From positions 1 through 33,358 of the forward strand of contig JAAEPD010000489.1 of NCBI GenBank assembly GCA_024222455.1: a stretch of DNA of 33,358 nucleotides, read 5' to 3'. A model generated the notes under the pieces. That model had not been told where the DNA came from, did no database searches, and was given only the letters and a program-made list of their open reading frames with translations. How positions within the stretch are numbered: the first letter of the stretch is position 1; each line of letters begins with the position of its first letter. Shown one piece after another: positions 1-33,358 of the stretch. Position numbers and translations under genes: made by a program. This DNA is from Aureispira sp. GTDB taxonomy: Bacteria; Bacteroidota; Bacteroidia; Chitinophagales; Saprospiraceae.

Positions 1-3
1 GGA

Positions 4-176
4 TATTAAAGGTTATGCAAGTATTATTTGTAAGAGTTAAATTGTTCTTTTAAAAGAAATCATCGTTAAAGAACCTGATCCCATAGCTAAGGCTATGACA
101 CAGAACCTTCGCCTTGATTTTTTTTAAAACTCCTAATTCCCTTTCTATACAAAAATTACTTACATAGCCTTTATTA
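4..176. repeat. MITE-like inverted-repeat element A
   Basis: Non-coding element with long imperfect terminal inverted repeats. The left end (4-32, starting TATTAAAGGTTATG) matches the reverse complement of the right end (148-176, starting TAATAAAGGCTATG) at about 24 of 29 positions. In its middle, on the minus strand, are CAAGGCGAA, then a small hairpin core ATAGCCTTAGCTAT, then AACGA. The same three blocks occur in the same order in element B (31244-31408), which also has the ATAAAGGC end motif, so the two are probably diverged members of one family. No ORF or transposase is present. The left end lies so close to the window edge that the true boundary could be slightly outside. No target duplication can be judged here. 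Confidence 0.55.
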
Positions 177-241
177 GATTAGTATCTATTTTACATAGAT
201 TTTAAATATACATTATTCTAAAATATTGTTTTAATTATTGA

Positions 242-271
242 TTGGATTATCTATTTTTTTTCATTATATTG
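242..271 (+). promoter_or_regulatory. candidate promoter of the NlpC/P60 gene
   Basis: TTG at 242-244, a 20-bp spacer and TATATTG at 265-271 resemble the Bacteroidota TTTG/TAnnTTTG promoter. It would give a leader of roughly 65 nt before the ATG at 345. The -33 box is only TTG and the region is AT-rich, so chance is a real alternative. Confidence 0.35.
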
Positions 272-344
272 GGCTGTTCTGCCAATTATTGTATTGGAAG
301 AATAGAATCACTCAAAATTCCCTTATTGAAAAATCCAATTAACT

Positions 345-2003
345 ATGACTCCAGAATCCTTAATGGGTCTAAAACAGCAGTTGGAAGCATACCTCCATAC
401 TGCTAAGACATTGTACAAAATCCTTCCCTCTTTTGCCAAACGACTAATAAAAGACAAAGTAGATGAATACAAAAACCTCTTGGTTGTTGTAGAAAGAGCA
501 TTAGAAAAGCAAAAAGAACAAGAAGAAAAATGTCCTACAGATAGCACTGTTGTACCCCATACTCCTGACACTACAGCAAATATAGAAAAGGGCAAAGCAT
601 TAGAAGTTACGCTAAATGAAACCAAAGCATTGTTGGGCAGTTTAGCTCCTGACGAAAAAGGCAAATACTTATTAATAACTTATACTGGCGGAAAACTAAA
701 GACTGCTCAGAAAGCTATAACTGACTGGGATAGGGAGTATACTGCTTTGGGCAAAGATCTAATGGCTGCTCTGGATAAGGCTGTCCCCCAGCTAAAATCA
801 CTGATCAAAAAGCTAAAACCACAAATAGATAATGTACTCAAAAATGCAACGGAACAAAAAAGTGAAGCTGCTAAAAATGTGGATGCTTTAGATAAAAAAT
901 ATACCAAACTCCAAAGCTATATCAAAAAAGTAGATGCTTTGATAGAAAAGCATAAGGCTGCTACTGCCCCTGAAATAACGGAAGCAGAACGTTGTGAACT
1001 CTTGAGTTATGGTATCCTGATGCAGGACTTTGTAGCCGTAGTTGACAAAACTACAGATACGATTGTAGCAGAACTGTTCAAAAAACATAGTTTTCCTGCA
1101 AAAGATCAACTAGAAAAACAATTGACAGAACGTGAGCAAAAGGTCAATGAGTTGCTCAAGAAAGCTCAAATAAAAGTTAGTAAAAATGACTTGGGGCTGT
1201 CTGAAGAGCAAGTGACCGAAAAGATGGATAAAATCTTTAAGGCCTTTGATGAATTGGTGGTTGAAGTAACAATCAATGATAAAAAACAAGAGGTTGGTGT
1301 TCAGACACCTTACCATATTGGGAAAGGCGTAAAATCGGGCAAAGGGGACCCTGTTCAACTCCAAAAATGGTTGCAAGAACAGGTAAATTCTAGTAGTAAG
1401 ATTAAAAAAGAAATTGCCAAAAAGAAAGGTGTTGATCTAGAGAAAGAACTCAAAGAACTAGGGACTTATTTGCGTAAGTATATGGATGACAACAAAGCTG
1501 GTATTGACTGTTCTGGTTTTGTGACACAGGTATTCAATCATATAGCGGATAAGGATGGTGATGTGGAACGTGGTAAAGATGATGTATTCAACCCTATATA
1601 TGTACAGTCTACAGAGCTTTCTACCCTCAAATATGGCGAGAAAGAGGTAGTTAAAGATAAGGCTACTTTAACGAATAAGTTAGATGTCCCGAATGGATCT
1701 CAAACCTTTGTAAAGATCAAACCTACTGAGGTTAAAACTGGAGATACCTTGTATTACCACAATGCTGATGGTGTTGACCATATTCGGGTAGTTCGTGATG
1801 TAAAATATGTTGGAAATGTGGTCTTTTATACCATCTATGAATCGGCAGGTGGCTCTGGCCCTAGAGAAAAACGTTGGAAATACGAAAATGACCAACTCTA
1901 TCAATTAGATGGTGAAACATGGAAACGCAAAAAACATAATCACTTTTCGAGATGGACTAAAATGGATAATAAAGATGGTGTGCCTAAATTGGCTATGCCT
2001 TAG
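345..2003 (+). CDS. coiled-coil protein with C-terminal NlpC/P60-like cysteine peptidase domain
   Basis: 552 residues. Residues 1 to about 320 are strongly charged, Lys/Glu-rich and predicted from composition to form long helices or coiled coils. The C-terminal third has the NlpC/P60 hallmark DCSGFV with candidate catalytic Cys389, and a GVDHIRVV block with candidate His479. The Asp-Cys-Ser-Gly-Phe-Val motif and the downstream GDTLYYHNADGVDHI segment are what that family uses to cut peptidoglycan gamma-D-Glu-diamino acid bonds or related amides. About 85 residues separate the Cys and His, more than in a minimal domain, so there is an insertion. There is no signal peptide or membrane segment, which is odd for a wall hydrolase and fits either a cytosolic amidase or an effector delivered by another route (inference). 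A bidentate hairpin terminator follows. Activity and substrate are unknown. Confidence 0.75.
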   Translation: MTPESLMGLKQQLEAYLHTAKTLYKILPSFAKRLIKDKVDEYKNLLVVVERALEKQKEQEEKCPTDSTVVPHTPDTTANIEKGKALEVTLNETKALLGSLAPDEKGKYLLITYTGGKLKTAQKAITDWDREYTALGKDLMAALDKAVPQLKSLIKKLKPQIDNVLKNATEQKSEAAKNVDALDKKYTKLQSYIKKVDALIEKHKAATAPEITEAERCELLSYGILMQDFVAVVDKTTDTIVAELFKKHSFPAKDQLEKQLTEREQKVNELLKKAQIKVSKNDLGLSEEQVTEKMDKIFKAFDELVVEVTINDKKQEVGVQTPYHIGKGVKSGKGDPVQLQKWLQEQVNSSSKIKKEIAKKKGVDLEKELKELGTYLRKYMDDNKAGIDCSGFVTQVFNHIADKDGDVERGKDDVFNPIYVQSTELSTLKYGEKEVVKDKATLTNKLDVPNGSQTFVKIKPTEVKTGDTLYYHNADGVDHIRVVRDVKYVGNVVFYTIYESAGGSGPREKRWKYENDQLYQLDGETWKRKKHNHFSRWTKMDNKDGVPKLAMP

Positions 2004-2068
2004 TTAGATATTAGATTTCTAGATGTTCGTATTTAGGATATTGAGTCTGCTAGACAGAACTTATAGAC

Positions 2069-2106
2069 TAGGCATTGGGTTGATATAACTTGATGCCTAT
2101 TTTTTT
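2069..2106 (+). terminator. hairpin terminator between NlpC/P60 and ATP-grasp genes
   Basis: TAGGCAT (2069-2075) pairs with ATGCCTA (2093-2099), with an inner GTT/AAC pairing, followed by seven T (2100-2106). It ends only 11 bp before the ATG of the next gene, so it either terminates the upstream gene or acts as a leader attenuator. Confidence 0.6.
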
Positions 2107-2117
2107 ATTAGATCAGA

Positions 2118-2915
2118 ATGATGAATATACACTGGATTATACAAGAAAACCTAACTAAAGAGAGTTTGGTGAAAGAACTACAACAAGCTGTGGAGGCTGA
2201 TGGAGCTTATGCTGATTTGATTAAAATCATACCTTTTTCGGAAGAGTTGCCTGAAATTTATAGCCAGAATCGTTTTAATATCTTTTATGGCTCTACCACA
2301 CTTATGCTTAATGCTGCTAAACGGTATCCTCAAGGTGTTTTTTATGATGCTACTACTTTTCAGATGGATAGTTATCTCCACCACTGGGGGAATGAAATGC
2401 TCAATGCTCAAGCTAAACTGATTACTTTAGGTCAGTTTTCGCAAGAAGATATAAACCCCACCAAAGAGTTTTTTGTGCGTCCTAACGACGATGCTAAAGG
2501 ATTTAGTGGCCAAGTAGTTGATTTTGCTACTATTCAGCAATGGGTAGCCCAATATGATCCTAACAACTATTCTGTAATTCAACCTAATTTAGAGATAATA
2601 GTAGCTCCACCACAAAATATCCATAAAGAATGGCGCAATTTTGTGGTGGATGGCAAGGTCGTTTCTGCTAGTCGGTATTTACTCAATGGGCAGCTCTCCA
2701 AATCTTCTGAAGATATTCCTGATGAAATGTTGGCTTACACAGAAGCTCGCTGCCAAGAGTTCATGCCACATCCTATTTTTGTTATGGATATTGCCTTATG
2801 CAATGGTCAGTACAAAGTGATTGAGTGCAACTGTTTTAATGGCACTGGTTTTTATGACCATGATATTCCTACTATTGTGCAGGCTGTAAATGGTTATATT
2901 CGCAAAAAACTCTAG
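2118..2915 (+). CDS. ATP-grasp domain protein, R2K clade family 3 (former DUF4343)
   Basis: 265 residues, whole-length match to the R2K-clade ATP-grasp fold as I know it. Visible motifs are FVRP (119-122) with a following Lys127, EWR (171-173) with FVVDGK (Lys180), the metal-binding Asp224 in VMDIAL, and the IECNCFNGTGFY block (Glu236, Asn238) closing the active site. ATP-grasp enzymes activate a carboxylate with ATP and join it to an amine or thiol. R2K members, the group containing eukaryotic CDC123, are predicted to act on peptides or proteins, but the substrate here is unknown. Two ATGs stand at 2118 and 2121; either could be used. It is cytosolic. The neighbour upstream is an amidase-like peptidase, so a ligase/amidase pair is possible, but the hairpin between them argues against simple co-transcription. 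Confidence 0.82.
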   Translation: MMNIHWIIQENLTKESLVKELQQAVEADGAYADLIKIIPFSEELPEIYSQNRFNIFYGSTTLMLNAAKRYPQGVFYDATTFQMDSYLHHWGNEMLNAQAKLITLGQFSQEDINPTKEFFVRPNDDAKGFSGQVVDFATIQQWVAQYDPNNYSVIQPNLEIIVAPPQNIHKEWRNFVVDGKVVSASRYLLNGQLSKSSEDIPDEMLAYTEARCQEFMPHPIFVMDIALCNGQYKVIECNCFNGTGFYDHDIPTIVQAVNGYIRKKL

Positions 2916-2927
2916 AGATTTTAAATT

Positions 2928-3347
2928 CTATTTGTGACTTACTTTATATTTCAAACCTTCTGCAAAAGGAGTTTGAACGGAGAATACAGCCGTTCTGTGT
3001 GACTTGAGCATTCCCATAGGGATAAAATCAAAAGGCAGCTTAACTTCTGCTTTTTCACCTTTAGCACCAATCAGCATAGTTAGCACAATAGGTTCTTTGA
3101 TATAGATAGGGTAAGGTCTGTTATTTTTAACATAGAATGCTATTATAAATCTCTTTTCTACAGGACTAGTAGTCAAGGTTTTCTCTGGGTTTGAATAAAA
3201 CTTATCTTGTTTGATCTTATAGCTGATTGTGAAATCTCCATTGACCTCTAGTAGTTCAAAATCATCATAAAATGCTTTTATTTCTTGTGCTTCTACTGTT
3301 GCAGACAATAATAAGATTGAGGTTAGAATTAGTATTAACATTTTCAT
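2928..3347 (-). CDS. small secreted protein of unknown function
   Basis: 139 residues with a clear signal peptide ending TVEAQ at about residue 21. The mature part is mostly predicted beta strand, with alternating hydrophobic residues and no motif I recognise. It is the last gene of a minus-strand operon: its start is 12 bp from the stop of the DUF4249 lipoprotein gene, which in turn follows a TonB-dependent receptor. It converges with the ATP-grasp gene, leaving 12 bp between the two stop codons. The context suggests a periplasmic or cell-surface helper of the receptor/lipoprotein pair, which is an inference. Confidence 0.7.
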   Translation of the reverse strand: MKMLILILTSILLLSATVEAQEIKAFYDDFELLEVNGDFTISYKIKQDKFYSNPEKTLTTSPVEKRFIIAFYVKNNRPYPIYIKEPIVLTMLIGAKGEKAEVKLPFDFIPMGMLKSHRTAVFSVQTPFAEGLKYKVSHK

Positions 3348-3359
3348 GGAAAGTTGTTT

Positions 3360-4130
3360 TTATAGTTTTAGAATTAAGGTATCTCGATCAATGGAGGCAG
3401 CCCCCCAATAGCCCAATGCTCCTCCTTTTATATTACTTTCAGGATTGTAAGGCACACTAGACAAAAGCCCCTGTTCTATTACCTCCTTCAGTTGGCTGTA
3501 ATAGGTATAGGTATGTTTGGGTATATGCCAGAGTTCTACTACAATAGTGTCTCCATAAGCTATAGCCTCGCGCTTAAAGTTATAGATTTTCGTTTTACCC
3601 TCAAAATTAAGATCTCTTAATACATACAAACGACTCTCTTGAATATCTCCATTTCGATAAAATCGTAATCTATAAAAATTTTGTTCACCTATTGGGTCTT
3701 CAAATTTGCAACGAATATAGGCTGAACTATCATTATTTATTTTAACATCTACTTCCTTAATCTTGATTTGTTTAGGCAATATTGTTTTTGCAGTATACGT
3801 CTCCTCCTTGTGTTGAATAGTTAAATTATATTCTTGCCCAATCTGAGCTGTCCAAGCTACTGACTCATAATGCCCATTTTGATCAAGAGTTAATAGTATT
3901 GTAAGCCCTGTACTGTCTTTGATTTGAACAGTTGCATCATTAATTGCTTCATAAGCATCCAGCTCATAAAAATCACCACTTCTATGAATATCTATAGATT
4001 GAATAGGTTCATTAGTCAAGAGCCCTTCTATCACTATAGGTTGTTCATCATTTTGAAGGGCTACTTGGATTTTATCCTTACAGGAGGTCAATGTTATTAT
4101 GACAAATATGTAATATTTAATATTGTGCAT
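3360..4130 (-). CDS. DUF4249 family lipoprotein
   Basis: 256 residues. The N-terminus ends in a lipobox (LTSC, Cys17), so the protein is lipidated after export. The charged residues just after the Cys (KDK) are compatible with the Bacteroidota surface-export signal, though that is weak. The domain has features of DUF4249: an early IVIEGLLTNEP strand, TVQIKDSTG, and a C-terminal GGALGYWGAAS block. DUF4249 lipoproteins are regularly encoded next to a CarboxypepD_reg/TonB-dependent receptor and are thought to sit over the barrel as a substrate-capturing partner. This gene is 16 bp downstream of such a receptor and somewhat short for the family. Substrate unknown. Confidence 0.8.
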   Translation of the reverse strand: MHNIKYYIFVIITLTSCKDKIQVALQNDEQPIVIEGLLTNEPIQSIDIHRSGDFYELDAYEAINDATVQIKDSTGLTILLTLDQNGHYESVAWTAQIGQEYNLTIQHKEETYTAKTILPKQIKIKEVDVKINNDSSAYIRCKFEDPIGEQNFYRLRFYRNGDIQESRLYVLRDLNFEGKTKIYNFKREAIAYGDTIVVELWHIPKHTYTYYSQLKEVIEQGLLSSVPYNPESNIKGGALGYWGAASIDRDTLILKL

Positions 4131-4146
4131 AGATTTAGGTGCTTTT

Positions 4147-6459
4147 CTAGAACTTAAAATTCCAAGTAAGAGAAGGAATAATCGTGGTTAGGGAATAACG
4201 AACAGCATCAAATTGATTAGGATTATTTTTATTTTCTTCGAACAAAACCATAAAGGTATTGCGTCTAGCATATACATTATATATAGATAAATTAAAATCG
4301 GACTGAAAGCGTTTTTTTAGCTTAAAATCATAGGTCAAACCTATATCCCACCGATGATAATCGGGTATTCGGTGACCATTTCGTTCCGAAAATAGCAATA
4401 CTCTATGGCCATCTATTTTATAGCTTCCGCTAGGATAGGTGACAGCATCACCTGTTCGGTAAGTCCAAGTGGTTGCTATTGTCCATCTAGGATGAATTTT
4501 GTATTGTAATACAATGGATAAATCGTGCGTTCTGTCTTGAGTAGCAGGAAACCATTTGCCCTCATATATTTTGGGGAATGAGCGCTCTGTTTTGGCTAAG
4601 GTATAAGCTAACCAACCTGTAAATTTGCCTTGTGCTTTTTTGAGTAAGAAATCAACTCCATAAACCCTCCCTTTACCATAAACTAGTTGTGACTCTATAT
4701 AAGGATTCAAAAAGATATTAGCTCCATTTTTATAATCAACTTGATTTTGGAGTAGCTTGAAATAAAGCTCAGTTTTCAACTCCAATCCCCATTTATCTGA
4801 CATAAACTTGTAGCCTAAACTCCATTCATCTGTTATTTGTGGTCGGACACTTTGGCTACTAGGCAGCCACAAGTCAGTTGGTAAACCGACTGTAGCACTA
4901 GAAACCAAATGCACATACTGATACAACCTAGAATACATACCATATACATTATGTTCTTCTGTTGGTTGGTACCATAACCCTACTCTAGGAGCTAATCCAT
5001 GATAGGTTTGATAAACTTTGCCTGCTTTGTAGGCAATAGTGTCTTCCACTTCTAGATATTCATCAAAAGTATAATAATCTGTTGGGCCTAATGCATTAAA
5101 AAGGTTATAACGTAGTCCTATTCTTAGATTAAATTTGGGCTGAATTTGCATTCGACTGCTCACAAATACATTGCTTTCTAGAGCTTGTTTAGCAGCAATG
5201 GTAAAACCAGGATTTGTATCTGAATTTTTGATCAATTTGCCAGGTTCAAAACGTCTAAATAATACTCCTCCTCCAAATTTCAGTTCATATTTATCAGGGG
5301 CAATCTGATAATGAAATTCTTGTTTGAATTGCCCTTCTTGCAAACCTGCTGCAATTCGTGTATTACTTTTGTTAAACCGTTCTATTTTATAATCAAAATT
5401 GCTATAAGTCAACATTGTTTTAGACAAAAACTGATCATTAAATAGGTGATTCCATTGTAGCGTAGCAGCTAGGTTGCCCCAATCAATTCCAAAGTTTTCA
5501 AAAAACAATACTCGATCTCGTCCATAATAACCCGAAATTTTCAAAACATCTTTTGAGCTAGGCTGATAATAGCCTGCTAATGTCAGGTCATAAAAATAAA
5601 CCTCATTGTTTCTAAGCTCTTCATCTTTGAGCATTTTTAGGTATAAATCTAAATAACTCCTGCGTCCAGAAATCAGCAAAGCACCTTTCTTTTTGGGCAA
5701 AGGTATGTTGATGGCTAATTTGGCTGTAATTAGTCCTAAAGATCCTGAAAATCCAAATTGATCAGACTCTCCCCTTTTAGGATCTACTTGTAATATAGCA
5801 GAGGCTCGACCTCCGTACTGACTAGGCAACCCACTGTACCAAAAAGACATTAGGCTAACAATATCTGTATTAAAAATAGAAAAGAAACCTAAAGCATGCG
5901 AAGGACTATAAACAGTAGCTTCATCAAAAAGCACTAGGTTTTGATCAGAATTCCCACCTCTTATGAATAACCCTGTTCCTCCATCGTTGGCCATACTTAT
6001 TCCATTGGTCAAAGTGGCTATTTTTAGCATGTCTTTCTCCCCCATCAAGGAGGGCAAGTTTTTAATCTCTGCTGCAGAAAAACTTGTTCCTATAGAACTA
6101 GCTTCTTTAGATAAATCATCTTTTGCTTCTACCACTATCTCATCTACCTCATTGGACAGTAACTCTAGTTGGATATTCAACACTTGATGAGATGTATCAA
6201 TTTTTATTAGTTGTTCAATGGTTGCATAACCAACATAAGAATATTGTACACTGTATTCCCCTTTGACTAGTTCTAAATGGTACATGCCTTCAATGTCTGA
6301 GCTTACACCTTTTTGAAGTTTATCTAGCCAAATATTTGCAAAAGGAATCGGTTCTTGAGTTTTAGCGTCTACTATTTGTCCAGACAAGACCTGAAAATCT
6401 TGTGCAGATAGTCTTGCTATTAGGACAAAAAAACAAGCAATAGTTAGTATATTTGACAT
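4147..6459 (-). CDS. TonB-dependent outer-membrane receptor with CarboxypepD_reg-like N-domain
   Basis: 770 residues. A signal peptide (1-20, ending LSAQ) is followed by a carboxypeptidase regulatory-like beta domain (about 24-105; SGQIVDAKTQEPIPFANI), a plug domain (about 125-240; with LFIRGGNSDQNLVLFDEA and the SQYGGRASAILQV end motif) and a 500-residue beta barrel ending in aromatic WNFKF, as expected for BAM-inserted barrels. It imports a substrate through the outer membrane using energy from TonB. It starts a three-gene operon with the DUF4249 lipoprotein and a small secreted protein. There is no SusD homologue, so it is not a classical glycan (SusCD) locus. The exb/tonB operon at 16509-19444 could supply energy. 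Substrate cannot be inferred. Confidence 0.9.
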   Translation of the reverse strand: MSNILTIACFFVLIARLSAQDFQVLSGQIVDAKTQEPIPFANIWLDKLQKGVSSDIEGMYHLELVKGEYSVQYSYVGYATIEQLIKIDTSHQVLNIQLELLSNEVDEIVVEAKDDLSKEASSIGTSFSAAEIKNLPSLMGEKDMLKIATLTNGISMANDGGTGLFIRGGNSDQNLVLFDEATVYSPSHALGFFSIFNTDIVSLMSFWYSGLPSQYGGRASAILQVDPKRGESDQFGFSGSLGLITAKLAINIPLPKKKGALLISGRRSYLDLYLKMLKDEELRNNEVYFYDLTLAGYYQPSSKDVLKISGYYGRDRVLFFENFGIDWGNLAATLQWNHLFNDQFLSKTMLTYSNFDYKIERFNKSNTRIAAGLQEGQFKQEFHYQIAPDKYELKFGGGVLFRRFEPGKLIKNSDTNPGFTIAAKQALESNVFVSSRMQIQPKFNLRIGLRYNLFNALGPTDYYTFDEYLEVEDTIAYKAGKVYQTYHGLAPRVGLWYQPTEEHNVYGMYSRLYQYVHLVSSATVGLPTDLWLPSSQSVRPQITDEWSLGYKFMSDKWGLELKTELYFKLLQNQVDYKNGANIFLNPYIESQLVYGKGRVYGVDFLLKKAQGKFTGWLAYTLAKTERSFPKIYEGKWFPATQDRTHDLSIVLQYKIHPRWTIATTWTYRTGDAVTYPSGSYKIDGHRVLLFSERNGHRIPDYHRWDIGLTYDFKLKKRFQSDFNLSIYNVYARRNTFMVLFEENKNNPNQFDAVRYSLTTIIPSLTWNFKF

Positions 6460-6521
6460 TGTATAGGAGCTATTTTGAACTTTATATGGACTTCAAAGCA
6501 TTGAATAATATATATTCCGTT

Positions 6522-6529
6522 CAAAGTTA
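6522..6529 (-). promoter_or_regulatory. candidate -7 box for the TonB receptor operon
   Basis: On the minus strand TAACTTTG matches the Bacteroidota -7 consensus TAnnTTTG exactly, 63 bp before the ATG. No convincing TTTG lies about 20 bp upstream, so only half of the promoter is supported. Confidence 0.4.
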
Positions 6530-6566
6530 TATTCTTAATTTTATTATTATTAAAAGTAGTTATATT

Positions 6567-7010
6567 ATGATAAAAAATCTTATCACCTTAGTTGTTGTTT
6601 TTGTGATTGGTTGGTTAGCTTATACACAGTTTTTTGGAACTGATAAAGAAAAAGAACAAGGTCGTGCATTGATTGGCAGTGCCAAGCAAACATTTGGAAT
6701 TGTAGTAGATATTTTCAAATCTGAAGGTGAAAAATTCCAAAACGGTACTTATGATGATGCAATTAATAAGTTAGGTAAAGTTTTAGATGATTTGCGTTCT
6801 GCAGACAAAAAAGGTGATTATCAGGATCGTATTGCTCAACTGGTAACAGAGAAAAAACGATTAGAAGAAAAGTTAAAACCAGAAGAAACTCCTGATGGAC
6901 CTAAAGAAAGAAGTTTAGTTCCAGAAAACAAACAGACTGAAGATGATCTCAAAAAGTTGACTGATGAGGTGAATCAACTCTTGGAAGATATGGATAAAAA
7001 TGTAAAATAA
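6567..7010 (+). CDS. membrane-anchored coiled-coil protein
   Basis: 147 residues from the ATG at 6567. An in-frame ATG at 6453 would add 38 residues with no cleavable-signal character and would overlap the divergent receptor gene start, so I prefer 6567, which puts the hydrophobic segment (about residues 3-23, LITLVVVFVIGWLAYTQFF) at the very N-terminus. The rest is highly charged (Lys/Glu/Asp), predicted helical or coiled coil, with no catalytic motif. The single N-terminal anchor suggests an inner-membrane protein with a periplasmic or cytoplasmic helical tail. It has its own terminator at 7035-7069. Function not recognised. Confidence 0.7.
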   Translation: MIKNLITLVVVFVIGWLAYTQFFGTDKEKEQGRALIGSAKQTFGIVVDIFKSEGEKFQNGTYDDAINKLGKVLDDLRSADKKGDYQDRIAQLVTEKKRLEEKLKPEETPDGPKERSLVPENKQTEDDLKKLTDEVNQLLEDMDKNVK

Positions 7011-7034
7011 ATCTGCTATCAGTAGGTTAAAAAA

Positions 7035-7069
7035 ATGCTATTATATTCAGTTATAATAGCATTTTTTTT
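7035..7069 (+). terminator. rho-independent terminator
   Basis: An 11-bp stem (ATGCTATTATA at 7035-7045 with its complement at 7052-7062) and a 6-nt loop, followed by eight T. A-tracts precede it, so it may also work in the other direction. Confidence 0.8.
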
Positions 7070-7123
7070 GGCCGCATATTCAAAACTACTATCCATTACT
7101 CATGGGAGTTTCTTATATTTTGT

Positions 7124-7131
7124 TATATTTG
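7124..7131 (+). promoter_or_regulatory. candidate -7 box of the TPR gene
   Basis: TATATTTG matches TAnnTTTG exactly, about 115 bp before the ATG at 7247. A second similar box (TATATTTT) starts at 7114. No clear -33 TTTG is seen, so support is partial. Confidence 0.35.
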
Positions 7132-7246
7132 GGAGTTAATCAGGAAGTTATGGAAAAAATAAATATTCTATCAGGTAACATTTATACATTCTTCTTCATA
7201 AAGAACTGAGACAATAGATTTAAGACAACTCTGAAACGTTCCGAAT

Positions 7247-8134
7247 ATGCTCAACCCAAAACAAATAAATGATTTAGAAAAATACTCAAACCGATGTTTG
7301 TCCAAAGAAGATAAACGCAAGATTGAGCAGCAAATGCAAAGCGATGCTGATTACAAGCAAGAGGCAAAAACATACCTAGATATCTTTGGTGGTTTTAATG
7401 GGCTTGCTGTAGATAAGGTAAAATCCGACATAGATGGTTGGGAGCAAAAACATAAAAATCAAGTAGGTAGAGTTATTCCTATGCGTAGAAATTTTATGCG
7501 ATATGCAGCTGCAGCCGCAATAATTTTATTGATGGTGCCGTTAGGATATATAGGGTTGCAAAATGTGGAACCCGAAAGTTCCAATGATCTTTATGTTGCA
7601 TATTTCAGTCCTTCTACTGCTGATATTATGGATATGACCTCACGTACAGGTACAATGAATCCTATGGATGCTATTGATAATACTGATGAGACAACTGAAG
7701 AAACACCTTCTACAGCAACTGCAACAGAAAAAACAACTGAAGATGATATTGACGCTGAAGGATTAAAGTTAACACTAGGAAAAGGTATAAAAGCTTATAA
7801 TGATAAAAATTACAAAGATGCTTCTAAATACTTTTCAGCCTATGTTGATGGTTCTACACAAGCTCAAACTACAGAAGTAAAACTTTATTTAGGTATTGCC
7901 TTATTGGCAGAAAACCAAGTAGACAGAGCAGAACCTTACTTTAAAGATCTTGTCAAAAATGCAGGATTAAAAGAAGAAGCAGAATGGTACTTAGCATTGA
8001 CATACTTGCGTGGTAACAAAATACCTAAAGCTAAAAAAACCTTAAGCAGAATTATCAATCAAAAGCCTGAACACCCTTTTCAAGAGAAGGCTCAAGCTCT
8101 TAAAGATAAAATTGCTAAACATAACTTAAAATAA
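7247..8134 (+). CDS. anti-sigma-like transmembrane protein with C-terminal TPR domain
   Basis: 295 residues. Residues 1-80 are a soluble helical head typical of Bacteroidota proteins in the anti-sigma/zf-HC2 position (MLNPKQINDLEKYSNRCLS, then EQQMQSDADYK). One membrane segment follows at about 85-104 after basic residues, then a Thr/Glu/Asp-rich linker (about 130-170), then two to three TPR-like helix pairs (about 175-290; GIKAYNDKNYKDASKYF, LGIALLAENQVDRAEPYF, WYLALTYLRGNKIPKAKKTL). The topology places the TPRs in the periplasm. No ECF sigma-factor gene is next to it, so calling it an anti-sigma factor would overstate the evidence. It may scaffold envelope protein complexes. It is monocistronic, with a terminator at 8162-8195. 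Confidence 0.7.
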   Translation: MLNPKQINDLEKYSNRCLSKEDKRKIEQQMQSDADYKQEAKTYLDIFGGFNGLAVDKVKSDIDGWEQKHKNQVGRVIPMRRNFMRYAAAAAIILLMVPLGYIGLQNVEPESSNDLYVAYFSPSTADIMDMTSRTGTMNPMDAIDNTDETTEETPSTATATEKTTEDDIDAEGLKLTLGKGIKAYNDKNYKDASKYFSAYVDGSTQAQTTEVKLYLGIALLAENQVDRAEPYFKDLVKNAGLKEEAEWYLALTYLRGNKIPKAKKTLSRIINQKPEHPFQEKAQALKDKIAKHNLK

Positions 8135-8161
8135 TATCTTAAGAAGATACTAAAATATTTA

Positions 8162-8195
8162 AAAAGGCTTGCTTTTGGCAAGCCTTTTGTTTTTT
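8162..8195 (+). terminator. rho-independent terminator
   Basis: Stem AAAAGGCTTGC (8162-8172) with its complement at 8178-8188, loop TTTTG, then a T-rich tail. It lies 27 bp after the stop of the TPR gene. Confidence 0.85.
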
Positions 8196-8224
8196 ATGCA
8201 ATTGTGGCTTTAACACTATCTTTT

Positions 8225-8256
8225 TTTGATTTATCAAAATCAATTCTTTATATTTA
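8225..8256 (+). promoter_or_regulatory. promoter of the secreted basic protein gene
   Basis: TTTG at 8225-8228, 20-bp spacer, then TATATTTA at 8249-8256 (7 of 8 positions of TAnnTTTG). This is close to the Bacteroidota housekeeping promoter and gives a leader of about 50 nt before the ATG at 8312. Confidence 0.55.
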
Positions 8257-8311
8257 CATATAAGATTTCTAGTTAAATCAATTTTGAGTTAGACTAAAAA
8301 TTGATCCTAAA

Positions 8312-9208
8312 ATGAATTATTCTATGAAAGCAAGATCTATACTAAAATTTTGTGTATACTCACTCTTAGTACTTTTTATCTCTACTTTTGCAGTTGAAGA
8401 TGCAGAAGCACAAAGGGGTAGAAGAGGTAAGAAAGGTAAAGGTAAAAAAGGTGAATTGACTATTTTGAAGAATTTACCTGAATTCTTTGTAAATGATAAC
8501 CTACTACCTAAATACCTAAAATCAATTTATAAAAAAGATGCAACTCGCTTAGCATTGCGTCTAATCAATAAGGAGCAACGTGTTTCTCAACAAACTGTTC
8601 GTGTTCCTGAAGAGCTTGTACAAGCTGTATACAACGCATTAGTTGCAGTGCGTGTGAGCGATTATGGTTCTGTAGACACTATTGCTACAAACTACAACGT
8701 TCGTTCATTCCCTATTCCTAATGTTGAAAGCATTATCTTAGTGTTTGAGCATGATGCGCCATGGGTTGAGCCTCTAAAACGTCGTCAGGACACTACTGGT
8801 AGCCCTTCTATCAACCAAATCATTAGAGAATATAACTTGGTTATGACTAAAATGGTTTATCTAGATGAAGAGCGTGCTGGTTTAGTACTACAATCAAGAG
8901 AGCCTCTTAATATGCCTGCATTAATGATGAAATTCTTTACAGATGAAGGTGTAGGTTCTATCGAAGAAATTTTGCCTTATGGTGATGGAAACGACATTGA
9001 TATAGCTCGTACCAAAGATGGCTGGGAGTTAAAGTATAGTGTTAAATTTGGTAACTGTGTTAATCAGTGTCAAAAATTTCACGACTGGAAGTTTGCAGTC
9101 TCTGAAGCAGGAGAAGTTAGTTATAGTGGGTCTTACGGACATACTGTTCCGCCTTGGATAGGACCTGGAACAACTGCTAAAAAGTATCCTGATGTACTTA
9201 AAAAATAA
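8312..9208 (+). CDS. secreted protein with basic N-terminal tract and C-x3-C-x3-H motif
   Basis: 298 residues from 8312; the ATG at 8324 (residue 5) is an equally good start. A signal peptide is predicted to end at AEAQ (about residue 34). The mature protein begins with a very basic stretch (RGRRGKKGKGKKGE). Near the C-terminus is FGNCVNQCQKFHDWKFAV followed by a Gly-rich strand, a Cys/Cys/His arrangement I have seen in other secreted Bacteroidota proteins, possibly a metal site or disulfide. No T9SS sorting domain is visible. Function not recognised. It is a single-gene unit between a promoter at 8225 and a terminator at 9237. Confidence 0.65.
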   Translation: MNYSMKARSILKFCVYSLLVLFISTFAVEDAEAQRGRRGKKGKGKKGELTILKNLPEFFVNDNLLPKYLKSIYKKDATRLALRLINKEQRVSQQTVRVPEELVQAVYNALVAVRVSDYGSVDTIATNYNVRSFPIPNVESIILVFEHDAPWVEPLKRRQDTTGSPSINQIIREYNLVMTKMVYLDEERAGLVLQSREPLNMPALMMKFFTDEGVGSIEEILPYGDGNDIDIARTKDGWELKYSVKFGNCVNQCQKFHDWKFAVSEAGEVSYSGSYGHTVPPWIGPGTTAKKYPDVLKK

Positions 9209-9236
9209 GTAATCTTGCGTTTTAAATAACGATAGC

Positions 9237-9279
9237 AAAAAAGATCCATAAAGAAGATTATTCTTTATGGATCTTTTTT
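9237..9279 (+). terminator. rho-independent terminator
   Basis: A 19-bp A/T-flanked stem (9237-9255 with 9261-9279) and a 5-nt loop GATTA. The descending arm ends in six T. The ascending arm starts with six A, so it may also work on the minus strand. Confidence 0.85.
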
Positions 9280-9293
9280 ATGCTCTATTTTCC

Positions 9294-9324
9294 AAAAAAA
9301 AAGCCAAACAGGAAATTCCTATTT
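9294..9324 (-). terminator. terminator of the 195-residue membrane protein gene
   Basis: On the minus strand AAATAGG and CCTGTTT pair around AATTT, followed by GGC and nine T. It is 40 bp after the stop codon at 9365 and faces the plus-strand terminator at 9237-9279. Confidence 0.5.
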
Positions 9325-9364
9325 AGCTCTATTATTATTATTCCTTCTTGTTCTCTTATTCTTT

Positions 9365-9952
9365 TTATTCCTTAGTAGTAAGACCAGTTTCTAGTGGTCC
9401 AACCCACTCTTGAGGCTTAAACTCCTCTGGATTATAAACCAACCCTTTGGTTACTATACTTCCTTCTACCTCTAGCAAAAACTCAACATATTCTCTCCCA
9501 TCTTTTAATGTTTCAGCATAACTAAAAGCTAAAATATTGTCTTTTGGAATAGTTTGATACATACTAGGCAGATTCTCAAAATAATACTCATCAGTTACCA
9601 CTACCCCATAGTGATGATTTTTTTCGTCAAGTTCCTTAGCTATTCTCTTTTTTCTAAGTCCAATTAACAAACTAACGAATCCTCCACCCAAAAATATGAC
9701 AACAATAGCTATTGCTATAAATACATTTATATCAAAATGCCAGTAATGCACAGCATCTTGGTACATTGTACTATAAAACAGGAATGCAAACAACCCAAAA
9801 AATATAGCCGTAACTATAAAGGCATTACGTATTTCTTCCTGAATTTTGGGCATAAAAGGGTAAAAGGTCCCTCCTAAGCTATCGATTTGATCCTTTTTGA
9901 ACGCCTTTATAAATTGAAACTCTGCTACTTTTATTTCTTTACTGGTCTTCAT
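9365..9952 (-). CDS. two-pass membrane protein of unknown function
   Basis: 195 residues, no signal peptide. Two hydrophobic segments (about 43-62 and 73-99) form a hairpin with a short loop, flanked by an N-terminal charged stretch and a C-terminal soluble domain of about 95 residues (VVVTDEYYFENLPSMYQTIP, then YVEFLLEVEGSIVTKG). The layout, two membrane helices then a PH-like beta-rich domain, recalls YcxB-like or bacterial PH-domain membrane proteins, but I cannot confirm a family. Monocistronic, with a possible -7 box at 9992-9999. Confidence 0.6.
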   Translation of the reverse strand: MKTSKEIKVAEFQFIKAFKKDQIDSLGGTFYPFMPKIQEEIRNAFIVTAIFFGLFAFLFYSTMYQDAVHYWHFDINVFIAIAIVVIFLGGGFVSLLIGLRKKRIAKELDEKNHHYGVVVTDEYYFENLPSMYQTIPKDNILAFSYAETLKDGREYVEFLLEVEGSIVTKGLVYNPEEFKPQEWVGPLETGLTTKE

Positions 9953-9991
9953 GTATATAACTATATCTTGTATTGACTACTAATTTGGGAT

Positions 9992-9999
9992 CAAAGATA
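9992..9999 (-). promoter_or_regulatory. candidate -7 box of the two-pass membrane protein gene
   Basis: Minus-strand TATCTTTG is an exact TAnnTTTG match, 40 bp before the ATG at 9952. No TTTG is seen at the expected -33 distance. Confidence 0.4.
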
Positions 10000-10075
10000 A
10001 CTATTTTTTTAAAAATTGAACAGTTATAAGCATACAATGATTAGGGCTTAGTTACCAAAAAAGAGATCCAATAAC

Positions 10076-10513
10076 CTAAGGTACTCGTACTGCTCTAACC
10101 ATCATAGTCAAACGACTTATGCAGACCAATTTATGTCGCTCATCATGAATTTCAATTTTCCAAACATGTGTTTTCTTACCAAGGTGTATTGGCTGAGCAG
10201 TTCCCACTACAAAACTTCCTTCTACCACCGATTTCAAATGATTGGCATTGATATCTAAACCCACTACTTGATATGTAGACACATCGGTCAAACAACAAAG
10301 TGATGCAACACTTCCAATTGTCTCAGCTAAAGCAACAGAAGCTCCACCATGCAATATTCGCATGGGTTGTACAGTGTTAGTATTTACAGGCATTTTAGCT
10401 TTCAGATAATCCTCTCCAATCTCTATAAACTCAATTCCTAATGTCTCCACCATAGTGTTTTGAGACATTGCATTCATTCCTTCTAAAGAAAACTCTTGTT
10501 TCCAAATCTTCAT
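10076..10513 (-). CDS. menI: hot-dog fold acyl-CoA thioesterase, MenI/YdiI-like
   Basis: 145 residues, normal length for the PaaI/YdiI hot-dog family. The key block HGGASVALAETIGS carries His55-Gly56-Gly57 and the catalytic Glu64. Upstream is the usual LGIEFIEIGEDYLKAKMPV strand pair and downstream VVGLDINANHLK and a basic GTAQPIHLGKKTHVW segment. Family members hydrolyse 1,4-dihydroxy-2-naphthoyl-CoA in menaquinone synthesis, or other aryl/acyl-CoAs. Bacteroidota use menaquinone, so MenI is plausible, but no other men gene is nearby and YdiI-like proteins are promiscuous. The symbol is therefore tentative. It acts in the cytosol. It is separate from the two-component genes, with a hairpin between. 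Confidence 0.7.
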   Translation of the reverse strand: MKIWKQEFSLEGMNAMSQNTMVETLGIEFIEIGEDYLKAKMPVNTNTVQPMRILHGGASVALAETIGSVASLCCLTDVSTYQVVGLDINANHLKSVVEGSFVVGTAQPIHLGKKTHVWKIEIHDERHKLVCISRLTMMVRAVRVP

Positions 10514-10544
10514 AATCTATATGTATTAGTCAATACTCTAAACC

Positions 10545-10552
10545 CAAATATA
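10545..10552 (-). promoter_or_regulatory. candidate -7 box of the thioesterase gene
   Basis: Minus-strand TATATTTG is an exact -7 match, 32 bp before the ATG at 10513. The -33 region falls inside the terminator hairpin of the upstream regulator gene and is only TTTC. Confidence 0.4.
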
Positions 10553-10560
10553 AATAATAA

Positions 10561-10595
10561 TGCCCAATAAGAAACTCATTTTTTCTTATTGGGCA
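10561..10595 (-). terminator. hairpin terminator of the kinase/regulator operon
   Basis: A perfect 14-bp stem (TGCCCAATAAGAAA at 10561-10574 and 10582-10595) with a 7-nt loop, 29 bp after the regulator's stop. The following T-rich tail on the minus strand is interrupted by A, so termination may be partial. Confidence 0.6.
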
Positions 10596-10624
10596 AATCT
10601 GATTTTTATAATCAAGTGTAAAGT

Positions 10625-11332
10625 CTAAGCAGATTGCTCACTGACTGCTTCTATAAATTTATAGCCAACTCCTCTAACCGAATGAAAAAACATAGGTTTT
10701 TTAGGATTGTGCTCAAAATACTTTCTAAAAGATAGTATAAAATTATCAATAGTACGTGTAGAAGGATAAACATCATAGCCCCACACTGTTTGTAATATTT
10801 GTTGTCTAGAAACCACTTCTCCCCTTCGCTCTATTAGTAGCTTAAGCAACATAGCCTCTTTCTTTGTCAGCTTAAACTCTCCTTTTTGCCCCAAAGCCTC
10901 AAAAGTTTTAAAATTAACTTGGTTCTTACCAAACTCAAATTCTTCTACAGAATTGCTTGTGTTTTTCTGACTACGCTTGAGCAAAATTTGTATGCGCAAA
11001 AGTAATTCTTCTAAACTGAATGGTTTGGTAATATAATCATCTGCCCCTTTCTTGAGTCCCGTTATTTTATCAGCAGTTGTATCTTTAGCTGTCAAAAATA
11101 TGATTGGAATTTGCATATTGAGCAATCGAATCTGTTCACAAAGTTGCAAGCCATTGACCTCAGGAAGCATTATATCCAACAAAACTAAGTCGAAATGTTG
11201 TTCCTTAAATGTCTTTAATACTTTTCGCCCGTCGCCAATTCCGACTACTTCAAAATCCTCCAACTCTAAATTTAATTTTAGGGTTTCTCTGATATTCTCT
11301 TCATCTTCCACCAATAATATTCGTAATGCCAT
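10625..11332 (-). CDS. OmpR/PhoB-family response regulator
   Basis: 235 residues. Receiver domain (about 3-120) with acidic pocket Asp10/Glu11, phospho-acceptor Asp53 in LVLLDIMLPEVNG, Thr81 and Lys103 in TKPFS. Winged-helix DNA-binding domain (about 135-228) with the WGYDVYPSTRTIDNFILSFR recognition region and the SVRGVGYKF wing. All residues needed for phosphorylation are present. It follows the histidine kinase gene by 34 bp and is surely its partner. Targets are unknown; OmpR-type regulators usually bind direct repeats near their promoters. The pair lies next to the large T9SS gene in the same orientation, but the hairpin at 12479-12513 separates them. Confidence 0.93.
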   Translation of the reverse strand: MALRILLVEDEENIRETLKLNLELEDFEVVGIGDGRKVLKTFKEQHFDLVLLDIMLPEVNGLQLCEQIRLLNMQIPIIFLTAKDTTADKITGLKKGADDYITKPFSLEELLLRIQILLKRSQKNTSNSVEEFEFGKNQVNFKTFEALGQKGEFKLTKKEAMLLKLLIERRGEVVSRQQILQTVWGYDVYPSTRTIDNFILSFRKYFEHNPKKPMFFHSVRGVGYKFIEAVSEQSA

Positions 11333-11366
11333 AATTCTTTGTTTTTTGTTTGTTTGGTATTTCCTG

Positions 11367-12353
11367 TTAGTTTTTGGGCAAACTTATAGAAAAAACACTC
11401 CCTTGAGGTTGATTCCCCTTTACACTTATATCACCTTTGTGTGCGTCTATTACTTCTTTTACAATATAGAGTCCTAATCCCGTTCCCTTAGTTCGTCGAG
11501 TTTCTTCACTTCCGACCCTATAAAATTTACTAAATATTTTCCCTCGTTCAAGCTTAGGTATTCCTACTCCTTGGTCAAAAATCTGAATTTCTATCTTATC
11601 TTTTTTATCGTTCAAATAAACATCAATTTGCTCTGTATTGCCCGCATACTTCACCGCATTTTCCAATAAGTTTAATACAGCAGAAGTTATCATCATTTTA
11701 TCTACCTCCTTCAAAATAGACTCTTGAGGCGCATGCAAGGTCATCTCCCCTTTGTATCTAGGTTGTACCAACTTAATACATTCACTCAGCAATTCTTGCA
11801 TAACAATAGGTTCAAAACTATACTGATAGCCCCCTTCCATTCTCGCAGCCAACAACATATCTTGCACCAACTTATGCAAACGAGCAGTATCTACCAAGCC
11901 ATTATTAGCTAACTTTTTAGTTTGTTCTAGCTTTAATTCTCTTTTCCTAAATGTTTCTAAAACCAGTTGTATAGATGCAATTGGTGATTTCAATTCATGA
12001 GTAATGGATAACAAAAAATTTCGTTGCTGCTCTGCCAACTCCAACTCCCGCTTGCGACTCTGTGCAATTTTCCAGATGCCTATGATCATGAACAGTAGTA
12101 AAACGACTCCTTCTCCCATAATCATGCGCTGCTGTCTATCATACTGAGCAACCAAATTCAGATATGCGTCTGATTGCAGATATTGCGCTTCTGTAGCTCC
12201 TTGTCCCTGCATCTGGTACCACAAAATGACTTTTTTAGCCTTTAGTGCATCATCATTTTTGATATACAACAAATACGACCACCATCCACCAGCTGCCAAC
12301 ACATAAAATATTACTATATAAAAAAACAGATCTGACCGTTTTTTATTTGCCAT
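11367..12353 (-). CDS. membrane sensor histidine kinase
   Basis: 328 residues. Two membrane segments (about 10-30 and 82-98) bracket a short periplasmic loop of about 50 residues. The DHp helix holds the H-box SITHELKSPIAS with phosphorylated His119. The HATPase domain has the N-box LNLLENAVKYA (Asn232), the D-box DQGVGIP (Asp260) and the G-box KGTGLGLYIVKE (290-295). No HAMP or PAS domain is seen. The periplasmic loop is too small for a known ligand-binding fold, so the sensor may respond to the membrane or to a partner protein. First gene of a two-gene operon with the OmpR-type regulator. Confidence 0.93.
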   Translation of the reverse strand: MANKKRSDLFFYIVIFYVLAAGGWWSYLLYIKNDDALKAKKVILWYQMQGQGATEAQYLQSDAYLNLVAQYDRQQRMIMGEGVVLLLFMIIGIWKIAQSRKRELELAEQQRNFLLSITHELKSPIASIQLVLETFRKRELKLEQTKKLANNGLVDTARLHKLVQDMLLAARMEGGYQYSFEPIVMQELLSECIKLVQPRYKGEMTLHAPQESILKEVDKMMITSAVLNLLENAVKYAGNTEQIDVYLNDKKDKIEIQIFDQGVGIPKLERGKIFSKFYRVGSEETRRTKGTGLGLYIVKEVIDAHKGDISVKGNQPQGSVFSISLPKN

Positions 12354-12478
12354 AACAGATTGTTTTTAGAATAAAATACCACACATTCTATACCAACTTA
12401 CAAAAAAATTACAATAGACCAATAACTAGATTTTTAGTTATTTTGATAATCAAAGCCTTCTCACAAGGTAAAAAAAAT

Positions 12479-12513
12479 AGGAGTCATCTCTTAACAAATA
12501 AGAGATGACTCCT
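12479..12513 (-). terminator. rho-independent terminator of the large T9SS gene
   Basis: A perfect 15-bp stem (12479-12493 with 12499-12513), loop ACAAA on the plus strand, followed on the minus strand by A and eight T. It is 25 bp after the stop codon at 12539. Confidence 0.88.
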
Positions 12514-12538
12514 GTTCAGACAGTTCTTCTATAAATAA

Positions 12539-15500
12539 TTATTCTACACGTATCACACGTTTAGTCACACCATGCTTAGTTTCTGATTTAGTTACCTTAA
12601 TCATGTAAGCTCCTGCTGGATAAGCAGATAGGTCAATTGGCATACTATTAACACCAATTTTTGAATTGTAGTGTAATTCGCCAACCTCTTGCCCCAAAGT
12701 ATTATTTATAATAATTGTAATTTCTTGTTCAACAGTCTCATTAAACTGGTAATTCACAATATTTTCGGTTGGATTAGGATAGAACATATCCGTTTCATCT
12801 GCCAACTTAACTATTATTGCAATCACATCAGAATAAGAAATCTCTCCATCAAAATCTACTTGTTTTAGTCTGTAATAGTTTACGCCTAAAGCAGGAGTAT
12901 TATGAGAGAAATTATAATGTTGTATTTCTTGAGTAGTTCCTGCTCCTGCCAACTCACCAATTTGCTCAAAACCTGATGAAGGATCAAGACTATGCTCTAT
13001 CTCAAAACGAGCATTGTTTAATTCCGTTTCAGTAGTCCAGTTCAATAAGTTAACTTGGCCTTTATTCTCCCCGGCAAAATTTACCAATTCGACAGGTAAG
13101 CCTCCTGTAGGTATTATAATAACAGCTCCTGAACCACCTGAGAAGGTAGTAATACCACTAATCTCAGAATAGTTTATACCATTAACAGATCCACCGGTTC
13201 CTGTCAAGAAATTTCCTTCAAACTGAGGGTTTGCATAAGGTGTTCCTGTGTTTTTGAACCAATAGAAACCATCTGGATAAGGATGCTTATAAGCATAATT
13301 ACAATCTGTCCATGTTGTCATAAAGTTGTTAACAGCTGTGATCAGATTTGCTTTTTCAGATGCTGGGAAATAGTAGCGTACTCTATACCCTCCATTCAAT
13401 GTACCAGTATAATCTATATTCCAATAACGAGGCAACTCAAAGCGTTCCTCTCCTGGAGACCAACCATTTGCACAGTTATTTGGATTTAATGAAGCACTTT
13501 CTCTTTCTTGATGATGAACGCCATTATTATTGACAGTTGCACTCATGCTTGTCAAGCCAGAGAAATTACCTAATACAGATAAAATAATATCATCATTACT
13601 ATCAAAGAAATGTCTCCATCCAGTATTATCATCACAATAGTTACTAGACACTACATTACCAACTGGTGTATAAGCATAATCTCGAATAGTTGCTGTAATA
13701 GATGTTAGACTTGTAGTATTACAAGTACCCTCTCTTCTTACATAATAAGTAGCGGTTGAGTTAGTAGATACGGTCAAGCTGTTTCCGCTTCCTATAGATA
13801 TCGTTCCTGCTGCATCACTATACCATTCTACTGTAGAACCTGTTCCTACTGTGCCTCCACTTACTGTCAAAACAAAGTCTGTATTTGGGCAAACTTTCCC
13901 TGCTAGTGGTGTAATCACTGGTGCAGTAGATAAGGTTTGAATAGTAATTGTTACAATATTAGTATACAATGTTTCACTACAGTTACTGATTGCTCGTCTT
14001 CTATATTCAGTTGTTTCAGTCAATGCTGATGGTGCATAAGTTGCACTTGTAGCACCTCCTATATTAGACCAACTTCCAGTTGTTCTTGATTGCCACTGGT
14101 AGGTAAATCCATTTCCGCCTGTAGCATTTGCAGTAGAAGTCAGTGTAGCTAATGCTGAACCAGCACAAGTAGTTTGATCGCCTGCAATACTACCTACATT
14201 GAGAGCTGGATGTGTATTTATAGTTATGGTATTAGTATACAATGTTTCTCCACAATTACTAACTGCTCGTCTTCTGTATTCTGTAGTTTCTGTCAAACTA
14301 GAAGGTGAATAGGTTGTTCCAGTAGCACCACCAATATTAGACCAGCCTCCTGTAGTCCTTGATTGCCATTGATAGCTAAATCCGTTGCCACCTGTTGCAT
14401 TAGAGTTAGAAGTTAGTGTAGTTGGTGTAGCACCAGAACAAATCGTCTGGTTGCTGTTAATAGACCCAGCATTTAATGGTGCATGTATGCTTATAGTAAT
14501 TGTATTGGTGTACAACGTCTCACTACAATTACTAATTGCTCGCCTTCTGTAGTATGTCTGTGAAGTTAGTGCTGGAGGTGAATAGGTTGCACCTGTAGCT
14601 CCTCCTATATTTGTCCATGTACTGTTGTTTGGGCTAGATTGCCACTGATAGTTAAATCCGCCACCACCTGTTGCATTTGCTGTAGAGCTCAAGGTAGTTG
14701 GTGTAGCTCCTGAGCAAATAGTTTGATTAGTACTTACACTTCCTGCAACTAAGGCTGGGTGTATATTTATTGTAATAGTATTAGAATATCGTGTATTTCC
14801 ACATTCATCTATAGATCTTCTTCTATAATAGGTTCTTGAAGTCAAGGAAGGTGGTGAATAAGTTGCACCTGTAGCTCCTCCTATATTTGTCCATGTACTG
14901 TTATTAGGGCTAGATTGCCATTGGTAATTAATAGTTCCTGCACCTGTTGCACCTACTGTAGAAGTTAGTGTAGAAGGAGTTGCTCCAGAACAGATTGTCT
15001 GATTGTTACTTACTGTTCCCCCTGCTAATGGTGGTGTTATATTAACTACATTCACTCTAGTATTAGAACCTCCTCCTCCTTCTGCTGTTCGAATCTCTAT
15101 AGTAGAAGAACTACCTAATATTCCTGTCCAAATACCATTATGAGCATCACAACAACCAATATGTTCAAAAACTTGCCCACCATTTACATAGATACGAATT
15201 TCATCATCATGCCCAGCTACATCAATGCGGTAAGTACCACAAGGAAATCCTTGTCTTTTGTGCACAGTTGTATGATTATCTGTCCCTACAGTACAACCTA
15301 CGTAACCAGAAGCACTAGATGGAGTTCCTCCCGAAGTCCAAAAATTCAATGTATTTACACTAAGATTATTATCTACATAATAACCTTGATAAGCAGCACT
15401 CAAATTTAAACTTCTACCATTGTAAGCATATACATTCCATACATTATTACCAAATGTACCAGGATTTCCATTACTTAGGATAGTTATAGTTCTAACATTG

Positions 15501-16261
15501 CTATAACGAGTACGTCCTGAACAATCATTAACTCGTCTTCTGAATTGAGTAGTTACACTCAATGGACCAGGATTGTATGTAGTACCTGTAGCTCCTCCTA
15601 TGTTAGTCCAAGTTGCTCCTCCATTGGTACTTTGCTGCCATTGATAAGTTGCCCATTTTGTTGCAGATCCTGTGTTTGTAAATGCAGGAGGATCAGAGCA
15701 TGCATAATAAGAACCTCCACCACCAATACTTCCTGGATATAAATCATTATAAGTATAATAATAAGAGTATTCTACTCCCCATGTTATTGTTGTCCCATCA
15801 TCTCTACAAGATCTAGTTCCTGAATAATAACGCCAACCGCAGGGGGCTGCATCTGTAATAGTTCTAGTACTAACTGTGCCATAACCAAAACAGTCTCCAT
15901 CATCAGGGCCACCATTGCCACAACAAGCATCACATGTCCAAGGATCTTCTTCCCAAGCATCTAATTGAACTGTAATAACAGCATTATTGGGCACAGAAGT
16001 GTTATTAACCCAACTATAATTAGTATAGTTGTGCCAGCCTGACCCTGAAATATCGTCAACATCTCTATTCCAATTTGCCCAGCCCGTGTATTGTGTACTT
16101 GTACGAATTCGCCACCTTGGGTCAGGTCCCGAAGAGCAATCCCCATTCTCGCTCAAATACAAGCGCTCTCCATCAATTTGATATGTGATGTTCTGTGCAT
16201 CTAAAGATAGAGAGGTTCCCACTAATAGAATAATAGCTAATAGTAAAAATTTAATCTTCAT
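12539..16261 (-). CDS. large type IX-secreted multi-repeat surface protein (T9SS type A sorting domain)
   Basis: 1240 residues. Signal peptide (1-22, ending LDAQ). N-terminal Trp/Tyr/Cys-rich region, then a divergent copy of the later repeat (about 185-260). A PA14-like or carbohydrate-binding-like domain follows (about 270-405; KRQGFPCGTYRIDVAGHDDE, HIGCCDAHNGIW). Four tandem repeats of about 91 residues fill 408-773, each with NQTICSGATP, YQWQS, NIGGAT and YYRRR/EYRRR motifs. Next is an Ig-like repeat, a unique region, and a C-terminal T9SS type A domain (about 1155-1240; FYPNPTENIVNYQF, LSAYPAGAYMIKV). The final domain directs export and anchoring by the type IX system. It is probably an adhesin or a surface structural protein; no enzyme motif is visible. 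Monocistronic with its own terminator. Confidence 0.88.
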   Translation of the reverse strand: MKIKFLLLAIILLVGTSLSLDAQNITYQIDGERLYLSENGDCSSGPDPRWRIRTSTQYTGWANWNRDVDDISGSGWHNYTNYSWVNNTSVPNNAVITVQLDAWEEDPWTCDACCGNGGPDDGDCFGYGTVSTRTITDAAPCGWRYYSGTRSCRDDGTTITWGVEYSYYYTYNDLYPGSIGGGGSYYACSDPPAFTNTGSATKWATYQWQQSTNGGATWTNIGGATGTTYNPGPLSVTTQFRRRVNDCSGRTRYSNVRTITILSNGNPGTFGNNVWNVYAYNGRSLNLSAAYQGYYVDNNLSVNTLNFWTSGGTPSSASGYVGCTVGTDNHTTVHKRQGFPCGTYRIDVAGHDDEIRIYVNGGQVFEHIGCCDAHNGIWTGILGSSSTIEIRTAEGGGGSNTRVNVVNITPPLAGGTVSNNQTICSGATPSTLTSTVGATGAGTINYQWQSSPNNSTWTNIGGATGATYSPPSLTSRTYYRRRSIDECGNTRYSNTITINIHPALVAGSVSTNQTICSGATPTTLSSTANATGGGGFNYQWQSSPNNSTWTNIGGATGATYSPPALTSQTYYRRRAISNCSETLYTNTITISIHAPLNAGSINSNQTICSGATPTTLTSNSNATGGNGFSYQWQSRTTGGWSNIGGATGTTYSPSSLTETTEYRRRAVSNCGETLYTNTITINTHPALNVGSIAGDQTTCAGSALATLTSTANATGGNGFTYQWQSRTTGSWSNIGGATSATYAPSALTETTEYRRRAISNCSETLYTNIVTITIQTLSTAPVITPLAGKVCPNTDFVLTVSGGTVGTGSTVEWYSDAAGTISIGSGNSLTVSTNSTATYYVRREGTCNTTSLTSITATIRDYAYTPVGNVVSSNYCDDNTGWRHFFDSNDDIILSVLGNFSGLTSMSATVNNNGVHHQERESASLNPNNCANGWSPGEERFELPRYWNIDYTGTLNGGYRVRYYFPASEKANLITAVNNFMTTWTDCNYAYKHPYPDGFYWFKNTGTPYANPQFEGNFLTGTGGSVNGINYSEISGITTFSGGSGAVIIIPTGGLPVELVNFAGENKGQVNLLNWTTETELNNARFEIEHSLDPSSGFEQIGELAGAGTTQEIQHYNFSHNTPALGVNYYRLKQVDFDGEISYSDVIAIIVKLADETDMFYPNPTENIVNYQFNETVEQEITIIINNTLGQEVGELHYNSKIGVNSMPIDLSAYPAGAYMIKVTKSETKHGVTKRVIRVE
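13945..15040 (-). repeat. four tandem 273-bp coding repeats
   Basis: Four in-frame units of about 273 bp encode the NQTICSGATP/YQWQS/NIGGAT/YRRR modules of the T9SS protein. Neighbouring units are similar at DNA level, especially in the AATATTAG/GGTGC and TTGCCACTGATA-type segments, so unit number could change by recombination. The ends are estimated to about 15 bp. Confidence 0.8.
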
Positions 16262-16335
16262 ATTTTTGGTTTTAAAGGTTTAGAATATTGAAGTATTTGA
16301 AATAGTTAGTTTGTATAGACATACAATACTATCTT

Positions 16336-16356
16336 TACTCAAAAGGATTTTGAGTA
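16336..16356. promoter_or_regulatory. perfect palindrome upstream of the large T9SS gene
   Basis: TACTCAAAA (16336-16344), 3-bp spacer GGA, TTTTGAGTA (16348-16356). The perfect 9-bp inverted repeat lies 75-95 bp upstream of the start codon at 16261. It could be an operator for a dimeric regulator or a leader hairpin. It has no T-tract, so it is not a terminator. Confidence 0.45.
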
Positions 16357-16449
16357 GGATTATTATTAGAAGTTAGGTAGGTAGATTAAAACTAAGATTA
16401 ACAAAGATATAAAATATCTTTCGTATTATATATACATATACAATAAAAT

Positions 16450-16476
16450 AGCGATAAAGACGTTGTCCTTATCGCT
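16450..16476 (-). terminator. terminator of the exb/tonB operon
   Basis: AGCGATAAAGAC (16450-16461) and GTCCTTATCGCT (16465-16476) form a 12-bp stem with one mismatch or wobble and a 3-nt loop, 32 bp after the tonB stop. The minus-strand tail is ATTTTATTG, moderately T-rich. Confidence 0.6.
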
Positions 16477-16508
16477 GTTTATGATATTATATTTTTGAAT
16501 GCTAAGCT

Positions 16509-17315
16509 CTATTGTCTTTTAAAGAAGATTGGAATAGATCCTTTAGCTGTTCCTTTCCCTGCTGCAGATTGATATTGATATTCTTTTGCACAATCTTCAG
16601 CAATCTTCCACTGACGACTGTTTGTAATTGTGCTTATTCCATTTTTAGTTTTCAATTTGGCTTCTGCATCAGTTACCTTTCCATTTTCGTTTACTGTTAT
16701 CATCACCCAAACAGTACCTTGCTCACCATCCCAATTCTTGAGGGCATCACATTTGTTTTGAATCTTTCTATTTCCTACTTTACCTGTACCATCACCTTGA
16801 TCTCCCAATCCACTTCCTCCACCAATATCTTTTTTACCTAGAGGATTTCCTTGTGTGCCAGGTCCAGTTTTATCTCCTTTCCCACCACCACCAAATACTG
16901 CATTTGTATTTACCGTTTTTTTAGGCTCACTATTGGTGTTAGTGTTTGTATTAGTATTGGTATTAGTAGTAGTTGTCGTTTTTACAGGATCTGTAGTTGT
17001 TTTTACAGGATCTGAATTTTCATCCTCTACAGTTTCTACATCTTCTACTTCATCTACAACAGGCTCTGTTGGAGGAGTTGGCTGAGGCTGAGGTTCATCT
17101 GTAGGTGGATTAGGATTATCCGAATCGTTTCCACCAGCATATTCTACATTTCCAAAAGAAGCCATAAGACCTTCAGCTTCAGGAATAGGATAAATTGTTC
17201 TAAAAAATGGAAAGACAAAAAATATTAAAATAATGACGCCTGCTATTCCAGCGCCTATTCTGCCTTTCATTTTATCTTCTGGTCTTTCAGAAGCATCTAT
17301 GCTATATTCACTCAT
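16509..17315 (-). CDS. TonB-like energy transducer
   Basis: 268 residues. Short cytoplasmic N-terminus, one membrane helix (about 19-38), then a Pro-rich stretch (NPNPPTDEPQPQPTPPTEP), an acidic stretch, a repetitive Thr/Asn tract (DPVKTTT twice, then TNTNTNTN), and a Gly-rich KGDKTGPGTQGNPLGKKD linker. A C-terminal domain (about 180-268; VWVMITVNENGKVTDAEAK) is typical of Bacteroidota TonB. It spans the periplasm and passes proton-motive energy from ExbB/ExbD to outer-membrane receptors. It is the last gene of the operon, 91 bp after the ExbD-like gene. The low-complexity linker is longer than average. Not the only TonB such genomes usually encode, so its receptor is unknown. Confidence 0.82.
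   Translation of the reverse strand: MSEYSIDASERPEDKMKGRIGAGIAGVIILIFFVFPFFRTIYPIPEAEGLMASFGNVEYAGGNDSDNPNPPTDEPQPQPTPPTEPVVDEVEDVETVEDENSDPVKTTTDPVKTTTTTNTNTNTNTNTNSEPKKTVNTNAVFGGGGKGDKTGPGTQGNPLGKKDIGGGSGLGDQGDGTGKVGNRKIQNKCDALKNWDGEQGTVWVMITVNENGKVTDAEAKLKTKNGISTITNSRQWKIAEDCAKEYQYQSAAGKGTAKGSIPIFFKRQ
16932..17014 (-). repeat. low-complexity repeats in the tonB linker
   Basis: A hexamer-like tract encoding alternating Thr-Asn (16932-16964) is followed by two copies, 21 bp apart, of a unit ending TTTTTACAGGATCTG on the plus strand (ending 16993 and 17014), encoding DPVKTTT twice. It is in frame and may vary in copy number by slippage. Confidence 0.7.
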
Positions 17316-17406
17316 AAGATAAGTAATTAAACAAGATTAGGATCATCTAACCCTGATAGTTATTAAGTTTAAGATCTAGTGTTTATAAATAACACTTTTG
17401 TCTATA

Positions 17407-17787
17407 TTATGGTTCCGTAGTCAATTCAACTTTTACATCCATTGCATTGGCAACCAACACTATATCAGCTATACTGCCTACTCTTTTCGATTTAGGAATT
17501 ACTATATTTATGTAATTCTCTTCATGTTGTTGTTTAGCCTGCACGATAGCCTTCCTTAACATAGATGCAAACTGATCGTAATTGGTTGTATCAGTTTCTA
17601 TCAAATAAGTAGTATCTGATAAAAAGTGTACAGAAACTTCATTTCCTTCTATAGGTTTGGGAGTTATCCAGTTTCCCAACCATGCTTGTACAAAAAACGC
17701 TAGTACGAACACAATAGCTGTGAGCATAATAGCGCGTCTTTTAATATTTCCTTGTTCTAGTTTTTCATAACTTCTCCTAAAGGCCAT
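17407..17787 (-). CDS. divergent ExbD-like protein lacking the membrane aspartate motif
   Basis: 126 residues. One membrane helix (about 19-37, MLTAIVFVLAFFVQAWLG) follows a basic stretch, then a periplasmic domain whose end (SIADIVLVANAMDVKVELTTEP) lines up with the ExbD ends in the two neighbouring genes (VTVVDILNDYGVKMILATK and VEMMKVSNKLGVRLILATD). The SSLTDIIFLLLIFF segment with the proton-carrying Asp, present in both neighbours, is absent. It sits in the ExbD position of the operon, 37 bp after exbD2 and 91 bp before tonB. I infer a degenerate or structural ExbD paralogue. The homology is short and needs a structure-based check. An unrelated bitopic protein is the alternative. Confidence 0.55.
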   Translation of the reverse strand: MAFRRSYEKLEQGNIKRRAIMLTAIVFVLAFFVQAWLGNWITPKPIEGNEVSVHFLSDTTYLIETDTTNYDQFASMLRKAIVQAKQQHEENYINIVIPKSKRVGSIADIVLVANAMDVKVELTTEP

Positions 17788-17824
17788 TGAATCATGCTAA
17801 TTTGAAGGTCTGAAAAAGCTGTAT

Positions 17825-18238
17825 TTAGTTACTAAGTTTAGTCGCTAAAATCATTTTTACCCCATAATCATTCAATATATCTACTACTGTTACCAAAGCT
17901 TGTGCTTCTGCTTGTTCGTGTATATCTAAGATTACAGTAATATCCTCTGGGTTTCGTCCATCTTTACGTATCTTATTTCCTAATTTAGTTCTAAGTTCCA
18001 TTTCAGCTACAGAAGAGCCATCTATGCTCATGCGTTGCTTTTCATCTACTGATACCTTAATCGGTTCTTGACTAGAGGTAGCTTTAGTTTTGCTAGAACT
18101 AGGTAACTTTAGATTGATCGCTGTAGGACTCACCAAAGAAGAGGTCAACATAAAAAAGATCAGTAACAGAAAGATAATATCTGTTAACGACGACATATTA
18201 AACTCTGCGGATACCTTTGTTTGCTTTCTATATCCCAT
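17825..18238 (-). CDS. exbD: ExbD/TolR biopolymer transport protein (second copy)
   Basis: 137 residues. MGYRKQTKVSAEFNMSSLTD leads into one membrane helix with the conserved Asp of TDIIFLLLIFFMLTSS that carries protons in the ExbB5-ExbD2 motor. The periplasmic domain ends in DILNDYGVKMILATK. It starts 6 bp after the previous exbD stop and is clearly a tandem duplicate: the stretch from FNMSS to TSSL is shared residue for residue. Bacteroidota commonly carry two ExbD subunits in such operons. It powers the TonB protein of the same operon. Confidence 0.9.
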   Translation of the reverse strand: MGYRKQTKVSAEFNMSSLTDIIFLLLIFFMLTSSLVSPTAINLKLPSSSKTKATSSQEPIKVSVDEKQRMSIDGSSVAEMELRTKLGNKIRKDGRNPEDITVILDIHEQAEAQALVTVVDILNDYGVKMILATKLSN

Positions 18239-18244
18239 TTAAGC

Positions 18245-18673
18245 TTATTTTTTTTGAGGGTCTGTTGCCAAAATTAAGCGAACACCCAATTTGTTGCTCA
18301 CTTTCATCATTTCTACTATAGTTCCTGTAGTCTCTTTAGCTTCTACATTCAAGACCACAGTTACTTCAGTAGCAATGCCTTTTTGCTTATTTTTAGCGCG
18401 CTCTTCTCTGATACGCACCAATAAGCGTTCTTCTAGCATGCCCCTAGAAACCTCTTCGCTCTCTATAAAAAACTTCCGCTCAGCAGTGATCGAAAGTGCT
18501 ATGTTTTGAGGAGAAGGTGTCTTACTATTTGATTGTGGACGATCTAGGTTCTTAGCGTTAGGGCTAGTCAAACTAGAGGTCAACATAAAGAAGATCAACA
18601 GCAAAAAGATAATATCCGTCAAAGACGACATATTAAACTCTGCATTGAACTTTGTTCTTTTCTTTAATCCCAT
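18245..18673 (-). CDS. exbD: ExbD/TolR biopolymer transport protein (first copy)
   Basis: 142 residues from the ATG at 18673. An earlier in-frame ATG at 18709 would add 12 residues unlike the paralogue. The start at 18673 gives MGLKKRTKFNAEFNMSS, matching the next gene's MGYRKQTKVSAEFNMSS, so it is preferred. The membrane helix carries the TDIIFLLLIFF motif with the proton-conducting Asp. The periplasmic domain ends MMKVSNKLGVRLILATD. It lies 63 bp after exbB and 6 bp before exbD2. Confidence 0.9.
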   Translation of the reverse strand: MGLKKRTKFNAEFNMSSLTDIIFLLLIFFMLTSSLTSPNAKNLDRPQSNSKTPSPQNIALSITAERKFFIESEEVSRGMLEERLLVRIREERAKNKQKGIATEVTVVLNVEAKETTGTIVEMMKVSNKLGVRLILATDPQKK

Positions 18674-18736
18674 TGGGAATGATTCTTTAAAATGAATAAT
18701 TAAGACCAAAAATAGAATCTACTCTAAGAGTTTAGC

Positions 18737-19444
18737 CTAAGCAGCAGGTTCTTGCAATAGATCTAAAAATTCTACTGTAGCAGCCTCCATCTTAAAGATA
18801 ACTCTATCCATACCAGCTACCAATGAGTTGTACCCAATAAAGGCAATAATACCCACTAATAGACCAAATGCAGTAGTAATCAAAGCTTGGTAAATACCAC
18901 CAGCCAAAGCCTCCGTACTTACGTCACCACCTGCCATATTCATAAACGACAAGATCATACCTGTTACTGTTCCGAAGAAACCAATCATTGGTGCAGCTCC
19001 CGAAATAGTAGCCAATAAAGAAAGGCGTTTCTCTAGTTTAAAAATCTCTAAATTACCTACATTCTCTACAGCAGTATTGATATCTTCTAGAGGTTTACCA
19101 ATACGTTGCAATCCCTTTGTTACTAATCGAGCTACAGGTGTATCCTTGCTTGCACATAGGTTCAATGCACTCTGAATATCTCCATTTTGTACATAGGTAC
19201 GAATTTGCCCCATAAAGTTTTCATCTACTTCTCCAGCACGTTTGATAGTCAAATAACGCTCGATCAAGATATAAATAGCCATTATAGACAATAACAACAA
19301 AATAACTGCGATAACGATACCAATAGGTCCCCCTTGAACAATTACTTCAATCAGGGAAAAACTAACTTCAGTAGGTTCATCTACTGTTGTAGTATCAGTT
19401 AGTGTAGTTGGGTCTTGGAATAAAAAAAGCGGATTTGGAAACAT
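18737..19444 (-). CDS. exbB: ExbB/TolQ/MotA-family proton channel protein
   Basis: 235 residues. Three membrane helices (about 30-62, 140-170, 185-210). A short N-terminal extension (MFPNPLFLFQDPTTLTDTTT) precedes them and may sit in the periplasm. The MotA/TolQ/ExbB signature is clear: LSLLATISGAAPMIGFFGTV, then GMILSFMNM, then GGIYQALITTAFGLLVGI. ExbB pentamers with ExbD convert proton flow into motion of TonB. It is the first gene of the five-gene operon down to 16509. No clear promoter was found in the 240 bp upstream. Confidence 0.93.
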   Translation of the reverse strand: MFPNPLFLFQDPTTLTDTTTVDEPTEVSFSLIEVIVQGGPIGIVIAVILLLLSIMAIYILIERYLTIKRAGEVDENFMGQIRTYVQNGDIQSALNLCASKDTPVARLVTKGLQRIGKPLEDINTAVENVGNLEIFKLEKRLSLLATISGAAPMIGFFGTVTGMILSFMNMAGGDVSTEALAGGIYQALITTAFGLLVGIIAFIGYNSLVAGMDRVIFKMEAATVEFLDLLQEPAA

Positions 19445-19685
19445 ATCTTTTTTATTAAGTTTAATTATAATGTTACTTCTCCAATCTCTTGTAATGTGAT
19501 TAAACTAGATATTGGTAAAAAATAATGAAGTGTTAATAATGAACATTCTTGAATTGCCTATAGATGTTCGTGACCTAGCGAATATATAAAGAATGCTTAT
19601 TATCTCAATACTTCGGCCTACTATTTTTTGATACAAAACGTTTTTTTTCTTTTTTTATTGGATCTACTCCTTCTTTTAATGTTTT

Positions 19686-20180
19686 TTAACGATCATAATC
19701 TTTAATAGTATTGAGTAAAAATGGTAAAATACTATTGGCTTCAAAATCTAAAAAATTGTAGCCCATCCAAGGTGTTGCATCATAGCCATCTACTATCTTG
19801 CCATAACTAGTACTTGTACTATCACAACAAAGAAAATACCAGTGTTTATCCGAATATTCGCCTATATTAAGCCAAACTTCCTTCACAGAATCCCCAACAC
19901 CTCCCCAATGTTCAGTATTAGCAATAACAGTTTCTGCATTAAAAAAAGCTGTCCCATAGTTTCCTCCCAACTCAATAGTCCTACCTCCTAAGGTCAATAA
20001 AAAACCTTTGTAGTCTTCTGGAATCAAAAACTGCTCTTTAGAAATAGCTTGTTCAAATTCCTTTTCAAAAAAAGGAGTTAGAGTAGTATATATTTTCTGT
20101 ATAATATCTTGATTTTCATAGGTTTCTTTTTCACCATAGACTTTACCTAAAGCAATGAGTTCTTGTATGATCTCTTCCAT
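19686..20180 (-). CDS. SMI1/KNR4 (SUKH) family protein
   Basis: 164 residues. The SUKH hallmark IPEDYKGFLLTLGG is at 53-66, followed by a Gly-rich stretch, the WYFLCCDSTSTSYGKIVDGY strand pair (about 113-132) and a terminal SILPFLLNTI helix. SUKH proteins commonly act as immunity proteins against contact-delivered or secreted nuclease and other toxins, though many are housekeeping or of unknown function. It starts 27 bp after the S41 peptidase gene and is presumably in its operon. No toxin gene is visible beside it, so immunity is only a possibility. Confidence 0.8.
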   Translation of the reverse strand: MEEIIQELIALGKVYGEKETYENQDIIQKIYTTLTPFFEKEFEQAISKEQFLIPEDYKGFLLTLGGRTIELGGNYGTAFFNAETVIANTEHWGGVGDSVKEVWLNIGEYSDKHWYFLCCDSTSTSYGKIVDGYDATPWMGYNFLDFEANSILPFLLNTIKDYDR

Positions 20181-20207
20181 GAGATAATAAATATTGTTGT
20201 TGTTTAG

Positions 20208-21578
20208 CTAGAAGTGCTGTATAAGTTTTAGTGTATACTCTAGAGCTTTTTCTGCCTTAACTTTATAATTGGGTTTTACCCCTTTTTTATCTATTCTATA
20301 ACCATCTGCAGCATAATAATCTGCTGTAGGTATAAAAACATTAAACCCATCTATTAAGTCAAAAAGTTCACCATTAAGCATAGCTCCTGCTGTAGTTTCG
20401 CCTACTATGGTAGCCAATCCATATTGTTTCAGACAATGGATTATAGATTCACAAGTACTTGCAGTATTTTTATTAGCAAGAATAAACAGTTGCCCTTTAT
20501 ATGTTTGTTTAGCAGGATCTACCCGAAGACAAAGCCCCTCTTGCTTATGTATTCCTTTTATAATTAAATCAAAGCTAGCATCTGAGAACTGTGTTAAAGT
20601 AGGATATTCGCTCACTTCAGGCACCTCTTTTCCTTGATTAAACCAACGTTGTGTCAGAAAAACACCTCCATAATATGAAGCATCCACTAAGTACCTAACT
20701 AGTTGCATACCTGATTCTATAGAGCCTCCAGAATTATCTCTTAAATCAATAATCAAATGAGTGTAATTCTTTTTTAGTAAAGTATCAAAATATAGGATAA
20801 CTTCCTCTTTTGTACCACTAAAACTCTTGACTTTTAGGTAGGCTATACTGTCTGCCAACTCTTTTTGCTCTAGATATTTATTGGATTTAACAACTGTAGA
20901 GTCTATAGTTTTTGGACTCTTTTTAACCATAGCATAATGTGAAAATGGCAGTTTTTTAGCCAGAATAAAAAACCTAACTAACAATTCTACATCATCCTTT
21001 GCGCAACTTCCTACCTTTCTTATTTTACGCTTAAACCCTTTCCATTTAGAACGAGTCAATAACTTAGGGTTATATAATTTCTCTTCAGAAATTTCCAGCA
21101 ACTTATTTACTAGATTTGAATAATCTTTAGGAATAGGCTTTCCCTCTGAGCGATGCCCCTTCAAAGAGCCTTTAACTTTATGATTTCCATTACTCAACTC
21201 CCAATCTAAAATTGAATCTGTACAATACCCTTTCAAATTATAATTTTGGAAGGGTGTAGCTAATGCTCCTTCTACCCATGCAGTGTCATGTACTTGTCGA
21301 TAAACTTTCCCTCTAAATACACGCAAAAGAGAACCTGCTTTAAATTTTTTCATGGTCAGTCTAGCCAAATTACCTTTCCAAACCCCTAATGTTCTGATAA
21401 CAGCTTTAGGATCAGAAAAAGCTTCAAAAGTAGAATCTTTTAATTCCAATTTTAATGGAATATCGAAACTACTCCAATCCAAATGTAATTGACTATTCCA
21501 ATCCGTTTGAGCATTTACAGTTATACCTAAACCTAACAACATCCACACAAACATCAATAATACTATTAGCTTTTTCAC
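20208..21578 (-). CDS. secreted S41-family serine peptidase
   Basis: 456 residues with a signal peptide (about 1-23, ending VNAQ). The N-terminal 200 residues are unassigned. The peptidase core is at about 245-440: LIIDLRDNSGGSIESG at 275-290, nucleophile Ser374 in NKNTASTCESI, GETTAGAM at 393-400 and a C-terminal DGYRIDKKGVKPNY. In CtpA/Tsp enzymes a catalytic Lys lies 25 residues after the Ser; here that position is Ala399, so it belongs with the tricorn/IRBP-like S41 group that uses a different helper residue. No PDZ domain is recognisable. It likely cleaves peptides in the periplasm. A promoter with LytTR-type repeats lies upstream (21615-21680). Confidence 0.85.
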   Translation of the reverse strand: MKKLIVLLMFVWMLLGLGITVNAQTDWNSQLHLDWSSFDIPLKLELKDSTFEAFSDPKAVIRTLGVWKGNLARLTMKKFKAGSLLRVFRGKVYRQVHDTAWVEGALATPFQNYNLKGYCTDSILDWELSNGNHKVKGSLKGHRSEGKPIPKDYSNLVNKLLEISEEKLYNPKLLTRSKWKGFKRKIRKVGSCAKDDVELLVRFFILAKKLPFSHYAMVKKSPKTIDSTVVKSNKYLEQKELADSIAYLKVKSFSGTKEEVILYFDTLLKKNYTHLIIDLRDNSGGSIESGMQLVRYLVDASYYGGVFLTQRWFNQGKEVPEVSEYPTLTQFSDASFDLIIKGIHKQEGLCLRVDPAKQTYKGQLFILANKNTASTCESIIHCLKQYGLATIVGETTAGAMLNGELFDLIDGFNVFIPTADYYAADGYRIDKKGVKPNYKVKAEKALEYTLKLIQHF

Positions 21579-21614
21579 AATAATTAAGTTTTAATTCATC
21601 AAATAAAGACAAAT

Positions 21615-21647
21615 CAAAACTACAACGACTAACTACTGATAAACAAA
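21615..21647 (-). promoter_or_regulatory. promoter of the S41 peptidase gene
   Basis: On the minus strand TTTG (21647-21644), a 21-bp spacer and TAGTTTTG (21622-21615) fit the Bacteroidota -33/-7 consensus in full. The predicted start would leave a leader of about 30 nt before the ATG at 21578. Confidence 0.6.
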
Positions 21648-21650
21648 CAC

Positions 21651-21680
21651 TTGGTGCGAGTGGTAAAGCTTTTGGTGTGA
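21651..21680 (-). promoter_or_regulatory. candidate LytTR operator: two 9-bp direct repeats
   Basis: TTGGTGCGA (21651-21659) and TTGGTGTGA (21672-21680) match at 8 of 9 positions, separated by exactly 12 bp. This is the layout (9-bp repeats, 12-bp spacer, same helix face) known for LytTR dimers such as AgrA. It ends 3 bp from the -33 box of the S41 promoter and begins 10 bp after the stop of the LytTR gene itself. Confidence 0.55.
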
Positions 21681-21689
21681 ACAACAAGC

Positions 21690-22550
21690 TTATGGGATAA
21701 GTGGTTTGAGTCTTTCGATTACTTGTTTCCCTTTTGAGCGAGCGACGGGAACGACTTCAACAATATCTTGCAAATGCAAAGTATAACCTTGGGCATTTCC
21801 AGACACCTTTTTTACTTTATCTAGATTGACTAGGTACGAGCGATGGCAACGTACAACTTCTTTTACAAGATCTATTTGTTGCTCAACTTTTGTCAAACTA
21901 TTTCGGAGGAGTGTTTTCTGTAGCTTATCCTCTTTATACAAATAAAATTCAGTATAATTATTTGCAGCCTTTATATAATACAGCTCTGAGGGATAGAACT
22001 CTAAGACATCCTTTTTGTTTTCTCCTAATATTTTTAATACCGAAGGACTAGCACTTTCAGTAGATTCTCGTTCTATTTCTTTGGTGATAGTTGTCGCTAA
22101 ACTCTTATATTTTTGAAGTTGCTGTACATAATGAGCTAACACCAAAGCAACTATTGGAAATAATGCTATAGCCGAACTGTTGAAAACAAAACTAATATAG
22201 CCACTCCAATCAATAGGAATTTGGGTAAACCATACTAAATAGAAAAAACAGAGTGTAATAGTTAATATCACCTCTAGTAACAACCAAAGAATCTGTTTAC
22301 CTACAATCCATCTACTTTCATCAAAGAAGGGCAAGACCAAAGCGTCTAAACCTCCAAATACAAACAATACAATTCCACCATATCCTGACAAGAATAAATA
22401 TTTATAAGCATGCTCAAAAGTATCGGTACCAAAGGGCTGAAAAACTATTAAAAATAAGTCTACAAACAAAGCAGCCCCTAACCAAAAAACAAATCGCCAC
22501 AATGGTGATTCAACTAAAGGATAGGGTCTGCTTAGTATAGAAAATATCAT
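21690..22550 (-). CDS. LytTR-family transcription regulator with N-terminal membrane domain
   Basis: 286 residues. Four membrane helices (about 18-38, 52-75, 85-108, 120-142) are followed by a linker and a LytTR DNA-binding domain (about 172-283), with ELYYIKAANNYTEFYLY, the RCHRSYLVNLDKV segment (234-246) and a GYTLHL strand. There is no receiver domain, so it is not a classical response regulator; the membrane part may sense directly. It begins 12 bp after the DUF1295 gene and must share its operon. Likely targets are the S41 gene, via repeats at 21651-21680, and its own operon, via repeats at 23499-23528. Confidence 0.85.
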   Translation of the reverse strand: MIFSILSRPYPLVESPLWRFVFWLGAALFVDLFLIVFQPFGTDTFEHAYKYLFLSGYGGIVLFVFGGLDALVLPFFDESRWIVGKQILWLLLEVILTITLCFFYLVWFTQIPIDWSGYISFVFNSSAIALFPIVALVLAHYVQQLQKYKSLATTITKEIERESTESASPSVLKILGENKKDVLEFYPSELYYIKAANNYTEFYLYKEDKLQKTLLRNSLTKVEQQIDLVKEVVRCHRSYLVNLDKVKKVSGNAQGYTLHLQDIVEVVPVARSKGKQVIERLKPLIP

Positions 22551-22562
22551 TCGTTTAGATAA

Positions 22563-23483
22563 TTATCCAAATTTGGTAAATGGCACAAAACAAGGCACCT
22601 CTTTCTGATAATCCTTATATTCAGGATATTTAGAAGCCGTAATTTCTTCCGAAAAATTAGCACTTCTATTAAACAAAATAAGCAATAGCAAGGCTCCTAC
22701 TGCACTCCAATTTAGCCATTGACCAGTAGCTGCCACACTATAAAAATAAAAGGTGATCCAAATTGCCTGTTCTGCTGCATAGTTAGGATGTCTAGCCAGC
22801 CCCCACAATCCTGTACGGACAAACCCATGCTTGTATTCACCTAGCTCCTCTCCTGCATTGATTCTTCTATATTTTTCAGTCTGAAAGTTCCATTGTTGCT
22901 GATCTGCAATATATTCTATCACAACCAAGCCAACAAACACTACAGCTAATAAATAATCTGCCCAAAACAATTGAGGGTTAGCTGCATCAATACCTGTCAA
23001 GATAGGTAAGGTAAACAAGAAAATCAGCGTTTGCTGATAAAAACAGATAAAAAATAGGTTGAACAACATCCATACCCAGCGATTATTAAACCCTGGTTTC
23101 TGACGCAATACATCCCATCTATAATCTTCTTCACCTGCCCAAAACTTCCAAGAATAACCTCCTCTTCGGCCAAAATTATAAGTCAAACGAGCCCCCCAAA
23201 TAGTTACTAAAACAGCCATTAATATTAATCTAGGTTCTAAATCGCCTGCAACAGCAATATACCAAGCATAAACAATTGGCACAATACTCCAAAGCTTATC
23301 CACTTGGCTAGTATTCTTAGTCAACTCTCCAACTATAAAACAGTACAAAATAACAATTCCCACAATCACAGAAGTATCTAAGAGTATTCCTTGTTGCAAC
23401 ATGGTCAGTGGTTCCCCATAATAAAAGGAAAAAGTAGGCAACACCAGCAAGGTGAAAATCAAAATTAAAATAGTCCCTAACAT
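22563..23483 (-). CDS. DUF1295 / steroid 5-alpha-reductase-like membrane protein
   Basis: 306 residues with seven to eight hydrophobic helices. Typical DUF1295 landmarks are VDKLWSIVPIVYAWYIA, the ARLTYNFGRRGGYSW and EEDYRWDVLR blocks, and the C-terminal GLWGLARHPNYAAEQ (RHPNY at 231-235), the site related to the isoprenylcysteine methyltransferase/ergosterol C24-reductase cofactor fold. The family is assigned to lipid or steroid-like modification, but no bacterial substrate is established. It is the first gene of a two-gene operon with the LytTR regulator. The peroxiredoxin-like gene upstream is separated by a strong terminator. Confidence 0.85.
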   Translation of the reverse strand: MLGTILILIFTLLVLPTFSFYYGEPLTMLQQGILLDTSVIVGIVILYCFIVGELTKNTSQVDKLWSIVPIVYAWYIAVAGDLEPRLILMAVLVTIWGARLTYNFGRRGGYSWKFWAGEEDYRWDVLRQKPGFNNRWVWMLFNLFFICFYQQTLIFLFTLPILTGIDAANPQLFWADYLLAVVFVGLVVIEYIADQQQWNFQTEKYRRINAGEELGEYKHGFVRTGLWGLARHPNYAAEQAIWITFYFYSVAATGQWLNWSAVGALLLLILFNRSANFSEEITASKYPEYKDYQKEVPCFVPFTKFG

Positions 23484-23498
23484 AATTCAAATAGTATT

Positions 23499-23528
23499 TT
23501 GGTTTTGGTAAAATGGTAGTAGGTTTTG
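23499..23528 (-). promoter_or_regulatory. second pair of 9-bp direct repeats, before the LytTR operon
   Basis: TTGGTTTTG (23499-23507) and TAGGTTTTG (23520-23528) match at 8 of 9 positions with a 12-bp spacer. The period is the same as the pair at 21651-21680, and the shared core is TTGGT. The pair ends 15 bp before the DUF1295 ATG, so binding would more likely repress than activate. The G/T-rich local composition weakens the call. Confidence 0.4.
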
Positions 23529-23563
23529 AATAAAAGGGGCGCATAATAGGAGTTTTTAGAAAA

Positions 23564-23596
23564 AAACCTGCAAGATTAACAAAATCTTGCAGGTTT
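23564..23596 (-). terminator. rho-independent terminator of the redoxin gene
   Basis: A perfect 13-bp stem (AAACCTGCAAGAT with its complement), 7-nt loop. On the minus strand the stem is followed by further T (seven in a row including the last stem bases). It starts 38 bp after the stop at 23635. Confidence 0.92.
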
Positions 23597-23634
23597 AGTT
23601 GATAACTTTTTTCTATATATATCTTCTTCCATTA

Positions 23635-24477
23635 TTACAATTTATTCAAGACTTCTAAAAAGTCTTGAGGTTCGGGGCGTATTCTATAGTTCTCTGTCAA
23701 ATCTCTATACACAATCTTACCTTCTGCATCACAGATAATTACGGTAGGCAATACCGTATCGCTTGCATAGCCCAATGCTTGTAAACCTGTAGGCAATCCA
23801 CCATCATGAGCAATACCCAACTGTTGAGCAGCCTTATTTTCTACATCTACTAGAAAATCAAAATTCACCTCATGTTTTTGAGCCAATGATTTAGTGAACT
23901 TATGCGGCTGAGGGCTAACTAAAGCTACCTTTGCCCCTATTTTTTCTATCTCTTTGTAGCTCGCTGCTATTTCTTTTATCTGCATCATACACAGTGGGCA
24001 CCAATTCCCCCTATAAAACAACCAAACAGTCGGCTGCCCTACAAAGTCATTGGAAGACACCTTTTCTCCTTGAGGATTCTCAAACCCTACTTTGGGCAAC
24101 AACTTCCCTACATCCAAACTAGGTGTATGTCGATCAAGCCTAGAATACCAATAGACATAAGCCAACCACCCTACCACAAAAACTAAACTCAAACCTAAAC
24201 CATAATAATTGAGCTCCGCATCCAAAAACAAACTCAATATAGCCAAATCTCCACCCAAATACATGGGGATAGAAAAAGGCAGCAAATGTCGATCTACCGT
24301 AATTTTAGGTTTCACAAAAATAATACTAAAAAAGCCTGCCACCACTAGGGTATTCAGCAATACTCCCCACCACAAAAAAGAGCTAGAAAACCCTTCACTA
24401 TTCATTCCTAACCATGCACCTCCCAATATAATTAAGGCTATAAAAGAAGATAGGAATATTGATTTTATCCAATTCAT
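23635..24477 (-). CDS. membrane-anchored peroxiredoxin/AhpC-TSA-like protein
   Basis: 280 residues. Four membrane helices occupy residues 1-115. A thioredoxin-fold domain follows (about 125-278) with FYRGNWCPLCMMQIKEI, redox pair Cys160-Pro-Leu-Cys163, then ALVSPQPHKF, DVENKAAQQLGIAHDGG and the cis-Pro region TVLPTVIICD. This looks like the peroxiredoxin-like/redoxin group, which reduces peroxides or disulfides. The membrane part has no family I recognise, so the fusion is notable. Which side of the membrane the redox domain faces cannot be fixed from sequence alone. It is monocistronic. Confidence 0.8.
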   Translation of the reverse strand: MNWIKSIFLSSFIALIILGGAWLGMNSEGFSSSFLWWGVLLNTLVVAGFFSIIFVKPKITVDRHLLPFSIPMYLGGDLAILSLFLDAELNYYGLGLSLVFVVGWLAYVYWYSRLDRHTPSLDVGKLLPKVGFENPQGEKVSSNDFVGQPTVWLFYRGNWCPLCMMQIKEIAASYKEIEKIGAKVALVSPQPHKFTKSLAQKHEVNFDFLVDVENKAAQQLGIAHDGGLPTGLQALGYASDTVLPTVIICDAEGKIVYRDLTENYRIRPEPQDFLEVLNKL

Positions 24478-24715
24478 GTTGATCTATTATCTTATATAAA
24501 GCAACCACACCTAAAATCATTTTTAATAATTTTAGAGCCATCGCATCAAATGTTGAAAGTTGAATGTTATAATGTTGAATAAAAAACAATCCATCTAAAC
24601 TTTTCTAAAAAAAAGTTAAGATTGGTTCAAAATCATTAAAAACTCAATATTTAAACATTGGGAATAAGTGGCTAAATTTCCTTTAGAAACTTAGATATGT
24701 TTCTCTTATTATCTT

Positions 24716-24936
24716 AACGTGAACTAAGGATTAAAATACCTGATAAATAACTAATAACAAACCTTTTGTCACTCAGAGTGGGACTAAATGTCCCCGAAGA
24801 GTCTCAAAGTACTTTCCAGTTAGTGGTAACCTGAGACTCTTCGGCGGTATCGAACCACCTCTGAGTGACAAGAAACTACCTCTTAATTGCTGATAATTAT
24901 TGATTAATAGGAAGCTTTAGCTCTTTAGTTCACGTT
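24716..24936. mobile_element. MITE-like element C with 12-bp inverted ends and 5-bp target duplication
   Basis: A 221-bp non-coding element. Perfect terminal repeats AACGTGAACTAA (24716-24727) and TTAGTTCACGTT (24925-24936), flanked by the direct repeat ATCTT on both sides (24711-24715, 24937-24941), as left by a transposition event. Inside, a second, nested inverted pair forms a long cruciform: TTGTCACTCAGAG and CCGAAGAGTCTCA on the left arm recur inverted on the right arm, each arm also carrying a small hairpin (GGGAC/GTCCC left; GGTGG/CCGCC right). No coding capacity. It lies between the A2M gene's 3' end and the redoxin promoter. Confidence 0.7.
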
Positions 24937-24979
24937 ATCTTATACTAGTTTCCAATAGGCTACACTATCCACAACAGTC

Positions 24980-25011
24980 AAATGGCCACTAGGTTTTCCT
25001 AGCAGCCATTT
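24980..25011 (-). terminator. hairpin after the A2M gene
   Basis: A 14-bp stem (24980-24993 with 24998-25011) with two mismatches or wobbles and a TTTT loop, 28 bp after the A2M stop. No long T-tract follows on the minus strand, so the termination call is moderate. Confidence 0.45.
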
Positions 25012-25039
25012 TAATCTAAATCTGTATATTTTTAGACTA

Positions 25040-28000
25040 TTACTTCACTTGTACACGTATTCCTTCAGAATGCGATGTAAACTCAGGCGCATACATACAT
25101 TGTATAGTTGTCACACCATTAGAGAAATCACCTTTATGATTAACACGTAGTGGATATTCAAATACATAAGTACCTTTAGAAAGATAGCTAATAAAGAAGT
25201 TAGTAGAAGCATCACGAGTGCTCTCATAGTAACCTAAACCACCTTGATATTTGTACTGACTTAGGGTATTTTCTGGCTCAAAACCAGAAGCACGAGTATC
25301 TTTCATGTGTACATACTCCATATCTCTGTCTACTTTCAGCTCTATGCGCACAGTCAAGAGGTCACCAGGTTCTAAGCTTACATCCTTAGCATCTATCGCT
25401 TTCAAGACAGGCCCTTTGAGGGTATTTACCTTTTTGAATACCTTCTTATTCAATTTCAAAGGTGTTTCTTTGAAATGTGTAATCTTGTCCATATCCTCAA
25501 AATACTGCCAGTACAATGCACCCCAAGAAACTACATTGTTAGGATTCTTGATGGTAATAGTTGCCATATCAGGCGTAATTTCATCAGCTTCCCAAGTTTT
25601 CTTGAAATAACCAGTTCCAGCCTCTTTCTTGATTTGAGATTGGTCTAATTTGGTTTTGCCCATTTTGATGAACACCTCTTTATCCTCTGCCAATAAGTTA
25701 TTACCAGTCATTAGCAAAGCATAACAAGAAGCTGCTGTAGCCTTAGTGGTCTTCCAATGTGTAGTTTGTTTTGCTTTTAACAACCAAGTTTTAAGGTCTT
25801 CTACAGCTTTATCATCCTTAGCTACTTCATGGAATACTTCTATCATCAAAGCATGTGTTTCGATAGGTAATTGATACCAAAAATAACCAGAAGGATACTT
25901 CCAATACATGCCCATTTCGCTATGGTTAAGTGCTTTTTCTTTCAAAGATTTTACAATTGCTGTAGGAGTCACTTTATCTTCACCTTTGCGGTGCATAGTC
26001 AACGCTAACATTCCTTGCATGTAGATACCTTTGTTCAACCAATATTTTACAGCTTGCGCTTCATAATAAGCAATCGCCTCTTTAGTAATTGTATTCTCAA
26101 TACCTGCTTCAGGATAAAAACTACGCGCATATAGATAATGCATTACCATTCCATCTAAATGATCTTCTGCCAAGTACTTCTCTTTATCCTTTTGTTTAGC
26201 AGCATACTCCAACAAACGAGTATAATGATCCGCCAATTCTTGGTCGATATAGCCCAATGCTCTAGCCATCATTACCATAATCTTGTTATCCTTATCTCTT
26301 GCACCTAGCTTATCTAAGTGCCCCATTCCCTCTACTAAATACTGTGTTACATACCAACTATCTTGCCCACCAGGGAACCAAGAAAAACCGCCATTAGACA
26401 ACTGACGGTCTGCCATTTTATCTCTAGCATCGGCCAACTCTTTGCTCATACGGGTCATATCAAACAAAACACCGATGTTCTGTTTTTGCTGTTCTTCGCT
26501 TTGTGCTTGCATTACCCATGGCGTTTCTTCGAGTAGAGCAGATTTTAGCTCTTGATTTTTGCTCAAGTTGCTCAACATAGCATCCTTATCCACTGTTTTC
26601 CATTTCTCAAACACCTCTTTTACTTTAGGATGAGAATTCACCACACTTGTTGCTAAACTATTCGCATAAAAACGAGAGAACACTTGCTCTGTACACTCAT
26701 AAGGATACTCCATCAAGTAAGGCAATGCTTGCACAGCATACCAAGCAGGATTAGGCGTAAACTCTAGAGTCAACTTGTGCTGACGCATAGTAGGCGATTT
26801 GCTCACCTCTGCCATACGCTTAAATGTAAATTTGCGTTTTTGTTTAGCACGTACAGGTAGTGGCATCGTTTCCGTCACCAACATACGATTCGTCAATACA
26901 GGCAATCCGTTTTCTTCTCCATCAGAGAAATCACCAGATTTAGCTATTACTTGATAAGACAATGTATTGGTCCAAGTATCAGGTACTTTTATCTTCCAAG
27001 ATAGAGGTGCAGACTGTTTAGACTTAGCTTCAAAATTTAAGGTAGCTTTGCTATTTCCAAAATCTACATCTACAGGCTTCATGGTTACAGCATCAAATAT
27101 TTTCAAGATAGCCTGTCCTTTCATCAGCTCTTCTGTCATATTAGACACCTTAGCTGTTAACTCTATCTCATCGTTCTGACGTAAGAAACGAGGCACATTT
27201 GGCATAATCATCAAATCCTTTTGAGTCACCACTTCTTTGGTAGAAGTCATGGTCTTAAGATCTTTGGTATGTGCAAATAGCATAAACTTCCAACGAGTCA
27301 AGGCCTCATTCATCGTGAATTTGATAATCACATTGCCTTCTGCATCAGTCATCAAATCAGGCATAAAGAATACCGTCTCATTAAGATTGGTACGTACTTT
27401 CACCTCTGAAAAATCTTCTGCATCACCTTCTGGCTTAGTAGTAGGTTCAGGGTCAGTAATAGTCTGATTCTTTTTAGCACTCTCTTTTCTAGCTACCTTA
27501 GCTGTCGCTGTAGGAGCTTCTGTTGGTTGTGGATCTGGTTCTGCCATAGGAGCCATGTCTTCCTCCATCTCTTCCATTTTATCACCATCCATCATAACTT
27601 CATTGCTACTGCTTCTAGCCACCATTTTATCACCATAATATCCATAGTAATCATAAAAGGCAAAACCAAACCACTGCAAGTATTTGTAAGATCGACTTGG
27701 TGCATAAGTTTTTTCCCACCAGTTATCATGATTAATACTGTTAGCATAAGAGGAGCGGAAACAATTATTTCCTTGCCAATACAATCTACCATAGTTATTA
27801 GGCCAACTAACACGAGACCAATAATTAGAAGCAAATACATCTAAAGAAGCATCATACATACTAGCTACTACTTCTGCAGCTACCTTATCCCCTTTAGGAC
27901 CAGATATTTTAACCTGCCATTCTTCTTCTTGTCCTGGCAACAGCTTGTTTCGGAAAGAACTGTACTCTATTTTTAAATCCTTGTTGCTCCAAGGCACTGT

Positions 28001-31000
28001 TATATTTCCATTAGTGCTAAAGAAACGGTTGTGCTGAGCATTCATGATATGGAAGGCTACACCACCACGGTGCTTTTCTTCTATCACAAAAGGGATACGT
28101 TGACGACCTTCTGATTTCACCCATTGCTTACCGATTATCTCATTATCGCGCTCAAACTCTACTAAAAGTTCTGCATCCTTATTTATACTACCTAAATCAA
28201 CATATACAGTATCTCCAGGCTCCCCTTTGAGAGATGTCTTAGCCACAAATAAGGCTTGATTTAGAGGCACCTCTTTGGCTTTTTTATCAAACAAGGTAAA
28301 ATACTTTTGCAGTTCGATTTTTTCGCCATACTTATCTTGCGTTTTCAAGGTCAGTTTGTATTTGCCTTGAGGCCAAGATTTAAGGTCTGCAATAGTCAAC
28401 TCTTTCGATTTTTCGGTATCAAAGTCACTACTTAAAGTAGTTTTGACTATTGGCCAATTTTTGTAATCATCTTCTGTTCCATAAGGAATTGTTGGAAACC
28501 ATTTTTTGAAATCAGCTTCACTAATAGTTACCATATCTGGTGCACTCCAATAACGGCTAACATAAGGCACCTCAGGCGTTTTCAATTGCTCAATAACAAC
28601 TGTTCCTTTGGCTGCTTCAAATTCGCCATTAAGATTAGTTGTTTTTATTTTGAATGGCTTGGCAGAATTGCGCTCCACATTACCAGAAACTCGAATATCT
28701 GTACTCAAAGTAATATAACCCACACTTACATAAACCTGTGTACTGTGCGTTTCGCCTGTAATATCTACTATATCTGCATATACGGTATAGTTGAATTGTG
28801 GTTTTCGATCAGCTGGCAAGTTCTTATCTGCCTCCGCCTTAAAACTGACCTTAAATTCTCCCTTTTCATCTGTAACTGTTTCACCAAAACCAATCTCTTT
28901 GTCAGGAGTGCTATAAGGATTATAGCCCCAACGCCACCAATTCCAATAAGGGAAACGAACCTGACGAACTACTCTATATTTCACTTTAGCACCATCTACA
29001 TTGTTTCCTGCATAAGCTTGCGCTATACCTGTTACAGTAACAGAATCATCCAACTTGAAAGCACCTGTTACTGGATTAAATTTAGCCTCAAACTTCGGAC
29101 GTTTATATTCTTCTACTCTAAAATATTTATTAGAAGTATTACCACCATAACTAGATTGTATGCGCATAGAACCCAACATTCCTTTGGCAGGAGCTACAAA
29201 CTTAGCATTGTACGTCCCATACTCATTGGTGGTTAGTGTCATTCTATTCACCTCTTGGTAGTTGGCATCATAGAGTGCAACACTCACACTTTCGTTGGTT
29301 ACTATTTCTCTACGTCCATCAGGATGATAAGCCACTAATAAACCTTTGAAATAAACGGTCTGTCCTGGTCTATAAATAGCTCGGTCTAAGAAGAATGTTG
29401 TCTGATAACTAATCCGCTCATTCCTATCATATTTATAATTGAAAAAACTATTTTTTGTGTCTAAATAATCTTTTTTGTAAAAGAATCTAGGATATAGATT
29501 TCTAGAGTTATAATCTGCTGCACTAACTGATTCTGAAGTCAAATAGCCATCTTTATCACTAGTTGTTTCTCCAGCTTTGATATATTCATAAGCACGCTTG
29601 CTAGAGTTGTAGCGACTCACCCAAAACTCACATCTTACGCCTTCCAATGGCTGTCCAGTCATGCGATCTACTACATTAAACTCTGTGTATCCTTTATACT
29701 TCTGTTTTCTGGAGGTATAAGCAATATTAGACACTCTAAAATGTATGTAGGTTACTCCATTATTATCATGTTTGAATCTCTTGTCTTCAGAGACAACTAA
29801 CATATACTGTCCTGTAGATTGTCCAGGCACCATCAATTCTGTACTGTGTGCATGGTAGTCACCTCCATCTTCAACAGTAAGATCCCATTTCTTGATCGGG
29901 CGCATAGACCCTAAGTATTTTATTTTTTCTGCGCTGGTCCGTTTTTTATTAAAAATAGCCAGTTTTTCATCATCAACTTCCAACAATCTAAAGTATAATT
30001 TAGATACATTTCTATAGTCTAACTTTGCTAAAATTGGTTTATTGATAGGCTCTATAGAAGCGGTCATTAAATTCATGCTTTTGGCACGTATTTGTGACTG
30101 CAAAGCTTCACACTTTTTAGCTCCATAACTCCCTGGAAATTTCGAGATTATTTTAGCACAATATTCATAAGCTTTTTTACGGTCCCAACGTTTAGGGTTT
30201 TCCTTATCCTTAGGATCATAAGAGGACTGGTTGTAATAATTTTGTGCAATCTCATAAGAAGCCTCTGCTGAAGCTGGTGATTTTGAATAATCCTTTTCTA
30301 TGCGTTGCATCTGTTCAAAAAACAGCTCATCTTTGTTTGATAAAATGCTATTGTTGCGGACAAAACGCAAGCGTTTTAAATCCAAATCAATTAGCCCAGC
30401 AGGGTCTTTATCCTTTTCATGAAATTTCAAGGCATCTTGAAACAACACTAATGCCCAATAACGTACTGCTAAACTATCCTTTGTCTTATAAGTTGCTCCT
30501 AAAAACTCTTTTAGGTTGCCATGCATAGCTGGTTCCTGAATATAAAATTCATATACCGGTTTGGTAAGGTAATAACGTGTATTCGAAAAGAAGTCGATAG
30601 CTCTGTGTACCAAAAAGTCATAAACAGTAGGACGCAAACCTTTATTATAAACACCTCCAGCCGTAATAGCTTTAAACTGCTCTATAGGAGTAGTTTTGAT
30701 CTGCTCTTGAGCTATAGAAGCTTGGTACAGCTCAAAAATGGTAGTTGTAAACATTTCCATATCCCAAAAGTGGATACTATCTGTGGTCATGCCCTCTACT
30801 GGTGTACGCTGAGATACTTTGTAGTAATTATTTTCTAGGTATTTAGTGTAGCCCTCGGCCAACAAAGAACCTAAAATAGATTTGAGTAGAGGATCTTTTT
30901 CTGATTCATAAGCATCCTTAAAACGATAAATGGCAAACTCTACTCCTCTTTCCTCTAGCCTCGACTGATACTTATTGTAATGAATCAGTGCCTTGACATA

Positions 31001-31210
31001 TTGAGGTGCATAGTAGTCTTTTTTGGATTGCGACTTTATTTTCTTGAGCAATTTTTCAGTCTCTTTCAAGGCTGATTTAGGCAGCCCTTTTCGCTCTAAA
31101 GAATCAATAGTTTTCCATTGTTTTTCGTAGGGTGCTTTTTTATTTTTTTGGGCAAACATGGTGGTTTGTCCAAGCAGTACAAAAGCTAAAATCCAGATTA
31201 ATATCCTCAT
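25040..31210 (-). CDS. giant alpha-2-macroglobulin family protein with intact thioester motif
   Basis: 2056 residues. Signal peptide (1-20, ending MFAQ) without a lipobox, so a soluble or otherwise attached periplasmic protein. An N-terminal helical/TPR-like region (about 25-370) precedes macroglobulin domains, with the MG2/MG3 hallmark FFLDRAIYRPGQTVYFKG near residue 612. An acidic, Pro/Thr-rich linker (about 1185-1260) sits where a bait region could be. The A2M domain follows (about 1265-1360), then a thioester domain with YPYECTEQVFSRFYANSL, Cys1506 and Gln1509 forming the CxEQ thioester, then a C-terminal receptor-binding-like beta domain. Bacterial A2Ms trap proteases or protect the envelope. 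No penicillin-binding protein 1C gene is adjacent, unlike the enterobacterial pair. Element B lies just before its start. Confidence 0.92.
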   Translation of the reverse strand: MRILIWILAFVLLGQTTMFAQKNKKAPYEKQWKTIDSLERKGLPKSALKETEKLLKKIKSQSKKDYYAPQYVKALIHYNKYQSRLEERGVEFAIYRFKDAYESEKDPLLKSILGSLLAEGYTKYLENNYYKVSQRTPVEGMTTDSIHFWDMEMFTTTIFELYQASIAQEQIKTTPIEQFKAITAGGVYNKGLRPTVYDFLVHRAIDFFSNTRYYLTKPVYEFYIQEPAMHGNLKEFLGATYKTKDSLAVRYWALVLFQDALKFHEKDKDPAGLIDLDLKRLRFVRNNSILSNKDELFFEQMQRIEKDYSKSPASAEASYEIAQNYYNQSSYDPKDKENPKRWDRKKAYEYCAKIISKFPGSYGAKKCEALQSQIRAKSMNLMTASIEPINKPILAKLDYRNVSKLYFRLLEVDDEKLAIFNKKRTSAEKIKYLGSMRPIKKWDLTVEDGGDYHAHSTELMVPGQSTGQYMLVVSEDKRFKHDNNGVTYIHFRVSNIAYTSRKQKYKGYTEFNVVDRMTGQPLEGVRCEFWVSRYNSSKRAYEYIKAGETTSDKDGYLTSESVSAADYNSRNLYPRFFYKKDYLDTKNSFFNYKYDRNERISYQTTFFLDRAIYRPGQTVYFKGLLVAYHPDGRREIVTNESVSVALYDANYQEVNRMTLTTNEYGTYNAKFVAPAKGMLGSMRIQSSYGGNTSNKYFRVEEYKRPKFEAKFNPVTGAFKLDDSVTVTGIAQAYAGNNVDGAKVKYRVVRQVRFPYWNWWRWGYNPYSTPDKEIGFGETVTDEKGEFKVSFKAEADKNLPADRKPQFNYTVYADIVDITGETHSTQVYVSVGYITLSTDIRVSGNVERNSAKPFKIKTTNLNGEFEAAKGTVVIEQLKTPEVPYVSRYWSAPDMVTISEADFKKWFPTIPYGTEDDYKNWPIVKTTLSSDFDTEKSKELTIADLKSWPQGKYKLTLKTQDKYGEKIELQKYFTLFDKKAKEVPLNQALFVAKTSLKGEPGDTVYVDLGSINKDAELLVEFERDNEIIGKQWVKSEGRQRIPFVIEEKHRGGVAFHIMNAQHNRFFSTNGNITVPWSNKDLKIEYSSFRNKLLPGQEEEWQVKISGPKGDKVAAEVVASMYDASLDVFASNYWSRVSWPNNYGRLYWQGNNCFRSSYANSINHDNWWEKTYAPSRSYKYLQWFGFAFYDYYGYYGDKMVARSSSNEVMMDGDKMEEMEEDMAPMAEPDPQPTEAPTATAKVARKESAKKNQTITDPEPTTKPEGDAEDFSEVKVRTNLNETVFFMPDLMTDAEGNVIIKFTMNEALTRWKFMLFAHTKDLKTMTSTKEVVTQKDLMIMPNVPRFLRQNDEIELTAKVSNMTEELMKGQAILKIFDAVTMKPVDVDFGNSKATLNFEAKSKQSAPLSWKIKVPDTWTNTLSYQVIAKSGDFSDGEENGLPVLTNRMLVTETMPLPVRAKQKRKFTFKRMAEVSKSPTMRQHKLTLEFTPNPAWYAVQALPYLMEYPYECTEQVFSRFYANSLATSVVNSHPKVKEVFEKWKTVDKDAMLSNLSKNQELKSALLEETPWVMQAQSEEQQKQNIGVLFDMTRMSKELADARDKMADRQLSNGGFSWFPGGQDSWYVTQYLVEGMGHLDKLGARDKDNKIMVMMARALGYIDQELADHYTRLLEYAAKQKDKEKYLAEDHLDGMVMHYLYARSFYPEAGIENTITKEAIAYYEAQAVKYWLNKGIYMQGMLALTMHRKGEDKVTPTAIVKSLKEKALNHSEMGMYWKYPSGYFWYQLPIETHALMIEVFHEVAKDDKAVEDLKTWLLKAKQTTHWKTTKATAASCYALLMTGNNLLAEDKEVFIKMGKTKLDQSQIKKEAGTGYFKKTWEADEITPDMATITIKNPNNVVSWGALYWQYFEDMDKITHFKETPLKLNKKVFKKVNTLKGPVLKAIDAKDVSLEPGDLLTVRIELKVDRDMEYVHMKDTRASGFEPENTLSQYKYQGGLGYYESTRDASTNFFISYLSKGTYVFEYPLRVNHKGDFSNGVTTIQCMYAPEFTSHSEGIRVQVK

Positions 31211-31611
31211 TTTATCTTAATTTGATGATGTGTAAAAAACAGCTAAGTATAAAGGCTGAATAAATAATAATTAAAATTACAGAGATTTTTGATGAATAAC
31301 AAGGCGAAAAATGCAGGGATAGCCTTAGCTATCACGAGGCTTTTCAACGAAGTTAAGCGCAAAAAGATCGATTAATTTTACTATTCATTAATTTGGGCTT
31401 TATACTTAAACCAAAATATCATTTATTATCTCTAATACCAAATATTTGATCGGAGCATAAAATGATTTAAATCATATTTGAACAGAAGTAGTCTATCTTA
31501 TAAGGATAGATGCAGGTAGGCCTTTTTTTGGTTGGTGTTAACAATTTTATAAGAGTAGTGGAACTAAAAACATAGTTAAACTATTTACAATAATAGAAAA
31601 ACTATTAAATC
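31211..31611. other. 400-bp divergent intergenic region
   Basis: It separates the A2M gene (-) and the small membrane protein gene (+). It holds MITE-like element B (31244-31408) and an AT-rich stretch with a short inverted repeat (CTATC/GATAG around 31493-31509). No further gene is supported, and no promoter matches the TTTG/TAnnTTTG pattern well. Confidence 0.65.
31244..31408. repeat. MITE-like inverted-repeat element B
   Basis: A 165-bp non-coding element. The terminal TAAGTATAAAG (31244-31254) and CTTTATACTTA (31398-31408) are perfect 11-bp inverted repeats that extend, with about 27 of 35 positions matching, further inward. The centre carries CAAGGCGAA, the hairpin core ATAGCCTTAGCTAT and AACGA, in the same order as in element A. 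It starts 34 bp upstream of the A2M start codon, so the A2M promoter probably lies within it or is influenced by it. The TA at each end could be a TA target site, as made by IS630/Tc1-type transposases, but the inverted repeat itself ends in TA, so this cannot be proven here. Confidence 0.6.
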
Positions 31612-31887
31612 ATGATATTTCTACTCACTATTTTAGATAATCCTTTACACGTTTTGGGGATTATAATTGGTTCTATTCTTCTATTGTTTCTTTCGGGAAC
31701 CATGATTGCTGCACCTAGAGCGCATTGGTATATCTCTGAAGGTTGGAAATACAAAAACATAGAACCTAGTGATGCTAGTCTAGCTCTTATAACAATTACA
31801 GGAGTAATTTTTATTATACTGATTCTAATAGTTTTGATCCTAATTTTCACAGGTATTTTGCCTGATTTTGAGACCTTATTTTTCTAA
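31612..31887 (+). CDS. small two-pass membrane protein (DUF6199-like)
   Basis: 91 residues. Two hydrophobic helices (about 9-33 and 59-85) flank a soluble stretch with HWYISEGWKYKNIEPSDASL. The GWKYKN-EPSD motif recalls the DUF6199 family of small bacterial membrane proteins, from memory and with moderate confidence. The start ATG at 31612 gives a sensible N-terminus. An overlapping reading frame on the opposite strand lacks such a motif and is disregarded. Monocistronic, divergent from A2M. Function unknown. Confidence 0.6.
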   Translation: MIFLLTILDNPLHVLGIIIGSILLLFLSGTMIAAPRAHWYISEGWKYKNIEPSDASLALITITGVIFIILILIVLILIFTGILPDFETLFF

Positions 31888-32003
31888 GAGGTGTACTTAA
31901 AACACTTACTATCATCTAGTAATTTATCAGAATGTGGACTCAACAAAGTAATACATTTAACTACTAACTTGGTGATAAATGTTCATTTCTGAACTTGAAT
32001 TCC

Positions 32004-32504
32004 TTATTTCTTTTTCAGAAAAAAATATCCAATTATGACATATTCCAAAAAATCCATAAAAGAAGATATAATTCCACGATAAACCATTGTCATTCTATTC
32101 ATTGGATTAACTGAGTAAGAGTATTCTTGTACTTTGTTAATAAAATCATCAGTCCATATTTCAAGACGATACAATGAATAACCATATTGAAATGCTTGAA
32201 TTATAATGAAAATTAGAATAATCTTTTTTAGCATTTTTTTTAGTTTCTGAATATCATTTAGTCCATTTGATTTTATCTTTTGGGATAGAAAAAAGGCTAC
32301 AACAGTAACAGTTAAAATTCTTCCAATTTCAGAAAATCCAAAAATTATATTTCCTTCGAAATTATTTACTATAAGTAAATCTCTTGTTACTATTTTCACT
32401 AATATAGTAAGCACAGAAATCAATAAAAATGTGAACATTCCAGTAGCCAATAATAAGGAAATATTCTCCTTCTGTTTTTGATCATCTAGAATTAAATCTT
32501 TCAT
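32004..32504 (-). CDS. four-helix membrane protein of unknown function
   Basis: 166 residues with four hydrophobic segments (about 17-38, 50-75, 90-108 and 142-162) and a Lys-rich C-terminus (FFLKKK). The loops are charged. No family recognised. Its start is 29 bp after the stop of the 123-residue gene, so the two are likely co-transcribed. The local sequence is more A/T-biased than the conserved genes of the window, which fits accessory DNA. It could be an immunity or membrane-anchoring partner of its neighbour, but nothing in the sequence proves this. Confidence 0.55.
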   Translation of the reverse strand: MKDLILDDQKQKENISLLLATGMFTFLLISVLTILVKIVTRDLLIVNNFEGNIIFGFSEIGRILTVTVVAFFLSQKIKSNGLNDIQKLKKMLKKIILIFIIIQAFQYGYSLYRLEIWTDDFINKVQEYSYSVNPMNRMTMVYRGIISSFMDFLEYVIIGYFFLKKK

Positions 32505-32533
32505 TTAGTTTGACTTTTTTTCTTGTTCTTTTT

Positions 32534-32905
32534 TTACTTCTTTTTCCAAACTTTCCTAGGTATTATTGCAACTTTTTGAGGAGGGTTTCCTCCATGAGTA
32601 AATAACTCAATTGCTATTAGTTCTTCCTTTGTTAATTGGGGGACTTTCCAATCTAAAGCATATTCGATAAACTTTAATGGCAAGTTTTTAATTAAACCTT
32701 TATTCACATCCTTAATCAAATCCATAGACCAGACCCATTTCCCATCAGAAAAAAGGCTTGGCTCATTATCTCCTGCAATATAACAAATGCAATAACCACT
32801 CTTTAAATAATCAATTATTAACTTTTTCATCTTATTAGAGGCAGAAATATTGCTTTTTGAAGAATTATCATCAATCAGATTATCTAAAATTTTATATTCC
32901 ATCAT
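32534..32905 (-). CDS. hypothetical soluble protein
   Basis: 123 residues from the ATG at 32905; a TTG one codon upstream is less likely. No signal peptide or membrane segment. Visible features are a basic KMKKLIIDYLKSGY helix, a CICYIAGDNEPSLFSDGKWVW strand region and a LTKEELIAIELFTHG helix. I do not recognise a family. The mixed alpha/beta layout with an aromatic GKWVW stretch, and a position after a secreted-protein gene, is reminiscent of small immunity proteins, but that is conjecture. Confidence 0.5.
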   Translation of the reverse strand: MMEYKILDNLIDDNSSKSNISASNKMKKLIIDYLKSGYCICYIAGDNEPSLFSDGKWVWSMDLIKDVNKGLIKNLPLKFIEYALDWKVPQLTKEELIAIELFTHGGNPPQKVAIIPRKVWKKK

Positions 32906-32951
32906 CAATCATTTCCAAATTACCCTTTTTTATAAAAGACTCAAATCTCTA

Positions 32952-33358
32952 TCATCGAATCAAGGTCACATTCCCCTTTTGGAATAAGGTATAACCATCA
33001 TCACATTTACAATCTAGATAATAGCCAAATACATCCGGAGGCAAGGTTTTTCCTTTGAAGGTACCATCCCAACCAATATCAAGACTAGTTGTTTCAAACA
33101 CCTTTTCGCCCCAACGATCATAGACAGCAAAATAAAGCTCTCGGATATTCGCTCCACGTACATAAAGAACATCGTTTTGTCCATCGTTGTTAGGCGTAAA
33201 TGCATTGGGCACAAAAACATTAGGATTGCTACACTGTGGTGGCTTTATATTCATCACGATAGAATCCTGATTGCTACAGCCTTTACTATTGGTGACGGTG
33301 AGATTATACACAGTAGTAACTGTTGGAGTAACTACTGGATTATATATAGTAGTAGAAC
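32952..33358 (-). CDS. T9SS type B (gliding-motility CTERM) surface protein, 3' end only
   Basis: The frame is open to the window edge, so only the last 134 residues are seen. A Thr/Val-rich strand with VTTVYNLTVTNSKGCSNQDS is the end of a PKD/SprB-type repeat. It is followed by the type B sorting domain: FVPNAFTPNNDGQNDVLYV, YDRWGEKVFE, GWDGTFKGKTLPPDVFGYYL and a final GNVTLIR. This domain sends large adhesins such as SprB through the type IX system. The start lies outside the window. Confidence 0.9.
   Translation of the reverse strand, partial: STTIYNPVVTPTVTTVYNLTVTNSKGCSNQDSIVMNIKPPQCSNPNVFVPNAFTPNNDGQNDVLYVRGANIRELYFAVYDRWGEKVFETTSLDIGWDGTFKGKTLPPDVFGYYLDCKCDDGYTLFQKGNVTLIR

Follow-up and report, generated by a model that had tools for sequence, protein, structure and literature searches.

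A putative LytTR operator array between a membrane regulator gene and an S41 peptidase gene in Aureispira sp.

The window analysed here, 33,358 nucleotides of Aureispira sp. contig JAAEPD010000489.1, contains a short intergenic region that raises the question of how a regulator held in the membrane might control the gene next to its own. The initial annotation had described two 9-mers, TTGGTGCGA (21651-21659, plus strand) and TTGGTGTGA (21672-21680), followed by a TTTG-N21-TAGTTTTG promoter, and had proposed that a membrane-bound LytTR regulator may directly activate a secreted peptidase/SUKH operon from this site. Both 9-mers were confirmed, separated by exactly 12 bp; they adjoin the 3' end of the LytTR gene (stop codon 21690-21692), and the two boxes of the predicted promoter lie directly downstream, 21 nt apart (Table 1).

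The DUF1295, LytTR, S41 and SUKH-like genes all lie on the minus strand and are separated by short gaps. The DUF1295 gene ends 12 bp upstream of the LytTR gene, with which it possibly shares one transcript. The regulator possesses a LytTR DNA-binding domain (PF04397, residues 187-281), which places it among the LytTR transcription regulators, preceded by about four hydrophobic segments (residues 17-145). It thus combines membrane segments, in a topology predicted from hydropathy, and a DNA-binding domain in a single chain, as transmembrane transcription regulators do. No match was found to it among PDB chains. The GTG start of the S41 gene at 21578 leaves an intergenic region of 111 bp. The S41 protein carries PF03572 and a catalytic serine (Ser374), as expected of an S41 peptidase, and by eye its N-terminus resembles a signal peptide; the SUKH label is weak, its SMI1_KNR4 score falling below the Pfam cut-off. 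The SUKH-like gene starts 27 bp after the S41 gene and possibly shares its transcript.

Table 1. Features of the LytTR-S41 region, with coordinates in the window
Feature	Position	Strand	Remarks
DUF1295 gene	22563..23483	-	PF06966, 143.6 bits
Membrane LytTR regulator, 286 aa	21690..22550	-	PF04397, 50.8 bits (cut-off 22.6)
Operator unit 1 (putative), AAACCACTTATCCCA	21693..21707	-	Weakest of the three; within the last LytTR codons
Operator unit 2 (putative), TTGTTGTTCACACCA	21673..21687	-	11.9 bits, window-free matrix; contains most of 9-mer TTGGTGTGA
Operator unit 3 (putative), TTACCACTCGCACCA	21652..21666	-	10.2 bits, window-free matrix; contains most of 9-mer TTGGTGCGA
-33 element (predicted), TTTG	21644..21647	-	Offset 19 nt from the first base of unit 3
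-7 element (predicted), TAGTTTTG	21615..21622	-	Contains a TTTG at offset 48 nt from the first base of unit 3
S41 peptidase, GTG start	20208..21578	-	PF03572, 105.1 bits
SMI1/KNR4 (SUKH)-like gene	19686..20180	-	PF09346, 21.4 bits (below cut-off 25.4)

On the minus strand, which is the coding strand of both neighbouring genes, the 9-mers read TCACACCAA-N12-TCGCACCAA. A second repeat pair, AAGCTTTTGG/AAGCTTATGG at period 20, belongs to the same repeating unit, and matrix scores resolve the whole into a chain of three, the second unit starting 20 bp after the first and the third 21 bp after the second. The repeat first noticed is therefore real, but its unit is about 15-18 bp long, reads on the minus strand and occurs three times rather than twice. 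The region accordingly has what is expected of a LytTR-type operator, namely at least two units in direct orientation with a spacing of about 20-22 bp, situated immediately ahead of the -33/-35 element of the target promoter, which here is a predicted one; unit 3 adjoins the -33 element. The Bacteroidota promoter consensus is of the -33/-7 type, and TTTG together with TAGTTTTG plausibly forms such a promoter. A scan for sigma-70 promoters was uninformative, giving 16 where 18 were expected. Where two of the array units meet they form an inverted repeat centred on AAGCTT (21666-21691, 11 nt, 82% complementarity).

By themselves the bare 9-mers are weak evidence, hardly beyond chance. Among 2000 dinucleotide shuffles of the 111-bp intergenic region, 2.75% contained an 8/9 repeat at period 21 and 6.3% one at period 20-22, while 62% of 300 shuffles contained one at some period from 9 to 59; the whole window has 41 positions with an 8/9 repeat at period 21. 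Letter-for-letter conservation of the 9-mers was rejected. In this genome a pattern search allowing up to three mismatches found 31 places, compared with 13 when the reversed pattern served as control. The only exact match was the window site, and the one-mismatch match (contig C602) lies inside an open frame.

The unit pattern behaves differently from the bare letters. Scored with a matrix built from other genomes, units 2 and 3 together reach 22.1 bits, the top of 66,688 positions on both strands, and no pair scoring at least as high occurred in 3 Mb of order-1 random sequence. The second-best pair in the window (14.9 bits) overlaps it, starting with the unit at 21707 in the last LytTR codons. 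For R1, a sequence-only model made from 33 unit pairs with the window excluded, the window site is the top match of the entire 7.76-Mb genome, though with an E of only 0.065 (the next 0.93); the model's best match in the window aligns units 1 and 2 at 16.8 bits. No second strong array was seen in this genome by the R1 search, a model of low information which diverged sites could escape, and the operator may for that reason serve the S41 promoter alone. Near another LytTR gene of the same genome, on contig C225 (L064 at about 2610, L082 at about 598), there is a unit pair of 17.9 bits, which may be the site of the regulator encoded on that contig; given this pair, it is possible that other regulators of the genome use similar sites.

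In the collection searched the genus is represented by this genome alone, which ruled out footprinting among close relatives, and we turned to related regulators. LytTR protein matches were found in 204 of 248 genomes of the family. The matrix, of 15 positions (approximately TTGYCATTYRYCCCA) and read downstream of LytTR stop codons, was trained on 30 loci, the 29 best relatives returned (L032-L060) and L065 from Chryseobacterium vrystaatense, the one useful locus of three obtained by a scan of genome contigs; the window was excluded. Most of these 30 loci have a tandem array of units like CTTGTCATTCRTCCCAAAA after the LytTR stop. The 9-mers are not kept letter for letter in relatives, but the unit pattern is. 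For the leave-one-out test the LytTR set comprised 31 loci with the window included; L001 (a duplicate of the window), L003 and L066 were excluded, and L061-L064 and L067 failed the E-value limit. At 15 bits or more an array was recovered at 25 of the 31, against 3 of 1729 control blocks from the same loci, and at 18 bits or more at 23, against no control block. Six loci (L037, L042, L044, L048, L054 and L057) have no array of at least 15 bits after the LytTR gene. Of the 40 unit pairs, 33 were retained for model R1; from L034 two pairs were excluded, and a single pair from each of L040, L047, L052, L055 and L060. At L059 the matched stretch overruns the true stop codon, and its offsets are shifted.

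Since the matrix seed was picked by eye within the family set, only the class-wide set is unaffected by that choice. A profile search of 395 genomes of the class gave a match at 1e-30 in 70, and we tested the 29 loci returned besides the window, among more places matched. Outside the training set, 20 of these 29 have an array of at least 15 bits, against 8 of 1332 control blocks; the other 9 have none at that score downstream of the LytTR gene. Some of the control matches are themselves array-like. L123 has several units (about 3287-3327) some 0.9 kb after the regulator stop, and in L141 (about 690) a pair lies ahead of the regulator gene, with TTATTTG after it. As these arrays lie elsewhere nearby, with none right after the LytTR gene, arrays may also serve other genes.

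Under a chain rule of at least two units and a summed score of at least 18, arrays were found at 43 of 60 loci, with four units in 24, three in 10, two in 7 and five in 2. Steps between units were 20 bp in 72 cases, 21 in 18, 19 in 15 and 22 in 2. Counted from the first base of the last unit, the TTTG of the -7 box starts at offset 47 or 48 in 30 of the 43 arrays; every other adjacent pair of TTTG offsets, from 22 up, is occupied in at most 4 arrays (mean 0.63). A TTTG at offset 19, the -33 place, occurs in 15 of the 43. For the class set outside training the corresponding figures are 17 of 19 at 47-48 and 9 of 19 at 19. The window, with TTTG at 19 and 48, fits the family phase. Conservation of the phase of the -7 box is what one would expect of contact with RNA polymerase. 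Thus unit, 20-21-bp period and -7-box distance all recur after related membrane LytTR genes, which upholds the reading of the site as a LytTR operator beside a predicted S41 promoter.

The S41 subfamily of the partner gene occurs, at 1e-15, in 13 of 398 family genomes, that of the window included, and outside the family in one genome of another family of the same order (G038). In the genus with the nearest S41 protein (8 genomes) nothing was found beyond L068 and L069, and plasmid records gave one weak S41 match. Ser374, His214 and Glu377 are invariant in the 14 S41 proteins aligned. Met400 occupies what we take to be the position of the CtpA-type active-site lysine, and the protein is therefore not of the Ser-Lys kind; with its invariant His214 it appears, from the alignment, closer to the IRBP/tricorn-like kind. 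Besides the window, 11 of 13 S41 loci lie beside a LytTR gene. Seven are tandem (L068, L073, L075, L076, L003, L077 and L078), with matrix scores of 9.5 to 28.2 in their intergenic regions; L073 is the same place as L059 of the training set, the other six being outside training. In L003, L075, L076 and L078 (L077 is similar) the C-terminus of the LytTR protein is LSNSAQ. Its codons, CTTTCAAATTCRGCCCA(A/G), are themselves the first operator unit, and the conservation of this tail may be due to their forming the DNA site. L069 and L002 lack an adjacent LytTR gene; on the strand of the S41 gene their scores are 7.3 and -2.6, L069 reaching 14.3 on the opposite strand.

The remaining four loci (L070, L071, L072 and L074) are divergent. 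Their LytTR proteins, which belong to a different membrane LytTR subfamily, gave no tblastn match to the regulator of the window at 1e-3, and their intergenic regions score at most 8.4 with the matrix. They share repeats of the CCGTATTTCAGG type at 21 bp near the regulator start, and exact 10-mers at period 20-22 are present in all four, against 0, 2, 0 and 0 of 500 shuffles. These repeats resemble the LRS-like repeats of Bacteroides, as far as the accessible portion of PMC6193735 describes them.

What lies downstream of the array varies among loci: DUF2306 proteins, CAAX-type proteases, TonB receptors and S41 peptidases. Among the 45 downstream proteins of A3 (45 of 51 frames, excluding L048, L057, L131, L138, L139 and L142), Pfam at E <=0.01 assigned 15 to DUF2306, 10 to the Rce1-like type (CAAX protease), 4 to carboxypeptidase-regulatory-like domains and 2 to S41. 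Membrane proteins of the DUF2306 type are the commonest putatively array-controlled neighbours of the class-wide membrane LytTR genes (L115-L143); in the open-access literature searched, a single paper contained both DUF2306 and LytTR, with one mention of each. On a quick tree of 65 regulators three changes are required to explain the S41 label, and well-supported branches force two of these. Target labels were assigned partly by eye, the largest BLAST cluster being divided into a DUF2306 group and two outer-membrane-like ones; taken together they require 25 changes, compared with a mean of 39.0 after shuffling. Targets are thus inherited yet often exchanged; the tree set was partly selected for having S41, so that the change counts are not a rate. 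We somewhat favour the view that the array belongs to a portable cassette spread through the class, composed of a membrane LytTR gene, usually four 20-bp units of which the first may overlap the 3' end of the regulator gene, and one exchangeable target of the kinds named, with its -7 box in helical phase. One S41 subfamily would then have joined LytTR genes more than once, also in the divergent arrangement, where both the regulator subfamily and the 21-bp repeat differ.

The array is a variant of the known LytTR direct-repeat operators, whose geometry it shares. The sites recognised by LytTR domains are direct repeats with a spacing of about two turns, and LRS repeats just upstream of the -35 element are required for activation (PMC6193735, accessible portion). 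E. coli YpdB binds as monomers, its phosphomimetic form sequentially and cooperatively (PMC4847170, accessible portion). As in the YpdB operator, a GGCATTTCAT repeat according to the same text, we find direct repeats of 9-11 nt with spacers of 11-13 nt, about two helical turns apart and upstream of the target promoter; the core of unit 1, ACCACTTAT, and that of unit 3, ACCACTCGC, likewise resemble the LRS repeats ACCACTTAC-12-ACCACTTGC, which lie about 10 bp upstream of -35 (PMC6193735). The likeness to published LytTR sites claimed at the outset is therefore borne out, as far as these sources describe them. Unlike YpdB-type operators as there described, which usually have two sites, this one has three units (usually four in relatives), is located where the gene for its own regulator ends and has different unit letters, as is usual in the family.

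The comparison with LRS systems goes only part of the way. In the accessible portion of PMC6193735 the LRS-like operons of Bacteroides have repeats of 11 bp, separated by 11 bp and placed 11 bp ahead of a TGTA-19-TATCTTTG promoter, and their regulators, like ours, have several membrane segments. An LRS as described in that text consists of a soluble regulator and a separate membrane inhibitor, and its repeats precede its own operon in positive feedback; in our case it is the regulator that has the membrane segments, an S41 peptidase gene comes next, and the array would act on this following gene. No array was found ahead of the regulator's own operon, the best unit pair over 22401-23640 on the minus strand scoring 3.1. 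The system is thus not an LRS. It resembles the transmembrane transcription regulators of PMC10269533, membrane-held one-component regulators abundant in Bacteroidota, and differs from them, going by the text accessible, in its putative LytTR operator and in the fixed array beside the regulator gene described here.

Because the array, seen directly after the regulator gene, recurs at the same promoter distance beside related regulators, it is very probably the switch by which the membrane LytTR regulator controls its neighbour. The comparisons among genomes support its reading as an operator with putative regulator binding, and with considerable confidence we suggest that the region is the operator of the membrane LytTR regulator encoded upstream, which would bind the three units and activate the S41 gene, probably also the SUKH-like gene, upon a membrane signal. 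The cytoplasmic LytTR domains would bind the three units side by side, all on one face of the DNA, since a period of 20-21 bp is about two helical turns. As the last unit ends beside the -33 element of the S41 gene, the bound regulator could touch RNA polymerase and might recruit it, turning on the S41 gene, the probable target, and probably the small SUKH-like gene as well. The trigger would be a signal sensed at or in the membrane. One might speculate that, with the operator placed where the gene for the regulator ends, the site could be kept close to the membrane as the nascent regulator is inserted into it.

The array could also be a LytTR operator of another kind, a repressor site or a mere tuning of a gene read through from the DUF1295-LytTR transcript. 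The genes share a strand and are closely spaced, no terminator is predicted between the LytTR and S41 genes, and LytTR repressors are known, PlnD being called one in the accessible portion of PMC2714321. Against this, the last unit leaves the -33 and -7 boxes uncovered, its position immediately ahead of -33 is that of the published LytTR activator repeats in the accessible texts, and the phase of the -7 box is conserved. We regard repression or read-through as rather unlikely, and the direct activation of the S41 (and SUKH) gene proposed originally is plausible on grounds of geometry.

It is very improbable that the sequence acts as RNA, whether as a terminator, an attenuator or an element at the 3' end of the LytTR message. 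The inverted repeat at 21666-21691 would be the obvious candidate, but no terminator is predicted there, and what relatives share is a direct repeat of fixed period upstream of a promoter box. That the repeats are a functionless chance similarity is the least probable reading of all: the shuffles of the intergenic region leave room for it as regards the bare 9-mers, but not readily for the high score obtained with a matrix from other genomes, nor for a position and phase common to many loci.

For membrane LytTR proteins of Bacteroidota, the open-access literature, in its accessible portions, yielded operator repeats only for the LRS-like operons of Bacteroides. By the open-access literature searched, what is new is an array of usually four units, its location downstream of the regulator gene, its fixed phase and its class-wide spread with changing targets. 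Membrane-held transcription factors are plentiful in Bacteroidota, and an array at a fixed place points to the binding site and the probable target of many uncharacterised regulators. It also makes testable how a membrane-tethered regulator reaches its DNA.

Follow-up and report, generated by a model that had tools for sequence, protein, structure and literature searches.

A MITE of Aureispira sp. shares its ends with a multicopy IS982-like insertion sequence, very probably its mobiliser in trans

The window, by which we mean the whole 33,358-nucleotide stretch of Aureispira sp. DNA that was analysed, belongs to a genome (G000) of 7.76 Mb in 683 contigs. It holds a short element with inverted ends, which had been described beforehand from the sequence as a miniature inverted-repeat transposable element (MITE). 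The element sits in the gap between two minus-strand genes, next to the stop of an alpha-2-macroglobulin-like gene and the start of a redoxin gene, so no gene is interrupted. The features are as follows.

23635-24477, minus strand: AhpC-TSA/redoxin gene, a neighbour; the MITE is upstream of its start
24710-24716, unstranded: left target duplication TATCTTA (read as ATCTT, 24711-24715, in the preliminary description)
24716-24936, unstranded: candidate MITE, 221 bp in the limits of the preliminary description; 219 bp (24717-24935) if, as in IS982, the ends start with AC
24716-24733, plus strand: left end AACGTGAACTAAGGATTA; both ends of the partner insertion sequence start with the same 18 bp
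24766-24871, unstranded: folded repeat in the interior, made of two GTCACTCAGAG...CGAAGAGTC units inverted relative to each other, with a small stem-loop in each
24925-24936, minus strand: right end AACGTGAACTAA, 12 bp that repeat the left end perfectly in inverted orientation
24936-24942, unstranded: right target duplication TATCTTA (previously read as ATCTT, 24937-24941)
25040-31210, minus strand: alpha-2-macroglobulin-like gene, a neighbour; the MITE is downstream of its stop

The perfect 12-bp ends and the ATCTT on both sides that had been claimed for the element were confirmed: AACGTGAACTAA occurs exactly at 24716-24727 and its exact reverse complement at 24925-24936. When the window was scanned for perfect 12-bp inverted repeats with a spacing of 120-400 bp and the same 5 bp on either side, this was the one place found, and no such pair was seen in any of 200 simulated first-order Markov windows, which excludes chance as the origin of the pair. 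The claim that the element has no coding capacity also held, as no open reading frame of at least 80 aa overlaps the 221 bp. An empty site was not found, and the genomes searched included none of the same genus; in five relatives that have the redoxin gene, the ~1.5 kb examined beside it gave no match to alpha-2-macroglobulin.

The genome search for the ends that had been proposed as a check revealed dispersed copies, so that the element is not single-copy. Three further MITEs with these ends are present in G000. The second copy (C331:1266-1497, 232 bp) is near-full, being 94% alike over 209 bp and flanked by ATTTT; it has two changes in one end, and thus at least this copy has decayed. The third (C249:4255-4501, 247 bp) is diverged, has an exact TAACCTA on both sides and holds the internal repeat with its orientation reversed. 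The fourth (C131:10623-10831, 209 bp) is likewise diverged, lacks the internal repeat and has the flanks TATAATA and TTTAATA, which differ by one mismatch. These copies with duplications of their own, together with the ends shared with an insertion sequence, support the MITE reading of the preliminary description. When public genome contigs were scanned for exact matches to AACGTGAACTAAGGATTAG, a single further site came up, in a MAG of Saprospiraceae: a decayed element of ~330 bp (L077:4553-4885), flanked by AATT[C/T], in which the opposite end can still be recognised. The L077 element has the same ends and a different interior, which includes a TTTTGTCTTGATACAAAAGGAC palindrome. No match to the window element was found in 29 relatives or in plasmids and phages, nor was the end motif matched in viral contigs.

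The ends are far more numerous in G000 than the MITEs that carry them. Exact AACGTGAACTAA sites number 49, as against 2 for the reversed control, and nearly all lie within ~220 bp of a contig end. Two types of end are seen at the contig edges, type L in 19 contigs and type R in 24, and the 21 bp AACGTGAACTAAGGATTAGAA are common to both. We read this pattern as that of one multicopy insertion sequence which was collapsed by the assembler and which broke the assembly; at least two dozen copies of this partner are present. Type L encodes the last 34 codons of a transposase (AFSHLFAGLIAYQYLDKKPAIYYPSLTNVQHKAA-stop), and type R leads into the N-terminus of the same protein, of which the first 32 codons are seen (MNVQFTENKLIKLYIEIDDLLIAFRNYQAREG). 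The assembly thus shows the partner as two ends without the middle. The shortest G000 contig met was ~3 kb, so a collapsed partner contig of ~1 kb would be missing. The window MITE and the partner ends share 18-21 bp on both sides, and beyond the first ~18-21 bp no resemblance between them was found. The 34-aa transposase C-terminus had no match in plasmids. Two other contig edges deserve mention. At C155:1-166 (L075), a contig end, 27 bp identical to type L are followed by unrelated sequence, and this is perhaps another non-autonomous derivative. At C302:98-149 (L114), two AACGTGA ends of like orientation are separated by 34 bp, apparently because the partner inserted within or beside a related, older element.

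Both termini of the partner match the two ends of the transposase of L085, a complete relative in another genome of the family. The 301-aa L085 transposase scores 204.5 bits on the IS982 model NF033520 (cut-off 130) and has the DDE domain PF13612; the element itself is ~1.03 kb long, with the AACGTGA ends AACGTGAGTTCTGGATTA and AACGTGAATTCTGGATTA and a duplication. The preliminary description had also proposed a search for a transposase gene bordered by the same ends, and this was borne out in part: IS982-type termini do stand at matching ends in G000, but the complete gene was found only in the relative L085. Several further IS982 elements of the family likewise start with (A)ACGTGA. The L082 element has unlike bases in front of ACGTGAG on its two sides, and hence the leading A lies outside it. 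The NF033520 matches of G000 itself, L078-L080, were considered as the partner and rejected, as their ends are of the GCGAAT type. L078 (C354) and L079 (C95) are 301-aa IS982-like transposase genes that score below the NF033520 cut-off and have GCGAATCAAG-type ends; we regard these two as a group separate from the partner.

The exact limits of the window MITE bear on this assignment. The flanks can be read as the 5-bp ATCTT with 12-bp ends, or as a 7-bp TATCTTA outside 11-bp ends (ACGTGAACTAA...TTAGTTCACGT, 24717-24935, 219 bp), in which case the ends begin with 5'-AC (ACGTGAACTAA). It has been reported that IS982 ends begin with 5'-AC and that the length of the duplication varies (PMC7335449). 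Because of this 5'-AC start, and because TATCTTA fits the target motif of the partner, the 7-bp reading is probably the better one, although sequence alone cannot settle the point. ATCTT does flank the element on both sides, as first described, but a 5-bp duplication is the less probable reading. The motif was derived from the flanks of 43 partner ends, where an outer TA is positioned at −7/−6 in 28 and at −8/−7 in 11. The motif TA-N3/4-TA is thus found at 39 of the 43 ends, its final A being fixed by the search pattern so that the outer TA is the independent evidence. Left and right contig-end flanks paired by 8-mers above the level of column shuffles (p about 0.004); pairing by 7-mers alone was weak (p about 0.02).

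The element thus has ends shared with a multicopy IS982-like element, dispersed copies with duplicated flanks and a matching target motif. Our interpretation, which we hold with high confidence, is that it is a MITE mobilised in trans by the IS982-family transposase of the multicopy insertion sequence in the same genome. We infer that the partner transposase acted on the window MITE, and likewise in what order the events took place. In this scheme the shared ACGTGAACTAAGGATTA ends would be recognised by the transposase and the MITE excised or copied; it would then be inserted at a TA-N3-TA target, here TATCTTA, with duplication of the target.

One could envision instead that the folded repeat inside the element is the main unit, as a REP/BIME-like repeat, a functional RNA or a terminator, and that the transposon ends are incidental. 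The repeat is ~105 bp long and is present in about 10 copies; the DNA fold of the whole window element has a z of −6.8. In an alignment of 8 copies, 32 pairs were derived with 93% of cells paired, compared with 39-46% in slid controls, a percentage that is favourable by construction because the structure comes from the same alignment. Compensatory changes were seen in the stems, with 7 pairs changed on both sides and 19 such cells against 8.2 in shuffles. The repeat also occurs at C294, C437, C451 and C301, with no ends of the window MITE family seen beside it, and inside a second kind of MITE. This 278-bp MITE-like element (C572:1749-2026; L116:550-827) carries the same folded repeat between ends of the GCGAAT type, ATGCGAATAA[T/C]G[A/G]GTT, which are similar to the beginning of L080, an IS982-like element, and has TATTA on both sides. 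Like REP and BIME sequences, the interior of the window MITE consists of paired palindromic units that are inverted in orientation, dispersed and non-coding, but the folded repeat has about 10 copies only. For the repeat to be the main unit is nonetheless improbable, since the C131 and L077 elements have the same ends without it, the window MITE (C489) and C331 are alike over 209 bp with the duplications just outside the ends, and neither an RNA family above the cut-off in an Rfam search (one sub-threshold chance match was returned) nor a terminator-like site was found in the element. A single partial Y1_Tnp, at a contig end, was the only Y1 transposase found in G000. A literature search with a Bacteroidota hairpin string gave no match.

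It is still less probable that the element is an internally deleted remnant of the insertion sequence and not a propagated MITE, since the 18-21 bp common to the element and both ends of the insertion sequence are followed by no insertion-sequence DNA inside it, and the same interior stands elsewhere, at C331, with a different duplication.

Since the repeat occurs outside the MITE family as well as within another MITE type, its history is distinct from that of the ends. The interior of the MITE is a structured repeat enclosed by the ends and not a shortened insertion sequence. One speculative hypothesis, to which we give little weight, is that the folded repeat travels as cargo between two kinds of transposon ends, AACGTGAACTAA and GCGAAT, which match two different IS982-like elements, and that it might be selected for its fold, kept by compensatory changes, with any available transposase serving to spread it. 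Elsewhere in the genome, half of the folded repeat is followed by GAGTTCGCATTA at C283 (L127, about 500-620), perhaps the end of a second MITE of the GCGAAT type.

MITEs derived from IS982 elements are already known, and MITECca01 of Cardinium, ~240 bp long with ISCca4 of the IS982 family as its parent (PMC9769881), is a direct precedent. Compared by description, it is likewise a Bacteroidota MITE that lacks a transposase gene and whose ends resemble those of an IS982-family element present in multiple copies in its genome. MITECca01 was reported in large copy number (PMC9769881), whereas four MITEs with these ends were found here, and a structured interior that is found also outside the MITE is a feature in which the window MITE differs from it. 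Among Bacteroidota members of IS982, the duplication is 7 bp for IS1187 and 8 bp for IS195 (PMC7335449). The present system agrees with the family in its partner type of ~1 kb, in ends that begin with AC and in variable duplications, and L085 passes the IS982 transposase model; unlike members of the family, the window MITE has no transposase, and that of its host is known from its two termini. The preliminary description knew of no named family with these ends; the MITE family is indeed unnamed, but its ends belong to an IS982-family element, and MITEs derived from such elements have been published (PMC9769881).

Only the MITE family as such, its target motif and the folded interior that is shared are new here. 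A likely mobiliser has been identified for an unnamed MITE family, which adds a Bacteroidota case of IS982-derived MITEs beyond Cardinium and supplies a TA-N3/4-TA target motif. With the same folded repeat in two MITE types, one may ask whether structured repeats are spread by MITEs.
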